Below, piece after piece: positions 1 through 64,000 of a DNA stretch of 64,000 nt; the stretch's first letter is position 1; every line of letters begins with the position of its first letter. The notes below the pieces were generated by a model. It worked only from the letters and a program-made list of their open reading frames with translations. It was not told the DNA's origin and did no database searches. The translations under genes and the position numbers were made by a program. Location of the stretch: the NCBI GenBank assembly GCA_001769535.1, contig MEOH01000016.1, positions 308,776 through 372,775 of the forward strand, given 5' to 3'. Source of the DNA: Bacteroidetes bacterium GWF2_38_335 (GTDB taxonomy: Bacteria; Bacteroidota; Bacteroidia; Bacteroidales; GWF2-38-335).

Positions 1-186
1 TTCATAATATTCAATTAAATTTTGCCGAAATATAGCTAAAATATGCAGTATATTAAAATCGGATGACTTGTTTTTTTGACAAATGCCTGTTAAATGTGTT
101 TTAGTTTATTGTAAGTATTTATTAAACAAATTGCTTTGAATGGTATTGAAAACAAAAAAAATTGATGTTTAAAAGTCCAACACTCA

Positions 187-3100
187 TTAGAAAACAATTA
201 CTTTTTTTACAAACTCTGTTTCTTTATATTTCACAACCAAATAATAAGTTCCCGGGGATAAAACCTCAATTTCTGAAATCGTAACTTTCTGAACTTCCAA
301 TGACTCTTTATTCAGTTTTTGATATACTTGTTTTCCAAGAGGATCCATAAGCATTATTGAAACGGGCAACAACTCATCTGTGTGATATTCTATTGAAATA
401 TAATCATCTATTGGGTTTGGATAGGTTTTCAGATAAAAACCATATTTGTTTTCACTTAAAAAGTCTGTTTCATCAATATTTAATGTATTGCACGGGGCAA
501 TGGAATCACTAAGGAAAGTCACATAAACTGTAGTGTCGTAATTACAACCAAAATCATCGGTAACAAAAAGTAAAAATGGCTGAACAGTTGTTGAATCTCC
601 AAATCCGCTGTAAGTGCCTGTGTTATCCGAAAGCATCTCGCCTCCTTCGACCAATGCTGCCCAGTATTTAAGCGGATATGTGTTATGAAACTCCCAGTCA
701 GCGGGTAAAAGATCTTCTTCAAAACATATCCACCAGCTAAAGATATAACCATCATCAACACTCCAGTTGTCGGTTACTGTTAAAGTCCAACCTCCATTTA
801 AGGTACAGCCAACTAATGGATCAAGTGGTTCTGAAGTGATATAGCTTCCAGAGGGAAGTGTGGAAACCGAACCTGCATAATCGCCCATATCCTGTAAATA
901 ATCAGCATCTGCCGGAATTGTCCAGCAATATTCCCAGCCAACACCAGGACCACCACCTCCCATATCATCAATAGGTACGCCAAGATAAGTTCCTCCCCCA
1001 TGCTGTTCTTCCAAAACAACAGTGGTTGGCAAACCGGTCAATGTGTTATATGGACAAGTAATTTCAATGGTAAGATCGCCCAAAAATGAGTGTTCCATAA
1101 TGGCACAAATCCCACACAAATCATTGATATTTTGCAACGTTGTACCTGATTCAAAATAATCAAAAAACAATATTGACTCGTAAGATTCACCACTACCATC
1201 AGGCAGGTAAAAAGTATCACTTACAATATATGGCTCAAAATAATTGACATACTCAATTGAATGAATAGTTGGATGCAAGGTTATTACCTCAGTCTGACAA
1301 GCAATTACCGGATCGGCATAAACACTGGAAAAATCGGGCGGACCAGAAACCCTGACCCTTAATTTCACACTGTTGTTGCTTGGGCAATTCATTGTGTCTG
1401 CAACAACCAAATCAACTTCATATCCACCCGGAGTAAAATAAATGTGGCTGGTATTGATTCCTGTTGCGGTACCCCCGTCCCCAAAATTCCAAACAAAGGT
1501 CGATGACTCATCAGATTGTGGGTAAGTAAGGCTTGGATAAATGCCGGTGCCTTCAAAATGAACAGGATAACCCTGACAAGCATCAATGTAATAGTAACCG
1601 GATTCCAATACGGATGAAGGGGTTGTTGATGCAACCGCGGCATCATGCTCCTGGCAAGGAATACTGCAGCCAACCTGAACAATAAAACTTTCGTTTGGAA
1701 TGGAAGGATCAAATGATAAAGTCAAACAACCCGTCACGTTACCTATAGAAGCAATAAAAGTTTCGCCCATATCAAAATTATCGCAATCGATCAAGGGAGC
1801 TGCAATACTCATTCCATCGTAAATACATACTGTTCCCTCTTCAACCAAAAAAGATTCAAAGGTTAGTGAAGCATAATGATTTGCCGAATCACTAGAACAA
1901 AAAGTAACTGCATACTCGTCAGTTGGAGAATAATATCCTGATTCAAACTCCAAATCACATACCTCAAGTACATCACCATTATTTATTGCCATGGAATACA
2001 TTCCCTGGCAAACTGAAACGGTATCGCCCAAAACATAAACATTTATAACGGTATCATAAGCACATCCAAAATCATCAACAACAGTATAGATAAAGGGTTT
2101 GTATGTGCTTGCCAATCCGGTTTCTAAATAAATACCTGTGGTTGGATCAACCATTTCTCCTCCTAAGCCACCCGGTGTCCACATAGTTGTTGGATAGGTA
2201 TTTTGAAATCCCCATTGTTCAGGACCTAACTCGGGATCAAAGCACATCCACCAACCGAAAATATAACCATCATCTACTGACCAATTATCGTCAACAGTCA
2301 AAGTCCATAAACCATTAAGTTGGCAACCAACCAAAGGATCAAGGGGATTAGAGGAAAGGTAATTACCTGAAGGGAGTGTTGAATAACTTGATGCAGCATC
2401 TCCTATATCTTCCATATAATCGGCATCCTCAGGAATAGTCCAGCAATATTCCCATCCAATTCCCGGTCCCCCTCCCCCCATATCATCTATAGGCTGTCCG
2501 AGGTATGATCCTCCGCCATGCTGATATTCAAGAATAACTGTGGTAGGAGCTCCCGTAAAAGTATTATATGGACAGGTAATCGAAATACTTAAATCCCCCA
2601 GAAACGAATGTTCAAGAATTGCACATATTCCGCATAAATCCTCAATATCTTCAAGAATTTGCCCCGGACTATAACAATCGTAATTGATGTATGAAGAATA
2701 GGAAACTCCTGTTCCATCGGGCAGATGGGTAGTATCCATCAACAAGGGCTCGATAAAGGAAACAAATTCCTCACTACCCACATTCCCAACCAAATGGATT
2801 AATTCTCCCTGACAAACTGCCCAGGGGTAAAGATACGTTCCGGCTTCATATGAAAAACTTGGTGTCATTGAAACCCTTATTTTATAACCAATGTCGTTTG
2901 TGCTTTCGCAACCTTGCTGGTCGGTAACCTTCAAATTAATATCATACCCTCCCTGATCGGCATATACATTTGAAATGGTTTGGCCATCACCGCTTGTTCC
3001 ATCACCAAAAGTCCAGTGAAAATTAGAAGTAGCATCTGATTGTGTGTATGTAGTATTTTGATAGATTCCATGCCCTTCGATAGACAACTCACCTCCCTGG

Positions 3101-3585
3101 CATAAGTCAATATAGTAGGTCCCATCAGAAAATGAGGCGGGAGGATCAGTAGCAATTATCGAGGACAAAACAGACTGGCACGAAAATGAGGTAACTATTT
3201 GACCTCCAATATTTGAACCGGCAGCCGTACTTGAGAACATTATTGTGATGCATCCGCTCGTGTTTGATTGAGAAGCCATGACCGTTTGTGTCACTCCCCA
3301 TGCATTGCAACCGATAAAAGGAGCCGATGTGGAGTTTCCATCATAAACACAGTAATTTCCGCTGCCCACCGTCCAGGCATCAAAAGTTATCCCAACGTGG
3401 GAACTCAATGGATTGTCTGAACATAAAGTAAAAGTGTAAATCTGACCGGTAGAATAAGCCCCCAGATATACTGTACCGCTTGATGTAAAAACTGTTGTTC
3501 CATCACCGGAAGTAATGGTATATTGAGCGTTTGAATGAAAGCTTGCCAACAATAAAACAATAAAGGTGAATAGGTAATTTCTCAT
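187..3585 (-). CDS. Giant T9SS-secreted protein, tandem CUB/PKD/P-domain modules
   Basis: Predicted exported, cell-surface protein of 1132 residues; no enzymatic motif is visible. A signal peptide (about residues 1-20, ending SNA) is followed by two tandem copies of a roughly 500-residue module (about 21-515 and 520-1040). Each copy has a CUB-like segment with spaced cysteines and a CVYDG or CIYDG motif, a PKD domain (WTFGDG or WNFGDG), then a proprotein-convertase-P-like segment (EHSFLGDLSI, PTTVILE, DNWSVDDGY). The last 70 residues or so are a type A T9SS sorting domain (YPNPIDDYISIEY, then SPGTYYLVVKY). P-domain, PKD and CUB combinations usually serve binding or adhesion, so a surface adhesin or matrix protein is inferred. 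It is transcribed alone; both flanks are AT-rich spacers. Confidence 0.85.
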   Translation of the reverse strand: MRNYLFTFIVLLLASFHSNAQYTITSGDGTTVFTSSGTVYLGAYSTGQIYTFTLCSDNPLSSHVGITFDAWTVGSGNYCVYDGNSTSAPFIGCNAWGVTQTVMASQSNTSGCITIMFSSTAAGSNIGGQIVTSFSCQSVLSSIIATDPPASFSDGTYYIDLCQGGELSIEGHGIYQNTTYTQSDATSNFHWTFGDGTSGDGQTISNVYADQGGYDINLKVTDQQGCESTNDIGYKIRVSMTPSFSYEAGTYLYPWAVCQGELIHLVGNVGSEEFVSFIEPLLMDTTHLPDGTGVSYSSYINYDCYSPGQILEDIEDLCGICAILEHSFLGDLSISITCPYNTFTGAPTTVILEYQHGGGSYLGQPIDDMGGGGPGIGWEYCWTIPEDADYMEDIGDAASSYSTLPSGNYLSSNPLDPLVGCQLNGLWTLTVDDNWSVDDGYIFGWWMCFDPELGPEQWGFQNTYPTTMWTPGGLGGEMVDPTTGIYLETGLASTYKPFIYTVVDDFGCAYDTVINVYVLGDTVSVCQGMYSMAINNGDVLEVCDLEFESGYYSPTDEYAVTFCSSDSANHYASLTFESFLVEEGTVCIYDGMSIAAPLIDCDNFDMGETFIASIGNVTGCLTLSFDPSIPNESFIVQVGCSIPCQEHDAAVASTTPSSVLESGYYYIDACQGYPVHFEGTGIYPSLTYPQSDESSTFVWNFGDGGTATGINTSHIYFTPGGYEVDLVVADTMNCPSNNSVKLRVRVSGPPDFSSVYADPVIACQTEVITLHPTIHSIEYVNYFEPYIVSDTFYLPDGSGESYESILFFDYFESGTTLQNINDLCGICAIMEHSFLGDLTIEITCPYNTLTGLPTTVVLEEQHGGGTYLGVPIDDMGGGGPGVGWEYCWTIPADADYLQDMGDYAGSVSTLPSGSYITSEPLDPLVGCTLNGGWTLTVTDNWSVDDGYIFSWWICFEEDLLPADWEFHNTYPLKYWAALVEGGEMLSDNTGTYSGFGDSTTVQPFLLFVTDDFGCNYDTTVYVTFLSDSIAPCNTLNIDETDFLSENKYGFYLKTYPNPIDDYISIEYHTDELLPVSIMLMDPLGKQVYQKLNKESLEVQKVTISEIEVLSPGTYYLVVKYKETEFVKKVIVF

Positions 3586-3750
3586 AACCTCTGGTTTTTA
3601 GAAAAACTGAATATATAAAAGTACAAAAAAAATGTAACTAACTTATATTTAGGAATAAAAATAACATTCAATAGGTCCCTTTTCCATGAATCAATAAAAA
3701 TTATAAATCAACATCCTTTTTAATTATCCTAATAATCAAAAGTTTTTCAA

Positions 3751-4557
3751 TCACATGGTAAAATCAAGAATTGCTTTGATAAACGCATCCTGCTGCTCGG
3801 CGTGCATCCAGTGCCCGGCATCTTTTATGGTTTCTAAATGTGTTGCGGGAAATATTTTTTCTATGAATTCGAAGTCTTCTTTATTAAGATAGCTTGATAG
3901 TTCACCTTTCATGAACAATACAGGAAAGCCGGTAATTCCGGTTTTGCTTTTAATTTCTTCCTCAGAAAATCCTGATAATATTTCTTCCATGTTTTTTGAA
4001 ATGGAGTCAATATTCAATGCCCAGTAAAAATTCCCCTCTCTGGTCCTTTTCAGGTTTTTCAGCAAAAAGTTTGTGAGCCGTTCATCGGGGAACTTTTTGA
4101 ACATGATTTTTTCGGCTTCTTCTCTGCTTTTAAGCGATGCAAGATCCATTTCTGTCATAGCGTTCAAAATGTCACGATGGTGCCCGGCCAGCATATTGAA
4201 ATTCCGGTGTTCACGATAATTTCGCGGTGAGATATCCACAATGATCAGCGCATTGATCTTTTCGGGATATTTCAGGGCAAAGTTCATGGCGGCCTTCCCT
4301 CCCATGGAATGGCCAACAATGATGGCTTTTTCGATACTCTGCTCATCCATGAAATTTTTCAAATCTTCGGCAAGCAGGTCATAGCTGAACTCATCGGAAT
4401 GTGACGACTGACCATGATTTCGCTGGTCGGGAACAAAAACCTCATATTTTTCTCCCAGAATTTTCGCCACTGAATACCAGTTATCCGACGAGCCATACAG
4501 CCCATGCAGTATAATCATGGCCGGACCATTGCCGAATTTTCTGTGGAAGAGGGTCAT
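3751..4557 (-). CDS. Alpha/beta-fold hydrolase (YbfF-type esterase)
   Basis: Cytoplasmic esterase-like hydrolase, 268 residues, typical for the YbfF/epoxide-hydrolase-like branch. The oxyanion-hole HGLYGSS lies at about 18-24, the nucleophile elbow GHSMGG at 82-87 (Ser84), and the catalytic His is probably His249 in DAGHWMH. The acidic member is probably in or near MKGELSS, where family members usually carry Asp or Ser-rich turns. The substrate cannot be read from the sequence. The gene lies just downstream of a degraded toxin remnant and is transcribed towards the giant T9SS gene. Confidence 0.85.
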   Translation of the reverse strand: MTLFHRKFGNGPAMIILHGLYGSSDNWYSVAKILGEKYEVFVPDQRNHGQSSHSDEFSYDLLAEDLKNFMDEQSIEKAIIVGHSMGGKAAMNFALKYPEKINALIIVDISPRNYREHRNFNMLAGHHRDILNAMTEMDLASLKSREEAEKIMFKKFPDERLTNFLLKNLKRTREGNFYWALNIDSISKNMEEILSGFSEEEIKSKTGITGFPVLFMKGELSSYLNKEDFEFIEKIFPATHLETIKDAGHWMHAEQQDAFIKAILDFTM

Positions 4558-4560
4558 GAT

Positions 4561-4863
4561 TTATTTTATTGTTATTGATTCGGGGTTTTGACGACAGTCC
4601 AAAATGGCGTGGACGATAATATTTGTTTCCGCTTTTTTGTTTATAATTATTTTACTTTCATATGGTGTTACTAATACAAAACCATGCTTAATCATCTTGT
4701 TAAATACGTCATTGCGAGACGCTTGCCAAGATTTTTCATTTTGCAAAAGGCTTATGCGGCGAAGCAATCTTCTAATAATGTTGGTAAACTCTATAAGGAG
4801 ATTGCTTCGTTCCTCGCATCCGATAACTATCGGATGACGGTCTTTAAAAGGGATTTCTATCAT
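4561..4863 (-). pseudogene. ParE/RelE-like toxin remnant interrupted by a dispersed repeat
   Basis: A 100-codon reading frame that looks composite. Its last 45 residues or so (from KMIKHGF to the stop) resemble the C-terminus of ParE/RelE-type plasmid-stabilisation toxins, especially the ending IIVHAILDCRQNPESI. The preceding part, complementary to about 4708-4845, is the translation of a non-coding dispersed repeat (LLRRISLLQNEKSWQASRNDV), so the original toxin N-terminus is missing. No antitoxin gene is seen beside it. This is therefore a broken toxin gene rather than a functional ORF. The family assignment rests on a short C-terminal match only. Confidence 0.5.
4708..4845. repeat. Dispersed intergenic repeat with terminal palindrome
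   Basis: The segment begins with gtcattgcgagacgcttgcc and contains the complementary pair gaagcaatctt and agattgcttcg. It ends in a hairpin at 4817-4836 (CATCCGAT, loop AACT, ATCGGATG). Such 'GAAGCAATC...CGTCATTGCGAG' elements recur between genes in Bacteroidota. Here it interrupts a toxin-like reading frame. Confidence 0.6.
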
Positions 4864-4920
4864 TTAAATTACCCGATAATAGTTATTAATTTAAAAATAC
4901 AAATTATTTCAAATGAACAG

Positions 4921-5640
4921 CTAAATTTTTTCCAACAATTTCAAATACATTTGAATAGTATTTTCCAATCCAAAGTACAACGCATCCGAAATCAATGCAT
5001 GGCCGATGGACACTTCATCCAGATGGGGCACCATGTCGTTGAAATACTTCAGATTTTCCAGACTCAGGTCGTGACCGGCATTGATGCCCAATCCCACTTC
5101 ATGGGCTTTTTTGGCAGCACCAATAAAAGGTGCCACCGCTTTCAACTGGTTAATCGGATATTCGGCAGCATAGGGCTCGGTGTATAGTTCAACACGGTCG
5201 GTGCCGGTGAGGGAGGCGTTTTCAATGTTTTTTAAATTGGTATCAATAAATATGGAAGTACGGACGCCTGCGTTCTTGAATTCTTTGATCACATCAATGA
5301 GAAAATCCTTGTTGGCAATGGTATCCCAGCCGGCGTTTGAGGTGAGTGCCTCGGGCGGATCGGGAACCAGTGTTACCTGATGAGGTTTAACATCCAACAC
5401 CAAATCCAAAAATTTCCTGTTTGGATAACCTTCAATATTAAACTCAGTTGTGATTTTGGGGCGGATTTCATACACATCGCTGTAGCGGATGTGGCGTTCA
5501 TCCGGACGGGGATGCACTGTGATTCCGTGGGCTCCGAAGCGTTCGCAGTCAATAGCTGCTTGTAAAACATTCGGAATATTTCCGCCTCTTGCATTACGTA
5601 TTGTTGCAATTTTATTTATATTTACCGATAATCTGGTCAT
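4921..5640 (-). CDS. pdxJ: Pyridoxine 5'-phosphate synthase PdxJ
   Basis: Catalyses the ring-closing condensation of 1-deoxy-D-xylulose 5-phosphate with 3-amino-2-oxopropyl phosphate to pyridoxine 5'-phosphate, the last committed step of DXP-dependent vitamin B6 synthesis; cytosolic TIM barrel. At 239 residues it has the normal family length. The family start [17 protein letters not shown], the segment HPRPDERHI and the C-terminal phosphate-binding stretch [13 protein letters not shown] are all present. It is divergent from the CBS/ACT gene, with only 36 bp between the starts; a TATATTTG -7 box sits in that gap on this strand. Confidence 0.95.
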
Positions 5641-5660
5641 AACTGATTGATTTAAGATTG

Positions 5661-5668
5661 CAAATATA
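5661..5668 (-). promoter_or_regulatory. -7 box of pdxJ promoter
   Basis: On the minus strand the sequence reads TATATTTG, matching the Bacteroidota TAnnTTTG consensus, 20 bp before the pdxJ ATG. The transcript leader would be very short. Confidence 0.55.
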
Positions 5669-5676
5669 TAAAATTT

Positions 5677-6342
5677 ATGCTGGCAAAAGATTTAATTTCA
5701 GATGTTGTTCCCGCAATACGCACAAGCGATAAAGGAAAAGATGCCCTCCACTGGATGGAGATTTTCAAGGTATCGCACCTGCCCATTGTCAATGAAAAAG
5801 AGTTGCTCGGACTGATTTCCGAAAACGACATATACGATTTGAACAAACCCAACACGCCCATAGGTAATCACAAACTGAACCTGATAAACCCCTTTGTTTA
5901 TGATGAACAACATGTCTATGAGGTCATTGAAATGGTTTCGCGGTTAAAGATTACCGTCATTCCTGTTCTTGACAAAAAGAACAATTACCTTGGGGTTATC
6001 ATTTTGCAGGATTTACTTCAATGTTTTGCCAAAATCACTGCTGTCGAAAACCGAGGCGGAATCATTGTTCTGGAGATGAACATTACCGATTATTCCCTGT
6101 CCGAAATTTCCCAGATCGTTGAAAGCAACGGAGCAAAGATTGTCAGTTTATACATTTCCACACCTGTTGATTCCTATAAAATGTTTGTCACCATCAAGGT
6201 CAACACCATGGACATCAACTCCATTCTTAAAACATTAGAACGGTACAATTATAACATTTCAGCCACATTTTCAGAAAACGATGAGATGGGCGATTTTTAT
6301 CAGAAACGGTTGGATTCTTTGTTGAATTTTTTGAATATTTGA
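5677..6342 (+). CDS. CBS-pair / ACT-like domain protein
   Basis: Cytosolic 221-residue protein. Two CBS motifs occupy about residues 1-60 ([20 protein letters not shown]) and 70-125 ([21 protein letters not shown]). A C-terminal ACT-like regulatory fold spans about 130-205 ([20 protein letters not shown]). CBS pairs generally bind adenosyl nucleotides and ACT domains bind small metabolites, so a ligand-sensing role is inferred, but no effector domain is attached. It is transcribed divergently from pdxJ. No clear ribosome binding site is seen before the ATG. Confidence 0.8.
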
Positions 6343-6393
6343 TAAATAGTATGTCTTGAGTTGAATTGAAACCAGAAACAAAATCCGACCCTA

Positions 6394-6741
6394 TCATAAT
6401 CTATCTATAGAAAGTACCTTTGACAGTGCTTCTTTAATTTCTTCAATATTCTCAAAACTAATCTTACCAACTTTTTTCACAAATCTTTCTTCAGATAATG
6501 ATCGTACCTGAAAACAATCAGCAGCAGATATTTTGACAAGGTTGTTATTGTTATCAGGTAAAATTTTTACCATCCAGGGGGCTATTTCATAGTTAAACTT
6601 CCAATCGGTAAGAGGTACAATAACTTTTAAAGGTAATTTTCCAAGAGAATCATCATTTACAATTACAGCTGGCCTTGTCTTTTTGATTTCAGCTCCGACT
6701 GTTGGATCCAGACAAATCAGCCAAATTTCACCTTGTTTCAT
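6394..6741 (-). CDS. MazF/PemK-family endoribonuclease toxin
   Basis: Type II toxin, predicted to be a sequence-specific mRNA interferase of the CcdB/PemK fold, 115 residues from the chosen ATG. Family features visible are the N-terminal KQGEIWLICLDPTVG, KTRPAVIVNDD, a strand VIVPLTDW, and the C-terminal helix. The start at 6741 is preferred over an in-frame ATG 18 bp upstream because MKQGEIW is the family N-terminus and it overlaps the antitoxin stop by 14 bp, the usual translational coupling. The antitoxin gene lies directly upstream. Confidence 0.85.
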   Translation of the reverse strand: MKQGEIWLICLDPTVGAEIKKTRPAVIVNDDSLGKLPLKVIVPLTDWKFNYEIAPWMVKILPDNNNNLVKISAADCFQVRSLSEERFVKKVGKISFENIEEIKEALSKVLSIDRL

Positions 6742-6940
6742 AAAATTCCTGATAATCAAGTAAAGTAAATGCGGTCAGATCACCATCGCTCTTATAGTCC
6801 TTTAACAGTTTTTCAGATGCTTTGACCATTTTTCTTTTGGTATCGCTTTCCCTGATAGCTTTTAATGTTTTTTCAACAATAAGCATTCTTTTGCTTACAG
6901 GAAGTTTTTTTATCTCTTTAAGAATATCTCTGGTTCCCAT
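6728..6940 (-). CDS. Antitoxin partner of MazF/PemK toxin
   Basis: A 70-residue, highly charged small protein immediately upstream of and overlapping the toxin by 14 bp, so an antitoxin role is inferred from position and size. It starts MGTRDILKEIKKLPVSKRM and ends in the acidic/aromatic tail TLLDYQEFYETR. The helical N-terminus (PVSKRMLIVEKTLKAI) resembles DUF2281/addiction-module antitoxins that accompany PemK-like toxins. It probably neutralises the toxin and autoregulates the operon. Confidence 0.75.
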   Translation of the reverse strand: MGTRDILKEIKKLPVSKRMLIVEKTLKAIRESDTKRKMVKASEKLLKDYKSDGDLTAFTLLDYQEFYETR

Positions 6941-7123
6941 ATAATATGATCATTTATGCAAATGTAATAATTTTTTATGTTTATTACAATTTTGAAACAC
7001 TTGTATAAAGTTTTAAATCCATTGCTATGATAAAAGCCATAAATTACTCCATATTATTTCCAAATATTCAAAAAAATGATACCTTTACTCCTTTAATACC
7101 CAATACATAAATGCATTAATTTC

Positions 7124-9121
7124 ATGAAGGTATTTGTATTATTAATCCTTGTTATTTATAGTTCTGTTCTTTTTTCACAGGATACAATAAACAAATCCTT
7201 TTACCATACAAATTTATTTACAGAAGATAAATCTTTTAGTCCTGTTGTACGTGCAATTACTGGGTTGAAAGACGGGGGCTTTGCTTATTTAGTGACTTTT
7301 TTTTATTGTGCTATTGATAGTTCTTTTAATATTTTTGATTTTTCAAAAAAAGTAGATGATCTATGTTGTATTGAAAGATCAGATTATTCGAAGTTAGGTT
7401 ACCCATATTCGCCCGGTAGAAGTTTACTATTTAAAGTTAATTCGTCCAATCAAATTGAATGGGTGAAGAGTGTTTTTAATAAAAATTTTGAATATTCGGC
7501 TAGTACAAATCCTAACCAAGGAGTGATAAAACAAACATGTGATAATGGCTTAATTTGCACAATTCATGGAAGAGTGACAAAATTGGATATTAATGGTAAT
7601 CTGCAATGGGAAATTTATTTTGATAGGGACACAATTCCTGGTATAAAAAAATCTGAATTTCTAAAGAAAGCTACACCTTCTGATATTTATGAATGTAAGG
7701 ATGGAAGTTTTATCTTGTTATTAAATGCCTCATTTTCATTATTAAAAATTTCCGCTGATGGCAAACCTCTTTGGCTTAAAAGCACTGTTTTTGATACATT
7801 TGACCCACAAGTGGAAATAATGCGCCCTCCGCAAACAGATACTTCTTTCGGTGATAGTATAGAGGTTAACAGTTCAAACTGGTTCAGTGGTGGAGGACAA
7901 AATATTCGAACAAGTAATGTTTTCGAAACAGATGATGGGGGTTATATGATGATTGGAAATAATTGTTTTAGATGTAAATGTGCATTATATGAATTAAGCA
8001 AAGAACAGTTATCAAAAAAATACATTTATACAATTGGAGGATCGTATAATAATTATTATCAAGTTCCTATACATCCTGAGAAGCTATATTTGTATGGTTA
8101 TAGACCTGCAGGAGGAGCTTGTCTTGGAGAATATAAGCCTGTAGTAGTTAAAACCGATGATCAAGGAAATGTCAAATGGACAAAAACCTTTGGCGAATGT
8201 ATGTCAGATTATCCAAGTAATTTAATAAAACTGGCAAATAACAAATGGCTTGTCAGGATTCGGGACTGCGACAGGTCAGGAGCTTTTCCTGTCTTTTATA
8301 CAATTGATGATGATGGGAAAATTATAGATAAAAAAGAATTCAATGTTTTTAAGTGTGATCCCTGGGATATGACTTTAGCAAAAGACAGTGGGTATTATTT
8401 ATTTGAACAGTTTTCTGTTACTAAAACTGATAAGAATCTTAAATTTTTATGGCAACAGGGGGGCTTTTACCCATCTGATAAAAGTATCTTTTCTGCCACA
8501 GAGGACTCGGGTATTTTATTTTCTGATAGACAAACAATTTACAAGTATAATAAATATGGTGATGCATTACCTGAAAAAGACCCAATAATAGATTCAATAA
8601 TTACAGACAACAATTCCGCACATTTCTTTTTTACTTTTAGCACAAATCGTTTTAATGATAGAAAAGCAACACTTGTAGTAAAGAAAAAAGGAAGTAATGG
8701 TATAAAAAGGATTTATGAAAGAAAATATTTAATTGAGCATGACCAGGAATATATGAGTGATCTTTTTGATAAAGAATGCATATACTATATTCATACAAAT
8801 CCAGGAGAAAAAATTAAGTATTTGAAACGTGGAAAATTTTTAGGAAAAGAAAAAGAATACGAAAAGTGGATTTTTAATATAAGCAATCCTCTTCATGTAA
8901 ATGCTTTAATTATTGATGCAAGAGATATTACATCTCCTTATGCAAATGAAAGTAATGCAAAAAAGTTGAAGTTTGATAGTCCGGCAAATGAGTTAGAAAT
9001 ACGTTCTATATTTGGATATAGCCAGGTTTATATTGATGGGCTTGAAAAAGGGGAATATAAATACATTTTAAAATATCCGAATGGAGACAAAATAACTTCA
9101 GGTTACTTCGAAATAAAATAG
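7124..9121 (+). CDS. Secreted beta-propeller-like protein, AT-rich
   Basis: A 665-residue exported protein of unknown function. The signal peptide is residues 1-18 (cleavage after LFS). Repeating motifs of the type KLDINGNLQWE, KISADGKPLWLKS and KTDDQGNVKWTKTFGE suggest a PQQ/delta-60-like beta-propeller over about residues 50-470. The C-terminus (QVYIDGLEKGEYKYILKYPNGDKITSGYFEIK region) resembles a degenerate T9SS sorting domain, but lacks the usual YPNP start motif. The gene is visibly richer in A+T than its neighbours and stands alone between a toxin-antitoxin pair and a repeat-filled spacer, consistent with recent acquisition. Confidence 0.65.
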   Translation: MKVFVLLILVIYSSVLFSQDTINKSFYHTNLFTEDKSFSPVVRAITGLKDGGFAYLVTFFYCAIDSSFNIFDFSKKVDDLCCIERSDYSKLGYPYSPGRSLLFKVNSSNQIEWVKSVFNKNFEYSASTNPNQGVIKQTCDNGLICTIHGRVTKLDINGNLQWEIYFDRDTIPGIKKSEFLKKATPSDIYECKDGSFILLLNASFSLLKISADGKPLWLKSTVFDTFDPQVEIMRPPQTDTSFGDSIEVNSSNWFSGGGQNIRTSNVFETDDGGYMMIGNNCFRCKCALYELSKEQLSKKYIYTIGGSYNNYYQVPIHPEKLYLYGYRPAGGACLGEYKPVVVKTDDQGNVKWTKTFGECMSDYPSNLIKLANNKWLVRIRDCDRSGAFPVFYTIDDDGKIIDKKEFNVFKCDPWDMTLAKDSGYYLFEQFSVTKTDKNLKFLWQQGGFYPSDKSIFSATEDSGILFSDRQTIYKYNKYGDALPEKDPIIDSIITDNNSAHFFFTFSTNRFNDRKATLVVKKKGSNGIKRIYERKYLIEHDQEYMSDLFDKECIYYIHTNPGEKIKYLKRGKFLGKEKEYEKWIFNISNPLHVNALIIDARDITSPYANESNAKKLKFDSPANELEIRSIFGYSQVYIDGLEKGEYKYILKYPNGDKITSGYFEIK

Positions 9122-9576
9122 CACTATACCGAAATGAATTATGAGTATCCTGGAAGCACTGCAATAAGATACTGTTTTGTTTTTTTGTCAGATTTTCTTT
9201 CTTAGAACAACATAAAACCCTAAAAGGGTTAAACAATAATAGCCACAGATGAAATCTGTGGTAATTTATGCGTCAAAAAAAGAACCCGTCATCGGGTTCA
9301 ACTAAATGAAATCAATTATTTTCAATGTTATTATTATTTGTTCATTTTAAACCTTTCACATTTTACAAATTTGAAAATACCTGAGATATTTGAATGTTTG
9401 AATGTTTATTGAACCCGTCCACGGGTTCTGATAAAATACCGATTATTTACCATGGGTTAACACCCATGGCTAATATTGTTTATCCGCTTTGCGGATAGAA
9501 TTCATATTTAAAACTCCCAAATTTCATTTTCCACCAAATAATATTAGTTTTACACCTTTAATGCCCAAAACATCAA
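9122..9576. repeat. Non-coding spacer with six short hairpins
   Basis: No gene is visible in this 455-bp spacer. It holds six compact inverted repeats of unrelated sequence. They are AACCC/GGGTT at 9216-9230, CCACAGAT/ATCTGTGG at 9243-9261, GAACCCG/CGGGTTC at 9282-9299 and again at 9411-9428, CCATGGGT/ACCCATGG at 9450-9469, and TATCCGC/GCGGATA at 9481-9497. All have loops of 3-5 nt. They look like REP-type palindromic elements, possibly also acting as transcription terminators. Confidence 0.7.
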
Positions 9577-10968
9577 ATGTTAAAAGGAAAAACTGATATT
9601 AATAAGATCATCGTTTTTTTTCTGCTGATTTTTTCCGCATCAATTATTTATTCCCAAAATATTGCTATCTCAAAAATAATCATTGATGGCAACAAACGCA
9701 CCAAAGAATCCATAATACTGCGCGAACTCACTTTTGTGGTCAACAAGGAATACACAAGGGAAGAGCTGAAAGCCGAATTTGAAAAAAGCAAGGAAAATCT
9801 CATCAACACATCTCTGTTTAATTTCGTTTTTATTGAAATTTCTGATAGCGCACAATCGATGAATCTCACCATTAAAATATCGGTTGAAGAACGCTGGTAC
9901 CTCTGGCCCTACCCAATCCTCGAACATGCCGACCGCAACATCAACTCATGGCTGCAGGGCGATTACATGGATAGGATCAATTATGGAATTTCAGTCACAC
10001 AATACAATTTCAGAGGACGAAGGGAATATCTGAAAGCCAAGCTGCGTTACGGGTACAAACAACAGTTTGCCCTTGCATACGGAAATCCGGGTGTTGATAA
10101 AAACAAACGTTTTGGCTTTGAAACTGAAATCGCATATTTCAGACAGCACGAAATTGCTTATTCTGCTATAAACAATGAACTGGTCTATTTCAGGGATGAC
10201 AACAGTTTTGTAAAAGAGATCCTCGATTACGATCTGCTGCTCAAATACCGCCGAAACCACTACAATCAGTTTCTTTTGTTCATGGGTTTTAACCGTACGC
10301 AAACCGCTGATACAGTTTCCGTTTTAAATGCCAACTATCTTCTGAACGGCAGCACCGACCAAACCTATCTGAAAACATCAGCTGCTTTTTTGCACGACAA
10401 ACGCGATTATGTTTTTTATCCTTTGAAAGGACATTATTTCAGGCTCACAGCCGATTACAAGTATTTTACAGATGAAAAATACAATCTGGCTTTCATCCTT
10501 GCCGATTTTAAAAATTATCTGCCCTTAAGTAAAAAGTTCTTTCATTCCGCTGGCTTGATTGCAAAAAAATCACTTAATAAAAAACAGCCCTATTTCATTC
10601 AGGAAGCCCTGGGATATGGCTATTATCTGAGAGGATATGAATATTACGTGGTTGACGGAAATGACTTTATCATGATGCAGAACAACTTCAAATTTGAAAT
10701 TTTACCGAAAAAAATTAAGGACTTTAAATTTATTCCCTTTTCAAAATTTTCGAAAGTCCACTACGCCATTTACGCCAATGCCTTTTTCGACTGCGGATAT
10801 GTGCAGGACAAATATGCTGGCAGTCAGGGAATGCTGGATGAGTTTTTGTATTCATACGGACTGGGCCTCGATTTCGTAACCTATTATGACAGAGTGATGC
10901 GAATTGATTTTTCGGTGAACAAAAAAGGAGAAAAAGGAGTATTTTTGCATTTTGCCATGCCAATATAA
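9577..10968 (+). CDS. POTRA-containing outer-membrane barrel protein (BamA/TamA-like)
   Basis: Predicted Omp85-superfamily outer-membrane protein of 463 residues, shorter than BamA (about 800). A signal peptide ends near residue 27 (IYSQ). One POTRA-like segment follows at about 28-110 (ISKIIIDGNKRTKESIILRE, then LTIKISVEERWYLWPYP). The remainder alternates aromatic-rich beta strands typical of a 16-strand barrel (GRREYLKAKLRYGYKQ, HDKRDYVFYPLKGHYFRL) and ends in FLHFAMPI. A role in membrane-protein or lipid insertion is inferred from the family. It sits 10 bp upstream of nadK, probably cotranscribed. Confidence 0.8.
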   Translation: MLKGKTDINKIIVFFLLIFSASIIYSQNIAISKIIIDGNKRTKESIILRELTFVVNKEYTREELKAEFEKSKENLINTSLFNFVFIEISDSAQSMNLTIKISVEERWYLWPYPILEHADRNINSWLQGDYMDRINYGISVTQYNFRGRREYLKAKLRYGYKQQFALAYGNPGVDKNKRFGFETEIAYFRQHEIAYSAINNELVYFRDDNSFVKEILDYDLLLKYRRNHYNQFLLFMGFNRTQTADTVSVLNANYLLNGSTDQTYLKTSAAFLHDKRDYVFYPLKGHYFRLTADYKYFTDEKYNLAFILADFKNYLPLSKKFFHSAGLIAKKSLNKKQPYFIQEALGYGYYLRGYEYYVVDGNDFIMMQNNFKFEILPKKIKDFKFIPFSKFSKVHYAIYANAFFDCGYVQDKYAGSQGMLDEFLYSYGLGLDFVTYYDRVMRIDFSVNKKGEKGVFLHFAMPI

Positions 10969-10978
10969 ACTGAAAACT

Positions 10979-11860
10979 ATGGATATTGCCATTTACGGAA
11001 GACCATTTGAAAAAAAATACCACGACGCGGTATATAAATTATTTAATCGTCTGGTTAAAAAGGATGTGAACGTGAAAATTTATAAGCCGTTTTACGACTA
11101 TCTCAAAGATGAAATCAAATTTGATCCAGAGATTGAAGGCACTTTCACCAAGCATACCCAGATTGATAAATCCCTCGATTTCATGTTCAGCATAGGTGGT
11201 GACGGTACTTTTCTTGAATCGGTATCGTATGTGCGCAACAAAAAAATTCCGATAATCGGAATAAACATTGGCCGTCTGGGATTTCTGGCAAACGTTCCGC
11301 ATCAAGAAATAGAGCATGCCCTTGATGCCATTTTCGCAAAAAAACACAGCATCGAAAACAGGTCATTGCTCGAAATGACCTCCTCGAACAACATGTTTGC
11401 AGATTTCAATTACGCTTTAAACGAAATTACCGTTCACAAACGCGACACCTCATCCATGGTGACCATACACGCCTACATGAACGATGAACTTCTTAACTCA
11501 TATTGGGCCGATGGTTTGATCATTTCCACTCCGACCGGTTCCACCGCATATTCTTTAAGCGCCGGCGGCCCCATCGTCATGCCCAACTCAAATAATTTTG
11601 TAATCACTCCGATTGCTCCTCATTCGCTGGCTGTTCGTCCGATTGTAGTTTCCGACAACAATGTCCTAAAACTAAAAATGGAAGGCCGTACCATCAATTT
11701 CCTTGCCTCACTCGATTACCGATCAGAAGTCTTTGATTCAACCGTTGAACTGACTATTCAGAAAGCCGATTTTGAGATCAGGATGGTTCGGTTGCCCGGA
11801 CAAAGTTTCTTCTCAACCATCAGGAATAAGTTGATGTGGGGGGTGGATAAGAGGAATTGA
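10979..11860 (+). CDS. nadK: NAD kinase
   Basis: Phosphorylates NAD+ to NADP+ with ATP, the only de novo source of NADP; cytosolic. From this ATG it is 293 residues, the normal family length. It shows the nucleotide-binding GGDGTFLES (73-81), NEITVHKRD, and the conserved DGLIISTPTGSTAYSLSAGGP block. The ATG at 10979 is preferred over one 27 bp upstream that overlaps the barrel gene, since MDIAIYGR is the family start. It lies 10 bp after the outer-membrane barrel gene, so the two are probably cotranscribed. Confidence 0.95.
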   Translation: MDIAIYGRPFEKKYHDAVYKLFNRLVKKDVNVKIYKPFYDYLKDEIKFDPEIEGTFTKHTQIDKSLDFMFSIGGDGTFLESVSYVRNKKIPIIGINIGRLGFLANVPHQEIEHALDAIFAKKHSIENRSLLEMTSSNNMFADFNYALNEITVHKRDTSSMVTIHAYMNDELLNSYWADGLIISTPTGSTAYSLSAGGPIVMPNSNNFVITPIAPHSLAVRPIVVSDNNVLKLKMEGRTINFLASLDYRSEVFDSTVELTIQKADFEIRMVRLPGQSFFSTIRNKLMWGVDKRN

Positions 11861-11865
11861 GGATG

Positions 11866-11940
11866 GTTATGGGTTATGAGTTATGAGTTATGAGTTTGGG
11901 GTTTCTGGTTTCTGGTTTCTGGTTTGGGGTTTGGGGTTCA
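11866..11940. repeat. Heptamer-based tandem repeats
   Basis: Directly after nadK come about three copies of a GTTATGA heptamer, three copies of a GGTTTCT heptamer and two of GGTTTGG. The 7-bp periodicity is shared with the array downstream of cydB. No protein is convincingly encoded here. Confidence 0.75.
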
Positions 11941-12059
11941 TTGTTTTTTTTAGGGATTTTAATGAGCGGAGTTAGAAATCGAGGCCGGAAGTCGGAAGGC
12001 AAATATCATTTTCAAATCATTTTCTTCAAACAAAAATTGTTCAATACCCATCATATTCC

Positions 12060-12067
12060 TATATTTG
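12060..12067 (+). promoter_or_regulatory. -7 box before the SpoIIE sensor gene
   Basis: TATATTTG matches the TAnnTTTG consensus and lies only 9 bp before the ATG at 12077, so the transcript would have almost no leader. Confidence 0.45.
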
Positions 12068-12076
12068 ATAAATCTT

Positions 12077-15000
12077 ATGAGGCGACTGATTATTTTTATA
12101 TTTACCTTTCTGCTTCTGGGACCGGCAATTAATCTGATTGCCCAACCCAGACAAGGCTTGCCTTATGTTATTAATTACACCCGAAAAGACTATATGGGAA
12201 GCTCGCAGATGTGGGCAATTACACAAGACAAACGAGGAATCATGTACTTCGGAAATGCCGAAGGTATAATCACCTATGACGGTGAATTCTGGAGAACGCT
12301 ATATACCACCAACCAATCTACTGTCCGTTCCCTGGACATTGATAAAAATGACAGGATTTATATCGGAGCCAAGGAAGAATTCGGGTATATCGAAATTGAT
12401 TATTTGGGCAGACAGCAATACATTTCACTACTGAAATATGTTGAAGACCCCAACAAACTTGATTTCCGGGATATATGGAACACTTATTGCACAAAATACG
12501 GGGTATTCTTTTTCTCCTTTAACCGAGCTTTTCTCTGGAAAAACAATAAAATCACCACTTTCGACTTTGAACCGGAACTCAATGCTCATCTGTCATACCA
12601 TGTTTACGGTGAACTTTATATAATCAGGAAGAAAAGCGGACTTGAAAAATTCAACGGGAAAGATTTTATTCCTGTTCCGGGTGGTGAACAGTTTGGGGGA
12701 GAGCCTGTTTTTTTCATGATTCCTTGTTTTAAAGACAAAATCCTGATCGGCTCCAAAAAATCAGGCACTTTTTTATTTAGTCCCGATGCTGTCAATGAAT
12801 CTGAAAGATTTAAGAAATTTCAGCTTGAAAAGGAAGACCAGATGCTTGCCGGAAGTATTTATCACGGCATACCGCTTCCCGGAAACAGAATTGCTGTTGC
12901 CACATTGTATTCTGGTGTTTTTATTTATAATTTGAATGGGAAACTGGAGCAGGTGGTTGACAAGACTTCCGGACTAAATAACCAAAATATTAAGTATTTG
13001 TTTCTTGATAATTCTGAAGCACTTTGGGTTGCAGCAGCCGACGGCATCTCAAGAATTGATCTGCAACTGCCTTTCACTTTTTATGACCAGTCCTATGGAT
13101 TCGAGGGATTTCCCCGAGCCATCGCCCGCAATAAAGGGGAACTATATCTTGCAACCGATTATGGTGTATTTTGCTTCGACTCACTTTCAAACCGGTTTCA
13201 ACTCGTGGACAATTTCATGGATCAATGCTGGGAAATACTGGATATAGGTGAAGGTTTGCTTCTGGGTACAAGTCAGGGCCTTTTCCTGATTTATGACAAA
13301 AAAATAAGACACCTGATCAAAGCCGAACCTGTTTATCGCCTGTTTCGCTCAGAATTCAACAAAGACAGAATATTTCTCGGATTGAAAGACGGTCTTGTTT
13401 CAATTCATTTTCAAAATGGCGACCTGTCTTCGGCATTTATTGAAAACTATTATCTTGATGTAAATGAGGAAATTGTATCTATTGCCGAAGAAAAAAACGG
13501 TGACCTGTGGCTTGGCACTCAATATCAGGGTTTGATCAGGGTATATGATTTCTATAATAACAGAACTCTGGACACCTTTAACATACATGTTAAAAAATAT
13601 GGCCTCGAAGATGGAATTGAAATCAATGACACCCGCGTGGCCAATTTCTACGATGATGTTGTTATACTTAACGGAACAAAAGGTCTTTATGGAATCGAAA
13701 AACAAGGCAAGAAAGTAAAATTTGTTCCTTATGAAAAACTAAAAAACAGAGATGAAACATTTTTTAAAACCTTGTGTACCGGACTGGAAGCAGAAAATGA
13801 AAACTCCTACTGGTCAAGGTTTCTTGATGGTGATGGCAATTCGGGCATTACCAATATTTTCAAAAAAGATAACCAATTTGTATCAGATAATAAGCTATTC
13901 CACCGCATTGCCCAGGTGCTGACTAAACCTGAAATTATTTTTCCCGATGAGCAGGGCTATGTTTGGTTTGTTTCGGGTGAAGGTGTTGTTAAATACAATA
14001 AAAAACACAAGTTTCATCTGCAGGAAACATTTTTTGCATTGATCAGGGAAGTCCAATTGGGAAATGATTCCATTATTTTCTACGGCAATTATTTCGATCC
14101 GGAAACAAAAAACCCTTCATTTGAACAGCCCGCTGAGCTTATAAGAACTTTCGACTACAAAAACAACTCCATCAACTTTGTTGCTACTGCCACATCCTTT
14201 GAGACCAAGGGATACTTGCATTATCAATACTTTCTTGAAGGTTATGATCCCGACTGGACACCCTGGACTGATGAGTTTAAAAAAGAGTACACCAACCTTC
14301 CCGAAGGCGAGTACATTTTCAGGGTGAGATGTAAAAATATCTACGGAATTATCAGTCAGGAAGCCACCTACCGATTTACCATCCTTGCCCCGTGGTACCG
14401 CACTTTCTGGGCTTTTGCCGGCTATTTTATTCTTTCGGTGTTAATCATCTTTTTAATTGTTCATTTGTACACAAGAAGACTGAAAAAACAAAAAATTAAA
14501 CTTGAAGAAACAGTTAAGCAACGCACCAAAGAAATCAGCAAACAAAAGGACCAGCTTGAGTTCCAGAACAACCAGATCATGCAGCGAAACGCTGAAATCA
14601 ACGCCCAAAATGAGGAAATTGCTGCACAGCGCGACATGCTTGACAATATCAACAAACTGCTTGAGAAAAAGAACAGCGACGTTACCGACAGTCTGATGTA
14701 TGCCAAACGCATTCAGGCCATTTTACTTCCATCCGAAGAACAACTCAACGAAATGTTTGGAAATTATTTTGTGATTTTCAAACCAAAATTTTTGGTCAGC
14801 GGGGATTTTTACTGGGCCGGACGAAAAAACAACATTGATGTCATTGCTGCCATTGACTGCACAGGACATGGTGTTCCGGGCGCCTTCCTCTCCATCCTCG
14901 CCTACAACCTCATGGATGAAATTGTCAATGACCACGGAATAGTTCATGCTGCTGATATCCTGAATGAGCTGAACCGGAAGGTAAATCTCTTGTTTAAAAA

Positions 15001-15433
15001 ATCCAGTGCTCTCAAAATTACCGACGGAATGGATATAACCATCTGTTCTGTTGATAAATCAGCCAATAAACTTGAGTTTGCAGGTGCTATAAACCCATTG
15101 TATCTTGTTGATGAAAATAAAAACCTCAGAATAATCAGGGGTGACCGCTTTCCAATTGGCGTTTACGACCGTGCTGAGGAAATAAAATTTACTCCACATG
15201 TAATTGAATATGATCCCGGTACAATGATCTTTATGTCGTCGGATGGTTACGCCGACCAATTTGGAGGTGAACGCGGATATAAATTAAAACTTAAGAAATT
15301 CAGGGATTTGCTGGTCGGATATTCAGATTTACCCTCCTCCGAACAGAAGAAAAAACATGAACAATTCCTTGAAAAATGGATGGGCTACAACGACCAGGTT
15401 GATGACATTCTGGTCATAGGTATCAAACTGTAA
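12077..15433 (+). CDS. Reg_prop/Y_Y_Y sensor with SpoIIE-type PP2C phosphatase
   Basis: Membrane-anchored sensor of 1118 residues, predicted to read an extracytoplasmic signal and to dephosphorylate a Ser/Thr phosphoprotein such as an anti-anti-sigma factor. In order: signal peptide (about 1-24), two-component-regulator propeller repeats (about 35-660, e.g. SQMWAITQDKRGIMYFGNAEG), Y_Y_Y Ig-like domain (about 690-775, EGEYIFRVRCKNIYG), one transmembrane helix (about 780-800), a coiled coil (about 805-880), and a SpoIIE/PP2C domain (about 890-1118) with metal-binding VSGDFYWAG, DCTGHGVPGAFLS and SSDGYADQFGGERG. The architecture matches hybrid two-component sensors with the kinase replaced by a phosphatase. 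The ATG is preferred to a TTG four codons upstream. No partner anti-sigma gene is adjacent. Confidence 0.9.
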   Translation: MRRLIIFIFTFLLLGPAINLIAQPRQGLPYVINYTRKDYMGSSQMWAITQDKRGIMYFGNAEGIITYDGEFWRTLYTTNQSTVRSLDIDKNDRIYIGAKEEFGYIEIDYLGRQQYISLLKYVEDPNKLDFRDIWNTYCTKYGVFFFSFNRAFLWKNNKITTFDFEPELNAHLSYHVYGELYIIRKKSGLEKFNGKDFIPVPGGEQFGGEPVFFMIPCFKDKILIGSKKSGTFLFSPDAVNESERFKKFQLEKEDQMLAGSIYHGIPLPGNRIAVATLYSGVFIYNLNGKLEQVVDKTSGLNNQNIKYLFLDNSEALWVAAADGISRIDLQLPFTFYDQSYGFEGFPRAIARNKGELYLATDYGVFCFDSLSNRFQLVDNFMDQCWEILDIGEGLLLGTSQGLFLIYDKKIRHLIKAEPVYRLFRSEFNKDRIFLGLKDGLVSIHFQNGDLSSAFIENYYLDVNEEIVSIAEEKNGDLWLGTQYQGLIRVYDFYNNRTLDTFNIHVKKYGLEDGIEINDTRVANFYDDVVILNGTKGLYGIEKQGKKVKFVPYEKLKNRDETFFKTLCTGLEAENENSYWSRFLDGDGNSGITNIFKKDNQFVSDNKLFHRIAQVLTKPEIIFPDEQGYVWFVSGEGVVKYNKKHKFHLQETFFALIREVQLGNDSIIFYGNYFDPETKNPSFEQPAELIRTFDYKNNSINFVATATSFETKGYLHYQYFLEGYDPDWTPWTDEFKKEYTNLPEGEYIFRVRCKNIYGIISQEATYRFTILAPWYRTFWAFAGYFILSVLIIFLIVHLYTRRLKKQKIKLEETVKQRTKEISKQKDQLEFQNNQIMQRNAEINAQNEEIAAQRDMLDNINKLLEKKNSDVTDSLMYAKRIQAILLPSEEQLNEMFGNYFVIFKPKFLVSGDFYWAGRKNNIDVIAAIDCTGHGVPGAFLSILAYNLMDEIVNDHGIVHAADILNELNRKVNLLFKKSSALKITDGMDITICSVDKSANKLEFAGAINPLYLVDENKNLRIIRGDRFPIGVYDRAEEIKFTPHVIEYDPGTMIFMSSDGYADQFGGERGYKLKLKKFRDLLVGYSDLPSSEQKKKHEQFLEKWMGYNDQVDDILVIGIKL

Positions 15434-15507
15434 GAATCAAACTCCTTCATTTATTATTAACATGTTGTATTTTCTGAAAAAATCCATTAGGTTTGAAAGA
15501 AAAATAC

Positions 15508-17673
15508 ATGAAGGAAAATATATATAATTTGCTACCGGCAATTTGCAGTGATAAAATTCATGAAAACGACCTGGGTAATTTCAAAGATACTTTTGTTAAT
15601 ATTGTAAGCAGTTCTGAAAGAACCAATTTCAAGCATTCCAAAGAAGTTCTTACCGAACACATTCTGCACCCTTTTGATTTTGAAAAACTTAAATCATCGT
15701 TTTTATCTCTTACTCCTTTTCAGCTTCAGCCCTATACTCTTTACCGCATGGCCGCAAGTAGGGAGAAAAACTACATGCTCACAATCTTCAATAAAGACAT
15801 CACATCCGACAATTATAATCATTTAAAAATACCCGATCTGGACAGTGCCATTGAAGAATTTTCAAACCATCATGATCAGTTTCTCCCCTTTGAATACACC
15901 GAAAAACCAGAATATTCCGAGATTACCGTAAAAAGTGCCAATTCATCGCTGCTCACAGTAATCAAAAATATCATTGAAACCTACAACCAGCATGATCTGA
16001 TTCCGGTATATTCCGAGCTTTGGTACATCCGCACACGTGACAAAAGGGTTAAATCGCTTTTCATCAGCACAAGCCGTTTTGATTCCAAAATCAGCATTTC
16101 TAAAATCAATTCGCTCAAGGATGATTTTGAGAGATATCTCCATCAATACATCAGGCCCATGAGCGTATTCGATATTGTTGGTCCGTCAATGGTAGGCCCG
16201 TCAAGCTCGCACACAGCGGGAGCCAATAAAATTGGTCAGATTGCCCGCAATATCATCATCGGAAAAATGAATGCCGGCGGGGATAACGTGAAAAGCATCG
16301 CTGTTAAACTGCTGGGATCATTCAGGGATACCGGGCCCGGACATAAGACTCCGTCGGCTTTGGGCGGCGGACTTTACGGATTTGCAACCGATGCAGATGG
16401 AATGCTTGACCATGGCGATCCTGATTTTCTAAAGAAAAACGGAATTACTTTTCCTGAATGTACTGCCTCTTTTGAAGGATATCTAAGGGGAACAACCGAT
16501 GAAGATGATAAATATTCCAGCGAACACAACAGCAACATTGCCGAAATAATCGTCACCACAGAAAAAGAAAAATATACCATCACAGGATTTTCCATTGGAG
16601 GTGGAAATGTGGAGGTGCGATACATCAACAGCAAACTTTCTTTGCCCATCAACGGAAAAGAAGAAACATTCCTTGTAAACAATGAAGTGGTTAGTACGGC
16701 CGCAGGAAAATCCACTCCAAACGCAGTCTGTGTGGCATCCATTTATCCGGTAAGTGAAAACAAAAAGAAAAAAACCTCACTGCCCTTCAATTCCTTTGAG
16801 GAGCTTTCTGATTACATCAAAAAATCAGATCTTTCACTTATTGACTTTATTCTTGATACCGAAATGAAACTCCAGGGTTCCGAAAAAGAAGCCATTTTCA
16901 GACAAACTGCATCTTACTGGAAAATAATGGAATCATCGGTTGAAAAGGGCATTGCAGACAATCAGCTTTCACTTCTTAAACTCACCGGTGCCGATGCACG
17001 CAAACTGAATTCCTACGTTGGGAAAAACAAGCTTTTTGACAATATTTACGGTCGGGCTGCAGCTTATGCCGTGGCAGTAAACGAGATCAATGCAAAAAGC
17101 GGTGTCATCGTGGCTTGTCCCACTGCCGGGTCGTGCGGAATACTTCCAGGTGTATTGAAAGCTTACATGGAACTTGCAAATCCCGATGAAAAAAAGCTGT
17201 TTGAATCCATTCTTGTTTCCGGATTTTTTGGAATGATCATGTTCAATGATGTGACTACTGCCGGAGCTGATTACGGCTGTCAGGCCGAGATTGGCGTTGG
17301 GGCAGCCATGGCGGCAGCAGCGCTTACTTATATGGAGGATGGTGATATTGATCAGATCATCCATTCATTTATTCTGGCAATTAAAAACTCACTCGGACTT
17401 ATATGCGATCCGGTGGCCGGACTGGTAGAAGTGCCATGCGTCAAACGAAACGGGATTTTTGCATCGGCAGCCATAACGGCATCCATGATGGCGTTGAGCG
17501 GAGTGCAGTCGTATATCTCACCCGACGAAGTAGTGCTTACCATGAAAGAAGTTGGAAATAAGCTCAACCGGGATTATAAGGAAACAGCTGGCGGCGGACT
17601 GGCCCGTACACGCGACGGTAAGGCAGTTGACAGGGCGTTTGAGTCGGAGGTTAAGAGGTTTTTTGGGGAGTAA
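15508..17673 (+). CDS. sdaA: L-serine ammonia-lyase with novel N-terminal extension
   Basis: Iron-sulfur L-serine dehydratase converting L-serine to pyruvate and ammonia. Starting at the ATG it is 721 residues, against about 400-460 for single-chain relatives. The beta part begins near residue 216 (RPMSVFDIVGPSMVGPSSSHTAGA). The alpha part follows from about residue 450 with the cluster-binding cysteine motifs CPTAGSCGILPG, GADYGCQAEIG and CDPVAGLVEVPCVKRNG. The first 215 residues or so match no domain I recognise and look soluble and helical; they may be a regulatory domain. The ATG is chosen over a TTG five codons upstream. The reading frame is intact. It stands alone. Confidence 0.9.
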   Translation: MKENIYNLLPAICSDKIHENDLGNFKDTFVNIVSSSERTNFKHSKEVLTEHILHPFDFEKLKSSFLSLTPFQLQPYTLYRMAASREKNYMLTIFNKDITSDNYNHLKIPDLDSAIEEFSNHHDQFLPFEYTEKPEYSEITVKSANSSLLTVIKNIIETYNQHDLIPVYSELWYIRTRDKRVKSLFISTSRFDSKISISKINSLKDDFERYLHQYIRPMSVFDIVGPSMVGPSSSHTAGANKIGQIARNIIIGKMNAGGDNVKSIAVKLLGSFRDTGPGHKTPSALGGGLYGFATDADGMLDHGDPDFLKKNGITFPECTASFEGYLRGTTDEDDKYSSEHNSNIAEIIVTTEKEKYTITGFSIGGGNVEVRYINSKLSLPINGKEETFLVNNEVVSTAAGKSTPNAVCVASIYPVSENKKKKTSLPFNSFEELSDYIKKSDLSLIDFILDTEMKLQGSEKEAIFRQTASYWKIMESSVEKGIADNQLSLLKLTGADARKLNSYVGKNKLFDNIYGRAAAYAVAVNEINAKSGVIVACPTAGSCGILPGVLKAYMELANPDEKKLFESILVSGFFGMIMFNDVTTAGADYGCQAEIGVGAAMAAAALTYMEDGDIDQIIHSFILAIKNSLGLICDPVAGLVEVPCVKRNGIFASAAITASMMALSGVQSYISPDEVVLTMKEVGNKLNRDYKETAGGGLARTRDGKAVDRAFESEVKRFFGE

Positions 17674-17794
17674 TCTTTTTAAACGCAAAGGGCGCGAAGC
17701 ATTTAAATTAATAGAATCGCAAAGGACGCAAAGATAAAAACTGATTTTTTCTTTGCGTCCTTTGCGCCTTAATTTTGCGACCTTTGCGTTTTAA
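17674..17794. repeat. Spacer with 16-bp perfect inverted repeat
   Basis: CGCAAAGGACGCAAAG at 17718-17733 is exactly complementary to CTTTGCGTCCTTTGCG at 17751-17766, across a 17-nt loop. Further CGCAAAG and CTTTGCG half-copies flank it. This is a common kind of Bacteroidota intergenic repeat and may double as a terminator for the serine dehydratase gene. Confidence 0.7.
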
Positions 17795-17930
17795 TTAATC
17801 AACCACCACCTTCCCCACAAAAACCCGCTCCCCTTCCCTTTCAACAACCACAAAATACAAACCGGGGTTTATGGTGGAAATATCTATTTTTGAGGATTCT
17901 GATTTCATCGTTTTCTTTAAAATGGTTTTT
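17795..17930 (-). pseudogene. Detached T9SS C-terminal domain fragment
   Basis: On the minus strand this encodes about 45 residues of a T9SS sorting domain (TILKKTMKSESSKIDISTIN, then PGLYFVVVEREGERV, ending GKVVVD and a stop). They are nearly identical to the end of the phosphoesterase at 18620-20971 (TILKKAMNTDSSKIDISTIN ... GKVVVE). Homology stops near 17930 with no upstream reading frame, so this is a gene-end fragment. It and the intact copy bracket the MntA/HepT pair. Confidence 0.8.
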
Positions 17931-17977
17931 CGGGCGAAACCATTTGAAATAGATTAAAAAAAAGTTACTTTTGAAAT

Positions 17978-18313
17978 ATGGTAATAAAGGATAAAATATC
18001 AATAAATAAAAAGGGATTTAAAACAATTTGCCGCAATCATAATGTGAAATTTTTATTTGCTTTTGGTTCATCCACAACTGATAAATTTGATGAAGAAAAA
18101 AGCGATATTGATTTGATTGTTGAGATTGATGATCCTGACCCCATTGAACGTGGTGAAAAACTGATTTCATTATGGGATTTGTTTGAGGTTTTTTTCAGCA
18201 GAAAAGTTGATTTGTTGACAACTTCTTCAATAAAAAATCCCTTTTTGAAAAAAAATATCGAAGCAACAAAAATTCTTATTTATGACGGATCAAGCCAAAA
18301 AATACTTGTCTGA
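17978..18313 (+). CDS. mntA: MntA-type nucleotidyltransferase antitoxin
   Basis: Minimal nucleotidyltransferase of 111 residues, predicted antitoxin of the HEPN/MNT (type VII) toxin-antitoxin class; characterised members inactivate the toxin by AMPylating a tyrosine. The polymerase-beta motif is complete: GS at 30-31 (FAFGSS), followed by DID at 43-45 (KSDIDLIVEI). A strand bearing the third acidic residue is probably KVDLLT. It overlaps the HEPN gene by 32 bp, so the two are translationally coupled. Both genes are AT-rich and lie inside a partial duplication of the neighbouring gene's 3' end. Confidence 0.88.
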   Translation: MVIKDKISINKKGFKTICRNHNVKFLFAFGSSTTDKFDEEKSDIDLIVEIDDPDPIERGEKLISLWDLFEVFFSRKVDLLTTSSIKNPFLKKNIEATKILIYDGSSQKILV

Positions 18314-18617
18314 TGTATTGCAGGCAATTGAGTTAATTGAACAATTTACTGAAAACACGAATGATTACAACGAGTATTTACTTGATTTGAAAACCCAGAG
18401 TGCTGTCGAACGTCAACTTGGAATAATTGGCGAAGCCCTGAATCATTTTGGCAAATTATTTCCACAACAGCCCATAGAAAATGCACACAAAATAATTGGA
18501 TTCAGAAACAGACTGATCCACACCTACGATTCTATTGATTCTTCAATTGTCTGGACAATAATTAAAAAACATCTTGGTCATTTAAAATCAGAAGTAATTA
18601 AAAAACTTAAATTCTGA
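18282..18617 (+). CDS. hepT: HepT-like HEPN ribonuclease toxin
   Basis: HEPN-domain toxin, 111 helical residues, predicted metal-independent RNase. The catalytic RX4HXY motif is intact at residues 75-82 (RNRLIHTY); Tyr82 would be the residue modified by MntA in studied systems. The segment AVERQLGIIGEALNHF (41-56) is the conserved family helix. The stop lies 2 bp before the stop of the convergent phosphoesterase, so the two gene ends touch. Confidence 0.88.
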   Translation: MTDQAKKYLSDVLQAIELIEQFTENTNDYNEYLLDLKTQSAVERQLGIIGEALNHFGKLFPQQPIENAHKIIGFRNRLIHTYDSIDSSIVWTIIKKHLGHLKSEVIKKLKF

Positions 18618-18619
18618 AA

Positions 18620-20971
18620 CTACTCCACAACCACCTTCCCCACAAAAACCCGTTCCCCTTCCCTTTCAACAACTACAAAATACAAACCGGTGTTTATGGT
18701 GGAAATATCTATTTTTGAAGAATCGGTATTCATTGCTTTCTTCAAAATAGTTTTACCAGTGATGTCGGTTAAATAAATAGTGCTTTTTTCGGTTATGCCT
18801 TTTGAATTGACAATGAGTAAATCGTTTGCGGGGTTTGGATAAATTGAAAATTGCGTTTCATTTACTTTTTCCACTGACAGGTTATTTGCATAATGCCAGC
18901 AGTCGGGTTCAGAGGTTGAAACTGTCAGGAAAATATCATCCACATAGGAGTCATTGTCGGTTCCTGAATTGCGGGTGCCGCTCATAGTAAACCTGATGGT
19001 GCGGGTGTTGGCCGGAATGGCTGTTGTTTCCTGATATAAAGTCCATGAGGTTGTGTTTCCTTCAATATCTGCAGTTGAAGCCAAAAGATTCATATCTCCG
19101 TCATAAAAAGAAACATGGATGGCCGGAATATCCAAATAAGCATAATCCGACATATACGCTCCCCAATTGGCAAAATCCTCTCCGGCATCAATTTGGGCTG
19201 CAAACATGCTCACATCCACATCCTGATAGGCCTCGGCGTATGCACTTTCGGTACACAGTCCGCCAATCCCGAAATAATAAGTCCCGCTGTTGGGTGAAGT
19301 TCCCGCACACTCGCCGTCAGTCAGTGATTCGAGTATTCCGGTCGCCACAGTCCAGTTGTTAATTCCATCCTCAGCGCCGGGATTGGTTATTAAATTGCCT
19401 GTATTCAGCGACTCAACAGTATTAAATGAGTCAACCGCCGACCATTCAGTCCAGTCGAGGTTTTGTGTGCGGTAACGGGCTTTCCAGTAATAGGTGATAA
19501 ATTCATCAAGTCCGCTAATTTCCTGCTTATACAAAGTATCCCCGTCAAGGGTGTTGGCATCATAATACCAGTTTTCGGTGTGTTTCCAGATGTCAAAAAT
19601 GACAGTAGAAAAATCATAACTTTTGGAAACCATAAACTGCACTGCGCCCACTTCATCGCCCGAAGATTCAAACGGACTAACATGCAGTTTGATGCAATCG
19701 GGATGGACATCTCCGCCACCAATGGGAAAAATGCATGCCGGAGGAATATTTTCAGCAATAACTGGCCTTAAAAGCACACTGTCCTGAAGCAAGTTATTAT
19801 ATAAAATCTCCGTGTCGCCGCGGGTGATGCGCTTGATGGTCATCTGCGGGTTTTCGCCCGATGTTGTTTCAATAACCATAAAGCCATATTCGTCGAAGCT
19901 GATGTTAAAATCGGTGTAATCGGCCTGCGGGGTGCTTCCCCACAAATCAAGATAACCCGAAGCAGTGGCCACATTTACCTGAAGCACTTTGCTGTTTTTC
20001 ATCTGCCCGCGTGAGTAGCCGTGGGTATGACCGAACAAAAATACGGACGGTTTGCCGGTGGCGTCTGAAAAGGCAGCCAGACTGTCGAGAACCTGACCGG
20101 CAAAGGGAGTTTCACCGGCAATCCACATTTCAGAAAGCTCGGGATGGTGCTCCATAAAAATTACAAAGTCAATGTTGTCATCATTTCCGGTTGCTTCAAG
20201 AACTGCGCTTAACCAGCCAAGCTGAATAATATTCTGATAGGCAGTGTTAGAATCAAAACCAATTATTCTGACATTTGCAATGTCCTTGTAATACCAATGT
20301 TCTTCAAACCCGGGAGTACCATTTTGCGGAAGATAAAAATATGTGAAATAGTTTGAGGCATTTCCCTCATGATTACCAATCACAGGCAACAGACTTACCC
20401 TTGAGCCAAGGTTGGTAATATTGGCAAAAAATTCATCCCTCCACTGACTGATCAGCAATCCTGTATTTACATTGTCTCCAACCAACAAAACCTGATCAAT
20501 ATTTTCTTCAATATTTACAGAGCCGAATTCATTGGTGCAATAATTTATTATTCCCTGGTTTACAGTTTCAGAAAGCTTACCCGGTTCACTGCTATCGTAC
20601 TGGCAGTCGCTGATGGCAATGATGCGGGTAACAGGATTGGCGCTTCCTTCGGGTAAAGTTCTGAAGCTGAAAGTATCAGAAACTGCTGAACCGGTAACTG
20701 CATAATAAAAATATCTGGTATCGGGCTGCAATCCGTCAATAAGTACTTCATGAACCACTGAGGTTGTTCCACCAGAGTAATTAACTCCGGTATAGGCATT
20801 ATCGGGATCCACATCACCAGCATAAACGACACTTTCGGTTCCCGAATCGGTCTCCCACATTATTCTGACGGATGTGGTCTGGTTATCCTGAATATATGGC
20901 TGCACAAGTATTGATTGAGAATAGGAAGTTTGAATTGCAATAAAAAGCAAAACGGCAATTATAGTTTTCAT
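18620..20971 (-). CDS. T9SS-secreted purple-acid-phosphatase-like metallophosphoesterase
   Basis: Exported phosphoesterase of 783 residues. A signal peptide (1-18) precedes an Fn3-like purple acid phosphatase N-domain (about 20-105, SVRIMWETDSGTESVVYAG). The calcineurin-like metallophosphatase core covers about 110-375 with metal-ligand motifs AISDCQYD, LLVGDNVN, VIGNHEG, MEHHPE and FGHTHGYSRG. An Fn3-like segment and a carbohydrate-binding/MAM-like segment (about 530-690, NLITNPGAEDGINNWTV) follow, then a T9SS sorting domain (SIYPNPANDLLIV to the end). Likely role: extracellular phosphate release. Its 3' end exists a second time at 17795-17930. A TAATTTTG -7 box lies 23 bp before the start. 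Confidence 0.88.
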   Translation of the reverse strand: MKTIIAVLLFIAIQTSYSQSILVQPYIQDNQTTSVRIMWETDSGTESVVYAGDVDPDNAYTGVNYSGGTTSVVHEVLIDGLQPDTRYFYYAVTGSAVSDTFSFRTLPEGSANPVTRIIAISDCQYDSSEPGKLSETVNQGIINYCTNEFGSVNIEENIDQVLLVGDNVNTGLLISQWRDEFFANITNLGSRVSLLPVIGNHEGNASNYFTYFYLPQNGTPGFEEHWYYKDIANVRIIGFDSNTAYQNIIQLGWLSAVLEATGNDDNIDFVIFMEHHPELSEMWIAGETPFAGQVLDSLAAFSDATGKPSVFLFGHTHGYSRGQMKNSKVLQVNVATASGYLDLWGSTPQADYTDFNISFDEYGFMVIETTSGENPQMTIKRITRGDTEILYNNLLQDSVLLRPVIAENIPPACIFPIGGGDVHPDCIKLHVSPFESSGDEVGAVQFMVSKSYDFSTVIFDIWKHTENWYYDANTLDGDTLYKQEISGLDEFITYYWKARYRTQNLDWTEWSAVDSFNTVESLNTGNLITNPGAEDGINNWTVATGILESLTDGECAGTSPNSGTYYFGIGGLCTESAYAEAYQDVDVSMFAAQIDAGEDFANWGAYMSDYAYLDIPAIHVSFYDGDMNLLASTADIEGNTTSWTLYQETTAIPANTRTIRFTMSGTRNSGTDNDSYVDDIFLTVSTSEPDCWHYANNLSVEKVNETQFSIYPNPANDLLIVNSKGITEKSTIYLTDITGKTILKKAMNTDSSKIDISTINTGLYFVVVEREGERVFVGKVVVE

Positions 20972-20993
20972 TCTTAGTAAATTGGTTTCTTTG

Positions 20994-21001
20994 CAAAATT
21001 A
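20994..21001 (-). promoter_or_regulatory. -7 box of the phosphoesterase gene
   Basis: TAATTTTG on the minus strand, 23 bp before the ATG, fits TAnnTTTG. Confidence 0.5.
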
Positions 21002-21053
21002 TTCAAAATTACACTAAAACCTATAATCACTGTGTAAATTGATTAAAGAATAG

Positions 21054-21061
21054 TATTTTTG
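21054..21061 (+). promoter_or_regulatory. -7 box before the small secreted protein
   Basis: TATTTTTG, 20 bp before the ATG at 21081. It is part of a divergent promoter region shared with the phosphoesterase. Confidence 0.5.
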
Positions 21062-21080
21062 TAGTTAAGAAACCAAAAAC

Positions 21081-21575
21081 ATGAAGTACATCATTTTGTT
21101 GTTTTCATTTTTATTTTCACTGATCGTTTGTGCCCAGGATAAAAATTTACCCATGCCTGAATTCAAATGGAAAGCTAATTTTTACACACAAGAAATTGAA
21201 GTACCGGGAAAAAGAACCGTGATTTATCAGAAATGCATTGCAGATGCCGATTCCCTTGTAAACAATGCCATATCCAGTTTCGAGAATACTTTTATTGGAC
21301 CTGACAGTCTGGGGCCCATCAAATACAGCCGATGGATTGTGGATACAGTATGTACAAAGGTTGTTTTAGTAAACCAAAAAAGAAAAAACCGTGCTGCATT
21401 TGAAAATCTGATAAAGGAACAGTATAAAGTGAATGATATAAAAGAAATCAACTCAGGATTCAAAAATTACATGTACTACTACACTTATAAAAATCAGAAA
21501 AAATACTTCGTAACTATAATTAAAAAAGGATTGTTCGGGAAATATGTTGCTGAGATTACTGCAGTGAACTACTAA
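21081..21575 (+). CDS. Small secreted protein, unknown function
   Basis: I do not recognise a named family. The 164-residue product has a clear signal peptide (1-18, ending VCAQ) and a soluble alpha/beta-looking mature part (IKYSRWIVDTVCTKVVLVNQ; YYTYKNQKKYFVTIIKKG). The overall pattern is reminiscent of DUF4468-like periplasmic proteins of Bacteroidota, but this is weak. It is transcribed divergently from the phosphoesterase and is monocistronic. Confidence 0.6.
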   Translation: MKYIILLFSFLFSLIVCAQDKNLPMPEFKWKANFYTQEIEVPGKRTVIYQKCIADADSLVNNAISSFENTFIGPDSLGPIKYSRWIVDTVCTKVVLVNQKRKNRAAFENLIKEQYKVNDIKEINSGFKNYMYYYTYKNQKKYFVTIIKKGLFGKYVAEITAVNY

Positions 21576-21691
21576 ATTATTCAGAATAAAGAACAAAAAC
21601 GACTGCATTTTGATACAAACAATTTAACTACAAACTATTTATCTTCAATTAATTAAACAACTCTATCCTTTCGTTGAAAAAAAAATATAAA

Positions 21692-21699
21692 TAAATTTG
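21692..21699 (+). promoter_or_regulatory. -7 box of cytochrome bd operon
   Basis: TAAATTTG, with a TTG about 15 bp upstream as possible -33 element, 58 bp before the first gene of the operon. Confidence 0.45.
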
Positions 21700-21757
21700 G
21701 TATTTAATTACTTAATTATTAGATTTGCCTTCATAACAAATTATAAACCCTGACAGT

Positions 21758-21985
21758 GTGAAGAAATTTTTTAAGAGTTTTATCAGTCTGTACACCGATG
21801 GATTCAGAAACCTGAGCTCTTTAGGCAAAAAGCTTTGGATCATTATTTTCATCAAGTTGTTTATAATGTTTGTTGTGCTGAAAATATTTTTCTTTCCTAA
21901 TTTTTTATCCAGCAATTTTGATTCTGATCAAGAAAAAAGTGACTATATACATAATGTATTAACCAATCAACCCCAAAAAAAATGA
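21758..21985 (+). CDS. DUF4492 membrane protein of the cyd operon
   Basis: Small 75-residue inner-membrane protein with one transmembrane segment (about 26-47, LWIIIFIKLFIMFVVLKIFF) and a basic N-terminus (FKSFISLYTDGFRNLSSLGKK). This matches the DUF4492 family, which is characteristically encoded just before cydA in Bacteroidota. It starts with GTG, and its stop overlaps the cydA start (ATGA), so expression is coupled. A role in assembly or stability of cytochrome bd is inferred from context only. Confidence 0.82.
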   Translation: MKKFFKSFISLYTDGFRNLSSLGKKLWIIIFIKLFIMFVVLKIFFFPNFLSSNFDSDQEKSDYIHNVLTNQPQKK

Positions 21986-23520
21986 GTGAAGTAGACATTT
22001 CCCTGGTAGACTGGTCGAGAGCGCAGTTTGCCCTGACAGCCATTTATCACTGGCTTTTTGTTCCGCTTACGCTGGGTTTGTCGTTTATTGTGGCCATCAT
22101 GGAGACAATTTATGTACGCACCGGCAATGAAGAGTGGAAAAGAATTACAAAATTCTGGATGACCATTTTCGGAATCAATTTTGCCATTGGAGTGGCCACC
22201 GGAATTATCCTTGAATTTGAATTTGGAACCAACTGGTCAAATTACAGCTGGCTTGTAGGCGATATCTTTGGTGCGCCTCTTGCTGTTGAAGGTATTCTGG
22301 CATTTTTCCTTGAGTCAACCTTTATAGCTGTGATGTTCTTTGGATGGAACAAAGTCAGTAAGAAATTTCATTTATTGTCAAGCTGGCTGGTGGCTTTCGG
22401 ATCCAACCTTTCGGCCTTATGGATTTTGGTAGCCAATGGATGGATGCAGTTCCCTACCGGAATGAAATTCAATCCGGATACCGCTCGCAGCGAAATGGAA
22501 AACTTTTGGGATGTGTTATTCTCGCCCGTTGCAATTAACAAATTTCTGCACACCATTTCCTCGGGTTATGTTGTAGGTGCTTTGTTTGTTGTCGGAGTTT
22601 CAGCATGGTATTTGTTAAAAGGCCGACATATTATCATGGCAAAGAAAAGTATTGTTGTGGGTGCTGTTTTCGGACTGCTTGCATCAATCTTCATTGCAGT
22701 TACAGGTGACGGTTCGGCTTATCAGGTAGCTAAACACCAGCCCATGAAACTGGCTGCCATGGAAGGTTTGTATGATGGTCAGGAAGGTGCCGGATTGGTA
22801 GCCTTTGGAATTTTGAATCCCGGAAAACAAACCGGTGATGACAAAGACGCCATGATTTTCAGCATCGAGATTCCAACTGTTCTGTCATTACTTGCCAATA
22901 GGGATGCTAATTCATTTGTGCCCGGAGTTAATGATCTGGTGTATGGAAATGAAAAATACGGCATAGAATCGACCGCCTCAAAAATGGAAAAGGGCCGCAC
23001 AGCTATCAATGCGCTGATTGAATACAAAGCAGCCCAAAAAGCTGGCGATACCAAAACTCAGGAAAATGCACGCAAAGTACTTGAAGCAAATTATAATTAT
23101 ATAGGGTACGGTTATTTTACTTCTCCCGAAGAAGTTGTTCCTCCCATTCCGCTTACCTTCTACAGTTTTCATGTGATGGTGATGCTGGGATTTTTCTTCA
23201 TCTTGTTCTTCATGGTTATTCTTTGGCTGAATATGAAAGGCAAACTTGAAAATAACAGACTGGTTTTAAAAACTGCCGTCTGGTCGATTGCCCTTGGATA
23301 CATTGCCTCAGAACTTGGCTGGATTGTGGCCGAAGTAGGTCGTCAGCCATGGGCCATTCAGGATATTCTTCCGGTTAAAATGGCCACCTCACATGTAAGC
23401 AGTTCATCGGTTCAGCTGACCTTCTGGCTCTTTGCCACACTGTTTACTGTCTTGCTGATTGCCGAAATCAAGATACTTATCAGACAAATTAAAATCGGAC
23501 CAAAAGAAGGAGGACAATAA
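21982..23520 (+). CDS. cydA: Cytochrome bd ubiquinol oxidase subunit I
   Basis: Quinol-oxidising, haem-bearing subunit of the high-affinity terminal oxidase that reduces O2 to water; 512 residues, about nine transmembrane helices. The haem-ligand helix near residue 20 (AIYHWLFVPLTLGLS), the Q-loop after GDGSAYQVAKHQP, and the signature GRQPW (EVGRQPWAIQDILP) are present. It overlaps DUF4492 by 4 bp and is followed by cydB after 2 bp. The oxidase usually serves microaerobic respiration and oxygen protection, which suits the oxygen-sensitive KorAB and Fe-S serine dehydratase also encoded here. Confidence 0.96.
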   Translation: MSEVDISLVDWSRAQFALTAIYHWLFVPLTLGLSFIVAIMETIYVRTGNEEWKRITKFWMTIFGINFAIGVATGIILEFEFGTNWSNYSWLVGDIFGAPLAVEGILAFFLESTFIAVMFFGWNKVSKKFHLLSSWLVAFGSNLSALWILVANGWMQFPTGMKFNPDTARSEMENFWDVLFSPVAINKFLHTISSGYVVGALFVVGVSAWYLLKGRHIIMAKKSIVVGAVFGLLASIFIAVTGDGSAYQVAKHQPMKLAAMEGLYDGQEGAGLVAFGILNPGKQTGDDKDAMIFSIEIPTVLSLLANRDANSFVPGVNDLVYGNEKYGIESTASKMEKGRTAINALIEYKAAQKAGDTKTQENARKVLEANYNYIGYGYFTSPEEVVPPIPLTFYSFHVMVMLGFFFILFFMVILWLNMKGKLENNRLVLKTAVWSIALGYIASELGWIVAEVGRQPWAIQDILPVKMATSHVSSSSVQLTFWLFATLFTVLLIAEIKILIRQIKIGPKEGGQ

Positions 23521-23522
23521 CC

Positions 23523-24650
23523 ATGTTTGAAACTTTATCACACTTAGCATTACAGCAGTACTGGTGGGTTATTATTTCTCTCCTTGCTGCCATCCTTGCC
23601 TTTTTATTATTTGTGCAGGGCGGACAAACACTTTTGTATCAGGTTGGAAAAACCGATACCCAACGCACCATGCTTGTAAATACTCTTGGAAGAAAATGGG
23701 AACTGACTTTCACCACTCTGGTAACTTTTGGCGGAGCATTTTTCGCATCCTTCCCTCTGTTTTATTCGACCAGCTTCGGCGGTGCCTACTGGGTATGGAT
23801 GTTGATTCTTTTCGGATTTATTCTGCAGGCAGTATCCTACGAATACCGCAAAAAGCCAAATAATTTTCTGGGACATAAAACTTTTGAAGTATTTTTATTC
23901 ATCAACGGTTTGCTGGCCACTGTTCTGATCGGTGCAGCAATCAGCACTTTCTTTACAGGATCGGAGTTTTCAGTAAATGACTTTAACCAGTCAAGATGGG
24001 AAGACAAAGGTATGGGTCTGGAAGCTGCGCTGAATGTGCAGAATCTGGCGCTCGGACTGGCAGTTTTCTTCCTGTCAAGGGTGCTTGGGGCATTATATTT
24101 TATTCTGACCATCAGTGAAGAAACCATTGTGAAAAACTCTGTAAAACAGGTCATTTACAATGCTGTACCTTTCCTTGTATTCTTCCTGCTTTTTGTGGGA
24201 TTGCTCATTACCAAAGAAGGATTTGCAGTGAAAGAAGATGGCACAGTTTTCATGGAAGCCGGCAAATACCTGAACAATTTCATTGATATGCCTCTGGTTC
24301 TTGCATTATTCCTGATTGGCGTTCTGGCCGTATTATACGGATTGTTCACCGCCATTTCCAAAAAGTACGATAAATCATTCTGGATTGTCAGTATTGGCGT
24401 AATTCTGGTGGTTTTCTCACTCTTCCTGATTGCAGGTTTTAACGGAACAGCGTTTTACCCGTCAACTTTTAACCTGCAGGATTCTCTGACCATTCAGAAT
24501 GCCTCTTCATCACATTACACTCTGTCGGCTATGAGCTACGTTTCGCTTGCTGTGCCTTTTGTAATTGCTTACATCTGGTATGCATGGAGATCGATCAATA
24601 ATAAGAAGATTGATCTGGCAGAGATTGAGGAAGGAGAGCTAAAGTATTAG
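23523..24650 (+). CDS. cydB: Cytochrome bd ubiquinol oxidase subunit II
   Basis: Structural partner of CydA, 375 residues and eight to nine transmembrane helices. Family features include the N-terminal helix (LALQQYWWVIISLLAAILAF), FVQGGQTLLYQVG, and the closing TAFYPSTFNLQDSLTIQNAS segment with SHYTLSAMSYVS. It follows cydA by 2 bp. The stop codon is fused directly to a heptamer repeat array, beyond which lies a small membrane ORF likely to belong to the same operon. Confidence 0.95.
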   Translation: MFETLSHLALQQYWWVIISLLAAILAFLLFVQGGQTLLYQVGKTDTQRTMLVNTLGRKWELTFTTLVTFGGAFFASFPLFYSTSFGGAYWVWMLILFGFILQAVSYEYRKKPNNFLGHKTFEVFLFINGLLATVLIGAAISTFFTGSEFSVNDFNQSRWEDKGMGLEAALNVQNLALGLAVFFLSRVLGALYFILTISEETIVKNSVKQVIYNAVPFLVFFLLFVGLLITKEGFAVKEDGTVFMEAGKYLNNFIDMPLVLALFLIGVLAVLYGLFTAISKKYDKSFWIVSIGVILVVFSLFLIAGFNGTAFYPSTFNLQDSLTIQNASSSHYTLSAMSYVSLAVPFVIAYIWYAWRSINNKKIDLAEIEEGELKY

Positions 24651-24733
24651 TTATGAGTTATGAGTTATGAGTTATGAGTTATGAGTTATGAGTTATGAGT
24701 TATGAGTTATAAATTATAAGTTATAAGTTAAAA
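24650..24733. repeat. GTTATGA heptamer array
   Basis: Eight perfect tandem copies of GTTATGA (24650-24705) are followed by about four degenerate copies (GTTATAA, ATTATAA and similar). The array begins on the last base of the cydB stop codon and ends just upstream of the ribosome binding region of a small ORF. Such arrays can change length by slippage. Confidence 0.9.
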
Positions 24734-24742
24734 ATTGAAGAT

Positions 24743-24847
24743 ATGTATACAGAATCTATAATATGGTTGTTGACTTGGCCTCTTTTGATCTTTGTTGCTT
24801 ATAAGACAACGGTTTGGGCATTGAAGAAATCGGGGCTGGATAAGTAG
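24743..24847 (+). CDS. Candidate CydX-like small subunit of cytochrome bd
   Basis: A 34-codon ORF in the operon direction, 93 bp after cydB. It starts MYTESIIWLLTWPLLIFVAY, continues with KTTVWALKK and ends GLDK. It has a single hydrophobic helix (about 5-20) with a basic C-terminal side, the size and topology of CydX/CydH-type bd-oxidase microproteins, though the sequence does not resemble E. coli CydX. A gaag element 7 nt before the ATG could serve as ribosome binding site. A strong terminator follows at 24961, consistent with this being the last gene of the cyd operon. Function is inferred from position and topology. Confidence 0.6.
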   Translation: MYTESIIWLLTWPLLIFVAYKTTVWALKKSGLDK

Positions 24848-24960
24848 TGGCACAAAGAACTTTGCGTGAGCGTTCTCACAGTAGGTAAAACACCTTGTAT
24901 TTGAGGCCTTGTTTACCCCGCTCAATATTTAAACCTTCGGGGTTGGTAGTGATAAATAAA

Positions 24961-24991
24961 AAAAAAGCAGTTCTTGCGGACTGCTTTTTTT
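24961..24991. terminator. Terminator after cyd operon
   Basis: AAAAAAGCAGT and ACTGCTTTTTT form an 11-bp stem with an 8-nt loop followed by T-rich sequence. It can serve both the cyd operon (+) and the convergent AbiE operon (-). Confidence 0.85.
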
Positions 24992-25010
24992 GTTTTCAGA
25001 TTGAATTATT

Positions 25011-25841
25011 TCATCTTTCTATCATCCTGTCAACCAATTGTAAAAAGTAGTCATGCGACCATATTTTTAATTCATCCTGCGATATGATGAAAGGACGTAC
25101 ATCATCCTTTACCCTTTCCATATTGGTTTTGAGAACTTTTTCGCGAAGTAATTCCTTTACTTCTGAGAAATTGATCTCTTTTTTAATATGACCGGTTTGC
25201 AGACATCTTTGGTTCAGATGAACTAGATCAAGCTTGTGATTATTTCTAACATACCATTCCATATCATACCAATCACGCCCTTTGACCCTGGTCTTCCAGT
25301 TTCTGAATAAAAAAGCATGCATTTTTCCAGCAAATAAAGATGAGGTAGAAAAGCACCTTGTGTTAAATGAAAAGGGCAGCAATAAAAGCCGGTAATCTGT
25401 ATGGAATTTTAAAGGAGGATCCTTATCAACTTCGATTTTTATTTTAACTGTTTTTTCAGTTTTGAAAGCAATATTATAAACATCAGTATTATCCTTTAAA
25501 AATGCTGATTCAATTTTTGAATCCCCTGATTTTTCTTTTTTCGAAATCTCCACCTCCCTGCCCATTGCTTTAAATTCTGTTTCAATAAATTGAAAATAAT
25601 CTTCAATTGAAAAATTCGGGTTTTTCTCTAAAAGAGAGAAATCCATATCTTCAGAAAATCTTGGCAGATTATAAAATATTCGCAAACAGGTGCCACCGTA
25701 AAAAGCTGCCTTATCAAAGAAACCTGCTCTGTACAGTGCAGCCAGAGTTACTTGTTGCATTACTTCATGCATGGCATTTTGCCTGTCATTAACTGTGTCA
25801 ACGCGATAACGCGACAGCATTTGTTCAATTACCGGATTCAT
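25011..25841 (-). CDS. abiEii: AbiEii-like nucleotidyltransferase toxin
   Basis: DUF1814-family toxin of 276 residues; studied AbiEii-type toxins use nucleotides to block growth, giving abortive infection against phage. The nucleotidyltransferase motif I GG (49-50, FYGGTCLR) and the acidic motif SEDMDFSLL (63-71) are intact, as is the downstream KMHAFLFRNWKTRVKGRDWYD segment common to the family. The start overlaps the antitoxin end by 17 bp, implying translational coupling. No truncation is seen. Confidence 0.88.
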   Translation of the reverse strand: MNPVIEQMLSRYRVDTVNDRQNAMHEVMQQVTLAALYRAGFFDKAAFYGGTCLRIFYNLPRFSEDMDFSLLEKNPNFSIEDYFQFIETEFKAMGREVEISKKEKSGDSKIESAFLKDNTDVYNIAFKTEKTVKIKIEVDKDPPLKFHTDYRLLLLPFSFNTRCFSTSSLFAGKMHAFLFRNWKTRVKGRDWYDMEWYVRNNHKLDLVHLNQRCLQTGHIKKEINFSEVKELLREKVLKTNMERVKDDVRPFIISQDELKIWSHDYFLQLVDRMIER

Positions 25842-26583
25842 TTCTGAAATATTCAGTTAATAATTTTAATTCCCTTTGTTTATAACCACTTATGCTACAC
25901 TGCTCAAATACCGAAATATCGGGGTTTTTGAAATCATTCATATCAAATCTTAAATCCTCAAATAAAAACTCTTTTACTGCTTTAACAGACTGTAATCTGA
26001 CACCTGATTTTGTAAGAATAAGATCACAAAGGGCTTTTTCGGGACTGGCAATTAAAAAGCAGTTTAGCTCATTTTGAGGACGCATATACCTAATGACCGG
26101 TTCCATTGCCATTCTATAGTACGGTCGCCTTGAAGCAGTAAATTCATTTTCTGAAAACTTAGTGTTTGCTGCCTCCTCCAAAAATGAAACCCTTACCTGC
26201 TTTTGTCTTATTCCAATTGAAAAATATTCATCAGGCACGGTTATATATTCAAAAAAACCTATTGGGTTTTCATATCTTTTCATTCTTTTTGGTGTTACCG
26301 ATGTGCAGATGGTCACCCTTTCAGGAATAAGTCCGTATTTAGACAAGGCCGTTTCGGCTGACACATATGATGGCCCGTAAAGATGGTTTGCAATAAGCTC
26401 CATTGAAAGAGCCCTGTTGGTAATTTGAGGCGAAACAACATATAATCCCCTTTTTAAACGAATCAGATAACCAAACTTTTCAAGCTTTGTTATAAAATCT
26501 TTTGGGGATCTATAATTTCCAAATATAACGGCCAACTGACTGTAGCTTACAGGTATGTTTCCAAGATGACTTAATGGATTCAT
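25825..26583 (-). CDS. abiEi: AbiEi-like antitoxin / transcriptional regulator
   Basis: The 252-residue partner of the AbiEii toxin. An N-terminal winged-helix domain (about 1-60, FGNYRSPKDFITKLEKFGYL then RLKRGLYVVSP) is followed by the AbiEi antitoxin domain (YGPSYVSAETALSKYGLIPE). In studied pairs this protein neutralises the toxin and represses the operon by binding inverted repeats upstream of its own start. The 237 bp upstream are very AT-rich; I see no clear operator. Confidence 0.88.
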   Translation of the reverse strand: MNPLSHLGNIPVSYSQLAVIFGNYRSPKDFITKLEKFGYLIRLKRGLYVVSPQITNRALSMELIANHLYGPSYVSAETALSKYGLIPERVTICTSVTPKRMKRYENPIGFFEYITVPDEYFSIGIRQKQVRVSFLEEAANTKFSENEFTASRRPYYRMAMEPVIRYMRPQNELNCFLIASPEKALCDLILTKSGVRLQSVKAVKEFLFEDLRFDMNDFKNPDISVFEQCSISGYKQRELKLLTEYFRNESGN

Positions 26584-26820
26584 AAAAAATAATTTTCCAC
26601 AAATATAACATTTTTTACATAGTTATTCTATTTTTTATCGATTTTCTATTATTTTTTTGATATAATTAATTAATAACATGATAAAAATTGAAATGAAACT
26701 CTCTGTTTTTTAATTTAAATAATAAATGCTTTGAATGATTTTCAATAAATAAACTCATTTAATGTTACAAAGAGTTTTTTATATAAAAGGCAAAATATAT
26801 AAAGCGGTTCAATTCAATAG

Positions 26821-27783
26821 CTATTCTTGACTATTGGATTTAATAAATCCATAGCTGAACTCTTTGGATTTTTTTGGTAAATTTTTAAAAACACGGTATA
26901 GAAGATGTGAATAATTACTCTTAATTCCTTTAAAATATTTTCCAATACATATATGAATTAATTCGTTTTCCTCCTTAAGTGCAATGGTATCATTTAAATT
27001 TATCGTAGATATGTACTTAATCATTGGGTAAAAACCTTCCTCTGCCTGAAATGCTTCAATATTAAATATTTTTGGTTTTGTTTTAATTTCTTCTATTTCT
27101 ATAGGCCAAATAATTGTTTTTTTTAGTTCATTTTCAATTCTACTTAAGTAATTGCTAATTTCATCCGTGTTATTATAAACAATATATTGACTTGATTTTG
27201 AACACATTTTAGCATAATACGCACTAAAAAAAGCACAAATTAACTCTCCTTTCATATATTGTTTTTTTGCCTTTTCTAAATGCTGTTCTGTATTCATCCC
27301 ATCAATAGAATTAAAACCAACATTGAAATCTAGTATTTTCCATCCATCTGGTTCTTTTCCATATACTAATGTTATTAGATATTCAAAAGTCGAATCTTTT
27401 GGAACTAAAAAAGAAAAGTACATTTCCTTTGCTAATACTTCGTAATGTAAAAAATAATTAGAAAAATCCTTATTTATTAATTCTCCTATCGAAGTTGTAT
27501 AATTATTAACATAGAATTGATCTATTACCTTTATTTCCTTGTCTATAAAATAATCCGAAATCAATTCATTTGCTTTCTCTTTTTTATTATTCTCGGCTGA
27601 AACTATGCTCTGCAACAGATTTAAATCTTTAGTTTTCAGTGATTTTACAAATACTTCATTAATTGCACTAATTTCCTTAAAGGTTTTTTGATCAATATCT
27701 AGTCCCTTTTTTATTTCTGGGTTAACAACGACTGAGCAACGTGAAAAAAAAATCAAAATACTGAAAACCAATAGTATTCTCAT
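26821..27783 (-). CDS. Lipoprotein of unknown function, AT-rich
   Basis: A 320-residue predicted lipoprotein. Residues 1-16 form a lipoprotein signal peptide ending in the lipobox FSRC (Cys16). The mature part contains an NTF2/SnoaL-like-looking N-terminal segment (FVKSLKTKDLNLLQSIVS, then LVYGKEPDGWKILDFNVGF) followed by a helical region. I recognise no named family. Base composition is clearly more AT-rich than the flanking genes, hinting at recent acquisition or low expression. It is transcribed divergently from the omega-amidase gene. Confidence 0.6.
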   Translation of the reverse strand: MRILLVFSILIFFSRCSVVVNPEIKKGLDIDQKTFKEISAINEVFVKSLKTKDLNLLQSIVSAENNKKEKANELISDYFIDKEIKVIDQFYVNNYTTSIGELINKDFSNYFLHYEVLAKEMYFSFLVPKDSTFEYLITLVYGKEPDGWKILDFNVGFNSIDGMNTEQHLEKAKKQYMKGELICAFFSAYYAKMCSKSSQYIVYNNTDEISNYLSRIENELKKTIIWPIEIEEIKTKPKIFNIEAFQAEEGFYPMIKYISTINLNDTIALKEENELIHICIGKYFKGIKSNYSHLLYRVFKNLPKKSKEFSYGFIKSNSQE

Positions 27784-27878
27784 GGCAATTTTAATTATTA
27801 ATACTTATTCTCAAACTTACATTAAAAAATTAACAAATCAAATACAATTAAAATCAAAATCAACCTCATTCTTTTTTG

Positions 27879-27886
27879 TAAATTTG
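27879..27886 (+). promoter_or_regulatory. -7 box of the amidase gene
   Basis: TAAATTTG, 19 bp before the ATG at 27905. It lies inside the longer reading frame that starts at 27782 and supports the internal start. Confidence 0.55.
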
Positions 27887-27904
27887 TCCATCAAAACATT
27901 AACC

Positions 27905-28684
27905 ATGAACAATCTCAATATTTCAATTATCCAGACTGATCTGGTATGGGAAGACAAAGAAAAAAACCTGGAAAAATTCGATGGGCTGCTTGAAAAAGTT
28001 TCCAAAGATTCTCAACTGATTGTCTTGCCCGAAATGTTCACCACCGGCTTTACAATGGAGCCCGAACGTCTGGCCGAAGATTATTCCGGAATGGGCTTTC
28101 AGTGGATGAAGAAAAAAGCTGCTGATAAAAATGCTGTGATCATGGGCAGTCTGGTTTTTAACGATAACGGAAATTACCACAACCGCCTGTTTTTTGTCAG
28201 TCCCGACGGCTCATACGAATTTTACGACAAACGGCACCTGTTCAGAATGGCCCGCGAACATGAGCATTACACACAAGGTAATGATGCAGTGGTTGTGACC
28301 CTGAATGGATGGAGAATAAGATTGCTGATTTGCTACGACCTGCGTTTTCCGGTATGGAGCCGCAACCGAAATGATTACGACCTGCTTATTGTCAGCGCCA
28401 ACTGGCCTGAGGTCAGGCGTGAAGCATGGCGCACCCTGCTTCTGGCCCGCGCACATGAAAATCAGGCATACGTGGTTGGCGTAAACCGCATTGGCAAAGA
28501 CGGACGCGGAGTGATGCACTCGGGTGATTCCATGGTGGTTGACCCCCAAGGAAAAATCATCAGCAAGACACAACCGTTCGAGGAATCGGTCGAAAATCTC
28601 AGCATCAACCTGGACATGCTCAATGAATACAGACAAAAGTTCCCGGCTCATCTTGATGCTGACAGGTTTGAAATTAAAGAATAA
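27905..28684 (+). CDS. Omega-amidase / carbon-nitrogen hydrolase (YafV-like)
   Basis: Nitrilase-superfamily amidohydrolase of 259 residues, probably removing the amide from 2-oxoglutaramate or 2-oxosuccinamate (methionine salvage and glutamine transaminase metabolite repair). The catalytic triad is complete: Glu43 (LPEMFTTGF), Lys109 (YDKRHLF) and Cys143 (LICYDLRFP). The ATG at 27905 is chosen because the family begins NISIIQTDLVWE and a -7 box sits just before it; the reading frame open from 27782 adds 41 atypical residues. Cytosolic. Confidence 0.9.
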   Translation: MNNLNISIIQTDLVWEDKEKNLEKFDGLLEKVSKDSQLIVLPEMFTTGFTMEPERLAEDYSGMGFQWMKKKAADKNAVIMGSLVFNDNGNYHNRLFFVSPDGSYEFYDKRHLFRMAREHEHYTQGNDAVVVTLNGWRIRLLICYDLRFPVWSRNRNDYDLLIVSANWPEVRREAWRTLLLARAHENQAYVVGVNRIGKDGRGVMHSGDSMVVDPQGKIISKTQPFEESVENLSINLDMLNEYRQKFPAHLDADRFEIKE

Positions 28685-28730
28685 ATTACCATCTGAAATG
28701 TGTATTTTAGCGTTCAACTGAAAAATAAAT

Positions 28731-28802
28731 ATCGAACAAGTAACACCGATTTTAGAATAATGAAGTAAAATTCTAAAATCTAAAATCGATGTTCCTTGTT
28801 CT
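28731..28802. repeat. Long imperfect inverted repeat
   Basis: GAACAAG ... CGATTTTAGAAT on the left pairs with ATTCTAAAATC ... CTTGTTC on the right around an AATGAAGTAAA loop. This is a typical dispersed intergenic palindrome of this phylum and lies between two genes on the same strand. Confidence 0.6.
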
Positions 28803-28884
28803 TAAATCATAATCATATTAAACAGCTAATCCATTATTATATAGCCATATTCAAAGAAGGTAAATTCAAATTACAATTACAATT

Positions 28885-29844
28885 ATGAAAAACTATCTTG
28901 CAATACTCGCACTAACCTGCACACTTTCAATTTTTTCACAAAACCATGCACTGGTAATTCACGGAGGAGCAGGAAACTTCACAAAAGAGGATATTGGTTC
29001 TGAAAAAGAAAAGGAATACACAGCCAAATTAAATGAAGCTCTGAATGTGGGTGACAGCATTCTGAAAAACGGCGGCACTGCTCTCGAAGCTGTTGAAAAA
29101 GTGATCATGATTATGGAAGATTCTCCCCTGTTCAATGCCGGAAAAGGTGCTGTTTTTACCAGCAAGGGAACCAATGAACTCGACGCTTCAATTATGGATG
29201 GAAAAACCCTTAAAGCCGGAGCTGTAGCCGGAGTCGGAGATATTAAAAATCCCATTTGCGCTGCCAAAGAAGTGATGCTCAACTCAGAGCACGTATTGCT
29301 TACCGGTAAAGGAGCTTCAGAGTTTGCAAAAAAACAGTGACTGGAAATTGTTGATTCATCATACTTTTTCACACAGGAGCGCTGGGATTCCTATTTGAAA
29401 ATAAAAAACAAAGAAAAAGAACTTGACAAAAAAGGCACCGTAGGTTGTGTTGCACTGGACAAAAACGGGAATTTAGCAGCCGGAACCTCAACAGGCGGGA
29501 TGACCAATAAAAAATACGGGCGAGTGGGCGATTCACCCATCATCGGAGCCGGCACTTATGCTGACAACCAGTCATGCGGTGTTTCCTGCACAGGACATGG
29601 CGAATACTTCATAAGGTATGCAGTGGCTTTTGACATCAACGCACTGATGAAATACAAAAACATGAGTCTGAAAGACGCAGCCGCTGAAGTAGTCAGCAAC
29701 AAACTGGTAAAAGCCGGCGGAGAAGGCGGAATAATTGCCATTGACAAGAACGGAAATGTGGTGATGGAATTCAACACCACCGGGATGTTCAGAGGATATG
29801 TGGACATGAATGGCAAAAAGGAAATTTTATTATTTAAAAAATAG
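28885..29844 (+). pseudogene. Isoaspartyl peptidase/L-asparaginase with in-frame TGA
   Basis: An Ntn-hydrolase of the plant-type asparaginase family, 319 codons including one internal TGA. A signal peptide (1-18) suggests export; family N-terminus ALVIHGGAGNF follows. Codon 152 (29338-29340) is TGA; on both sides the frame and the family similarity continue (EFAKKQ, stop, LEIVDSSYFFTQERW). The nucleophile Thr185 in KKGTVGCVALD, which self-cleaves in this family, lies after the stop, so the truncated product would be inactive. Relatives usually have Gly here, so a single GGA to TGA change explains it. Either a recent nonsense mutation, a sequencing error or readthrough. Confidence 0.8.
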
Positions 29845-29925
29845 TTCATCATTTATCATTTGGTCATGCATCTGCATGATCTTGATTAAAATCCGCATTT
29901 TTTTTCATTGCGTAAAAAAAATATG

Positions 29926-29933
29926 TACTTTTG
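29926..29933 (+). promoter_or_regulatory. -7 box of corA transcript
   Basis: TACTTTTG followed by CACC, with TTG at 29908-29910 as possible -33 element. A strong match to the Bacteroidota promoter. Transcription would start about 115 nt before corA. Confidence 0.65.
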
Positions 29934-29959
29934 CACCGTAATTTAAAATAAATTGTAAT

Positions 29960-30010
29960 ATGGACGATGGCCCGTATCATAGTAAGGAAAAGATAATAAC
30001 CATTCTGTAG
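29960..30010 (+). CDS. Possible leader peptide of corA
   Basis: A 16-codon ORF (MDDGPYHSKEKIITIL, stop) lies wholly inside the corA 5' leader, beginning about 25 nt after the predicted transcription start. No strong ribosome binding site precedes it (ttgtaat). Leader peptides that control magnesium-transporter expression are known in other bacteria, but this one matches none I know. It could be chance. Confidence 0.35.
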   Translation: MDDGPYHSKEKIITIL

Positions 30011-30024
30011 GGCTGTCCGTTGCA

Positions 30025-30053
30025 TCCCTGCAGATAAAACAGGGAGGCAGATT
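30025..30053 (+). promoter_or_regulatory. Hairpin overlapping corA ribosome binding site
   Basis: TCCCTG and CAGGGA form a 6-bp stem around an 8-nt loop, and the 3' arm runs into the Shine-Dalgarno AGGGAGG just before the corA ATG. Folding would hide part of the ribosome binding site. Confidence 0.5.
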
Positions 30054-30983
30054 ATGATCAAGATTTTCAAAACATTCGGCGGTTACGTCGAAATTCCCAA
30101 AGTTGAGAAAGGCTGCTGGATTAATGTTACCCAGCCCACCCGGGAAGAAATCAACAGACTTACTGATGAGTTCAAACTTCCTGCCGACGGCATTCAGGAT
30201 ATACTCGATGCTGACGAACGTCCGCGCGTCGAATTCGACGATGATTGGTCACTAGTGATCATGCGTGTACCGGTTGAAAATTCGAACAACACACTGCCCT
30301 ATATTACCATTCCGCTTGGCATTTTTATGACCGAGTCTTTTACCCTTACTTTGTGTCTGCAAAGCAATGAAATTCTGCCCATTGAAAAACCCTCCCCGTT
30401 CAGGGAACAATACAAGGAAATTACCGATGGTTTCAACTTCATCTTAAGGCTCTTTCTGAGATCGGGAAGTACTTACCTAAGATATCTGAAGCATATCAAT
30501 CAGCAGGCCACCATCATTGAGCATGATCTTGAAAAATCAATCAAAAATAAGGAACTGAACAAATTGCTGAAACTGGAAAAATGTCTGGTTTACTTTATTA
30601 CTTCCATTAAAGGCAATGAAATAGTGCTGGCCAAACTCAGAAACTCCAAAAAAATAAATACCGAAATCAACGAAGACCTTATTGAAGATGCCATCATCGA
30701 AAACAGGCAGGCCATGGAGATGGCACAAATCTATTCTGATATCCAAAACGGAATGATGGAATCGTTTTCTTCGGTTATCTCAAACAACCTCAACGTAGTG
30801 ATCAAGCAACTGACTTTGATTTCAATTATTCTGATGATCCCCACATTGATTGCGAGTTTATTCGGAATGAACATTCCCAACTCATTTGAAGACAATGGAT
30901 ATGCATTTCCTGTGATTGTAATTGCATCCATCATTATTTCATTTTTAAGTGTACTTCTTTTCAGAAAAAGAAGGTGGCTGTAA
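30054..30983 (+). CDS. corA: CorA-family Mg2+/Co2+ transporter
   Basis: Inner-membrane divalent cation channel of 309 residues. A large cytosolic N-terminal funnel is followed by a long helix and two C-terminal transmembrane segments (about 250-275 and 283-305). The selectivity signature GMN is present in LFGMNIPNS, and the basic C-terminal tail RKRRWL follows the last helix. A clear AGGGAGG ribosome binding site precedes the ATG. The leader carries a strong promoter, a short ORF and a hairpin over the ribosome binding site. Confidence 0.93.
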   Translation: MIKIFKTFGGYVEIPKVEKGCWINVTQPTREEINRLTDEFKLPADGIQDILDADERPRVEFDDDWSLVIMRVPVENSNNTLPYITIPLGIFMTESFTLTLCLQSNEILPIEKPSPFREQYKEITDGFNFILRLFLRSGSTYLRYLKHINQQATIIEHDLEKSIKNKELNKLLKLEKCLVYFITSIKGNEIVLAKLRNSKKINTEINEDLIEDAIIENRQAMEMAQIYSDIQNGMMESFSSVISNNLNVVIKQLTLISIILMIPTLIASLFGMNIPNSFEDNGYAFPVIVIASIIISFLSVLLFRKRRWL

Positions 30984-30998
30984 TGCAGTTTCTTTTTA

Positions 30999-31571
30999 AT
31001 GAAAAAGCAATCACATATCAATGCAAAAGTGCTATTTGAAAGTCCAAAGTTTGGAGGAACAAGATCAATATTTTTCTTTTTTTTATCATTGTTTTTTCTG
31101 ATTCTGACTATTTATTTTCTCACATCGGATAATAAAGTATTTTTTTTCCTTCCTCTAATGATCATCCCTGTTACTTTTATGCTCATGCTTGATATACATG
31201 GCGTGGAATATGATTCTGAAAAAAAGATGCTGCGACATTACTCCAGATTTTTTAATGCCAAATCAGGAGACTGGAAAGACATCAACAATTTTTGCTTTTT
31301 GCTGCTCGATGTAAAAATTCTTAATATTAAAAGATCAGAGCAGGGTCAGACTTTAAGAAAATATGATTCAATCACATTCTATAATGTTATCCTGGTTAAC
31401 AACAAAGACAGTGAGTCTGATATTGTCATAAAAGACTTTCAGGAATATGACCGCGCAGCAAAATTCCTGAAGAAATGTTCTACAATTTTTCAATTACAAA
31501 CCAGAGATTTGGTAGCTCTGAAAATGGCACACAAAAACATTCAGAATAAATCTGAATATGTGAATTACTAA
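30999..31571 (+). CDS. Membrane protein of unknown function
   Basis: A 190-residue protein with two adjacent N-terminal transmembrane segments (about 23-42 and 47-65, rich in Phe) and a soluble C-terminal part that looks like a PH-like domain (VEYDSEKKMLRHYSRF, DWKDINNFCFLLLDVK). No named family is recognised. It lies 15 bp after corA, so is probably cotranscribed. Its stop overlaps the stop of the convergent DUF3788 gene by 4 bp. Confidence 0.6.
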   Translation: MKKQSHINAKVLFESPKFGGTRSIFFFFLSLFFLILTIYFLTSDNKVFFFLPLMIIPVTFMLMLDIHGVEYDSEKKMLRHYSRFFNAKSGDWKDINNFCFLLLDVKILNIKRSEQGQTLRKYDSITFYNVILVNNKDSESDIVIKDFQEYDRAAKFLKKCSTIFQLQTRDLVALKMAHKNIQNKSEYVNY

Positions 31572-31990
31572 TACTTAAGCTTAATTTCTGTAAGTTTTTT
31601 TATCTGATCACTTATTTCTACATTCTTAACTTCTATTCTGATTCCCCTTCCCTCAGCATAAACACGTGCACTTCTGAGTTCGTTTTTAATTTCATCGGAA
31701 AAAGATCCATTTAAGACGTCTTCAGTAGCTTTTTGTCCAAAGACGAATGCTGCCTTAAAAAATTCATCCCTTGGAAGCAGATAAATAATTGCCCTCTTTT
31801 TATCTTTAATTCTGAAACTCCATCCGTATTTTGGTCCGGGATAATTCCATTCCCCTGTTAATCCCGGGCTTTTTTTCATTGTAAAATAAACAATTTCAAG
31901 CCAAACCTGATACATATTGCCCAAGGTATTTTTCAAATCATTTTCATCAGGAACCGACTGTTTATCTGTAAATATACTGATGTCCATCAT
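31568..31990 (-). CDS. DUF3788 family protein
   Basis: Cytosolic 140-residue protein matching the DUF3788 pattern: an N-terminal segment with WLEIVYFTM, the aromatic GEWNYPGPKYGWSFRIKDKK, then IIYLLPRDEFFKAAFVFG and ARVYAEGRGIRIEVKN. The function of the family is unknown; the fold resembles YdhG/DUF1801-like small proteins. It overlaps the upstream small membrane gene by 4 bp (ATGA), indicating coupled translation. Confidence 0.75.
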   Translation of the reverse strand: MMDISIFTDKQSVPDENDLKNTLGNMYQVWLEIVYFTMKKSPGLTGEWNYPGPKYGWSFRIKDKKRAIIYLLPRDEFFKAAFVFGQKATEDVLNGSFSDEIKNELRSARVYAEGRGIRIEVKNVEISDQIKKLTEIKLKY

Positions 31991-32271
31991 GCTTGTTTTT
32001 TTTCATCACCGGATGAATTACTCTTATCAAGTTTTCTCAGCAAAAGAATGATCATAACAATTATTGTGACCACAGTGGATATGAGGCATTGGGCCGCAAC
32101 CTGCCCGGATAAAAACCCATCTCCCTTTCCAAATACCAAAATAGTAAAACCCAACATTGCCAATGGAATAAATAGCCCGATCCCCAAGGCAATAAACTCA
32201 TTCTTAGGATTAATCATCCTCGACAATAAAACACCCACAACAATAAATACAATAAAAGAAGCAGTGGCCAT
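31987..32271 (-). CDS. Small three-helix membrane protein
   Basis: 94 residues with three predicted transmembrane helices (about 3-20, 25-46, 57-79) and a short charged tail (RKLDKSNSSGDEKKQA). No family recognised. It is the first gene of a two-gene unit with the DUF3788 gene, sharing a 4-bp overlap, and begins 6 bp after the end of the C10 peptidase gene, so it may be cotranscribed with that. Confidence 0.6.
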   Translation of the reverse strand: MATASFIVFIVVGVLLSRMINPKNEFIALGIGLFIPLAMLGFTILVFGKGDGFLSGQVAAQCLISTVVTIIVMIILLLRKLDKSNSSGDEKKQA

Positions 32272-32277
32272 ACCTCC

Positions 32278-34506
32278 CTAATTCTCTAAAATCAGTTTAA
32301 AAGTTTCAGTTTTCCCGTTTATTTTTGCTTTCATAAAATATAGTCCGGGATGCTGCCCCGAAAGATCAATCAATTGGTCTGTCATGGAAATTTTCTTAGT
32401 CAGCACAACTTTTCCAACCACATCATAAACCACTATGTCGCAGTTTTCCGGACTGGTATAGAATATCCCGCTTGAAGGATTTGGATATACTTTAAAACGG
32501 TTTGCTGTACTTCCTTCAACGCCGGTAGTGTTGGTAGAAATAACTATATCATCAACCAGCAGCATAAATTTATCAGCAGAGACATGATGAATGGCCACAT
32601 GAATATCCATTCCGTTGTAGGCAGCCAGACTGTATGTATGTTTTGTCCAGGCTGAGGGTGCTTCAACAGCCGAAGAACCTGAAATAACTGTAAAACTTGA
32701 AGGAGTTGTATTTGTGGTTGAAACCTCAACTTTATAAGTATCATTGCCCCAACTGCTTGGCTTTGGACTTCGAACCCACAATGAAATGGAAGAAGATGTG
32801 CCCATGTGAAGCTTTGGAGAAATAATATAATCGTTTGATGCAGAAGCATCTGCCGGACAAACAGATAATCCGCAACGTGACCCGCCATGTGCTCCGGACA
32901 GACTAAATCCGGCCACGGTAGGATTAAATGCGATAAAAGACATAGGGCCGTTTTCACCGGTAAAATCACAGTCACTACTACCATAGGTTGCCAAGCCGTC
33001 AACATCGACATTTGACCAGGGTGAGAAGTCCGCAGAAAAATCAGTACATCCTTCAAAATCAAGTGTAAAACCGGCAGATTCAGACATTACAGAAATATAA
33101 CCGGTTTTGGTTTCGGTATTTGACCCGGTTGAAGCGGTTATTGTGAGTGTAACATTATAAGTGCCTTCTGCATTGTAGGTAATTGCCGGGGGATAATGTC
33201 CGCTATAACTTGATGGTGTTCCGCCCGGAAATGACCAAGCCCATGAAGTGATGGTTCCTCCTCCAGAGTTTGAATTATCTGTAAAATTTACTTGTCCGCC
33301 TTCGAGAACTGAAGTCACATCAGCAGAAAAATTAGCATCAAGGATATTTTCAGGAACAATGCCGAATACAGCTTCCTGATTAAATGAATAATCACCCGTT
33401 CCGCCTCCTGTACCTGTGCCGCCCGGCACCAAATCGTCAATATAATTGTATGAATTATAATAGCCATCCCATCCCCAGTTAAAATGGAAATAATCAGTTC
33501 CCTGAAAGCCATCACACACAAAGGCATGTCCTGAAGAGCCAGCCTCGTCTGTTCCAGAATAGTAAACAGGGCGACCAGCATTGAGGTCAGTTGTAATATA
33601 CCCTTTCCAGGTTGCATCAGCATAAGAATATCTTGCCCGGTAAGTAACTGAAGTGGCATATTTAAAATTGTTTTCAAAAGCATTGTCAACCACCGAAGAA
33701 TATGCTCCCGATCCGGAAGCTGAATATCCCATCTCAACAGAAACCCCGGCATGATAACAAAGTGTTGCTACTGATGTATTATAGGTTGTGAGATAATTTG
33801 GCATTGCTGCCCAGTTGTATGTGGTGGCAGCAAAATCTGCTGAAAGTGTTCCATAAGACGAACTGTAGCTGTTTGAACCTTCGCCCGACGAGGGATGCTC
33901 CCAAAACTTCATTATTTGCGACATGGCAGTGGCTACACAGCCAACCGGACAATGGTTACATGTGCTGGTAGCAGAGGCATCAGAGGGACAACTATTGTTG
34001 TAGTAGCAACCCTGGCCCCATTCAATGGATGAAGTAAGCGGAGAAACATCGGTAATATCTTTTGAAGGAGAAAAATCATCAGCTGCATAACGCATCCATT
34101 TTGAATATACCTCAGGAGAAGCTTCAATTTTCAAGGTTTTAATATCCACAATCTGATGTTGGTAGTATTCAAGCCAGTCAAGGAAAGCTTCAGGTTTGCT
34201 GTCATTCTCAAGAAAAGCCCCTTTAAATGCGTAACATAAAACAGGTTCTGCTGCATCATCAGCAGAAACAACTACAAAACCCTTTTTATCACCAATATTA
34301 TAAACATGTAGTGTTTGCAATCCATCAAACATTAAAGGAATATAAGAAGAAACGGTAATTTCCTCAATTGGAATTTTCATTTCAAGTGATGCTTTTTCAA
34401 AATAAAAATTCAATGCCACTTTGCGGGCGGATTTTTCAGGAACATCTTTTCCAAAACCAACAGCAAAACATAGCAGGAACAGGATAAGCAGAGAGGTTGT
34501 CTTCAT
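32278..34506 (-). CDS. T9SS-secreted C10 (streptopain-like) cysteine protease
   Basis: Secreted 742-residue protease. In order: signal peptide (1-19), a Spi-type propeptide (about 20-150, KVALNFYFEKAS, KGFVVVSADDAAEPVL), the C10 catalytic domain (about 155-390), a PKD domain (about 395-470), a MAM/choice-of-anchor-like domain (about 485-655), and a T9SS sorting domain (KVYPNPSSGIFYT to the end). The catalytic pair is present: Cys190 in GCVATAMSQIM and His327 in SGHAFVCDGF, followed by FHFNWGWDG. It would digest proteins outside the cell. The next gene upstream is divergent. Confidence 0.92.
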   Translation of the reverse strand: MKTTSLLILFLLCFAVGFGKDVPEKSARKVALNFYFEKASLEMKIPIEEITVSSYIPLMFDGLQTLHVYNIGDKKGFVVVSADDAAEPVLCYAFKGAFLENDSKPEAFLDWLEYYQHQIVDIKTLKIEASPEVYSKWMRYAADDFSPSKDITDVSPLTSSIEWGQGCYYNNSCPSDASATSTCNHCPVGCVATAMSQIMKFWEHPSSGEGSNSYSSSYGTLSADFAATTYNWAAMPNYLTTYNTSVATLCYHAGVSVEMGYSASGSGAYSSVVDNAFENNFKYATSVTYRARYSYADATWKGYITTDLNAGRPVYYSGTDEAGSSGHAFVCDGFQGTDYFHFNWGWDGYYNSYNYIDDLVPGGTGTGGGTGDYSFNQEAVFGIVPENILDANFSADVTSVLEGGQVNFTDNSNSGGGTITSWAWSFPGGTPSSYSGHYPPAITYNAEGTYNVTLTITASTGSNTETKTGYISVMSESAGFTLDFEGCTDFSADFSPWSNVDVDGLATYGSSDCDFTGENGPMSFIAFNPTVAGFSLSGAHGGSRCGLSVCPADASASNDYIISPKLHMGTSSSISLWVRSPKPSSWGNDTYKVEVSTTNTTPSSFTVISGSSAVEAPSAWTKHTYSLAAYNGMDIHVAIHHVSADKFMLLVDDIVISTNTTGVEGSTANRFKVYPNPSSGIFYTSPENCDIVVYDVVGKVVLTKKISMTDQLIDLSGQHPGLYFMKAKINGKTETFKLILEN

Positions 34507-34718
34507 ATTGAGCGAGTTTATGGTTTGTTAATGCAATAATCAGATAAATGTACATCTTTTTTTTATTTCAAACAACAGGTTAAATACTTATAAAATGCTA
34601 ATAGAACTACTTAGAAAATAACTTAAGTGTTTTCACTCAATTTGAGCTACTCATCAACTTTTTTTATGATTTTAGTTTCATTAAGATTATATTTGTTTCA
34701 AACAAAAAATCAGTACCC

Positions 34719-36326
34719 ATGAAAAAATCAAAGCAATTCTTACTCCTCTTAACCCTTCTGCTTCCAGGCATTATTACAGCTCAGGTAGCCCGTCAGTCAG
34801 TTCTAATGGAAGTCTCATCGGGAACCTGGTGAAGCGGCTGCCCGGCCCTGCACATGATCATTGAAGATTTTGAAAATGCGGGTCACGATTTTGCCTACGC
34901 TGAATATCACGGAAGTGATGACTATGCTACTACCGAATCTGAAAACAGACTTACCTGGTACAATTGCGAATATTATCCTGAAACATGGATTGATGGTCAG
35001 CAAATCCCTATAGACAATTTTGCAGATGCTGCTATGATGCTTGACTGGTACAACACCAGAATGGCAACTCCAAGTAATTTCAGCATTGGTGTTTCCCAAA
35101 CACATGTTGGTCTGGATTACTCAGCAACTATAACACTAACTAAAGAAGCTGATTTTACTAATACAAACCTTGTATTGCGGGTGGTTCTTGTTGAATCGCA
35201 TATTCCTGAAGCATGGCAGACTCTTGATGAACTCAACTATGTTGCCAGAGATATGATTCCTGATGAAAATGGAACTACAGTTTCCTTTGCCGGCGGAGAT
35301 ATACAAACATTTAATTTCGATTTTACTATGAATGCAGGATGGGATAAGGACAACAGTCAACTCATCGCTTTTCTGCAAGATGAAGACACCAAAGAAGTTC
35401 TGCAAACAGAAGTAGTCACTTTAGCATCACCTGATTACACCACAGATGCTCAGCTTTTTTCCATCATCTCCCCTTCAGGTAATTTCTGTGGCGAGTCTTT
35501 GATTCCCGAAATCAGAATTAAAAATAAAGGTGCCGATAATCTGACCAGCCTGGATATCAGCTACTCCATAAACGGTGGAACTGTAGAAAATTACAGCTGG
35601 ACTGGTGATCTTCCATTTAATTCTGTCGAGACTGTTGTTTTACCTGCCATTGTTTTTACTTCAACCTTAGATAACACCATTACTGTAACTTGCTCAAATC
35701 CAAATGGCATCAGTGATGAAAATGCAGCAAACAATGAAGTTACCGGCAGTTTCCAGGTTCTTTCTTATTTAACCGAAACACTTACCTTTGAATTACTAAC
35801 CGATGCTTACGGCTCAGAGTCCTCATGGGAATTCAGAAATTCAACCGGAACAGTTATTGCATCAGGAACCGGATATGCAAGCAACACTTATTATACTGAG
35901 GACATTACCGTTCCGGCCAACGGATGCTACATTTTCGCCATGCTCGATTCGTATGGTGATGGCATCTATGATCCCAGCTATTACAGATTAAAAGATCAGG
36001 CAGGAAACATCATTGTTGAAGGCGGCGTGGATGTTGGAAGCGAAGAACTGACCAATTTCTATGTGGATATCAATGTTTCGGTTAAAGAAAACCAAAACAG
36101 CAATATTGGTGTATATCCCGTTCCCTCATCGGGCATTATCAACATTAATCATGTAGGTTGTGACCAAATGACCATTTACAATGCTATTGGATCTGTGATA
36201 TACAATAGGATGACAGAAAATGGAATCACCACCATTGACCTTTCAGCATATCCCGAAGGAACTTATCTGTTAAAAATAGAAATGACCGACAAGGTTGTAA
36301 CCAAGAAAATTCTGATTACCAGATAA
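34719..36326 (+). CDS. Omp28-like thioredoxin-fold T9SS protein with TGA in CxxC
   Basis: 535 codons from an ATG with signal peptide (1-21, ending TAQ). Residues 25-45 read VARQSVLMEVSSGTW, then an in-frame TGA (codon 38, 34830-34832), then SGCPALHM. Omp28-type proteins have CxxC there (GTWCxxCP), so TGA stands where the first Cys belongs, giving UxxC if read as selenocysteine. The thioredoxin-like domain (about 26-165), a second beta-rich region and a T9SS sorting domain (GVYPVPSSGIININ to the end) are otherwise intact. A methionine after the TGA (34854) opens a frame lacking signal peptide and redox site. I see no convincing SECIS hairpin by eye. Alternatives: nonsense mutation or sequencing error. 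Confidence 0.7.
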
Positions 36327-36355
36327 TAATAAGATCACTCAAATTTCTTAATAAC

Positions 36356-36382
36356 AAAACCCGCATAAATTATGCGGGTTTT
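36356..36382. terminator. Bidirectional terminator
   Basis: A 27-bp near-perfect palindrome, AAAACCCGCATAA and TTATGCGGGTTTT around a single A, followed by T-rich sequence. It lies between the convergent Omp28-like and oxidoreductase genes. Confidence 0.88.
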
Positions 36383-36429
36383 TTATTTTCATCTTTCATA
36401 ATTGCAGATAATAAAATTGGAAATTATTA

Positions 36430-37059
36430 TCATATCCTGCCTGATTTATAAATATGAAAACCGGGAATTCCTTCTATTACTTTTTTGACCAATGATTTTG
36501 CAATATCTTTTGCCTGTATTGACTGGTAATTCTTCATGGGTCCAATTAATATCAGGTCAAATAATTTCATCATAACTTTTGCAAAATCCTCTCCAAATCT
36601 TTTCTCATTTCTATTGCCCCTTATAAGTGAAGGCCTTAGAATGCTCAGACTTTCAAATCCAATCTCTTTCATGGCACTTTCCATTTTACCCTTAACCCTG
36701 CTGTAAAAAATCATAGATTTTGGATCAGCTCCCATGGAAGAAATAACTGCAGCAGTTTTACAGCCCGCTGATTTGAGTTCCATTGCCAGATATAGTGGCA
36801 ACTCAAGATCAATCTGTTCAAAAGCCTTTTTTGAACCGGCCTTTTTGATGGTTGTGCCCAGACAACAAATAAATGCATCTGCATTTACCTTTTGAGTTAG
36901 CTTATTGTTCTCCAGTTTAACCTCATTGATTTTAGAATGCGCAATTCCTGTTGGCCTGCGTCCAATGGCATATATTTCGGTTATCTTTTCGTTTTCAATT
37001 AACTCTTTCAGGCAAAGATTACCTGTTAAACCGGTTGCACCGGCGATGGCTATTTTCAT
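36430..37059 (-). CDS. NAD(P)-binding Rossmann protein (HTATIP2-like)
   Basis: A 209-residue atypical short-chain dehydrogenase relative. The N-terminal dinucleotide-binding motif GATGLTG (7-13) and the RR after the second strand (AIGRRPTG) favour NADP binding. The mid-protein AVISSMGADPKSMIFYSRVKGKME holds the Tyr/Lys-like YSRVKG motif of the NAD(P)H-binding HTATIP2/TIP30 group, and LRPSLIRG follows. Substrate unknown; cytosolic. It is convergent with the Omp28-like gene and shares the terminator there. Confidence 0.8.
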   Translation of the reverse strand: MKIAIAGATGLTGNLCLKELIENEKITEIYAIGRRPTGIAHSKINEVKLENNKLTQKVNADAFICCLGTTIKKAGSKKAFEQIDLELPLYLAMELKSAGCKTAAVISSMGADPKSMIFYSRVKGKMESAMKEIGFESLSILRPSLIRGNRNEKRFGEDFAKVMMKLFDLILIGPMKNYQSIQAKDIAKSLVKKVIEGIPGFHIYKSGRI

Positions 37060-37180
37060 TTTTTTGATTTAAAACTAAAAAATGAGATGTAAAATATCAA
37101 TACTGTGATGCTTTTTAAATACAAAGGCGCTTATTAAATATTGAAACGCTTTTTTATTACAGAGACGCTTTTTTAAATAC

Positions 37181-37204
37181 AGAGACGCAAGATATTGCGT
37201 CTCT
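37181..37204. repeat. Inverted repeat overlapping a gene end
   Basis: AGAGACGCAA and TTGCGTCTCT form a perfect 10-bp stem with a GATA loop. Related CAGAGACGC and GAAACGC segments precede it over 37120-37180. The right arm overlaps the stop codon of the T9SS protein gene on the minus strand. Confidence 0.75.
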
Positions 37205-38504
37205 ATCTGTTTATAATAATTTTGTATGTTTTGCCTCCCGTTTTCAACAAATACATTCCCTCGGCCTGATTTGTCAAATCAATAATTGTTGTATCTGAAA
37301 CAACCTTTTTACTAATTACAACTTTTCCCAAAATATCTACAACGGTAATTTCCTTTGCATCTCCCTTATAATAAACCCATCCGGTTGTTGGATTTGGATA
37401 AAATGTCTCATTTGATTTATTTGATTCAATGATTTCCGATGGCTCTTCAGTGACTGTAACAATCCAATCCTGCTCGGCAATGCCATCTTCGGCAGTTACT
37501 GTATAGGTAACCGGGGAAACAAAGTTATTGGCTGTTACACCTGAAACCTGAACCACTGAACTGATTTCAGCTGATGCTCCGGCGGATAATGTAAATGTTG
37601 GTATTAATGCATTCAGTGAGGTTCCATTTACCACTTCAATATCAATGGTGTGGGCTGTGGTGTTTATGGTAGCCGGACCAGTTTGCTGAGTAAATGAAAA
37701 CGACAGAAAATCGGTTTCGTCACTAAGAACCGGAGTTGAAAACTCAAGCACCTGATATCTTAAAACCTCTGATTGCTGTGAACCGTCAAGAGAAGTTGTT
37801 CCGTAGATCATAACCGGATAAGGGACTGTATCATGAAACCAATAATAGTAATCATCTTCAACCACATTATCCATTATAGCCATTTCCATCATCCATGCTT
37901 TTATATGAAATGTTTCAACAACGTGGATCCGTAAAACATCAATCAGGGTTCCTTCGGGCAAAATCAATGTTCCCTGCATATCGGCCTGCATACTGATGGT
38001 TCCATCTGAAATTGTCACTGAATCTTCGCCTACTCCGTATGGCGACATCTCTCCATGATAAGCTGAACTGAAATTATTTCCTGCTGTAATCGGGAAATGA
38101 AACTCCATTCCGGGCGAAGTATAAATACCATAATTGGTAGCTGATCCATACCATCCCCACCTGTTAAAATTATTTCCGTCAACATCAAAATAAAAATATC
38201 CGGCCTCTCCACTGTTGCCTCTTGCCATATTGGCTCCGGGGAATGTAGCGGCCTGGGGTGTAGATGCAGCATCTTTCCAAAAATAATAGAAAGTGGTTCC
38301 TGCATCCATCAAAGCAGCAAAATCCCATGTTTTATCAGTAACTGTGCCTGTTCCGGCTGCATCAAAACCAAAAGTATTGGCATCTTTATAAAAAACCGTA
38401 TCATCAACGGCAGGCATCTGATTTGTTTCTGAAATAGTTATAAGCTGTGCCGAAGTTGATATCGCTATACCAACTGCAAGCAGAAAAAGAGTAATTTTTT
38501 TCAT
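37203..38504 (-). CDS. T9SS-secreted protein of unknown function
   Basis: 433 residues from the chosen ATG, which begins a good signal peptide (MKKITLFLLAVGIAIS, cleavage near SAQ); an ATG 39 bp upstream would add an unlikely leader. The middle (about 25-260) is beta-rich with many aromatics (KTWDFAALMDAGTTFYYFW) and matches no family I can name. A segment at about 275-350 resembles a DUF5018/Ig-like cell-wall domain (TAHTIDIEVVNGTSLNALI, VTAEDGIAEQDWIVTVTE). The T9SS sorting domain starts FYPNPTTGWVYY. It is probably a surface protein. Confidence 0.75.
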   Translation of the reverse strand: MKKITLFLLAVGIAISTSAQLITISETNQMPAVDDTVFYKDANTFGFDAAGTGTVTDKTWDFAALMDAGTTFYYFWKDAASTPQAATFPGANMARGNSGEAGYFYFDVDGNNFNRWGWYGSATNYGIYTSPGMEFHFPITAGNNFSSAYHGEMSPYGVGEDSVTISDGTISMQADMQGTLILPEGTLIDVLRIHVVETFHIKAWMMEMAIMDNVVEDDYYYWFHDTVPYPVMIYGTTSLDGSQQSEVLRYQVLEFSTPVLSDETDFLSFSFTQQTGPATINTTAHTIDIEVVNGTSLNALIPTFTLSAGASAEISSVVQVSGVTANNFVSPVTYTVTAEDGIAEQDWIVTVTEEPSEIIESNKSNETFYPNPTTGWVYYKGDAKEITVVDILGKVVISKKVVSDTTIIDLTNQAEGMYLLKTGGKTYKIIINR

Positions 38505-38556
38505 AGGAATCTTTTTAAGTGTAATACTCAAATTTATAAACAAATAATTTGATTAG

Positions 38557-38564
38557 CAAATTTA
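38557..38564 (-). promoter_or_regulatory. -7 box of the T9SS protein gene
   Basis: TAAATTTG on the minus strand, 53 bp before the chosen ATG. Confidence 0.5.
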
Positions 38565-38699
38565 ATCTGGACTATTGCTAATTTGCGCAATTATTAATCA
38601 AATAATCTAAGTGAAAGAACAGATATCAAATACCGTATTTCCTTGATTTTACATATGAACTAAATTACTTTTCTTTGCTTCGAACTTAAACATGCTCTT

Positions 38700-40172
38700 A
38701 TGATTTCCAAAAAATTACTGATTATTTTCATTTTTACACTTTATTTTTCAGGAATACTTGCTCAAACAGTTACCTGCAAACAGGTAATCGGATATTACCC
38801 CAACTGGCAATGGTATGACCGAGCCAAACTGGTGAATCCCGAATCGATCATGTACGAAAAATACACCATCATCAATTATGCTTTTTTTAGTCCGCAAACG
38901 GATGGAAGTATTGACCAGACTGATACCTGGGCAGACGATAATCTTTTACTTGGCGAACCAATTTGGTATCCCACAGAAGGCCACGATTTCACCACTTCAA
39001 TTATTTATCTTGCTCATGCCGAAAATTGCAAGGTAATGGCTTCAGTTGGAGGATGGACCTTATCCAATAATTTTCCTGCCATTACTGCCGATCCGGCAAA
39101 AAGGGAAATATTCATTTCAGATTGCATAGCTCTGATTGATTCCTTTCAATTCGACGGTATTGATATCGATTGGGAGTACCCTGGATTTGCCGAGCACAGC
39201 GGAACTACAGCCGACAAAGCAAATTTCACAGTCCTGATGCAGGAACTGAGAAATGCACTTAATGAGCACGAAACGCTTACCGGAGATGAATATATGCTTA
39301 CTGCCTGCTTTAGTGCCGATCCACTAAAAATGGAAAATATTGAATACAGCAATCTCATTGATATCCTGGATTATTTTAACATGATGACCTACGACTTTTC
39401 AGGCACTTACGATGCAATCGCCAACCATAATTCACCTTTGTTTGCTCCGGCTCAAGGTGATCCTGAATGGAACCTCGACCGTACATTTTACAATGTAACC
39501 ACTGTGCATGGTGTTCCTGCAGATAAAGTAAATCTTGGGGTAGCCTTTTATGGTCGCTCCATGACCGGTTGTTCAGGTCTTTTCGGCAGTCACTCGGGCA
39601 GCGCCAATACAGTTCTTTTCGCTGCAGATGAAGGAACCCCGCTCTATTTCAACATTCTGGCAAATATTGATCAGTTTACCTATAATTGGGACGATCAGGC
39701 AAAAGTACCTTACCTTACCAATGGTCCGGATAATACTTTTGTAACCTACGACAATGAAGAGTCGGTCAGACTAAAAGGAGAATACATTACCGAAAATGAA
39801 GCAGCCGGAGCAATAATCTGGGAAATAACCGGCGATTATGTTGAAACAACACCGGGAAGCGGTGTGATCGGCAGCACTCCGCTTATTGATGCCCTCAACG
39901 AAGGACTTTGCACTGAAGTTGGAATAAACAACCCGACTGAATCTGAAATTAAACCATTGATTTATGCTTCATCAAACTCGGAAATTAATGTTTTGGTGGC
40001 TATGGAAAAAAGCAGACTTACAGTTTATACCATCAACGGGGTAAAAGTATACGATAACAAACTAAAAAAAGGCCTTAATAAAATTATCCTCCAAAATCAG
40101 AAACCCGGCGTTTTCCTTTTTGTTGTTCAAACATCGGATTTTCTTTATTCAGAAAGGGTTTTTATTGAGTAG
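38700..40172 (+). CDS. GH18 chitinase, T9SS-secreted
   Basis: Glycoside hydrolase family 18 endo-acting chitinase or related beta-N-acetylglucosaminidase, 490 residues. A signal peptide (1-21) precedes a single TIM-barrel domain (about 24-410). The substrate-binding SVGGWT is at 115-120 and the catalytic DxxDxDxE is intact at 152-159 (DGIDIDWE, Glu159 as acid). Further family features are MTYDFSG, FYGRSM and the late tryptophan IIWEITGD. The last 75 residues or so form a reduced T9SS-like sorting domain without YPNP (LTVYTINGVKVYDNK). It would act on chitin outside the cell. Confidence 0.92.
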   Translation: MISKKLLIIFIFTLYFSGILAQTVTCKQVIGYYPNWQWYDRAKLVNPESIMYEKYTIINYAFFSPQTDGSIDQTDTWADDNLLLGEPIWYPTEGHDFTTSIIYLAHAENCKVMASVGGWTLSNNFPAITADPAKREIFISDCIALIDSFQFDGIDIDWEYPGFAEHSGTTADKANFTVLMQELRNALNEHETLTGDEYMLTACFSADPLKMENIEYSNLIDILDYFNMMTYDFSGTYDAIANHNSPLFAPAQGDPEWNLDRTFYNVTTVHGVPADKVNLGVAFYGRSMTGCSGLFGSHSGSANTVLFAADEGTPLYFNILANIDQFTYNWDDQAKVPYLTNGPDNTFVTYDNEESVRLKGEYITENEAAGAIIWEITGDYVETTPGSGVIGSTPLIDALNEGLCTEVGINNPTESEIKPLIYASSNSEINVLVAMEKSRLTVYTINGVKVYDNKLKKGLNKIILQNQKPGVFLFVVQTSDFLYSERVFIE

Positions 40173-40245
40173 TTAATTATACCAAAGTTCTTAAATATCA
40201 TCCGAAACAGGTAATATAGCTGAAAGTATATTTCAATATTTTTTC

Positions 40246-40253
40246 TATCTTTG
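40246..40253 (+). promoter_or_regulatory. -7 box of the tricorn-protease gene
   Basis: TATCTTTG, an exact TAnnTTTG match, 26 bp before the first ATG. Confidence 0.65.
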
Positions 40254-40279
40254 ACATCGTTAAACTAAAATCATCAGAC

Positions 40280-43200
40280 ATGTCAATGAAAAAATGCTTT
40301 TTTCTATTCTCTCTACTTCTGCTTAACTTATTTGCATTTTCACAGATTGATTCACGACTGCTTCGTTTCCCCGCAGTGTACAACGATCAGGTCGTTTTTT
40401 CCTATGCCGGAGATTTGTATTCGGTTGGAATTTCAGGAGGCACAGCCCGAAGAATAACATCCCATGATGGCTATGAAATGTTTGCCCGGTTCTCTCCTGA
40501 TGGCAATACCATTGCCTTTACAGGGCAGTATGACGGAAACACTGAAGTTTACACCGTTCCTTCCAAAGGTGGTGAGCCAAAACGACTTACTTACACTGCC
40601 ACATTAAACCGTGACGATGTTAGCGACCGAATGGGCCCGAATAACATGGTAACCACCTGGACACGCGATGGCAAAGGAATCCTTTACAGATCACGAAAAC
40701 AATCCTTTAACGATTTTGTTGGTCAGCTTTTTAAAGTATCAACTGATGGTGGTTTATCCGAAGAATTACCTTTACCGGCAGGTGGTTTTTGCTCTTATTC
40801 CCCCGATGGCAAAAAACTGGCTTATAATCAGGTGATGAGAGAATTCAGGACATGGAAATATTATCATGGCGGAATGGCTGATGATGTTTGGATATATGAT
40901 TTTGATACCAAAAAAACCATCAATATTACCGATAATGATGCTCAGGACATTTTCCCTATGTGGCATGAAAAAGACATCTATTTTATTTCGGACCGCGATC
41001 GTACAATGAACCTTTTTGTTTATAATACAGAATCCAAAACTGTGAAAAAGGTGACTAATTTTGATAATTACGACATTAAATTCCCCAGTATTGGAGGCGA
41101 TAAAATCGTTTTTGAAAATGGCGGATACATATATGTTTATCATATAAAAACAGAGAAAACCGAAAAAATGAACATCATTATTTCCAACGATCAGGTGTAT
41201 TCAAGAAATGAATTGAAAGATGCTTCTGAGAGTATAAATGGATCGGATGTTTCTCCAGATGGAAAAAGACTGGTACTTTCTGCACGAGGCGATATTTTCA
41301 CCCTCCCGGCCACCGAAGGCGTTACCCGTAACCTAACCCAATCTTCTGATGCCCATGACCGAAATGCCGTTTGGTCACCCGATGGAAAAACCATCGCTTA
41401 TCTTTCTGATGCTTCGGGTGAATATGAAATTTATATACAGGTTCAGGATGGACGTTCAAATCCGGTTAAAATAACCTCTGGCGCAGATACTTACAAATAT
41501 TTCCTGAAATGGTCGCCCGACAGCAAAAAACTGCTGTGGTCTGATAAAAAAATGCGTCTGCTGTATGTGGATGTAGATTCTAAAAAAGTTACCGAAGTTG
41601 CCAAATCATCCATGTGGGAATACAACTCATTTAACTGGTCACCCGACAGCAAATGGATTGCTTATGATCAAAACGAACCCAATCAAATATCAAAAATATA
41701 TCTTTACAGCATTGCATCAGGAAAAAGTACTCCGGTTACCGATAACTGGTACGATTCCGGACAACCCGTGTTCAGTAATGACGGAAAATATCTGTTTTTT
41801 GCATCAAACCGCGATTTTAACCCCACTTACAGTAACATTGAGTGGAATTTCTCATACGAAAACATGGCAAACATTTATTTCATCACCCTTGCTAAGAAAA
41901 CTACCAATCCTTTGGCAAACAAATCTGATGAAGTACTCGACAAACAGGAAAAGGATAAAAAACCAGAAACACCTGTTGATATCACAGTTGATCTTGATGG
42001 AATCGGCGACCGCATTGTAAATATGCCGCTCAAAGCATCAAACTATTGGAACATCAATATGATTGACAACAAGGTTTACTATCTTGAAACCGGCGAAGGA
42101 CAACCCGCTTTGAAAATGTTTGATCTTGAAAAAAAGAAAGAAACCAAAATCGGTGAAATACGCTCATACACCATTACAGCCGATGGCAAAAAAATGATGC
42201 TTAGGAAAGGAAAAGAGTTTTATATCGTTGATCTGCCAAAAGCCGAACTGAAATTGGCTCCGGAAGATAAAGTTAATCTGGGTGACATGAAGGTTATGGT
42301 GGATAAACGTAAGGAGTGGAACCAGATTTATTACGAATCATGGAGACAGATGCGCGATTTCTTTTATGATCCCGGCATGCACGGGGTAAACTGGGAAAAT
42401 ATCAAAAAGAAATATGAAGTACTCCTTCCTTATGTCAACCACAGAAATGACTTGACTTATATTATCGGAGAAATGATCGCAGAACTGAATATCGGACATG
42501 CCTATGTAAACAGTGGCGAAGCTCCTGAACCAAAAAGAATAAAAACAGGATTGCTGGGAGCCAAAATAAGCCGTGACAAATCGGGTTATTATAAGATAGA
42601 TAAAATCCTGCGTGGCGAAAACTGGAGAAATAAAGCAAAATCTCCGCTTACCGAAGTTGGATTAGATATCAAAGATGGGGATTACATTTTCGAAATCGAC
42701 GGAAAATCAACAAAGGAAATGAACGATATTTATGCAGCCCTTGTTGGAAAAGCCGGCTCACACATTGAAATAATGACCGGTTCGACACCCGACCCTGTCA
42801 GCGGAAAAAAATCCATTATTGTTCCCATTGAAGATGAGGCAGAATTATACTATTTCAATTGGGTAAGGGATAACATCCGTAAGGTAAATGAAGCCACAAA
42901 CGGACAAGTTGGTTATGTGCACATACCCGATATGGTAACAGAAGGATTGAATGAATTTGCAAAATATTTCTACACTCAGCTCGATAAAAAAGCATTGATT
43001 ATCGACGACCGCGGAAACGGCGGAGGAAATATATCACCTATGCTGGTTGAACGGTTGAGCAGAGAACTTACCCGCAGAAATATGAGCCGCAATGCAACCG
43101 AAACAGGAACCACTCCGCAGCAAATGATGACCGGACCAAAAATATTGCTTATCAACCAATATTCTGCTTCCGACGGCGACCTGTTCCCTTATGCGTTTAA

Positions 43201-43513
43201 AAAACACGGACTCGGAAAAGTCATTGGAGTAAGATCCTGGGGCGGCGTAGTTGGCATCCGCGGATCACTGCCTTTTATTGATGGCGGCGACTTGCGAAAA
43301 CCAGAGTTTGCCTCTTTTTCGAGCGACGGAAAAGAATGGATAATTGAAGGATGGGGCGTTGACCCGGATGTCGAGGTTATCAATGATCCTGCAAAGGAAT
43401 ATGCAGGTGAAGATGAACAATTGAACATGGCTATCAAAATGATTCTGGAAGAACTTCAGAAAAACCCCAACGAAAAACCTAAAATGCCTGAATTTCCTGA
43501 TAAAACTAAATAG
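40280..43513 (+). CDS. Tricorn-type S41 protease with PD40 propeller and PDZ
   Basis: Periplasmic or surface protease of 1077 residues. The signal peptide is about 1-21 (FAFSQ). Two PD40/WD40-like propeller regions follow (about 25-560, with repeated FSPDGNTIAFTG, SPDGKTIAYLSD and WSPDSKWIAYD blades), then a tricorn C1-like helical segment (about 680-745, YYESWRQMRDFFYDPGMHG), a PDZ domain (about 750-850, GLDIKDGDYIFEIDG) and an S41 catalytic domain (about 870-1060). The nucleophile Ser is in NQYSASDGDLFPY (about 962-964). Related enzymes trim peptides, so it probably works after the secreted proteases. No T9SS domain is present. Start could also be the ATG 6 bp downstream. Confidence 0.92.
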   Translation: MSMKKCFFLFSLLLLNLFAFSQIDSRLLRFPAVYNDQVVFSYAGDLYSVGISGGTARRITSHDGYEMFARFSPDGNTIAFTGQYDGNTEVYTVPSKGGEPKRLTYTATLNRDDVSDRMGPNNMVTTWTRDGKGILYRSRKQSFNDFVGQLFKVSTDGGLSEELPLPAGGFCSYSPDGKKLAYNQVMREFRTWKYYHGGMADDVWIYDFDTKKTINITDNDAQDIFPMWHEKDIYFISDRDRTMNLFVYNTESKTVKKVTNFDNYDIKFPSIGGDKIVFENGGYIYVYHIKTEKTEKMNIIISNDQVYSRNELKDASESINGSDVSPDGKRLVLSARGDIFTLPATEGVTRNLTQSSDAHDRNAVWSPDGKTIAYLSDASGEYEIYIQVQDGRSNPVKITSGADTYKYFLKWSPDSKKLLWSDKKMRLLYVDVDSKKVTEVAKSSMWEYNSFNWSPDSKWIAYDQNEPNQISKIYLYSIASGKSTPVTDNWYDSGQPVFSNDGKYLFFASNRDFNPTYSNIEWNFSYENMANIYFITLAKKTTNPLANKSDEVLDKQEKDKKPETPVDITVDLDGIGDRIVNMPLKASNYWNINMIDNKVYYLETGEGQPALKMFDLEKKKETKIGEIRSYTITADGKKMMLRKGKEFYIVDLPKAELKLAPEDKVNLGDMKVMVDKRKEWNQIYYESWRQMRDFFYDPGMHGVNWENIKKKYEVLLPYVNHRNDLTYIIGEMIAELNIGHAYVNSGEAPEPKRIKTGLLGAKISRDKSGYYKIDKILRGENWRNKAKSPLTEVGLDIKDGDYIFEIDGKSTKEMNDIYAALVGKAGSHIEIMTGSTPDPVSGKKSIIVPIEDEAELYYFNWVRDNIRKVNEATNGQVGYVHIPDMVTEGLNEFAKYFYTQLDKKALIIDDRGNGGGNISPMLVERLSRELTRRNMSRNATETGTTPQQMMTGPKILLINQYSASDGDLFPYAFKKHGLGKVIGVRSWGGVVGIRGSLPFIDGGDLRKPEFASFSSDGKEWIIEGWGVDPDVEVINDPAKEYAGEDEQLNMAIKMILEELQKNPNEKPKMPEFPDKTK

Positions 43514-43608
43514 TTACGAGTTACAAGTAACAAGTATCAAGTATCAAGTAATGAGTAGCTAGTAGAGAAAATACTCACTACTTGATACTCACTACTTGCT
43601 ACCCAAAC
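43514..43608. repeat. Low-complexity GAGT/AAGTA repeat with inverted halves
   Basis: The left half is built of GAGTTACAAGTAACAAGTATC-like units and the right half of their approximate complements (ACTCACTACTTGATACTC). The 95-bp spacer can therefore fold back on itself. It lies between convergent genes and may act as a terminator. Confidence 0.6.
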
Positions 43609-44556
43609 TCAATACTTCTTCCCCTGCCAGGTATCAAGTTCCTCCATTTTTTTTTCAATCATCTGAAGGAAAATATAATTTCTTATATCCCAACCGGTTC
43701 CATTAGCTAGGTATCTTGGGGGAGTTTCGGAAGCAAATCTCTCAATGACGATCGCGGGATTCAACCTTTCAGTAAATTTTATTATAAAATCAATATACTC
43801 TTCCGGTTGAAAAAGATTGAATTTTTCAGGATTGTCGCTGAATTGTTTTTCCATTACTGTGCCCTTGAAAATCTGAAGTTGGTGAAATTTTATACTGTTC
43901 AGCTTAAGGCCTGAAAGTATTTCTGCCTCATCAAGCATCTCATTTTGCGACTCCCCCGGCAATCCGAAAATGATATGCCCTCCGGTGTGAATCCCTCTTT
44001 TGGCAGTTTCCTCCAACGCTTGCACAGTCTGTTCAAATTTATGTCCCCTGTTTAATGATTCAAGTGTTTTGTTATAACATGATTCAATTCCATATTCAAT
44101 AATCAGACAGGTTTTTTCAGACAATTCAGCAAAGTAATCCAATTTCCTTTCATCAATACAGTCGGGCCGGGTTCCGATAACAATCCCCGAAACAAGGGGA
44201 TGGTCAAGTGCCTGACTGTATATTTCCTTCAACTCTTCAACGGGTTTGTGTGTATTTGAATATGCCTGAAAATAGGCAATATACTTTTCTGCCCGACGGT
44301 AGCGGGTGGTATGAAATTCGATCCCTTCGTTTATTTGCGTAAGAATGGGTTTTAACGGATCACAATATGACGGATTAAAAGCCTCATTTAAGCAAAAATT
44401 ACAACCGCCTGTTGAAATGGTTCCGTCTCTGTTCGGACAGGTAAATCCGGCGTTCAGACTGAGTTTCTGGACACGGGTTCCGAATTTCTTTTTGAAATAG
44501 GAAGTATAGGAATTAAACCTTCTGGTATCACCCCAGGGAAATTTATGCTCTGCCAT
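43609..44556 (-). CDS. Radical SAM protein, TIGR01212/YhcC family
   Basis: A 315-residue member of the YhcC/TIGR01212 radical SAM group. The N-terminal SFNSYTSYFKKKFG-like start and the iron-sulfur motif CPNRDGTISTGGCNFC (about 39-54), whose first cysteine is spaced unusually far from the CxxC pair, are family hallmarks. So are IEYGIESCYNKTLESLNRGH and IFGLPGES. The substrate is unknown in this family; the tRNA/archaeosine-like suggestions are unproven. Oxygen-sensitive and cytosolic. Confidence 0.9.
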   Translation of the reverse strand: MAEHKFPWGDTRRFNSYTSYFKKKFGTRVQKLSLNAGFTCPNRDGTISTGGCNFCLNEAFNPSYCDPLKPILTQINEGIEFHTTRYRRAEKYIAYFQAYSNTHKPVEELKEIYSQALDHPLVSGIVIGTRPDCIDERKLDYFAELSEKTCLIIEYGIESCYNKTLESLNRGHKFEQTVQALEETAKRGIHTGGHIIFGLPGESQNEMLDEAEILSGLKLNSIKFHQLQIFKGTVMEKQFSDNPEKFNLFQPEEYIDFIIKFTERLNPAIVIERFASETPPRYLANGTGWDIRNYIFLQMIEKKMEELDTWQGKKY

Positions 44557-44582
44557 TTGGCAAAAATAATGAAAATAAACTA

Positions 44583-45266
44583 CTACTCTTTAAGAATCTT
44601 CACTTCAGTCCTTCGGTTCATAGCCTTTCCTTCTTCAGTATCATTTTTTGAAATAAACCGTGTTTCACCGTATCCTTTTGGGGTAAGACGCGAAGCAGCA
44701 ATGCCTTTGCTGACAAGATAGTTTTTTACCGATTCGGCTCTTTGTTGCGACAGCTTGAGATTTGAATCATCATCTCCTACATCATCGGTATGGCCGGCAA
44801 TTTCTATTTCAACGGTGCTTTTCCTTTTAAGAAAATCAACCAATTCATTCAGCGCTTCAAAAGAAACCGGTTTGAGGGTTGCTTTTCCTGTGTCAAAATG
44901 AACATTTCTAAGAGTGTACACCTTAGGGGGATCATACATAATTATTGCCTGAAACTCAAAAAGCCCTTCCTCCTTCGGCACTTCTACCTTTGAATAATCT
45001 GTAAGCTCACTTATTTCCTTGTATTTAACGTCATAAGTTTCTCCTTCATTAAGCAGGAACCAACATTTTCCTTCATTATTAGTGATGGCTTTTTGTGTTT
45101 CCTTTGTGGTTATTGCAACAACCTCAACCTGTTCGCCAACCAGTGGTTTTTTATCGAAATTTGTTACAGTAACCCACATAAGTGCCTTATCCTCGGTGGG
45201 TTGGGGATCCTGCGACATTACCTGAATTGTCAGAATCAGTGTAGTTAAAATAAAAATGAGTTTCAT
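44583..45266 (-). CDS. OmpA-family outer-membrane/peptidoglycan-binding protein
   Basis: Exported 227-residue protein. Signal peptide residues 1-18 (ending VMSQ), then an Ig-like/CarbopepD-like segment (about 28-105, LMWVTVTNFDKKPLVGEQVEV), then a C-terminal OmpA domain (about 115-225) with the peptidoglycan-binding core IAGHTDDVGDDDSNLKLSQQ, RAESVKNYL and RRTEVKIL. It probably tethers the outer membrane to the wall. An in-frame ATG 12 bp upstream is also possible; the chosen one gives the cleaner signal peptide. Confidence 0.87.
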   Translation of the reverse strand: MKLIFILTTLILTIQVMSQDPQPTEDKALMWVTVTNFDKKPLVGEQVEVVAITTKETQKAITNNEGKCWFLLNEGETYDVKYKEISELTDYSKVEVPKEEGLFEFQAIIMYDPPKVYTLRNVHFDTGKATLKPVSFEALNELVDFLKRKSTVEIEIAGHTDDVGDDDSNLKLSQQRAESVKNYLVSKGIAASRLTPKGYGETRFISKNDTEEGKAMNRRTEVKILKE

Positions 45267-45383
45267 ACTTTTAAACATTTATTAATCACAATAATTGACT
45301 TACTTAAAAAATCTCTAATTATTCAGGACTTCAATAATTGTGAATCGTTATTTCATACGGTTAACTTCACAAATAGTTTGCCA

Positions 45384-46559
45384 TTATATAAATAACCGCA
45401 TTTTTTCATAAATATTTTCCATGATAGCAACAAGTGTTGATCGGGGACAGGCTAGGTTCATTCTTTGAAAACCTTCACCGCCAATTCCGAAAACCCTTCC
45501 ATCATTTAAACCCACTCCACACTCATCAATCAAAAATTCCTTTTGTCTTTTACTGTTCATTCCTGTTTCCCTGAAATCAAGCCATACCATATAAGTAGCC
45601 TCAGGAATCATGACTTTTACGGCGGGCAATTTTTCTTTACAAAACTGATCAACATATCGGATATTGCCTTCGATATATTCCAGTAATTGGTTAAGCCAAT
45701 CCCTTCCATTTTCATATGCTGCCTGAAGTGCCACTGTGCCAAAAATATTACCTGATCCCACATGCAGCGACTCGACTGTTTTTTTAAATCTATTTCTTAA
45801 TTCTTCATTTTTTATCACTGCAACGGATGTAGATAACCCAGCCAGATTAAATGTTTTACTGGGCGCAAAACAAGCCACGGTCAATTCGGCAAGCTCATCA
45901 GAAATACTCATTGAAGGAATATGTTTGTTGCCAAAAAGAATTAGGTCTGAATGAATCTCATCCGAAAGCAAAATAATTTTGTTCCTTACACACAATTCGC
46001 CGATTTGTCTTAGTTCATTCAATGACCAAACTCTTCCTCCGGGATTGTGCGGACTGCACAGCATGATCATTTTTACTTTTTCATCAATTAAACCGCACAG
46101 GTTGCCAAAATCAATTTCATGCCGATTGTCAATAATTTTCAATGGATTGTCAACTTTTATCCTGCCATGATCGGTAATTGCATTAAAAAAGGGAAAATAC
46201 ACCGGGGGCTGAACTATGATTTTATCACCCGGACTGGTCAATGATAAAACCGCAAAATTCAGAGCAGGAACGATGCCCGGAGTAAATACTATCCAATCTT
46301 TTTCAATGGTCAATCCATGAGAATCCTTAATCCATTTGATCACAGAATCATAAAAGCCATCTGGTCTGATTGAATAAGCAAGAATCTCATGTTCCAGTCT
46401 TTTCTTTAGTGCATTAATAATAAAATCCGGTGTTTTAAAATCCATATCAGCCACCCAGGCAGGAATAACATCCGGTTTTCCAAAAAGCTCTTTTCTGAGA
46501 TCATATTTAACACAAGCCGTGTTTTCGCGATTTACAATCTCATCAAAATCATATTTCAT
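45384..46559 (-). CDS. MalY/PatB-type PLP aminotransferase (cystathionine beta-lyase)
   Basis: Fold-type I pyridoxal-phosphate enzyme of 391 residues, the usual length for MalY/PatB. The N-terminal VIPAWVADMDFKTP is the family hallmark, HNPGGRVW binds the cofactor phosphate region, SDEIHSDL holds the PLP-ring Asp, and Lys235 in FAPSKTFNLAGL forms the Schiff base. Likely reaction: C-S beta-elimination of cystathionine or cysteine conjugates; some members are aminotransferases or regulators. It is divergent from the following T9SS pair and depends on B6, whose synthesis gene pdxJ is also in the window. Confidence 0.9.
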   Translation of the reverse strand: MKYDFDEIVNRENTACVKYDLRKELFGKPDVIPAWVADMDFKTPDFIINALKKRLEHEILAYSIRPDGFYDSVIKWIKDSHGLTIEKDWIVFTPGIVPALNFAVLSLTSPGDKIIVQPPVYFPFFNAITDHGRIKVDNPLKIIDNRHEIDFGNLCGLIDEKVKMIMLCSPHNPGGRVWSLNELRQIGELCVRNKIILLSDEIHSDLILFGNKHIPSMSISDELAELTVACFAPSKTFNLAGLSTSVAVIKNEELRNRFKKTVESLHVGSGNIFGTVALQAAYENGRDWLNQLLEYIEGNIRYVDQFCKEKLPAVKVMIPEATYMVWLDFRETGMNSKRQKEFLIDECGVGLNDGRVFGIGGEGFQRMNLACPRSTLVAIMENIYEKMRLFI

Positions 46560-46587
46560 TATTATTGTATTTTAAGAACACTTCTGT

Positions 46588-46595
46588 TACTTTTG
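46588..46595 (+). promoter_or_regulatory. -7 box of the coupled T9SS pair
   Basis: TACTTTTG, 27 bp before the ATG at 46623. Confidence 0.55.
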
Positions 46596-46622
46596 TAAAA
46601 GTATATAAAATTAAGATTATAA

Positions 46623-47531
46623 ATGACCCGGAAAATATCTCTTACAGCATTTTTGCTTTTATTTGCTTTTTCTGTTTACACACAGATTTTGCCAAACCCA
46701 TCATTCGAAAACTGGACCAATGATGGCGAATTTGAAAATCCCGATGGATGGGATTGTTCCAACCGTTCCTTTTTTTCGATCATATCATTCAATCCGGTTA
46801 CCAAAGAAAGCAGTGATCCATTTCATGGCAGTTTTTCAGCCAAACTGGAAACAATTCAGGAATCAACCGGTGAAGAGTATGTTAAAATGCTGGGTGTACT
46901 AACTCTTGGAACCTTTGATGTGGATATTATCTCGCGTACTGCAAAAATCACCGGAGGAAAACCTTTTAATCAGAAACCCACAGCCCTGACCGGTTATTAT
47001 AAATATGTACCTATTGAAAATGACAGCTGCGATATAAGAATCGGTCTGACAAAATTTAATCCTGCTACACAAACCTCGGATACAGTTGGAATGGGAAGAA
47101 TGACGTCCGGACTTACCCCCGGGTGGACAAGATTTGAAATTCCTGTTGATTACAGTTCATCTGATGAGCCGGATACACTAAATATTGTTTTTCTTTCATC
47201 AGACACAAGTATTTTTAATGTTGGCAGTGTACTCTGGCTTGACAGCATTTCACTTGATGGTGTCAATTCAATTGAGGAAAAAACACCTGATCGGTTTTCG
47301 GTATTTCCAAACCCCGCAAGCAAATTGATCACAATAATTTCACCCCGGGAAAATTCCATGAAAGAAATAAAAATAACTGACCTTAACGGGAAAATTATTA
47401 TGCAACAGCAGATCTCAGGTACAAAAAATGATGTTGAGCTGCCCGAATTAAACCCGGGTTATTATTTCATTGATTACTATCTGAACGGAATGCATTCAGG
47501 ATCAGTTAAAATACTCATTCAGCAACCATGA
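46623..47531 (+). CDS. T9SS-secreted beta-sandwich protein (PCMD-like)
   Basis: 302 residues: signal peptide (1-20), then a carbohydrate-binding-like jelly-roll segment starting ILPNPSFENWTNDGEFENP (about 21-215), followed by a T9SS sorting domain (FSVFPNPASKLITIIS to the end). The N-terminal layout resembles PCMD/choice-of-anchor domains linked to polysaccharide use; no catalytic site is visible. Its stop overlaps the ATG of the arylsulfotransferase gene (ATGA), so the two are translated together and may function as a pair. Confidence 0.75.
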   Translation: MTRKISLTAFLLLFAFSVYTQILPNPSFENWTNDGEFENPDGWDCSNRSFFSIISFNPVTKESSDPFHGSFSAKLETIQESTGEEYVKMLGVLTLGTFDVDIISRTAKITGGKPFNQKPTALTGYYKYVPIENDSCDIRIGLTKFNPATQTSDTVGMGRMTSGLTPGWTRFEIPVDYSSSDEPDTLNIVFLSSDTSIFNVGSVLWLDSISLDGVNSIEEKTPDRFSVFPNPASKLITIISPRENSMKEIKITDLNGKIIMQQQISGTKNDVELPELNPGYYFIDYYLNGMHSGSVKILIQQP

Positions 47532-49237
47532 GAATACTGATTATTTTTATCATATTTATCCAATCCATTTTTTCTGCTTACGCACAGCTGGAATATATTT
47601 CGCCTGTACCCGGTTCAAAATTTCATAATCCGGAAACCACTATAATTTTAAGAAAATCAGGTACTTTAGACACTACAACAGTCTCACAGGACTATTTTAC
47701 CATTCATTCAAATTTCTTTGGACAACATGAATTTGACCTTGTTTTTTCAACCGACGGAAAAACAGTGATTTTAAAACCGATAACAGAATTTGCTTTTGAA
47801 GACACCGTAAATGTATGGATCAGCAAGGATTTTTTTGGTGCTGCTGAAGATTTATCATTTACCTTTTTCACTCGCAAAGTAAGAGCCTCGGACAAAAATA
47901 CATTTGAAGAAAAATCCGTTATGGATTCTTTGCCTCCAAATTTTCCTGATCTTTTGATATACCAGGATTCTTCAGCTTGCGATCAACAGGTTTTTATGCA
48001 TAACATCTCTGCTTTTTCAACCAATCATGACCGGTTTATGACCATAATGAACAATGATGGCAGTCTGATTTACACCAAACAGGATGATGATGAAGGAGTT
48101 GGTTTCACCTTGCAGGAAAGTGGATATATTTCTTATTGGGGACCAGGGGAATTTATCATTATAGATTCGGCATACCAACCAAAGGATACTTTTCACTGCA
48201 TGGACGGGTACAGTACAGATTGGCATGAATTTGTGCATTTATCAACCGGGCATGCTTTTGTAATCAGTTATGATCCACATGAAATGCTCGTTATCATTGA
48301 AGATGACACAATAGGAACCTCTTTTGTTGAAGGATTTGTTTTTCAGGAACTGGATGCTGATAAAAATGTGATTTTGCTATGGCGAAGCTGGGATCATTTT
48401 AAAATTTCAGATGCCACACATACTGATTTTACAAACCTTCTTCTTGCCTATGTCCACGGAAATGCTCTTGCAGTTGCCAATGATGGAAACATTCTCATTT
48501 CTTCACGAAAACTTGATGAAATCACAAAAATAAACCGAAACACAGGAAATATTATCTGGAGATTGGGTGGCAAAAACAATCAGTTTGAATTTATAAATGA
48601 CACCATGATGTTTAACAGACAACATCATATTACACAGCTGGAAAACGGAAATATTACTCTTTTTGACAACGGTGAATTTCATCATAAAAAAATAAGCTAC
48701 GCCAAAGAATACAAGCTAAACGAAATAAACCGCACAGCTGAACTTGTTTGGTCATTTCAACATCCCGACAGTATTTTCAGCAGCAAAATGGGCAGCGTAC
48801 AGCGACTTCCCAATGGCAACACATTTATCTGCTGGGGACTCCTTAACCTCGACGGCAACCCCCATATTACAGAGGTTGATTCGGCAAACAATATCGTTTA
48901 TGAAATAAAAATAAATGAACCCTACAATTACTTATACAGAGCATTCAAATTTCCATGGCATCCGGCAAACATAAATGTTCCTGAATTTTCTGAAAATGAA
49001 ATGCAAATAAAGTACTACCCAAATCCTGCAAGTGACTATTTTACCATTGAAACTCCAGTTGAAATAGATTTCTATCAACTTGATTTATATGATATTTCAG
49101 GTACGCTTTGCATTTCCAGTTTTGTAAAAAGCAACCCATTGATTGTCAATACATCCAATTTACCTGCCGGATTATATTTTATCTCTCTTAAAGGTAATAA
49201 AATAAATCATTCATTTAAATTGAGTGTAATCAGATAA
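47528..49237 (+). CDS. T9SS-secreted arylsulfotransferase-like (ASST) protein
   Basis: 569 residues with signal peptide (1-19). An Ig-like domain spans about 20-120 (SPVPGSKFHNPETTIIL). The ASST-like beta-propeller covers about 140-490, with the family's typical blades (ILLWRSWDHFKISDATHTDF, AYVHGNALAVANDGNILISS, NRNTGNIIWRLGGKNNQF, FNRQHHITQLENGNITLFDN). A T9SS sorting domain closes it (IKYYPNPASDYFTIE). Bacterial ASSTs move sulfate between phenolic compounds via a transient sulfohistidine; candidate histidines lie in the VHGNA and QHHIT motifs. Coupled to the preceding gene by a 4-bp overlap. Confidence 0.85.
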   Translation: MRILIIFIIFIQSIFSAYAQLEYISPVPGSKFHNPETTIILRKSGTLDTTTVSQDYFTIHSNFFGQHEFDLVFSTDGKTVILKPITEFAFEDTVNVWISKDFFGAAEDLSFTFFTRKVRASDKNTFEEKSVMDSLPPNFPDLLIYQDSSACDQQVFMHNISAFSTNHDRFMTIMNNDGSLIYTKQDDDEGVGFTLQESGYISYWGPGEFIIIDSAYQPKDTFHCMDGYSTDWHEFVHLSTGHAFVISYDPHEMLVIIEDDTIGTSFVEGFVFQELDADKNVILLWRSWDHFKISDATHTDFTNLLLAYVHGNALAVANDGNILISSRKLDEITKINRNTGNIIWRLGGKNNQFEFINDTMMFNRQHHITQLENGNITLFDNGEFHHKKISYAKEYKLNEINRTAELVWSFQHPDSIFSSKMGSVQRLPNGNTFICWGLLNLDGNPHITEVDSANNIVYEIKINEPYNYLYRAFKFPWHPANINVPEFSENEMQIKYYPNPASDYFTIETPVEIDFYQLDLYDISGTLCISSFVKSNPLIVNTSNLPAGLYFISLKGNKINHSFKLSVIR

Positions 49238-49349
49238 TCTTGTCAGATTTGCAATTATAAAATTAATTGTAAAAACCTGCAATACTGATACATACAAAAT
49301 ATAGCTTAAAAAAAACAAAATAAAAAAAATCACTTATATAAATAAACAG

Positions 49350-49357
49350 TAAATTTG
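49350..49357 (+). promoter_or_regulatory. -7 box of secA
   Basis: TAAATTTG, 25 bp before the secA ATG. Confidence 0.55.
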
Positions 49358-49381
49358 CTGACCTACTGAAAAAATTAAAAA

Positions 49382-52300
49382 ATGAGTATTGCTAATAAGA
49401 TTATAGGTTTATTTTTAGGTAATAAATCAGACAAAGATATCAAATCGATTCTGCCCTTAGTGGCTAAAATAAAGGAAGAATCCGAGAAACTTATCTCTGT
49501 AAGCCATGATGATTTAAGGGCTAAATCTGCTGAGTTAAGACAGATTATCCATGATGAGATAAAAGAGGAAAATGATGAAGTTCAAAACTTGAAAAACAGT
49601 ATTGAAGAACAGAATATTCCCATAGATGAGCGCGAAGCTATATATGAGAAAATTGACAGGATCGAAAAAGAAATCACAAAGAAAATTGAGGAAGCTTTAA
49701 ACGATATTCTCCCCACTGCATTTGCTCTGATCAAGGAAACAGCCCGACGTTTTAACGACAACGAAAAAATCAGGGTTAAAGCCACAGCTTTTGACCGTGA
49801 TCTTGCTGCCACAAGAGAAAGCATTGAAATTGAAGGTGATTATGCAATCTGGCACAACCGGTGGATAGCCGGAGGAAATGAAGTCAAATGGGAGATGGTT
49901 CATTACGACGTACAACTTATTGGAGGTATTGTACTGCATCAGGGTAAAATCTCTGAAATGGCCACCGGCGAAGGAAAAACTCTTGTTGCAACACTCCCTG
50001 TGTTCTTGAATGCTCTTTCGGGGCGCGGTGTTCACCTTGTTACCGTAAATGATTACCTTGCCCGCCGTGACTCTGAATGGATGGGTCCGCTATACGAATT
50101 CCACGGTCTTACCGTTGATTGCATCGACAAACACCAACCAAACTCCGAAGAAAGAAAAAGAGCTTATAATGCCGATATCACTTTTGGAACAAACAATGAA
50201 TTCGGTTTCGATTACCTCAGGGATAACATGGCTGTTAGCCCGGAAGACCTTGTGCAACGCCCCCATAACTACGCCATCGTAGATGAGGTTGACTCTGTTC
50301 TTATCGATGATGCCCGTACTCCGCTTATCATATCAGGTCCCGTTCCACGTGGCGACGACCAATTGTTTATGGAGTACAAACCAAAAGTCCAGAAACTGGT
50401 TAATGCCCAACGGGCTCTTACCAGTGATCTGCTTGTTGAAGCCAAAAAATTAATCTCCGAAGGAAAAACAGAAGATGGAGGAAAACTGCTCCTGCGCACC
50501 TTCAAAGGTTTGCCTAAAAATAAAGCCCTGATAAAATTCCTCAGCGAACAGGGAATGAAAGCGTTGATGCATAAAACTGAGAATGTTTACATGCAAAACA
50601 ACTCCAAGGATATGCACCTGATCACTGATGAATTGTATTTTGTCATTGAAGAAAAAAATAATTCCATTGAGCTTACCGAAAAAGGTATTGACCTGATCAC
50701 CGGTGATTCAGACGACCCCGAATTCTTCATACTCCCCGATATCGGCTCACGTATTGTTGATATTGAAAAATCAGGAATTCCGGATGCAGAAAAACAGAAA
50801 GCCAAGGATAAGCTGATGAGTGATTTTGCCATAAAATCAGAACGTGTTCATACTGTAAATCAACTGCTCAAAGCTTATACCCTGTTTGAAATTGATATTG
50901 AATATGTCATTATTGACAATAAAATTAAGATTGTTGATGAACAAACAGGCCGTATCATGGAAGGACGTCGGTATTCAGACGGACTGCATCAGGCCATCGA
51001 AGCCAAGGAAAATGTAAAGGTAGAAGCTGCAACCCAAACCTTTGCCACCATTACCCTGCAGAATTATTTCAGAATGTACAACAAGCTCGCCGGTATGACA
51101 GGTACTGCCGAAACTGAAGCAGGTGAATTCTGGGATATCTATAAACTGGATGTGGTTGTCATTCCAACCAACAAACCCATTGTCAGAAAAGATTACAACG
51201 ATTATATTTATAAAACCAAACGCGAAAAATACAATGCGGTTATCGATCATATTGGGAAGCTTGTTGAACAGGGACGACCGGTATTGGTGGGTACTACTTC
51301 CGTTGAGATTTCTGAACTCCTGAGCCGAATGCTTAAACTCAGGGGCATCAAACACAACGTACTAAACGCAAAACTGCATCAGCGCGAAGCCGATATTGTT
51401 GCCGAAGCAGGTAAATCACGCACAGTGACCATCGCCACAAATATGGCCGGAAGGGGCACCGACATTAAATTGAGTAAAGAAGTTAAAGATGCCGGCGGTT
51501 TGGCAATCATTGGTACCGAAAGACATGAATCAAGAAGGGTTGACAGGCAGTTGCGGGGACGTTCCGGACGACAGGGAGATCCGGGTTCTTCACAGTTCTT
51601 TGTTGCTCTGGAAGATGATCTGATGCGACTTTTCGGATCAGACAGAATTGCCAGGTTAATGGACAGAATGGGACTTAAGGAAGGCGAAGTTATTCAACAT
51701 TCCATGATTTCTAAATCCATTGAAAGAGCCCAGAAAAAAGTTGAGGAAAACAATTTTGGCATCAGAAAACGTTTGCTTGATTACGATAACGTAATGAATA
51801 ACCAGCGTGAAAGGATCTATCGCCAGCGTCGCATCGCCCTTTTGGGAGAAAGAGTCGGCTCTGAGGTTGCCAATATCCTTTACGATGCAGGTGATGCTAT
51901 TGTAAATGAGTGCCATGGAAATTTGGATTATGATTCTTTCAAAATGGAACTCATCAGAATACTTTCCATCGAATGTCCTATTGATGAAAAAGATTACATG
52001 CAGTTAAACACTCAGGAAATTATTGATAAAGTTTATGAATCTACCATTAACGCTTATCAAAGAAAAACTGAAGATATTGCAAATCAAGCATATCCTGTAA
52101 TCCGGGATGTTTTTGAAAGAAAATCTGCTGTATATAATAATATTGTTGTTCCGATTAACGACGGTCTTAAAACTCGCGGTGTCAGAGTTAATCTGGAAAA
52201 AGCTGCAAAAACCAAGTGTACTGAGCTGATCAGATCAATTGAAAAAACCTTTATGCTCATAACCATTGACGAAGCATGGAAGGAACAACTCAGAGAAATG

Positions 52301-52666
52301 GACGATCTTAAACAATCGGTCCAAAATGCTTCGTATGAACAAAAAGATCCCCTGCTTATTTACAAATTTGAATCGTTCAAGCTGCTTGAGGAACTGCTCC
52401 GCAGAAACAACCGAACCATCGCTTCTATGTTGATGAAAGCGCACATTCAGGTGAGCGAACCCGATCAGGTGCAGCAAGCAGCAGATACCAAGCGAACTGA
52501 CATGAGTAAGTACCAGACCGGCAGAGACTCTCTTGCCAGTGATCACAAACAGCAGGAAGCCAAAGCCCAACCGGTAAGAGTTGAAAAAAAGGTTGGAAGA
52601 AATGATCCATGCCCTTGTGGAAGTGGAAAAAAATACAAAAGCTGTCATGGTATATCCGCCGAATAA
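49382..52666 (+). CDS. secA: Preprotein translocase ATPase SecA
   Basis: Motor ATPase that drives preproteins through SecYEG; all signal-peptide proteins in this window depend on it. At 1094 residues it is longer than E. coli SecA (901), as usual in Bacteroidota, owing to an N-terminal insertion (about 45-115, charged) and insertions in the nucleotide-binding domain (about 340-450). The Walker A region [33 protein letters not shown], the motor motifs [12 protein letters not shown] and [14 protein letters not shown], and the C-terminal zinc-binding [14 protein letters not shown] are intact. The last 20 bp overlap the next gene. Confidence 0.97.
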
Positions 52667-53708
52667 AAATATTGATCAACCGGGAGTTTTTATCCGCACC
52701 AACGGAAGAGGCAATGCATGGCCCATTCCCCTTGGCAGTTTACATCCATTTTATTCAGCAAAAAATTTCGAGGATTTATCCAATGCTTCTTATTCACTTA
52801 TCTCATCAGAGAAAACTGAAATAACCAAAGAAAGCATAAAGTGGGAGATCATGGTTGATGGTGGACATGGTGCAGTGCAATTTCTGATTATGCAGCAAAA
52901 CAGAATTCCGGATGCCATTTTCATTACCCATCCGCACCACGACCATACATATTCAATCGACTGGATTATTCAAAGTTATTTCAGAGCCAATAACCGCAAA
53001 AAAAAATATCCGCTTTATGCTTCGCGTAAATGCTTTGATTACATTTTAATTACCTATCCGCACCTAAAAGAACTTATCGAATACAAGGAGTTAATTTTCG
53101 GAAAACAAACCAGGATTGATGAAGCCCCGGGATTATCTGCAACGGCTTTTCCTGTATATCACGGCAAAACAGCTCCCGGCGCATCCATGGTCATTTTTCA
53201 GTTTGATAATAAAACAGCTTTATTTACAGGCGACGTGCTTTGTCCGCTTATCAGGATCAAGGACTACCCCTCGCTGCAAAATATCTCGGCAGTTTATTGC
53301 GATGCCAATAACAGATTTCCCTGGCCGCTGACAAACCACTGGAGCATTGTTGATTTTGATCCGCAAACCGTAACAAGATCACAGAACCTCAAAAAATTCA
53401 AAAATCACCTGAAACTATCTGAGATTCTCGAGTCGCATAATGCCAACAACATTTATTTCGACAAGTCAATCGACGATCAGTTTATAAATGATTCCCTTTC
53501 CTACTCCATGTTCGATTTTCTTAAAAAAATTAACCCCGTTAATGTTTTTATGGTCCACTATAGCGGAAGAGAAGATTCAGAACAATATAAACAAGAAATG
53601 TTCGATGCGGAAAAACTGGTTAAATGGACTAGTGAGGAAGCAGAAAAAATTGAGCTTGACTGCCATTTTCATGCTCCTTCCACAGGACATATTTTCAGAT
53701 TAATCTAA
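52647..53708 (+). CDS. Metallo-beta-lactamase-fold hydrolase overlapping secA
   Basis: Cytosolic MBL-fold protein of 353 residues; substrate unknown. The metal-binding HPHHDH ([12 protein letters not shown], about 93-103) and later ligands in [11 protein letters not shown] and FTGDVLCPL are present. The long form of this reading frame opens inside secA at 52581; the ATG at 52647 (MVYPPNKN) is preferred because it trims the overlap to 20 bp and precedes conserved-looking sequence. Location suggests translational coupling with secA. The layout [15 protein letters not shown] resembles RNase Z-like or phosphodiesterase MBLs, but assignment is uncertain. Confidence 0.82.
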
Positions 53709-53720
53709 AAATTTCCAGAC

Positions 53721-54119
53721 ATGCAGGTTCAAAGATTTGGCGTTTCACTTGAGAAAGAAGTTCTTGATTCACTCGACAGGTTTGTGGAACAAAAAAAATT
53801 CCCCAACAGGTCACAGGCTATCAGATACCTGATTAGAAAAAACATTAAGGAAGAAAGCTGGAAAGAGAATAAGATTGTTGCCGGAGCAATAGTTTTGGTT
53901 TACGATCATCATAAAAGGGAATTGCAAAAACACTCCACCGAATTGCAGCATGATTATCACGACTTGATACTTTCGGTTCAGCACGTACACCTCGACCATG
54001 ACAATTGTCTTGAAACAATCTCAGTTAAAGGAAAAGCCCATGATCTGATGGATCTGGCCAACCGGTTGATTTCGATCAAAGGGATTAAACATGGAGATTT
54101 GGTCATGAGCGGAATGTAA
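53721..54119 (+). CDS. nikR: Nickel-responsive regulator NikR
   Basis: Ribbon-helix-helix repressor with a nickel-binding ACT-like C-domain; 132 residues, the standard length. The RHH part is 1-45 (MQVQRFGVSLEKEVLDSLDR, then NRSQAIRYLIRKNI). The high-affinity nickel site is complete and in register with E. coli NikR: His77, His88, His90 and Cys96 (QHDYHDLIL, QHVHLDHDNC). It lies 12 bp after the MBL gene, probably cotranscribed. A likely target is the His-rich transporter gene 1.6 kb downstream; I could not find a convincing NikR palindrome by eye. Confidence 0.94.
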   Translation: MQVQRFGVSLEKEVLDSLDRFVEQKKFPNRSQAIRYLIRKNIKEESWKENKIVAGAIVLVYDHHKRELQKHSTELQHDYHDLILSVQHVHLDHDNCLETISVKGKAHDLMDLANRLISIKGIKHGDLVMSGM

Positions 54120-54142
54120 CCTTAAATTCACTGGAATTCTTT

Positions 54143-54949
54143 TTAATTTTCCTCTTTTATCCCAAATTCCCTTTTGTATTCATAGTATTTCCTTTTTATA
54201 GCTACTGCAAGGTCATAATCTCCGGCATTCAGAATAAAGCTTTCAGGAAAATTGCAAAATTTCATAAAACTCGTTAGCGTATCTCCCTTAAATCGGGTTA
54301 TTGTTCCCACAATTTTTTCATTAAACTTCGTCTTAATCTTTTCCGAAATCTTGTCCTGCTCGGTGAGTTCGGCAAGCTTTCTTTTCGACTTGCCTTCCTT
54401 GCTGAACTGATCATAAAGGGCTGTTATCGGACTGCCCAATGATATTGTCGGCTGGGGGTTTTGCGTGGTGTTTTTAATGGAGGTTTGAAAATCAGGAAAG
54501 TTTTTCATCGCATTGGCTTCCTGAACAGTTGGTTCAATTTTAAGCTCCGTGAATTCCCTTTTAAACTGCTCCTTTTTCGTTAGTCCGTATACCTTAACAG
54601 TCGAAATAGAATACGTTTTTTTGTCGAGAATAATGTTTATAAAATACATATTGGATTCAATGGAATCGGGAACGGAAAGATATACATTTTTAAATCCGAT
54701 GGCCGACAGATGCAATGTATCGTGTCGTGGCATGAGGATTGAGAAATGACCTGCTGTATCAGTAATTGTTCCCGTCAGATTGCTTCGATTCATGATGCTG
54801 ACGTATGGCACAGGAGACCTGTCCTCTTTATTCAAAATCACTCCGGACACCCGAATAATCGGGCTTTCTCCGAAAACCTGTGCTTCAGTTTTTCCTCCAA
54901 TCAGCAATGCCAGACAGAGAACAAGAAATATTCGGATATGATTCTTCAA
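54143..54949 (-). CDS. Secreted carboxypeptidase-regulatory-like domain protein
   Basis: 268 residues with signal peptide (1-23, ending TEAQ). A CarboxypepD_reg-like Ig domain spans about 30-115 (VSGVILNKEDRSPVPYVSIM, DTAGHFSILMP), the same module that begins SusC-type receptors. A charged helical region follows with no recognisable barrel or enzyme (NAMKNFPDFQTSIKNTTQNP). Such stand-alone proteins are common in the phylum and of unknown function. Periplasmic or outer-membrane location inferred. Single gene, convergent to nikR. Confidence 0.75.
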   Translation of the reverse strand: MKNHIRIFLVLCLALLIGGKTEAQVFGESPIIRVSGVILNKEDRSPVPYVSIMNRSNLTGTITDTAGHFSILMPRHDTLHLSAIGFKNVYLSVPDSIESNMYFINIILDKKTYSISTVKVYGLTKKEQFKREFTELKIEPTVQEANAMKNFPDFQTSIKNTTQNPQPTISLGSPITALYDQFSKEGKSKRKLAELTEQDKISEKIKTKFNEKIVGTITRFKGDTLTSFMKFCNFPESFILNAGDYDLAVAIKRKYYEYKREFGIKEEN

Positions 54950-55122
54950 AATTCCAATATAATCTCAAATGTAAAGATAATAAAACAGATATTCGAAACA
55001 GCAAATAAATATTAACGAAAATTAACAGACACGATTGTGCATATTTTTCAATGATAGAAAAAATTATTGCCTTACAGAACAACAAAAAAACCAAAATGAT
55101 TTCAAATATAAATTTCAAATCT

Positions 55123-55130
55123 TAGTTTTG
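55123..55130 (+). promoter_or_regulatory. -7 box directly before acyltransferase ATG
   Basis: TAGTTTTG ends 5 nt before the ATG at 55136, so transcription would start at or next to the start codon (leaderless mRNA). Confidence 0.5.
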
Positions 55131-55135
55131 CATGT

Positions 55136-55693
55136 ATGAAAAAGGAACTTTGTAAGTTTATTTTGTTGGATGTTCTCGGTTGGAAAATGGCAAACCGTTT
55201 CCCGTCTGAACATAAGAAACTAATTGTAATTATCGCCCCGCATACCAGTATGATGGATTTTGTTTTGGGATGGCTTTATTATTCTGCCAATGGCAGAAAA
55301 GCAGGATTTGCAATAAAAAAAGAATTTTTCTTTTTCCCCCTGGGTCCCATTTTAAGGTCATTGGGGAGTATTCCGGTGGACAGAAAAAAAACCAGCATGA
55401 TAGATCAGATGGCTGCCGCGTTCGAGAAAAGTGAAAAAATGATATTAAACATCACCCCTGAAGGTACCCGAAAAAAGACAAACAAATGGAAACGGGGTTT
55501 TTGGCATATTTCAAAAAAGACTGGCATACCGGTTGTTCAAGGATACCTGGATTACAAAAACAAACTATTGGGAGTAGCCGCAAACCCATTTATCGAACTC
55601 ACTGATAACGTGGAAGAAGACATGAAAAGAATTAAAAAATTATACGATATTGCTTCGGCCCGGTTTCCTGAAAATTTTGATAACAGTATTTAA
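55136..55693 (+). CDS. Lysophospholipid acyltransferase (PlsC-like)
   Basis: A 185-residue member of the 1-acyl-glycerol-3-phosphate acyltransferase superfamily; shorter than PlsC (about 245) but like other compact LPLAT proteins. The catalytic HX4D is at 36-41 (HTSMMD), and the acceptor-binding NITPEGTRKK lies near residue 105. GSIPVDRKK is the third block. It would acylate a lysolipid at the inner membrane; the exact acceptor is not deducible. Its promoter appears to lie right at the start codon. Confidence 0.85.
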   Translation: MKKELCKFILLDVLGWKMANRFPSEHKKLIVIIAPHTSMMDFVLGWLYYSANGRKAGFAIKKEFFFFPLGPILRSLGSIPVDRKKTSMIDQMAAAFEKSEKMILNITPEGTRKKTNKWKRGFWHISKKTGIPVVQGYLDYKNKLLGVAANPFIELTDNVEEDMKRIKKLYDIASARFPENFDNSI

Positions 55694-55713
55694 CAAATTA
55701 TCAGAAAAACACT

Positions 55714-56463
55714 CTACAACAGCGTATTAACAATCCAGAATATTCCTACACCTATTGCCAGCAACCCGCCAAATATCCTGAGAAAAACGGATAAATTTTT
55801 ATTGGCCGTTTCAGATTTCTGAGATATTAGTCCGAGCGTATAAGCATAAGAAACCATTGCAATCAGTGTACCAACTACAAAACCTCCCAAATACAAACCC
55901 GATCCGGTTCGGCTCTCAAAACCCATTGTGGGAATAATTGCAATAATATGTGAAACACCGGCAACGCCATGCATAATACCAATTCCAAGAGCACTAAATA
56001 AGTTTTGCCTGTGTTTCAATCTGTGTGCATGTTTGTGAGCTTCTTCCGATTCATGGGTATGGGCATGTATGTGAACCAGATCTTCATGCACATGCGGATG
56101 CACATGCTTATGCTTTCCCCCATGTCTTGTTTTTATGCGGACAAGTGCCCATATTCCTATAGCAATTAAAAGAAAACCAACAAATTGTTCACCATATTTA
56201 GAAACTAAATCAACATCCAACTGCTCTTTTACCATTAAAAAAATCAAACCAATGATCAGCATCCCGATGGTATGGCCCATTCCCCATGCAAAACCCACGC
56301 TCCATGATTTTTTGCGGCTGTCAATGGCCAATGGGGTAACGGCAGCCAGATGGTCAGGACCAGAAATCACATGAACAATACTCATTACTACTCCGGATAT
56401 TATTGGAATATCAGAATACATTATTCCTTCCGAAGCATTCAAAAATATAGAAAAATCAAACAT
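55714..56463 (-). CDS. UreH/NiCoT-like metal transporter with His-rich loop
   Basis: 249-residue inner-membrane protein with about six transmembrane helices. HVISGPDHLAAVTPLAI in the second helix resembles the metal-binding HX4D-type helix of NiCoT/UreH proteins; AWGMGHTIGMLIIG follows. A cytosolic or periplasmic loop (about 116-152) carries 15 or more histidines (KHKHVHPHVHEDLVHIHAH), typical of nickel/cobalt handling. Nickel transport is inferred from the loop, the family and the nearby nikR. A TATCTTTG -7 box lies 24 bp upstream. Confidence 0.82.
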   Translation of the reverse strand: MFDFSIFLNASEGIMYSDIPIISGVVMSIVHVISGPDHLAAVTPLAIDSRKKSWSVGFAWGMGHTIGMLIIGLIFLMVKEQLDVDLVSKYGEQFVGFLLIAIGIWALVRIKTRHGGKHKHVHPHVHEDLVHIHAHTHESEEAHKHAHRLKHRQNLFSALGIGIMHGVAGVSHIIAIIPTMGFESRTGSGLYLGGFVVGTLIAMVSYAYTLGLISQKSETANKNLSVFLRIFGGLLAIGVGIFWIVNTLL

Positions 56464-56486
56464 TGTTACTATTTTTAAAATCGTGC

Positions 56487-56494
56487 CAAAGATA
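56487..56494 (-). promoter_or_regulatory. -7 box of the metal transporter gene
   Basis: TATCTTTG on the minus strand with a TTGC about 18 bp upstream as possible -33 element. It is a good Bacteroidota promoter. Two TCATAA copies lie just upstream as direct repeats, not a NikR-type palindrome. Confidence 0.6.
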
Positions 56495-56549
56495 CAAAAA
56501 TAGCTTTATGATGCAAGTTAAGGTTATGATTTTATGCTTATTTTAAAAG

Positions 56550-56806
56550 GTTTTACGCAGGACTTTCGACTTTACGGGCTTTCAACTTTACAGACTTTCA
56601 ACTTTACGGACTTTCATTTTACAATTTTCATCATTCATTTCCGCCGGGAAGGATTTTTCGTTCTAATGTATTCATGGCCGGCGGGCCCATGGGCGTTTGC
56701 CCTGGGCTACCATAATTTAAGCCCTACAGGCTTTTGATACACTTGATCCATTTGGCATATATGACTTGATGAACTTGTGACTTGATGGGACTTTACAGAC
56801 TTTCGA
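56550..56806. repeat. Repeat-filled spacer
   Basis: No real gene is visible in the 343-bp gap; a 67-codon frame crossing it is composed of repeats. Four degenerate 16-bp units of the type GACTTTCAACTTTACG run over about 56561-56622. Farther on lie small hairpins GGGC/GCCC at 56691-56702 and AAGCC/GGCTT at 56719-56733, inside a GCCCTGGGCTACCATAATTT-like dispersed element. Confidence 0.7.
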
Positions 56807-57982
56807 CTAATCCCCCACCTTTTTATAAGCAAAATCAACCCTATCAAGCTCATCATCAGTGGTAAGATAAATATTCAGGATTTTGATAGCAACATATTCA
56901 TTTTGGTTTCGAAGCTTGGTAATAAAAACGTCATCTTCTTCAAAATTTAATGCGTAGGTGGTAACATCCGATGGTGTTGCCCCTGTGAAAATATCCACTG
57001 CATCCTCCAGAGTTGCTTCTGCAAAATTGTAGTAATTGGCTTTAACAAATTTCGTATTGTTTGCCGATTTAAACATGATTTTAAAATAAAATGGGGGCAA
57101 CAAATAAGAATATGCGGTGTCATTGACCAAATCTTTATCATGGGCACCATCAGTCCAGTTAACCGGCAAATCATCCCAAAGGTTCCATCCATAGTTTAAA
57201 TCACCCCGTCCATTATAAAATGAAGCCGTATGTGATTCATCCATTGGAGTTTGAGGCGTATTGGTGAGAATTGTAAAATCAATCATTTTATTCTGGCCGT
57301 TTTCATCAAAAACCAGAAACCACCATTCTTCTGAGCCCACATTTTCATTTGAAACAAAATACCATGACGCATTGAAATTACTCAGGTTATCCAAAACCGA
57401 ATCGACCTCGGTAATAATCAAACTGCCCATTTTGCGGCGTACAACAACCTTTGTGAGTTTTGCACCGGTGGTCGGACTTACAGATGCGGTAATACCTGCC
57501 CTGAAGAACCTGTTTTGCTGCATTGATAAGTTATTGCAAACATATCCCGAATCACAAATGAAGGTAAGAACAGGCTTTAGACTAATTTTATTAATTACAA
57601 TTCTTGAAACATTAGTTTTTCCTGCCTCATCGGTAGCTTTGAAAATATATTCCTCTATTCCGGTTTCCTCAGAAGTTTTAAAATTACCGGAATAAATAAA
57701 TTCGCCGGTATTAATTGCCGAATCAATAATATTCACCCCTATGCCGTCGATAATTCTTGTAACAGAGAACCTCTTAAGAATTCTTCCCGATGTCTCATTA
57801 GATCTTGCAACAGCACTAACCGTAAAATTTTCTTCAACCTGCAGGGTAGTATCACAAAAAACCAGAGCTTCACCCTTTTCAAATATTATAGACGGAACAA
57901 TATCATCAAGCGGTTCATGGCGGCAATCCTGAAAAACAAATATTGCAGTTACAACTATTAAAAACAGTAAAAGCCGGCTCAT
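56807..57982 (-). CDS. Lipoprotein, paralogue of the divergent lipoprotein
   Basis: 391-residue predicted lipoprotein: signal peptide with lipobox FQDC (Cys20). Two Ig-like segments (about 35-140 and 145-255) precede a C-terminal domain (about 260-391, YNGRGDLNYGWNLWDD, FITKLRNQNEYVAIKIL, DRVDFAYKKVGD). The C-terminal domain is shared, in diverged form, with the protein encoded on the other strand 309 bp away (YIAKLRTAGTSYAVIKI, DNIAFSYKKV). No known family or enzyme site is recognised; surface exposure is plausible. Confidence 0.7.
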   Translation of the reverse strand: MSRLLLFLIVVTAIFVFQDCRHEPLDDIVPSIIFEKGEALVFCDTTLQVEENFTVSAVARSNETSGRILKRFSVTRIIDGIGVNIIDSAINTGEFIYSGNFKTSEETGIEEYIFKATDEAGKTNVSRIVINKISLKPVLTFICDSGYVCNNLSMQQNRFFRAGITASVSPTTGAKLTKVVVRRKMGSLIITEVDSVLDNLSNFNASWYFVSNENVGSEEWWFLVFDENGQNKMIDFTILTNTPQTPMDESHTASFYNGRGDLNYGWNLWDDLPVNWTDGAHDKDLVNDTAYSYLLPPFYFKIMFKSANNTKFVKANYYNFAEATLEDAVDIFTGATPSDVTTYALNFEEDDVFITKLRNQNEYVAIKILNIYLTTDDELDRVDFAYKKVGD

Positions 57983-58291
57983 AATTTTATATATGGTTTA
58001 AAAAAATCTTTAATATGACCAAAAGTAAAGATAAATGAAATATTATTCAAGATAAAAGTATTATTTACCAACAACAGCAAATAAAATAAAATATTTATTA
58101 AAACCCTGACATAATGAAGGAAAGCTAATGCAATTAATAAACAGCGGAAATTCTTCATTTTTGTTTTAACACTTTTTTAGGAAATATCTTTTATAAAATA
58201 TCAAAATTGGATGTCAACATATGGAAAAATACCCTATATTTGTTTTTTTAAATAAAACAAGTAACTAATTAATTAATTAAATTTTATAACT
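57983..58291. promoter_or_regulatory. Divergent intergenic region
   Basis: This 309-bp AT-rich gap separates the two paralogous lipoprotein genes. The only clear signal is TATATTTG at 58235-58242 (plus strand), 50 bp before the downstream ATG, leaving a leader of about 45 nt with the palindromic TTAATTAATTAA. I see no gene or strong hairpin. Confidence 0.5.
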
Positions 58292-59128
58292 ATGAAAAAG
58301 ACTATCACTATTCTACTTTCAATGTTAGTTTTAGCAGTGTTAACTATTAACTTCACCGGTTGTGGTGGTGGCGAAACAGATCCTCCCACAGTTACCGTTT
58401 CTCAGGATGTGACTGAAGCTTGGAGAGCCGATACAGTAACTTTCACAATTCAGATGAGTACCAACGAAAAACTTTCTATGTTGGAAATCACTTCAGACTT
58501 CACTACTCAGAATGTTGAAGTAACTACTTTCACTGGTGACAACAACTCAACTTACGAATACAAATTCGTTGTTCCCGGTACAGTTGCTGACGGTGACTAC
58601 ATCACCATCACTTTCAAAGTAACTGACAACGCTGACGGTGTAACTACAAAAACTGCAACAATCAACGTTGTTGATGACACATTTGTTGGAACTGCTTTAG
58701 CTTATGAAAACACTTCAGGTGTTGTTTGGAATCTCATTGGCCCAAACAAAGGCGCATGGGACTTAGTAGCAAATATTGGAAGATCATCAACTGAATCAGC
58801 TGATGATAAAGACATGAAAAATACAACAACTACTACCACAGGTTGGTCAAATGAGTGGACTTCAATGAATGCCACTACATTTGTAAAAGACAATGCTTTC
58901 AACTACACTTCAGGTACACAAGAAGATGCAGCCGCAGCATACGCCGCAGGTAGCAGCTCAAGCACTGTAACTAACCCAGCTGTTGGTGATATTTATATTG
59001 CAAAATTAAGAACTGCAGGTACTAGCTACGCAGTTATTAAAATCACAGGTGTTACCACAACAACTGCTGACAATCTTGATAACATTGCTTTCTCATACAA
59101 AAAAGTTGCTGCAACTAGCGGTATCTAA
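58292..59128 (+). CDS. Putatively abundant lipoprotein, Ig-like plus paralogous C-domain
   Basis: 278-residue lipoprotein with lipobox FTGC (Cys24) followed by GGGE, a tether typical of surface-exported lipoproteins in this phylum. An Ig-like/cadherin-type domain spans about 30-130 (GDYITITFKVTDNADGVTTK). The C-terminal domain (about 135-278) is shared with the divergent gene. It is unusually rich in Thr, Ala and Ser and low in complexity (NTTTTTTGWSNEW, DAAAAYAAGSSSS). Codons AAC, TTC, GAC and ACT dominate, unlike its neighbours, suggesting high expression. A strong terminator follows. Function unknown. Confidence 0.75.
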   Translation: MKKTITILLSMLVLAVLTINFTGCGGGETDPPTVTVSQDVTEAWRADTVTFTIQMSTNEKLSMLEITSDFTTQNVEVTTFTGDNNSTYEYKFVVPGTVADGDYITITFKVTDNADGVTTKTATINVVDDTFVGTALAYENTSGVVWNLIGPNKGAWDLVANIGRSSTESADDKDMKNTTTTTTGWSNEWTSMNATTFVKDNAFNYTSGTQEDAAAAYAAGSSSSTVTNPAVGDIYIAKLRTAGTSYAVIKITGVTTTTADNLDNIAFSYKKVAATSGI

Positions 59129-59147
59129 TCATTTGTATAAAACATAT

Positions 59148-59175
59148 AAAAACCACCGCAATGCGGTGGTTTTTT
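59148..59175 (+). terminator. Terminator of the lipoprotein gene
   Basis: AAAAACCACCGC and GCGGTGGTTTTT pair across an AAT loop, followed by a run of T. A textbook intrinsic terminator. Confidence 0.93.
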
Positions 59176-59176
59176 T

Positions 59177-59394
59177 TTTGCTCGTTTTTTTAATAATGTA
59201 AACTTTAGTAGGGGGGTGAACTTTTAGTCACCTTCTTAATTGCAATGCGATAGATCGGCCACGAGAACCAAAGCAGAAAGAGTCAGGTGCGACTCAAAGT
59301 CGCGCCCTGACTAAAAGAGGCATTTGGCTTTTTCGTCTTAGACTTATCCCAAGTCTCCCGACTTTGGATAGCTGCATAGCAACAGCATAACAAC
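59177..59394. other. Structured non-coding spacer
   Basis: No coding frame is convincing. A hairpin GTCAGG-T-GCGACT, loop CAA, AGTCGC-CCTGAC occupies 59291-59320. A second partly complementary pair, gacttatcccaagtc and gactttgg-type segments, lies at 59341-59370, and two copies of TTTAGTCA/TGACTAAAAG occur on opposite sides. It could be a dispersed palindromic element or a small RNA ending at the 59395 terminator. Confidence 0.45.
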
Positions 59395-59426
59395 AAAAAG
59401 GGGGAGCCAAATGGTTCCCCCTTTTT
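59395..59426. terminator. Bidirectional terminator after korAB
   Basis: AAAAAGGGGGA-GCC, loop AAAT, GGT-TCCCCCTTTTT. The stem is about 14 bp, with A and T tracts on both sides, so it works for korB (-) and for any transcript entering from the left. Confidence 0.92.
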
Positions 59427-59446
59427 GTTATAATAATTGAATAAAA

Positions 59447-60472
59447 TTAAATTTCAAATACTCCCGGACTGCAAAGCAGGTCATCCATTGTTTTGATTTT
59501 GGTAGCTGCCATGGCACTTTTTACCTGCTGTTCGAGAAGAATTTCATAGGGTTCCAACTCAAATTGTCTGATGACACCCAAAGCCATTGGAAACTCGGGG
59601 CGGGCAAGACGGGTTAACATAAAATGAATGGTTGGATCGGGGTTATAAGCATCGTGAATCATAAGATCCTTTTCAGTAATACCATTTTCACCCAATTTTA
59701 CCACTTCAAGTTTAAAGTTTTTACCCATCATAATACCTTTGTCTCTTTCATTTCCAAAAATCATTGGTTTTCCGTGTTCAAGATAAATGGTATGCTCATC
59801 TTTAACTTCTTTTCCGGTAATATCGGCATGAACCTGATTATTGAAAATAACACAGTTCTGTAAAATCTCTACTATAGAGGTCCCTTTATGCTTAGCGGCT
59901 TGTAAAAAGACTTCCTTCATCATTTTGGGATCGGTATCCAAAACCCTGGCAAAGAAAGTTCCCTGAGCACCCAGAGTAAGTTCACCGGGGTTAAACGGAT
60001 CTTCAATGGTTCCTTCTGGAGATGTTTTTGTTTTGCTGCCTTTTGGAGTAGTTGGGGAATATTGTCCCTTTGTCAGACCATATATCTTATTATTGAAAAG
60101 AAGCAAATTGATATTAATGTTCCTTCTGATCAGGTGGATAAAATGGTTTCCACCGATGGCCATAGAGTCGCCGTCGCCGGTAACCATCCACACATCCAAT
60201 TTTGGATTGGCAGTTTTAATACCTGAAGCAATAGCCATGGCGCGGCCGTGCAGACTATGGAATCCATAGGTATTAATATAATAAGGAAATCTTGAGGAGC
60301 ATCCGATTCCGGATACAAATACAACGTTTTCCTTTTTTTCAGTTACTTCAGGAAGAGCAGCTTGTACAGACGACAGAATTGAAAAACCGCCGCATCCTGC
60401 ACACCATTTCACCGGATTGGTTACGGTAAAATCTTTTTTTGATAATCCTTCAACTTTTACTTCGTTTTCCAT
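59447..60472 (-). CDS. korB: 2-oxoacid:ferredoxin oxidoreductase beta subunit
   Basis: Thiamine-pyrophosphate-binding half of the enzyme that oxidatively decarboxylates 2-oxoglutarate (or runs reductively) using ferredoxin; 341 residues. N-terminal KWCAGCGGFSIL is the family start with cluster-related cysteines; VTGDGDSMAIGGNHFIHLIR is the TPP/Mg-binding motif, followed by LLLFNNKIYGLTKGQYSPT. It lies 2 bp after korA. The 2-oxoglutarate preference is inferred from the two-subunit architecture and length; 2-oxoacid promiscuity is possible. Oxygen-sensitive. Confidence 0.92.
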   Translation of the reverse strand: MENEVKVEGLSKKDFTVTNPVKWCAGCGGFSILSSVQAALPEVTEKKENVVFVSGIGCSSRFPYYINTYGFHSLHGRAMAIASGIKTANPKLDVWMVTGDGDSMAIGGNHFIHLIRRNININLLLFNNKIYGLTKGQYSPTTPKGSKTKTSPEGTIEDPFNPGELTLGAQGTFFARVLDTDPKMMKEVFLQAAKHKGTSIVEILQNCVIFNNQVHADITGKEVKDEHTIYLEHGKPMIFGNERDKGIMMGKNFKLEVVKLGENGITEKDLMIHDAYNPDPTIHFMLTRLARPEFPMALGVIRQFELEPYEILLEQQVKSAMAATKIKTMDDLLCSPGVFEI

Positions 60473-60474
60473 GA

Positions 60475-62325
60475 CTATTTCTCCTCAAGTATTTGGTAAA
60501 ACTTTTCTTTTAACTCTGAAATCAGGAATGGCAATCCCTGAACTTTATTAAACTGCAGATAATCGTATTTTGGGTATTGCGACTGCAGATACTGTTTAAA
60601 CTGACCAAGATTCAATTCACAAACCACAATTTTGTCAAACCTGCTGAAAATTTTATCAACATTTTTGGGAAGCGGTTTAATATAATTGAACTGGCATAAA
60701 CTAATTTTCCTTCCCTCTTTCTGAAGGTCCTGAACAGCTGAAATCAGTGCGCCATAAGTTCCACCCCAGCCAACAACTAGTAATTCGCCTTTATCTTCGC
60801 CAATTACGGTTTGTTCGGGAATATAATCAGCCACACGTTGTACTTTCTCTTCTCTTATAACCACCATATCTTCGTGGTTAAAAGGATCATGAGAAACTTC
60901 TCCGGTGATATTTGACTTTTCAAGTCCGCCCACCCTGTGACGTAATCCTTCCTGTCCGGGCATAGCCCAACTTCTTGCAAGGGTTTCTGCATCCCTGAGG
61001 TAAGGTTTATATTCAGTGTCGTTATCTTTAACTATACGAGGTTTAATTTCGGGGAATTCAGAAACCGGACGAACCTGCATCAATTCAGATCCATTTGCAA
61101 GGTATCCGTCTGTTAAAAGAATAACCGGAGTCATATGCTCAACCGACAACTTGGCTGCCATGTATGCATAGTCGTAACAATTAGCAGGTGTTGAAGCTGC
61201 AATTACAATACATGGACTTTCACCATTTCGCCCGTATAAAGCCTGTAACAAATCGGCCTGTTCCGGTTTTGTGGGCAATCCTGTAGCAGGTCCGCCTCTT
61301 TGAACATTGACCACAACAAGCGGGAGTTCGGTAATCACGGCCAATCCAATAGCTTCGGATTTCAGTGCCAAACCAGGTCCGGATGTCGAAGTTGCAGCCA
61401 GATGACCAGTGTAACTAGCACCAATTGCTGAGCAAATACCTGCAATTTCATCTTCAGCCTGAAAAGTCTTTACACCCATATGTTTTCTTGCGGATAATTC
61501 CTGAAGAATTTCTGTTGCCGGGGTAATGGGATAAGAGCCCAGGAACAATGGTCTGCCTGATCTTTCAGAAGCAGCAATCAGTCCCCATGCAGTAGCAACA
61601 TTACCGGTAATATTTCTGAACTTGCCTTTGCGATCTAAAGGACTAACCATAAAAGTGGTAGTCATGGCTTCGATGGTTTCGGCATAGTTATAACCTGCTT
61701 TGAGCACTTCGATATTTGCATCAACCAGAACAGGTTTCTTACTGAATTTCTTTTTAAGAAATTCGATACCATCGTTCATATTCCTGTTAAACAACCAGTA
61801 AAGCATACCCATTACAAACTGGTTTTTGGTTTTATCGGCAGTTTTATTGTCGATACCCAGGTTCATGTCATTAACAGTTGCAAGAGTCAGACTGGAAATT
61901 GGAGCCTTTACAATGGTGTAGCCGTTGAGTGATCCATCACTTAAAGGATCATCAGAGTATTCGGCTTTTTTATAACTTTTATTGTCAAAATTATCAATGT
62001 CTATGATAATTGTACCGCCGATTTTTACACTAGTTAAATATTTCTTTAAAGCAGCGGGGTTCATAGCAACAAGCACATCGGCGAGGTCACCCGGCGTGGC
62101 TATTTCCTTATGTCCGATGTGCACCTGAAAACCGGAAACACCGGCAATAGTACCCTGAGGTGCACGAATTTCAGATGGATAATCGGGAAATGTTGACAGA
62201 TCATTTCCAAACATGGCAGAAGAATCAGAAAACTGCGTTCCGGTTAACTGCATTCCATCCCCCGAGTCGCCGGCAAATTTCACGACAACTTCTTCGAGTT
62301 CGATAACTTTTGTTTGTTTAGTCAT
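60475..62325 (-). CDS. korA: 2-oxoacid:ferredoxin oxidoreductase fused gamma/alpha subunit
   Basis: 616 residues, the normal length for the fused form. The N-terminal gamma domain (about 8-200) carries KFAGDSGDGMQLTGTQFSD and the SEIRAPQGT motif. The alpha pyrimidine-binding domain (about 230-470) begins ITGNVATAWGLIAASERSGR and contains SYPITPATEIL and TSTSGPGLALKSEAIG. A C-terminal domain (about 495-616) follows (GELLVVGWGGTYGALI). Forms the catalytic complex with KorB, with which it is cotranscribed. Confidence 0.93.
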   Translation of the reverse strand: MTKQTKVIELEEVVVKFAGDSGDGMQLTGTQFSDSSAMFGNDLSTFPDYPSEIRAPQGTIAGVSGFQVHIGHKEIATPGDLADVLVAMNPAALKKYLTSVKIGGTIIIDIDNFDNKSYKKAEYSDDPLSDGSLNGYTIVKAPISSLTLATVNDMNLGIDNKTADKTKNQFVMGMLYWLFNRNMNDGIEFLKKKFSKKPVLVDANIEVLKAGYNYAETIEAMTTTFMVSPLDRKGKFRNITGNVATAWGLIAASERSGRPLFLGSYPITPATEILQELSARKHMGVKTFQAEDEIAGICSAIGASYTGHLAATSTSGPGLALKSEAIGLAVITELPLVVVNVQRGGPATGLPTKPEQADLLQALYGRNGESPCIVIAASTPANCYDYAYMAAKLSVEHMTPVILLTDGYLANGSELMQVRPVSEFPEIKPRIVKDNDTEYKPYLRDAETLARSWAMPGQEGLRHRVGGLEKSNITGEVSHDPFNHEDMVVIREEKVQRVADYIPEQTVIGEDKGELLVVGWGGTYGALISAVQDLQKEGRKISLCQFNYIKPLPKNVDKIFSRFDKIVVCELNLGQFKQYLQSQYPKYDYLQFNKVQGLPFLISELKEKFYQILEEK

Positions 62326-62483
62326 AATTTAATGATTAGTATCACTTGATATGAATTTATATTGTATTTTAAATTTTCATTACTAAAAAGTCATTTTTAA
62401 TTCCGATTTGTAAAATTAATGGATTTTAAAGTATCAATCTTTAAATATTTGTCTATTCTTTAACATCTATTTTTGATTAGCAG

Positions 62484-62501
62484 TCCCGATAGCTATCGGG
62501 A
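62484..62501. repeat. 18-bp perfect palindrome
   Basis: TCCCGATAGCTATCGGGA is self-complementary throughout. Its core CCGATAnnTATCGG recurs at 4820-4833. It lies in the divergent gap between korA and the carbonic anhydrase gene and may be a dispersed element or a protein-binding site. Confidence 0.75.
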
Positions 62502-62547
62502 AGCAAATTAGTAGATTTGTTGATTACTTGAATTGGTGAGAAAATTG

Positions 62548-62555
62548 TATTTTTG
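62548..62555 (+). promoter_or_regulatory. -7 box of the carbonic anhydrase gene
   Basis: TATTTTTG followed by CA. It lies too close to an ATG at 62564 for a leader but 26 bp before the ATG at 62582, which favours the latter as start. Confidence 0.6.
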
Positions 62556-62581
62556 CATGGTAAATGAAAATACAAGAAAAT

Positions 62582-63094
62582 ATGGCATTAATAAAATCAT
62601 TAAACGGCAACACCCCTGCATTTGGAAACAATTGTTTTTTGGCTGAAAACGCAACCATAATAGGAGATGTGGTTATGGGAGATGATTGTTCTGTTTGGTT
62701 TCATGCAGTTATCAGGGGTGATGTGCATTACATCAGGATCGGAAACAAAGTTAATATTCAGGATGGAGCGGTAATCCATGCCACCTATAAAAGAGCGCCC
62801 ACAAACATAGGCAACAATGTTTCAATTGCTCATAATGCTGTTGTTCACGGCTGCACTATTAATGACAATGTTCTGATTGGAATGGGAGCAATTGTAATGG
62901 ACAATGCTGTTATTGAAAGCAATGTAATTATTGCTGCGGGGGCTGTGGTTACCCAGAATATGGTGGTAGAATCGGGAAGTGTATATGCAGGTTCCCCGGC
63001 AAAAAAGATAAAAACTATGAGCCCCGATTTACTTGAGGGTGAAATTAAGAGGATCGCAGATAGTTATCTGATGTATTCGGAATGGTACAAGTAG
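62582..63094 (+). CDS. Gamma-class carbonic anhydrase-like hexapeptide protein
   Basis: Left-handed beta-helix protein of 170 residues from the chosen ATG (MALIKSLNG, the family start). The hexapeptide repeats run from about 12 to 150. The zinc-ligand histidines of gamma carbonic anhydrases are present (GAVIHATY, SIAHNAVVHGC), with the conserved FHAVIRGDVHYIRIG. Probably CO2/bicarbonate interconversion or a related acyl-transferase-like role; YrdA/PaaY relatives vary. An ATG 18 bp upstream lies at the transcription start, so is less likely. A good terminator follows at 63100. Confidence 0.88.
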   Translation: MALIKSLNGNTPAFGNNCFLAENATIIGDVVMGDDCSVWFHAVIRGDVHYIRIGNKVNIQDGAVIHATYKRAPTNIGNNVSIAHNAVVHGCTINDNVLIGMGAIVMDNAVIESNVIIAAGAVVTQNMVVESGSVYAGSPAKKIKTMSPDLLEGEIKRIADSYLMYSEWYK

Positions 63095-63099
63095 ATAAA

Positions 63100-63123
63100 A
63101 AAAAAGGCCTGACGGCCTTTTTT
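63100..63123. terminator. Bidirectional terminator
   Basis: AAAAAAGGCC, loop TGAC, GGCCTTTTTT. It separates the convergent carbonic anhydrase and OmpH genes. Confidence 0.9.
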
Positions 63124-63128
63124 AGATT

Positions 63129-63647
63129 TTATATAATTCCAAGTTTCTTTTTAACAAGCGGTAGAATATCATCCGAAGTTTCAGGCCAGTAAAGAAGTAC
63201 ACCAACCGATGTATCGAAAATATACGTATATCCGTTTTCTTTTGCAGTAGTTTGGATTGCAGATTTCGCTTTATCAATAATAGGAGAAAGTATTTCTTCC
63301 TGTTTTTGCTGAGCGCGTGCCTGGGCATCATAACGATACTGCTCAATTTTCTGTTGCATGTCCTGCAGTTCAGCTATTTTTTTATTCATCAGAAACTCAT
63401 CCAGTGAGTCTTTCTGTGTTTCAATATTTTGCCTTAATTTTTCATATTCAGCCATCATAAGGTTAAGTTCTTCCTCAAGTTTTTTCACATAATCCTGAAT
63501 ATCTTTTTCGGCTTGAGCACGTTCAGGCATGAGTGAAAGTAATTTACCTGAATCAATATGACCAAACTTTTCCTGTTTCTGAGAAAAAACAGCACCTGAT
63601 ATAACCACCAGTAAAACCAGCAATGAAAATTTCTTTAACAGTTTCAT
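63129..63647 (-). CDS. ompH: OmpH/Skp-family periplasmic chaperone
   Basis: 172-residue periplasmic chaperone for outer-membrane proteins. Signal peptide 1-22 (ending AVFSQ), the family start KFGHIDSGKLLSLMPE, a long coiled coil (about 45-120, EKDIQDYVKKLEEELNLMM) and the C-terminal trimer-body strand NGYTYIFDTSVGVLLYW. It is the downstream of two tandem ompH genes, as usual in Bacteroidota beside bamA; a strong hairpin sits between them. Confidence 0.92.
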   Translation of the reverse strand: MKLLKKFSLLVLLVVISGAVFSQKQEKFGHIDSGKLLSLMPERAQAEKDIQDYVKKLEEELNLMMAEYEKLRQNIETQKDSLDEFLMNKKIAELQDMQQKIEQYRYDAQARAQQKQEEILSPIIDKAKSAIQTTAKENGYTYIFDTSVGVLLYWPETSDDILPLVKKKLGII

Positions 63648-63676
63648 TTTAAAATTTAATTAGTATTAATATATTA

Positions 63677-63713
63677 AAAATCAGACCTTTAAAAGTCATA
63701 AAGGTCTGATTTT
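63677..63713. terminator. Hairpin between the two ompH genes
   Basis: AAAATCAGACCTTT and AAAGGTCTGATTTT form a perfect 14-bp stem with a 9-nt loop and end in T residues on the minus strand. It may be a partial terminator or mRNA-stabilising structure lowering expression of the second gene. Confidence 0.8.
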
Positions 63714-63740
63714 ACCTTTAATTGTGTGCAAAGGTAAAAA

Positions 63741-64000
63741 TTATTTGCTATAACCCAACTTTTTAAGAACGTCTTCGCTCTTGTCAAATTTTGGATCAGT
63801 AAAAAGCATAGTTGTGCCGCTTCCTGATGTATCAAAAATAATGGCATATCCGCCTTCGGTAGCAATTTCTTTAACTGCATTAAAGACTTCATCCTGAATT
63901 GGTTTTACCAGTTCTTGTCTTTTTTTGAACAGGTCACCATCTTTAGGACCGAATTTCTTTTTCTGAAGTTCTTTTGCTTCTTTTTCCTTGGCAATAATTT
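63741..64000 (-). CDS. ompH: OmpH/Skp-family chaperone, N-terminus outside window
   Basis: Partial gene: 86 codons (85 complete plus stop) of the C-terminal half are in view; the start lies beyond the window edge. The visible part has the end of the coiled coil (AKEKEAKELQKKKFGPKDG, then LFKKRQELVKPIQDEVFNAV) and the trimerisation strand GGYAIIFDTSGSGTTMLFTD, ending KLGYSK. Same family as the next gene, with which it forms the usual tandem pair. Confidence 0.85.
   Translation of the reverse strand, partial: IIAKEKEAKELQKKKFGPKDGDLFKKRQELVKPIQDEVFNAVKEIATEGGYAIIFDTSGSGTTMLFTDPKFDKSEDVLKKLGYSK

Follow-up and report, generated by a model that had tools for sequence, protein, structure and literature searches.

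An Omp28-type gene with an in-frame UGA

The window analyzed here, a 64,000-nucleotide stretch of the Bacteroidetes bacterium GWF2_38_335 genome, carries on its forward strand a long reading frame (34719-36326) with a single internal TGA. Read directly, the frame opens with an ATG at 34719, passes through a hydrophobic leader and VARQSVLMEVSSGTW to the TGA at 34830-34832, resumes with SGCPAL and ends in a TAA at 36324-36326. The first-pass annotation had described the same course, from a signal peptide through GTW, TGA and SGCP to a type IX secretion system (T9SS) domain, and had placed it correctly. The GTW-UGA-SGCP block is followed by 497 open codons. Stops occupy 2 of the 536 codons in this frame, namely the TGA and the terminator, as opposed to 26-43 in each of the other five frames. 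With the UGA read as selenocysteine (Sec) at codon 38, the product is an Omp28-type protein of 535 residues; the list of open reading frames made with translation table 11 shows an internal start alone (34854-36326, 490 residues).

The encoded protein begins with a putative signal peptide (residues 1-22, 34719-34784), judged by eye and modeled as a helix over residues 2-18. It is followed by a region assigned from Pfam and the structural model to a thioredoxin fold with the Omp28 beta part (residues 23-240, 34785-35438). The UGA takes the place of the first cysteine of the thioredoxin CxxC motif, giving UxxC, as seen in both the sequence and the alignment. The codon for the partner cysteine, residue 41 (34839-34841), is invariant in 25 aligned proteins, which were chosen by the motif itself. 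Pfam detects Omp28 (PF11551, E = 3.4e-14; 53.5 bits, above the gathering cut-off of 34.9) and Por_Secre_tail (PF18962, E = 4.1e-11). A CARDB-like beta sandwich at residues 237-350 (35427-35768) is suggested by fold comparison only (3idu_B, Z 11.0). The C-terminal T9SS type A sorting domain (residues 465-533, 36111-36317) is identified by Pfam, by TIGR04183 (42.6 bits, above the cut-off of 23) and by a fold match to 8gl6_D (Z 10.0). Sorting domains of this kind also occur in two neighbors within the window, and the tail has matches elsewhere in the genome.

A predicted hairpin downstream of the UGA

In bacterial SECIS elements, the apical loop lies 16-37 nt from the UGA and carries a guanosine near its start. 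A figure legend in the Global Ocean Sampling study likewise names a conserved loop G (PMC2398784). Folding of the RNA past the window UGA predicts a SECIS-like hairpin at 34844-34884, with the loop AUUGAA (34860-34865) 27 nt past the UGA and its G at the fourth place; the loops of sister genes, AAUGGGA, have G at the same place. We compared the stability of the 48 nt past the codon with that of 1000 synonymous shuffles. The 18 UGA-containing Omp28-type genes described below have a mean z of −1.71, as opposed to 0.00 for 13 cysteine homologs (Mann-Whitney p = 9e-5, with related rows in the sets, and with one cysteine row, L053 at 4902, of a different CxxC type). By this plain folding, the window gene has a z of about −2.3 (p = 0.018, 0.013 and 0.017 in three runs).

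A stricter statistic, which considers a single hairpin with its loop 16-37 nt past the UGA, gives −1.27 for the 18 UGA genes versus −0.33 for 12 cysteine genes (p = 0.003); applied to the window gene by itself, it gives p = 0.079. The chosen loops start 18-27 nt past the UGA in the 18 genes, a range that the test itself partly imposes. An Rfam search around the window UGA returned four matches (E = 0.78-9.4), none of them SECIS. Covariation of paired bases in two subfamilies of six and four sequences was weak, each showing one both-sided change that was equaled in 167 shuffles out of 500 for the first and in 43 for the second, so covariation lends the hairpin no support beyond that of stability. 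Two Zixibacteria paralogs that are otherwise diverged (L068 and L069, CP070839.1) carry an identical hairpin, TGCGGC-AGTT-GCCGCA, past the UGA. Overall, a SECIS-like hairpin is predicted past the window UGA with statistical support that is modest for the window gene alone, which revises the first-pass statement that no convincing hairpin lies 3' of the codon.

Selenocysteine-decoding genes in the source genome

The source genome is a draft of 5.27 Mb in 29 contigs. All four genes whose presence the first-pass annotation had proposed to check are found in it, clustered within about 10 kb of contig C22: selC, encoding a tRNA-Sec with anticodon TCA (354932-355024, 58 bits), selA (at 356712, 513 bits), selB (at 358139, 330 bits) and selD (at 363403, 374 bits). 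The SelB protein covers positions 2-488 of the 581 in TIGR00475 and scores above the cut-off, and the selD frame is free of in-frame TGA. Among these genes sit a class V aminotransferase, which we take to be of the cysteine desulfurase type, and a TusA/DsrE protein, presumably YedF-like. The selA gene itself terminates at UGA. With selA, selB, selC and selD present, the genome is by gene content able to decode UGA as Sec.

Related genes with UGA at the same codon

We ran a 23-base pattern for GTW-UGA-xxCP on 393 genomes of the order to which the source organism belongs, with the pattern read backwards as the control. It gave nine matches in 6 of the 393 genomes, above the chance level set by the reversed control, which gave two. 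A longer, stricter pattern run on a collection of 84,980 species matched 17 stretches. In 16 of them the match lies in a long Omp28-type frame; two of these frames belong to one Cloacimonadota genome, two to one Zixibacteria genome and the others to Bacteroidota. The remaining stretch, from Levilactobacillus (L072), is a chance match whose frame closes 12 codons on. Eight of the 16 long frames duplicate genes already found, with identical translations, and genome G053 adds one gene with the variant motif YTT-UGA-PTCP. The total is 18 distinct UGA-containing Omp28-type genes in 13 genomes, the source genome included, from Bacteroidota, Cloacimonadota and Zixibacteria; one genome (G178) holds four of them.

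Our alignment comprises 25 proteins (15 with UGA and 10 with Cys) selected by the motif GTW[C/UGA]xxCP, with some rows cut by the ends of their loci. Pfam finds Omp28 in all 25 and a sorting domain in 20. Three UGA proteins outside the alignment (L052, L075 and L078) match NF045500 and a sorting domain, and no sorting domain was found in L068, the sole Zixibacteria protein scanned singly. The homologs have Cys or UGA at codon 38, a point that the first-pass annotation had proposed to check, the sole exception being a Met in L023, read by eye. This protein, from G053, is the closest homolog of the window protein (43%), so the residue is dispensable in some relatives. On the same contig as L023 (C97), L052 has a UGA at its own UxxC. 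Close relatives were not found to be truncated at this codon as well, an outcome that the first-pass annotation had named as one that would speak against a selenoprotein. At two loci, a UGA-form Omp28 gene is followed at a short distance by a Cys-form one, making a tandem Sec/Cys pair (L065, 1874 and 3595-5259; L076, 3189 and 4911-6572). On a tree of 30 domains, the distribution of the UGA label requires at least four changes, of which the well-supported branches force only one, and it fits one or several origins.

The distribution of these genes follows that of the Sec-decoding machinery. Within the order, selA is present in 43 of 393 genomes, including all six with the motif and 37 of the 387 others (p = 1.2e-6, for genomes that are not independent, three being of one genus). 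At the genus level, all four motif genera have selA, compared with 30 of 206 genera overall (p = 3.8e-4). Six further genomes (those that hold loci L064, L067, L068, L073, L074 and L078) and G053 have selA too, so that it occurs in 13 of 13 genomes with UGA-containing Omp28 genes, in each of which ARAGORN also calls a tRNA-Sec. Nine other genomes, namely G001 and eight without selA, were included in the tRNA search: seven of the eight had matches of 42-47 bits, the best of each being a tRNA-Ser according to ARAGORN (that in G008, at 47.2 bits, lies barely above the cut-off), and G003 and G031 had no match. Judged by sequence, the homologs with UGA in these other bacteria seem to use the codon in the same way as the window gene.

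Other in-frame UGA codons

The first-pass annotation had noted another gene in the window with an internal TGA, and there is one, at 29338-29340 of an Asparaginase_2 gene (28885-29844, forward strand). Lying outside the system, it serves as an internal control. No stable hairpin was found behind this TGA (z = +0.55, p = 0.68), which falls outside any redox motif, and the codon is likely a true nonsense codon or an assembly error.

A search of the source genome with AhpC-TSA gave 22 matches, one of which has an in-frame TGA. This gene reads FFGTY-UGA-TSC and is followed by a 7-bp hairpin, GCCAUUG-CAA-CAAUGGC (z = −1.88, p = 0.047; second run, z = −1.67, p = 0.063). It also encodes a T9SS sorting domain (47.6 bits versus a cut-off of 23). 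Its redoxin domain, searched in the 43 selA-containing genomes and G001, gave 99 matches, 30 of them with one TGA and three of these in the source genome. In all 14 of the 30 that we examined, the TGA replaces the first Cys of CxxC. The UGA redoxins that we examined have a mean z of −1.25, versus +0.11 for eight Cys forms (p = 0.003; L108, missed by the motif expression, was left out of the folding set), and several taken singly show no hairpin stability (L097, L102, L103 and L107). The three TlpA-like redoxins of the source genome, on contigs C27 and C25 (L094, 1552-3030; L144, 1434-2915; L145, 978-3092), each have TGA as the first Cys of CxxC and leader peptides recognized by eye. Together with the window gene, they bring the candidate exported selenoproteins of the source genome to at least four. 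Three matches to formate dehydrogenase (FdhA), considered as the Sec user in this genome, are free of in-frame stops. Two UGA redoxin matches (L097 / L146, with L097 the one examined) come from G001, a genome of the same genus, yet neither selA nor a tRNA-Sec was found in it; the assembly is a 3.6-Mb draft, compared with 5.27 Mb for the source genome, and a contig may be missing.

Predicted fold and relationship to known families

An AlphaFold2 model built on the 25 aligned proteins, with Cys in place of Sec, has a pLDDT of 85 and a pTM of 0.52. The model places a strand at residues 28-34, the UxxC motif at 38-41, a helix at 41-53, a strand at 58-64, a helix at 72-80 and a strand at 88-91. These elements fit a predicted thioredoxin fold in the N-terminal part, with residue 38 positioned just ahead of the helix 41-53. 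The best match among solved structures is to HBP35 of Porphyromonas gingivalis (5y1a; Z 25.4, RMSD 2.4 over 220 residues). HBP35 is a Cys protein that contains a thioredoxin domain and is exported as T9SS cargo; the window protein has low identity to it (13%) and different further domains. Other matches are to the P. gingivalis Omp28 domain (2r2c, Z 10.8), to CARDB domains over residues ~237-350 (Z 10-11) and to the T9SS cargo tail of RemA over residues 461-534 (Z 10.0). In a sequence search of the PDB with the window protein, the sorting domain alone was matched.

The best NCBIfam match of the window protein is NF045500, named Omp28-related selenoprotein, over residues 20-239. Its score of 60.9 bits, like the 40.6-74.6 bits of six other UGA proteins scored singly, lies well below the cut-off of 200, so all seven fall outside this equivalog, and model positions 273-377 are unmatched by the window protein. 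All 25 aligned proteins, including the 10 with Cys, match NF045500 at an E-value threshold of 0.001, and the match is therefore no marker of a selenoprotein in itself. Table 1 of a 2026 inventory equates NF045500 with GOS_C (PMC13188914), a family of 74 sequences with a Trx-like fold and UxxC that the 2008 Global Ocean Sampling study presents (PMC2398784). The UxxC in a thioredoxin-like part is common to this family and the window protein. The Cys forms of Omp28 (PF11551, NF033782 and 2r2c) share the domain and differ in that the window protein has UGA for the first Cys; its NF033782 score is 32.5, below the cut-off of 150. The same Table 1 lists thioredoxin-like, TlpA-like and Prx-like UxxC selenoproteins (PMC13188914), with which the window protein shares UxxC at a thioredoxin-type site while belonging to another family, the Omp28-type. 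The redoxins of the source genome stand near these tabulated groups.

The first-pass annotation had regarded a secreted T9SS selenoprotein as new. An Omp28-related selenoprotein is already on record in NF045500, and the novelty holds only in part. From sequence comparison, the window protein would be a divergent, T9SS-tagged variant of the known Omp28-related selenoprotein. A 2006 survey reports Sec decoding as undetected among Bacteroidetes (PMC1794560). The main text of a 2016 survey has the word Bacteroidetes in a single place, for one genome that holds an orphan SelD (PMC5029168). The 2026 inventory, which covers 119 families or subfamilies of prokaryotic selenoproteins, has in its main text no word starting with "bacteroid" (PMC13188914). 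A Cloacimonetes-type tRNA-Sec is known (PMC5330540). In searches of openly available journal papers, we found none joining Omp28 with selenoproteins. Judged by title, Omp28 with selenocysteine returned nothing related, selenoprotein with type IX secretion no bacterial case (rabbits only), and extracellular bacterial selenoprotein none. The few papers that we looked into on Sec, tRNASec or selenoproteins in Bacteroidetes, Bacteroidota or Bacteroidales contained no description of a Bacteroidota selenoprotein.

Discussion

We propose that the product of the window gene is an exported selenoprotein, with Sec directed to residue 38 by SelB and the hairpin, that leaves the cell through the T9SS and performs redox chemistry outside it, a reading to which we assign a probability of about 93%. 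SelB carrying Sec-tRNA would bind the hairpin past the UGA and place selenocysteine at this codon. Once complete, the protein would cross the inner membrane by means of its signal peptide, and the C-terminal domain would target it for exit via the T9SS. On the outside, the Sec-x-x-Cys site may carry out thiol/selenol redox chemistry, whether disulfide reduction or isomerization or peroxide reduction. The sequence itself shows the UGA at the position of the catalytic Cys, its recurrence, the sel genes and the sorting domain, while the fold is a prediction and the hairpin has statistical support; the decoding in the cell, the export, the reaction and the substrate we infer. The divergently oriented neighbor (32278-34506, reverse strand) encodes a C10 cysteine peptidase that also contains a Spi inhibitor, PKD and Cleaved_Adhesin domains and a T9SS sorting domain; as a guess, the selenoprotein may keep exported thiol enzymes such as this peptidase reduced.

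The first-pass annotation had left the choice between a selenoprotein and a nonsense mutation, and the sel genes, the Cys and UGA homologs and the hairpin, the last with modest strength for this gene alone, favor the selenoprotein. If instead a Cys codon had been turned into a stop by mutation or misread in sequencing, so that the gene is a pseudogene or wrongly recorded, this would be in keeping with a draft assembly of 29 contigs, with the asparaginase gene and its TGA that has no stable hairpin behind it, and with the lack of Cys or Sec at codon 38 in the closest homolog, as judged by eye. Such damage would have to have struck the same codon in 18 genes from 13 genomes, all of which have sel genes, and to have left 497 codons open past the UGA and the RNA behind it unusually stable across the set; we consider it very unlikely. 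Even less credible is that the UGA specifies some amino acid other than Sec, either because a suppressor or near-cognate tRNA reads it or because UGA is recoded more widely in the genome. Readthrough of this kind would rescue the asparaginase gene too, but selA of the same genome terminates at UGA, most long frames in the window need no TGA readthrough, and the recurrence of the codon tracks sel genes and one catalytic Cys.

The table 11 list of open reading frames agrees with another arrangement, in which a short leader product is made along with a separate 490-residue protein from the ATG at 34854. This would cut the GTWxxxCP block and deprive the protein of its signal peptide while keeping its export domain, and we give it almost no weight.

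If the window gene does encode an exported selenoprotein, such proteins would be overlooked, or given a wrong start, wherever genes are called with table 11. Within the order, 43 of 393 genomes carry selA, and UGA-bearing exported redox proteins recur among them. More broadly, Sec-using Bacteroidales may keep a surface selenoproteome, an idea for which we see the balance as even: several T9SS-tagged thioredoxin-fold families, Omp28-type and TlpA-type, would hold Sec at the attacking position, be duplicated within genomes and be exchanged with Cys forms. Selenium chemistry would then take place outside the cell and may be a main reason that Sec decoding is kept in these genomes. With a selenol exposed there, it becomes a testable question which disulfides or oxidants it would meet.
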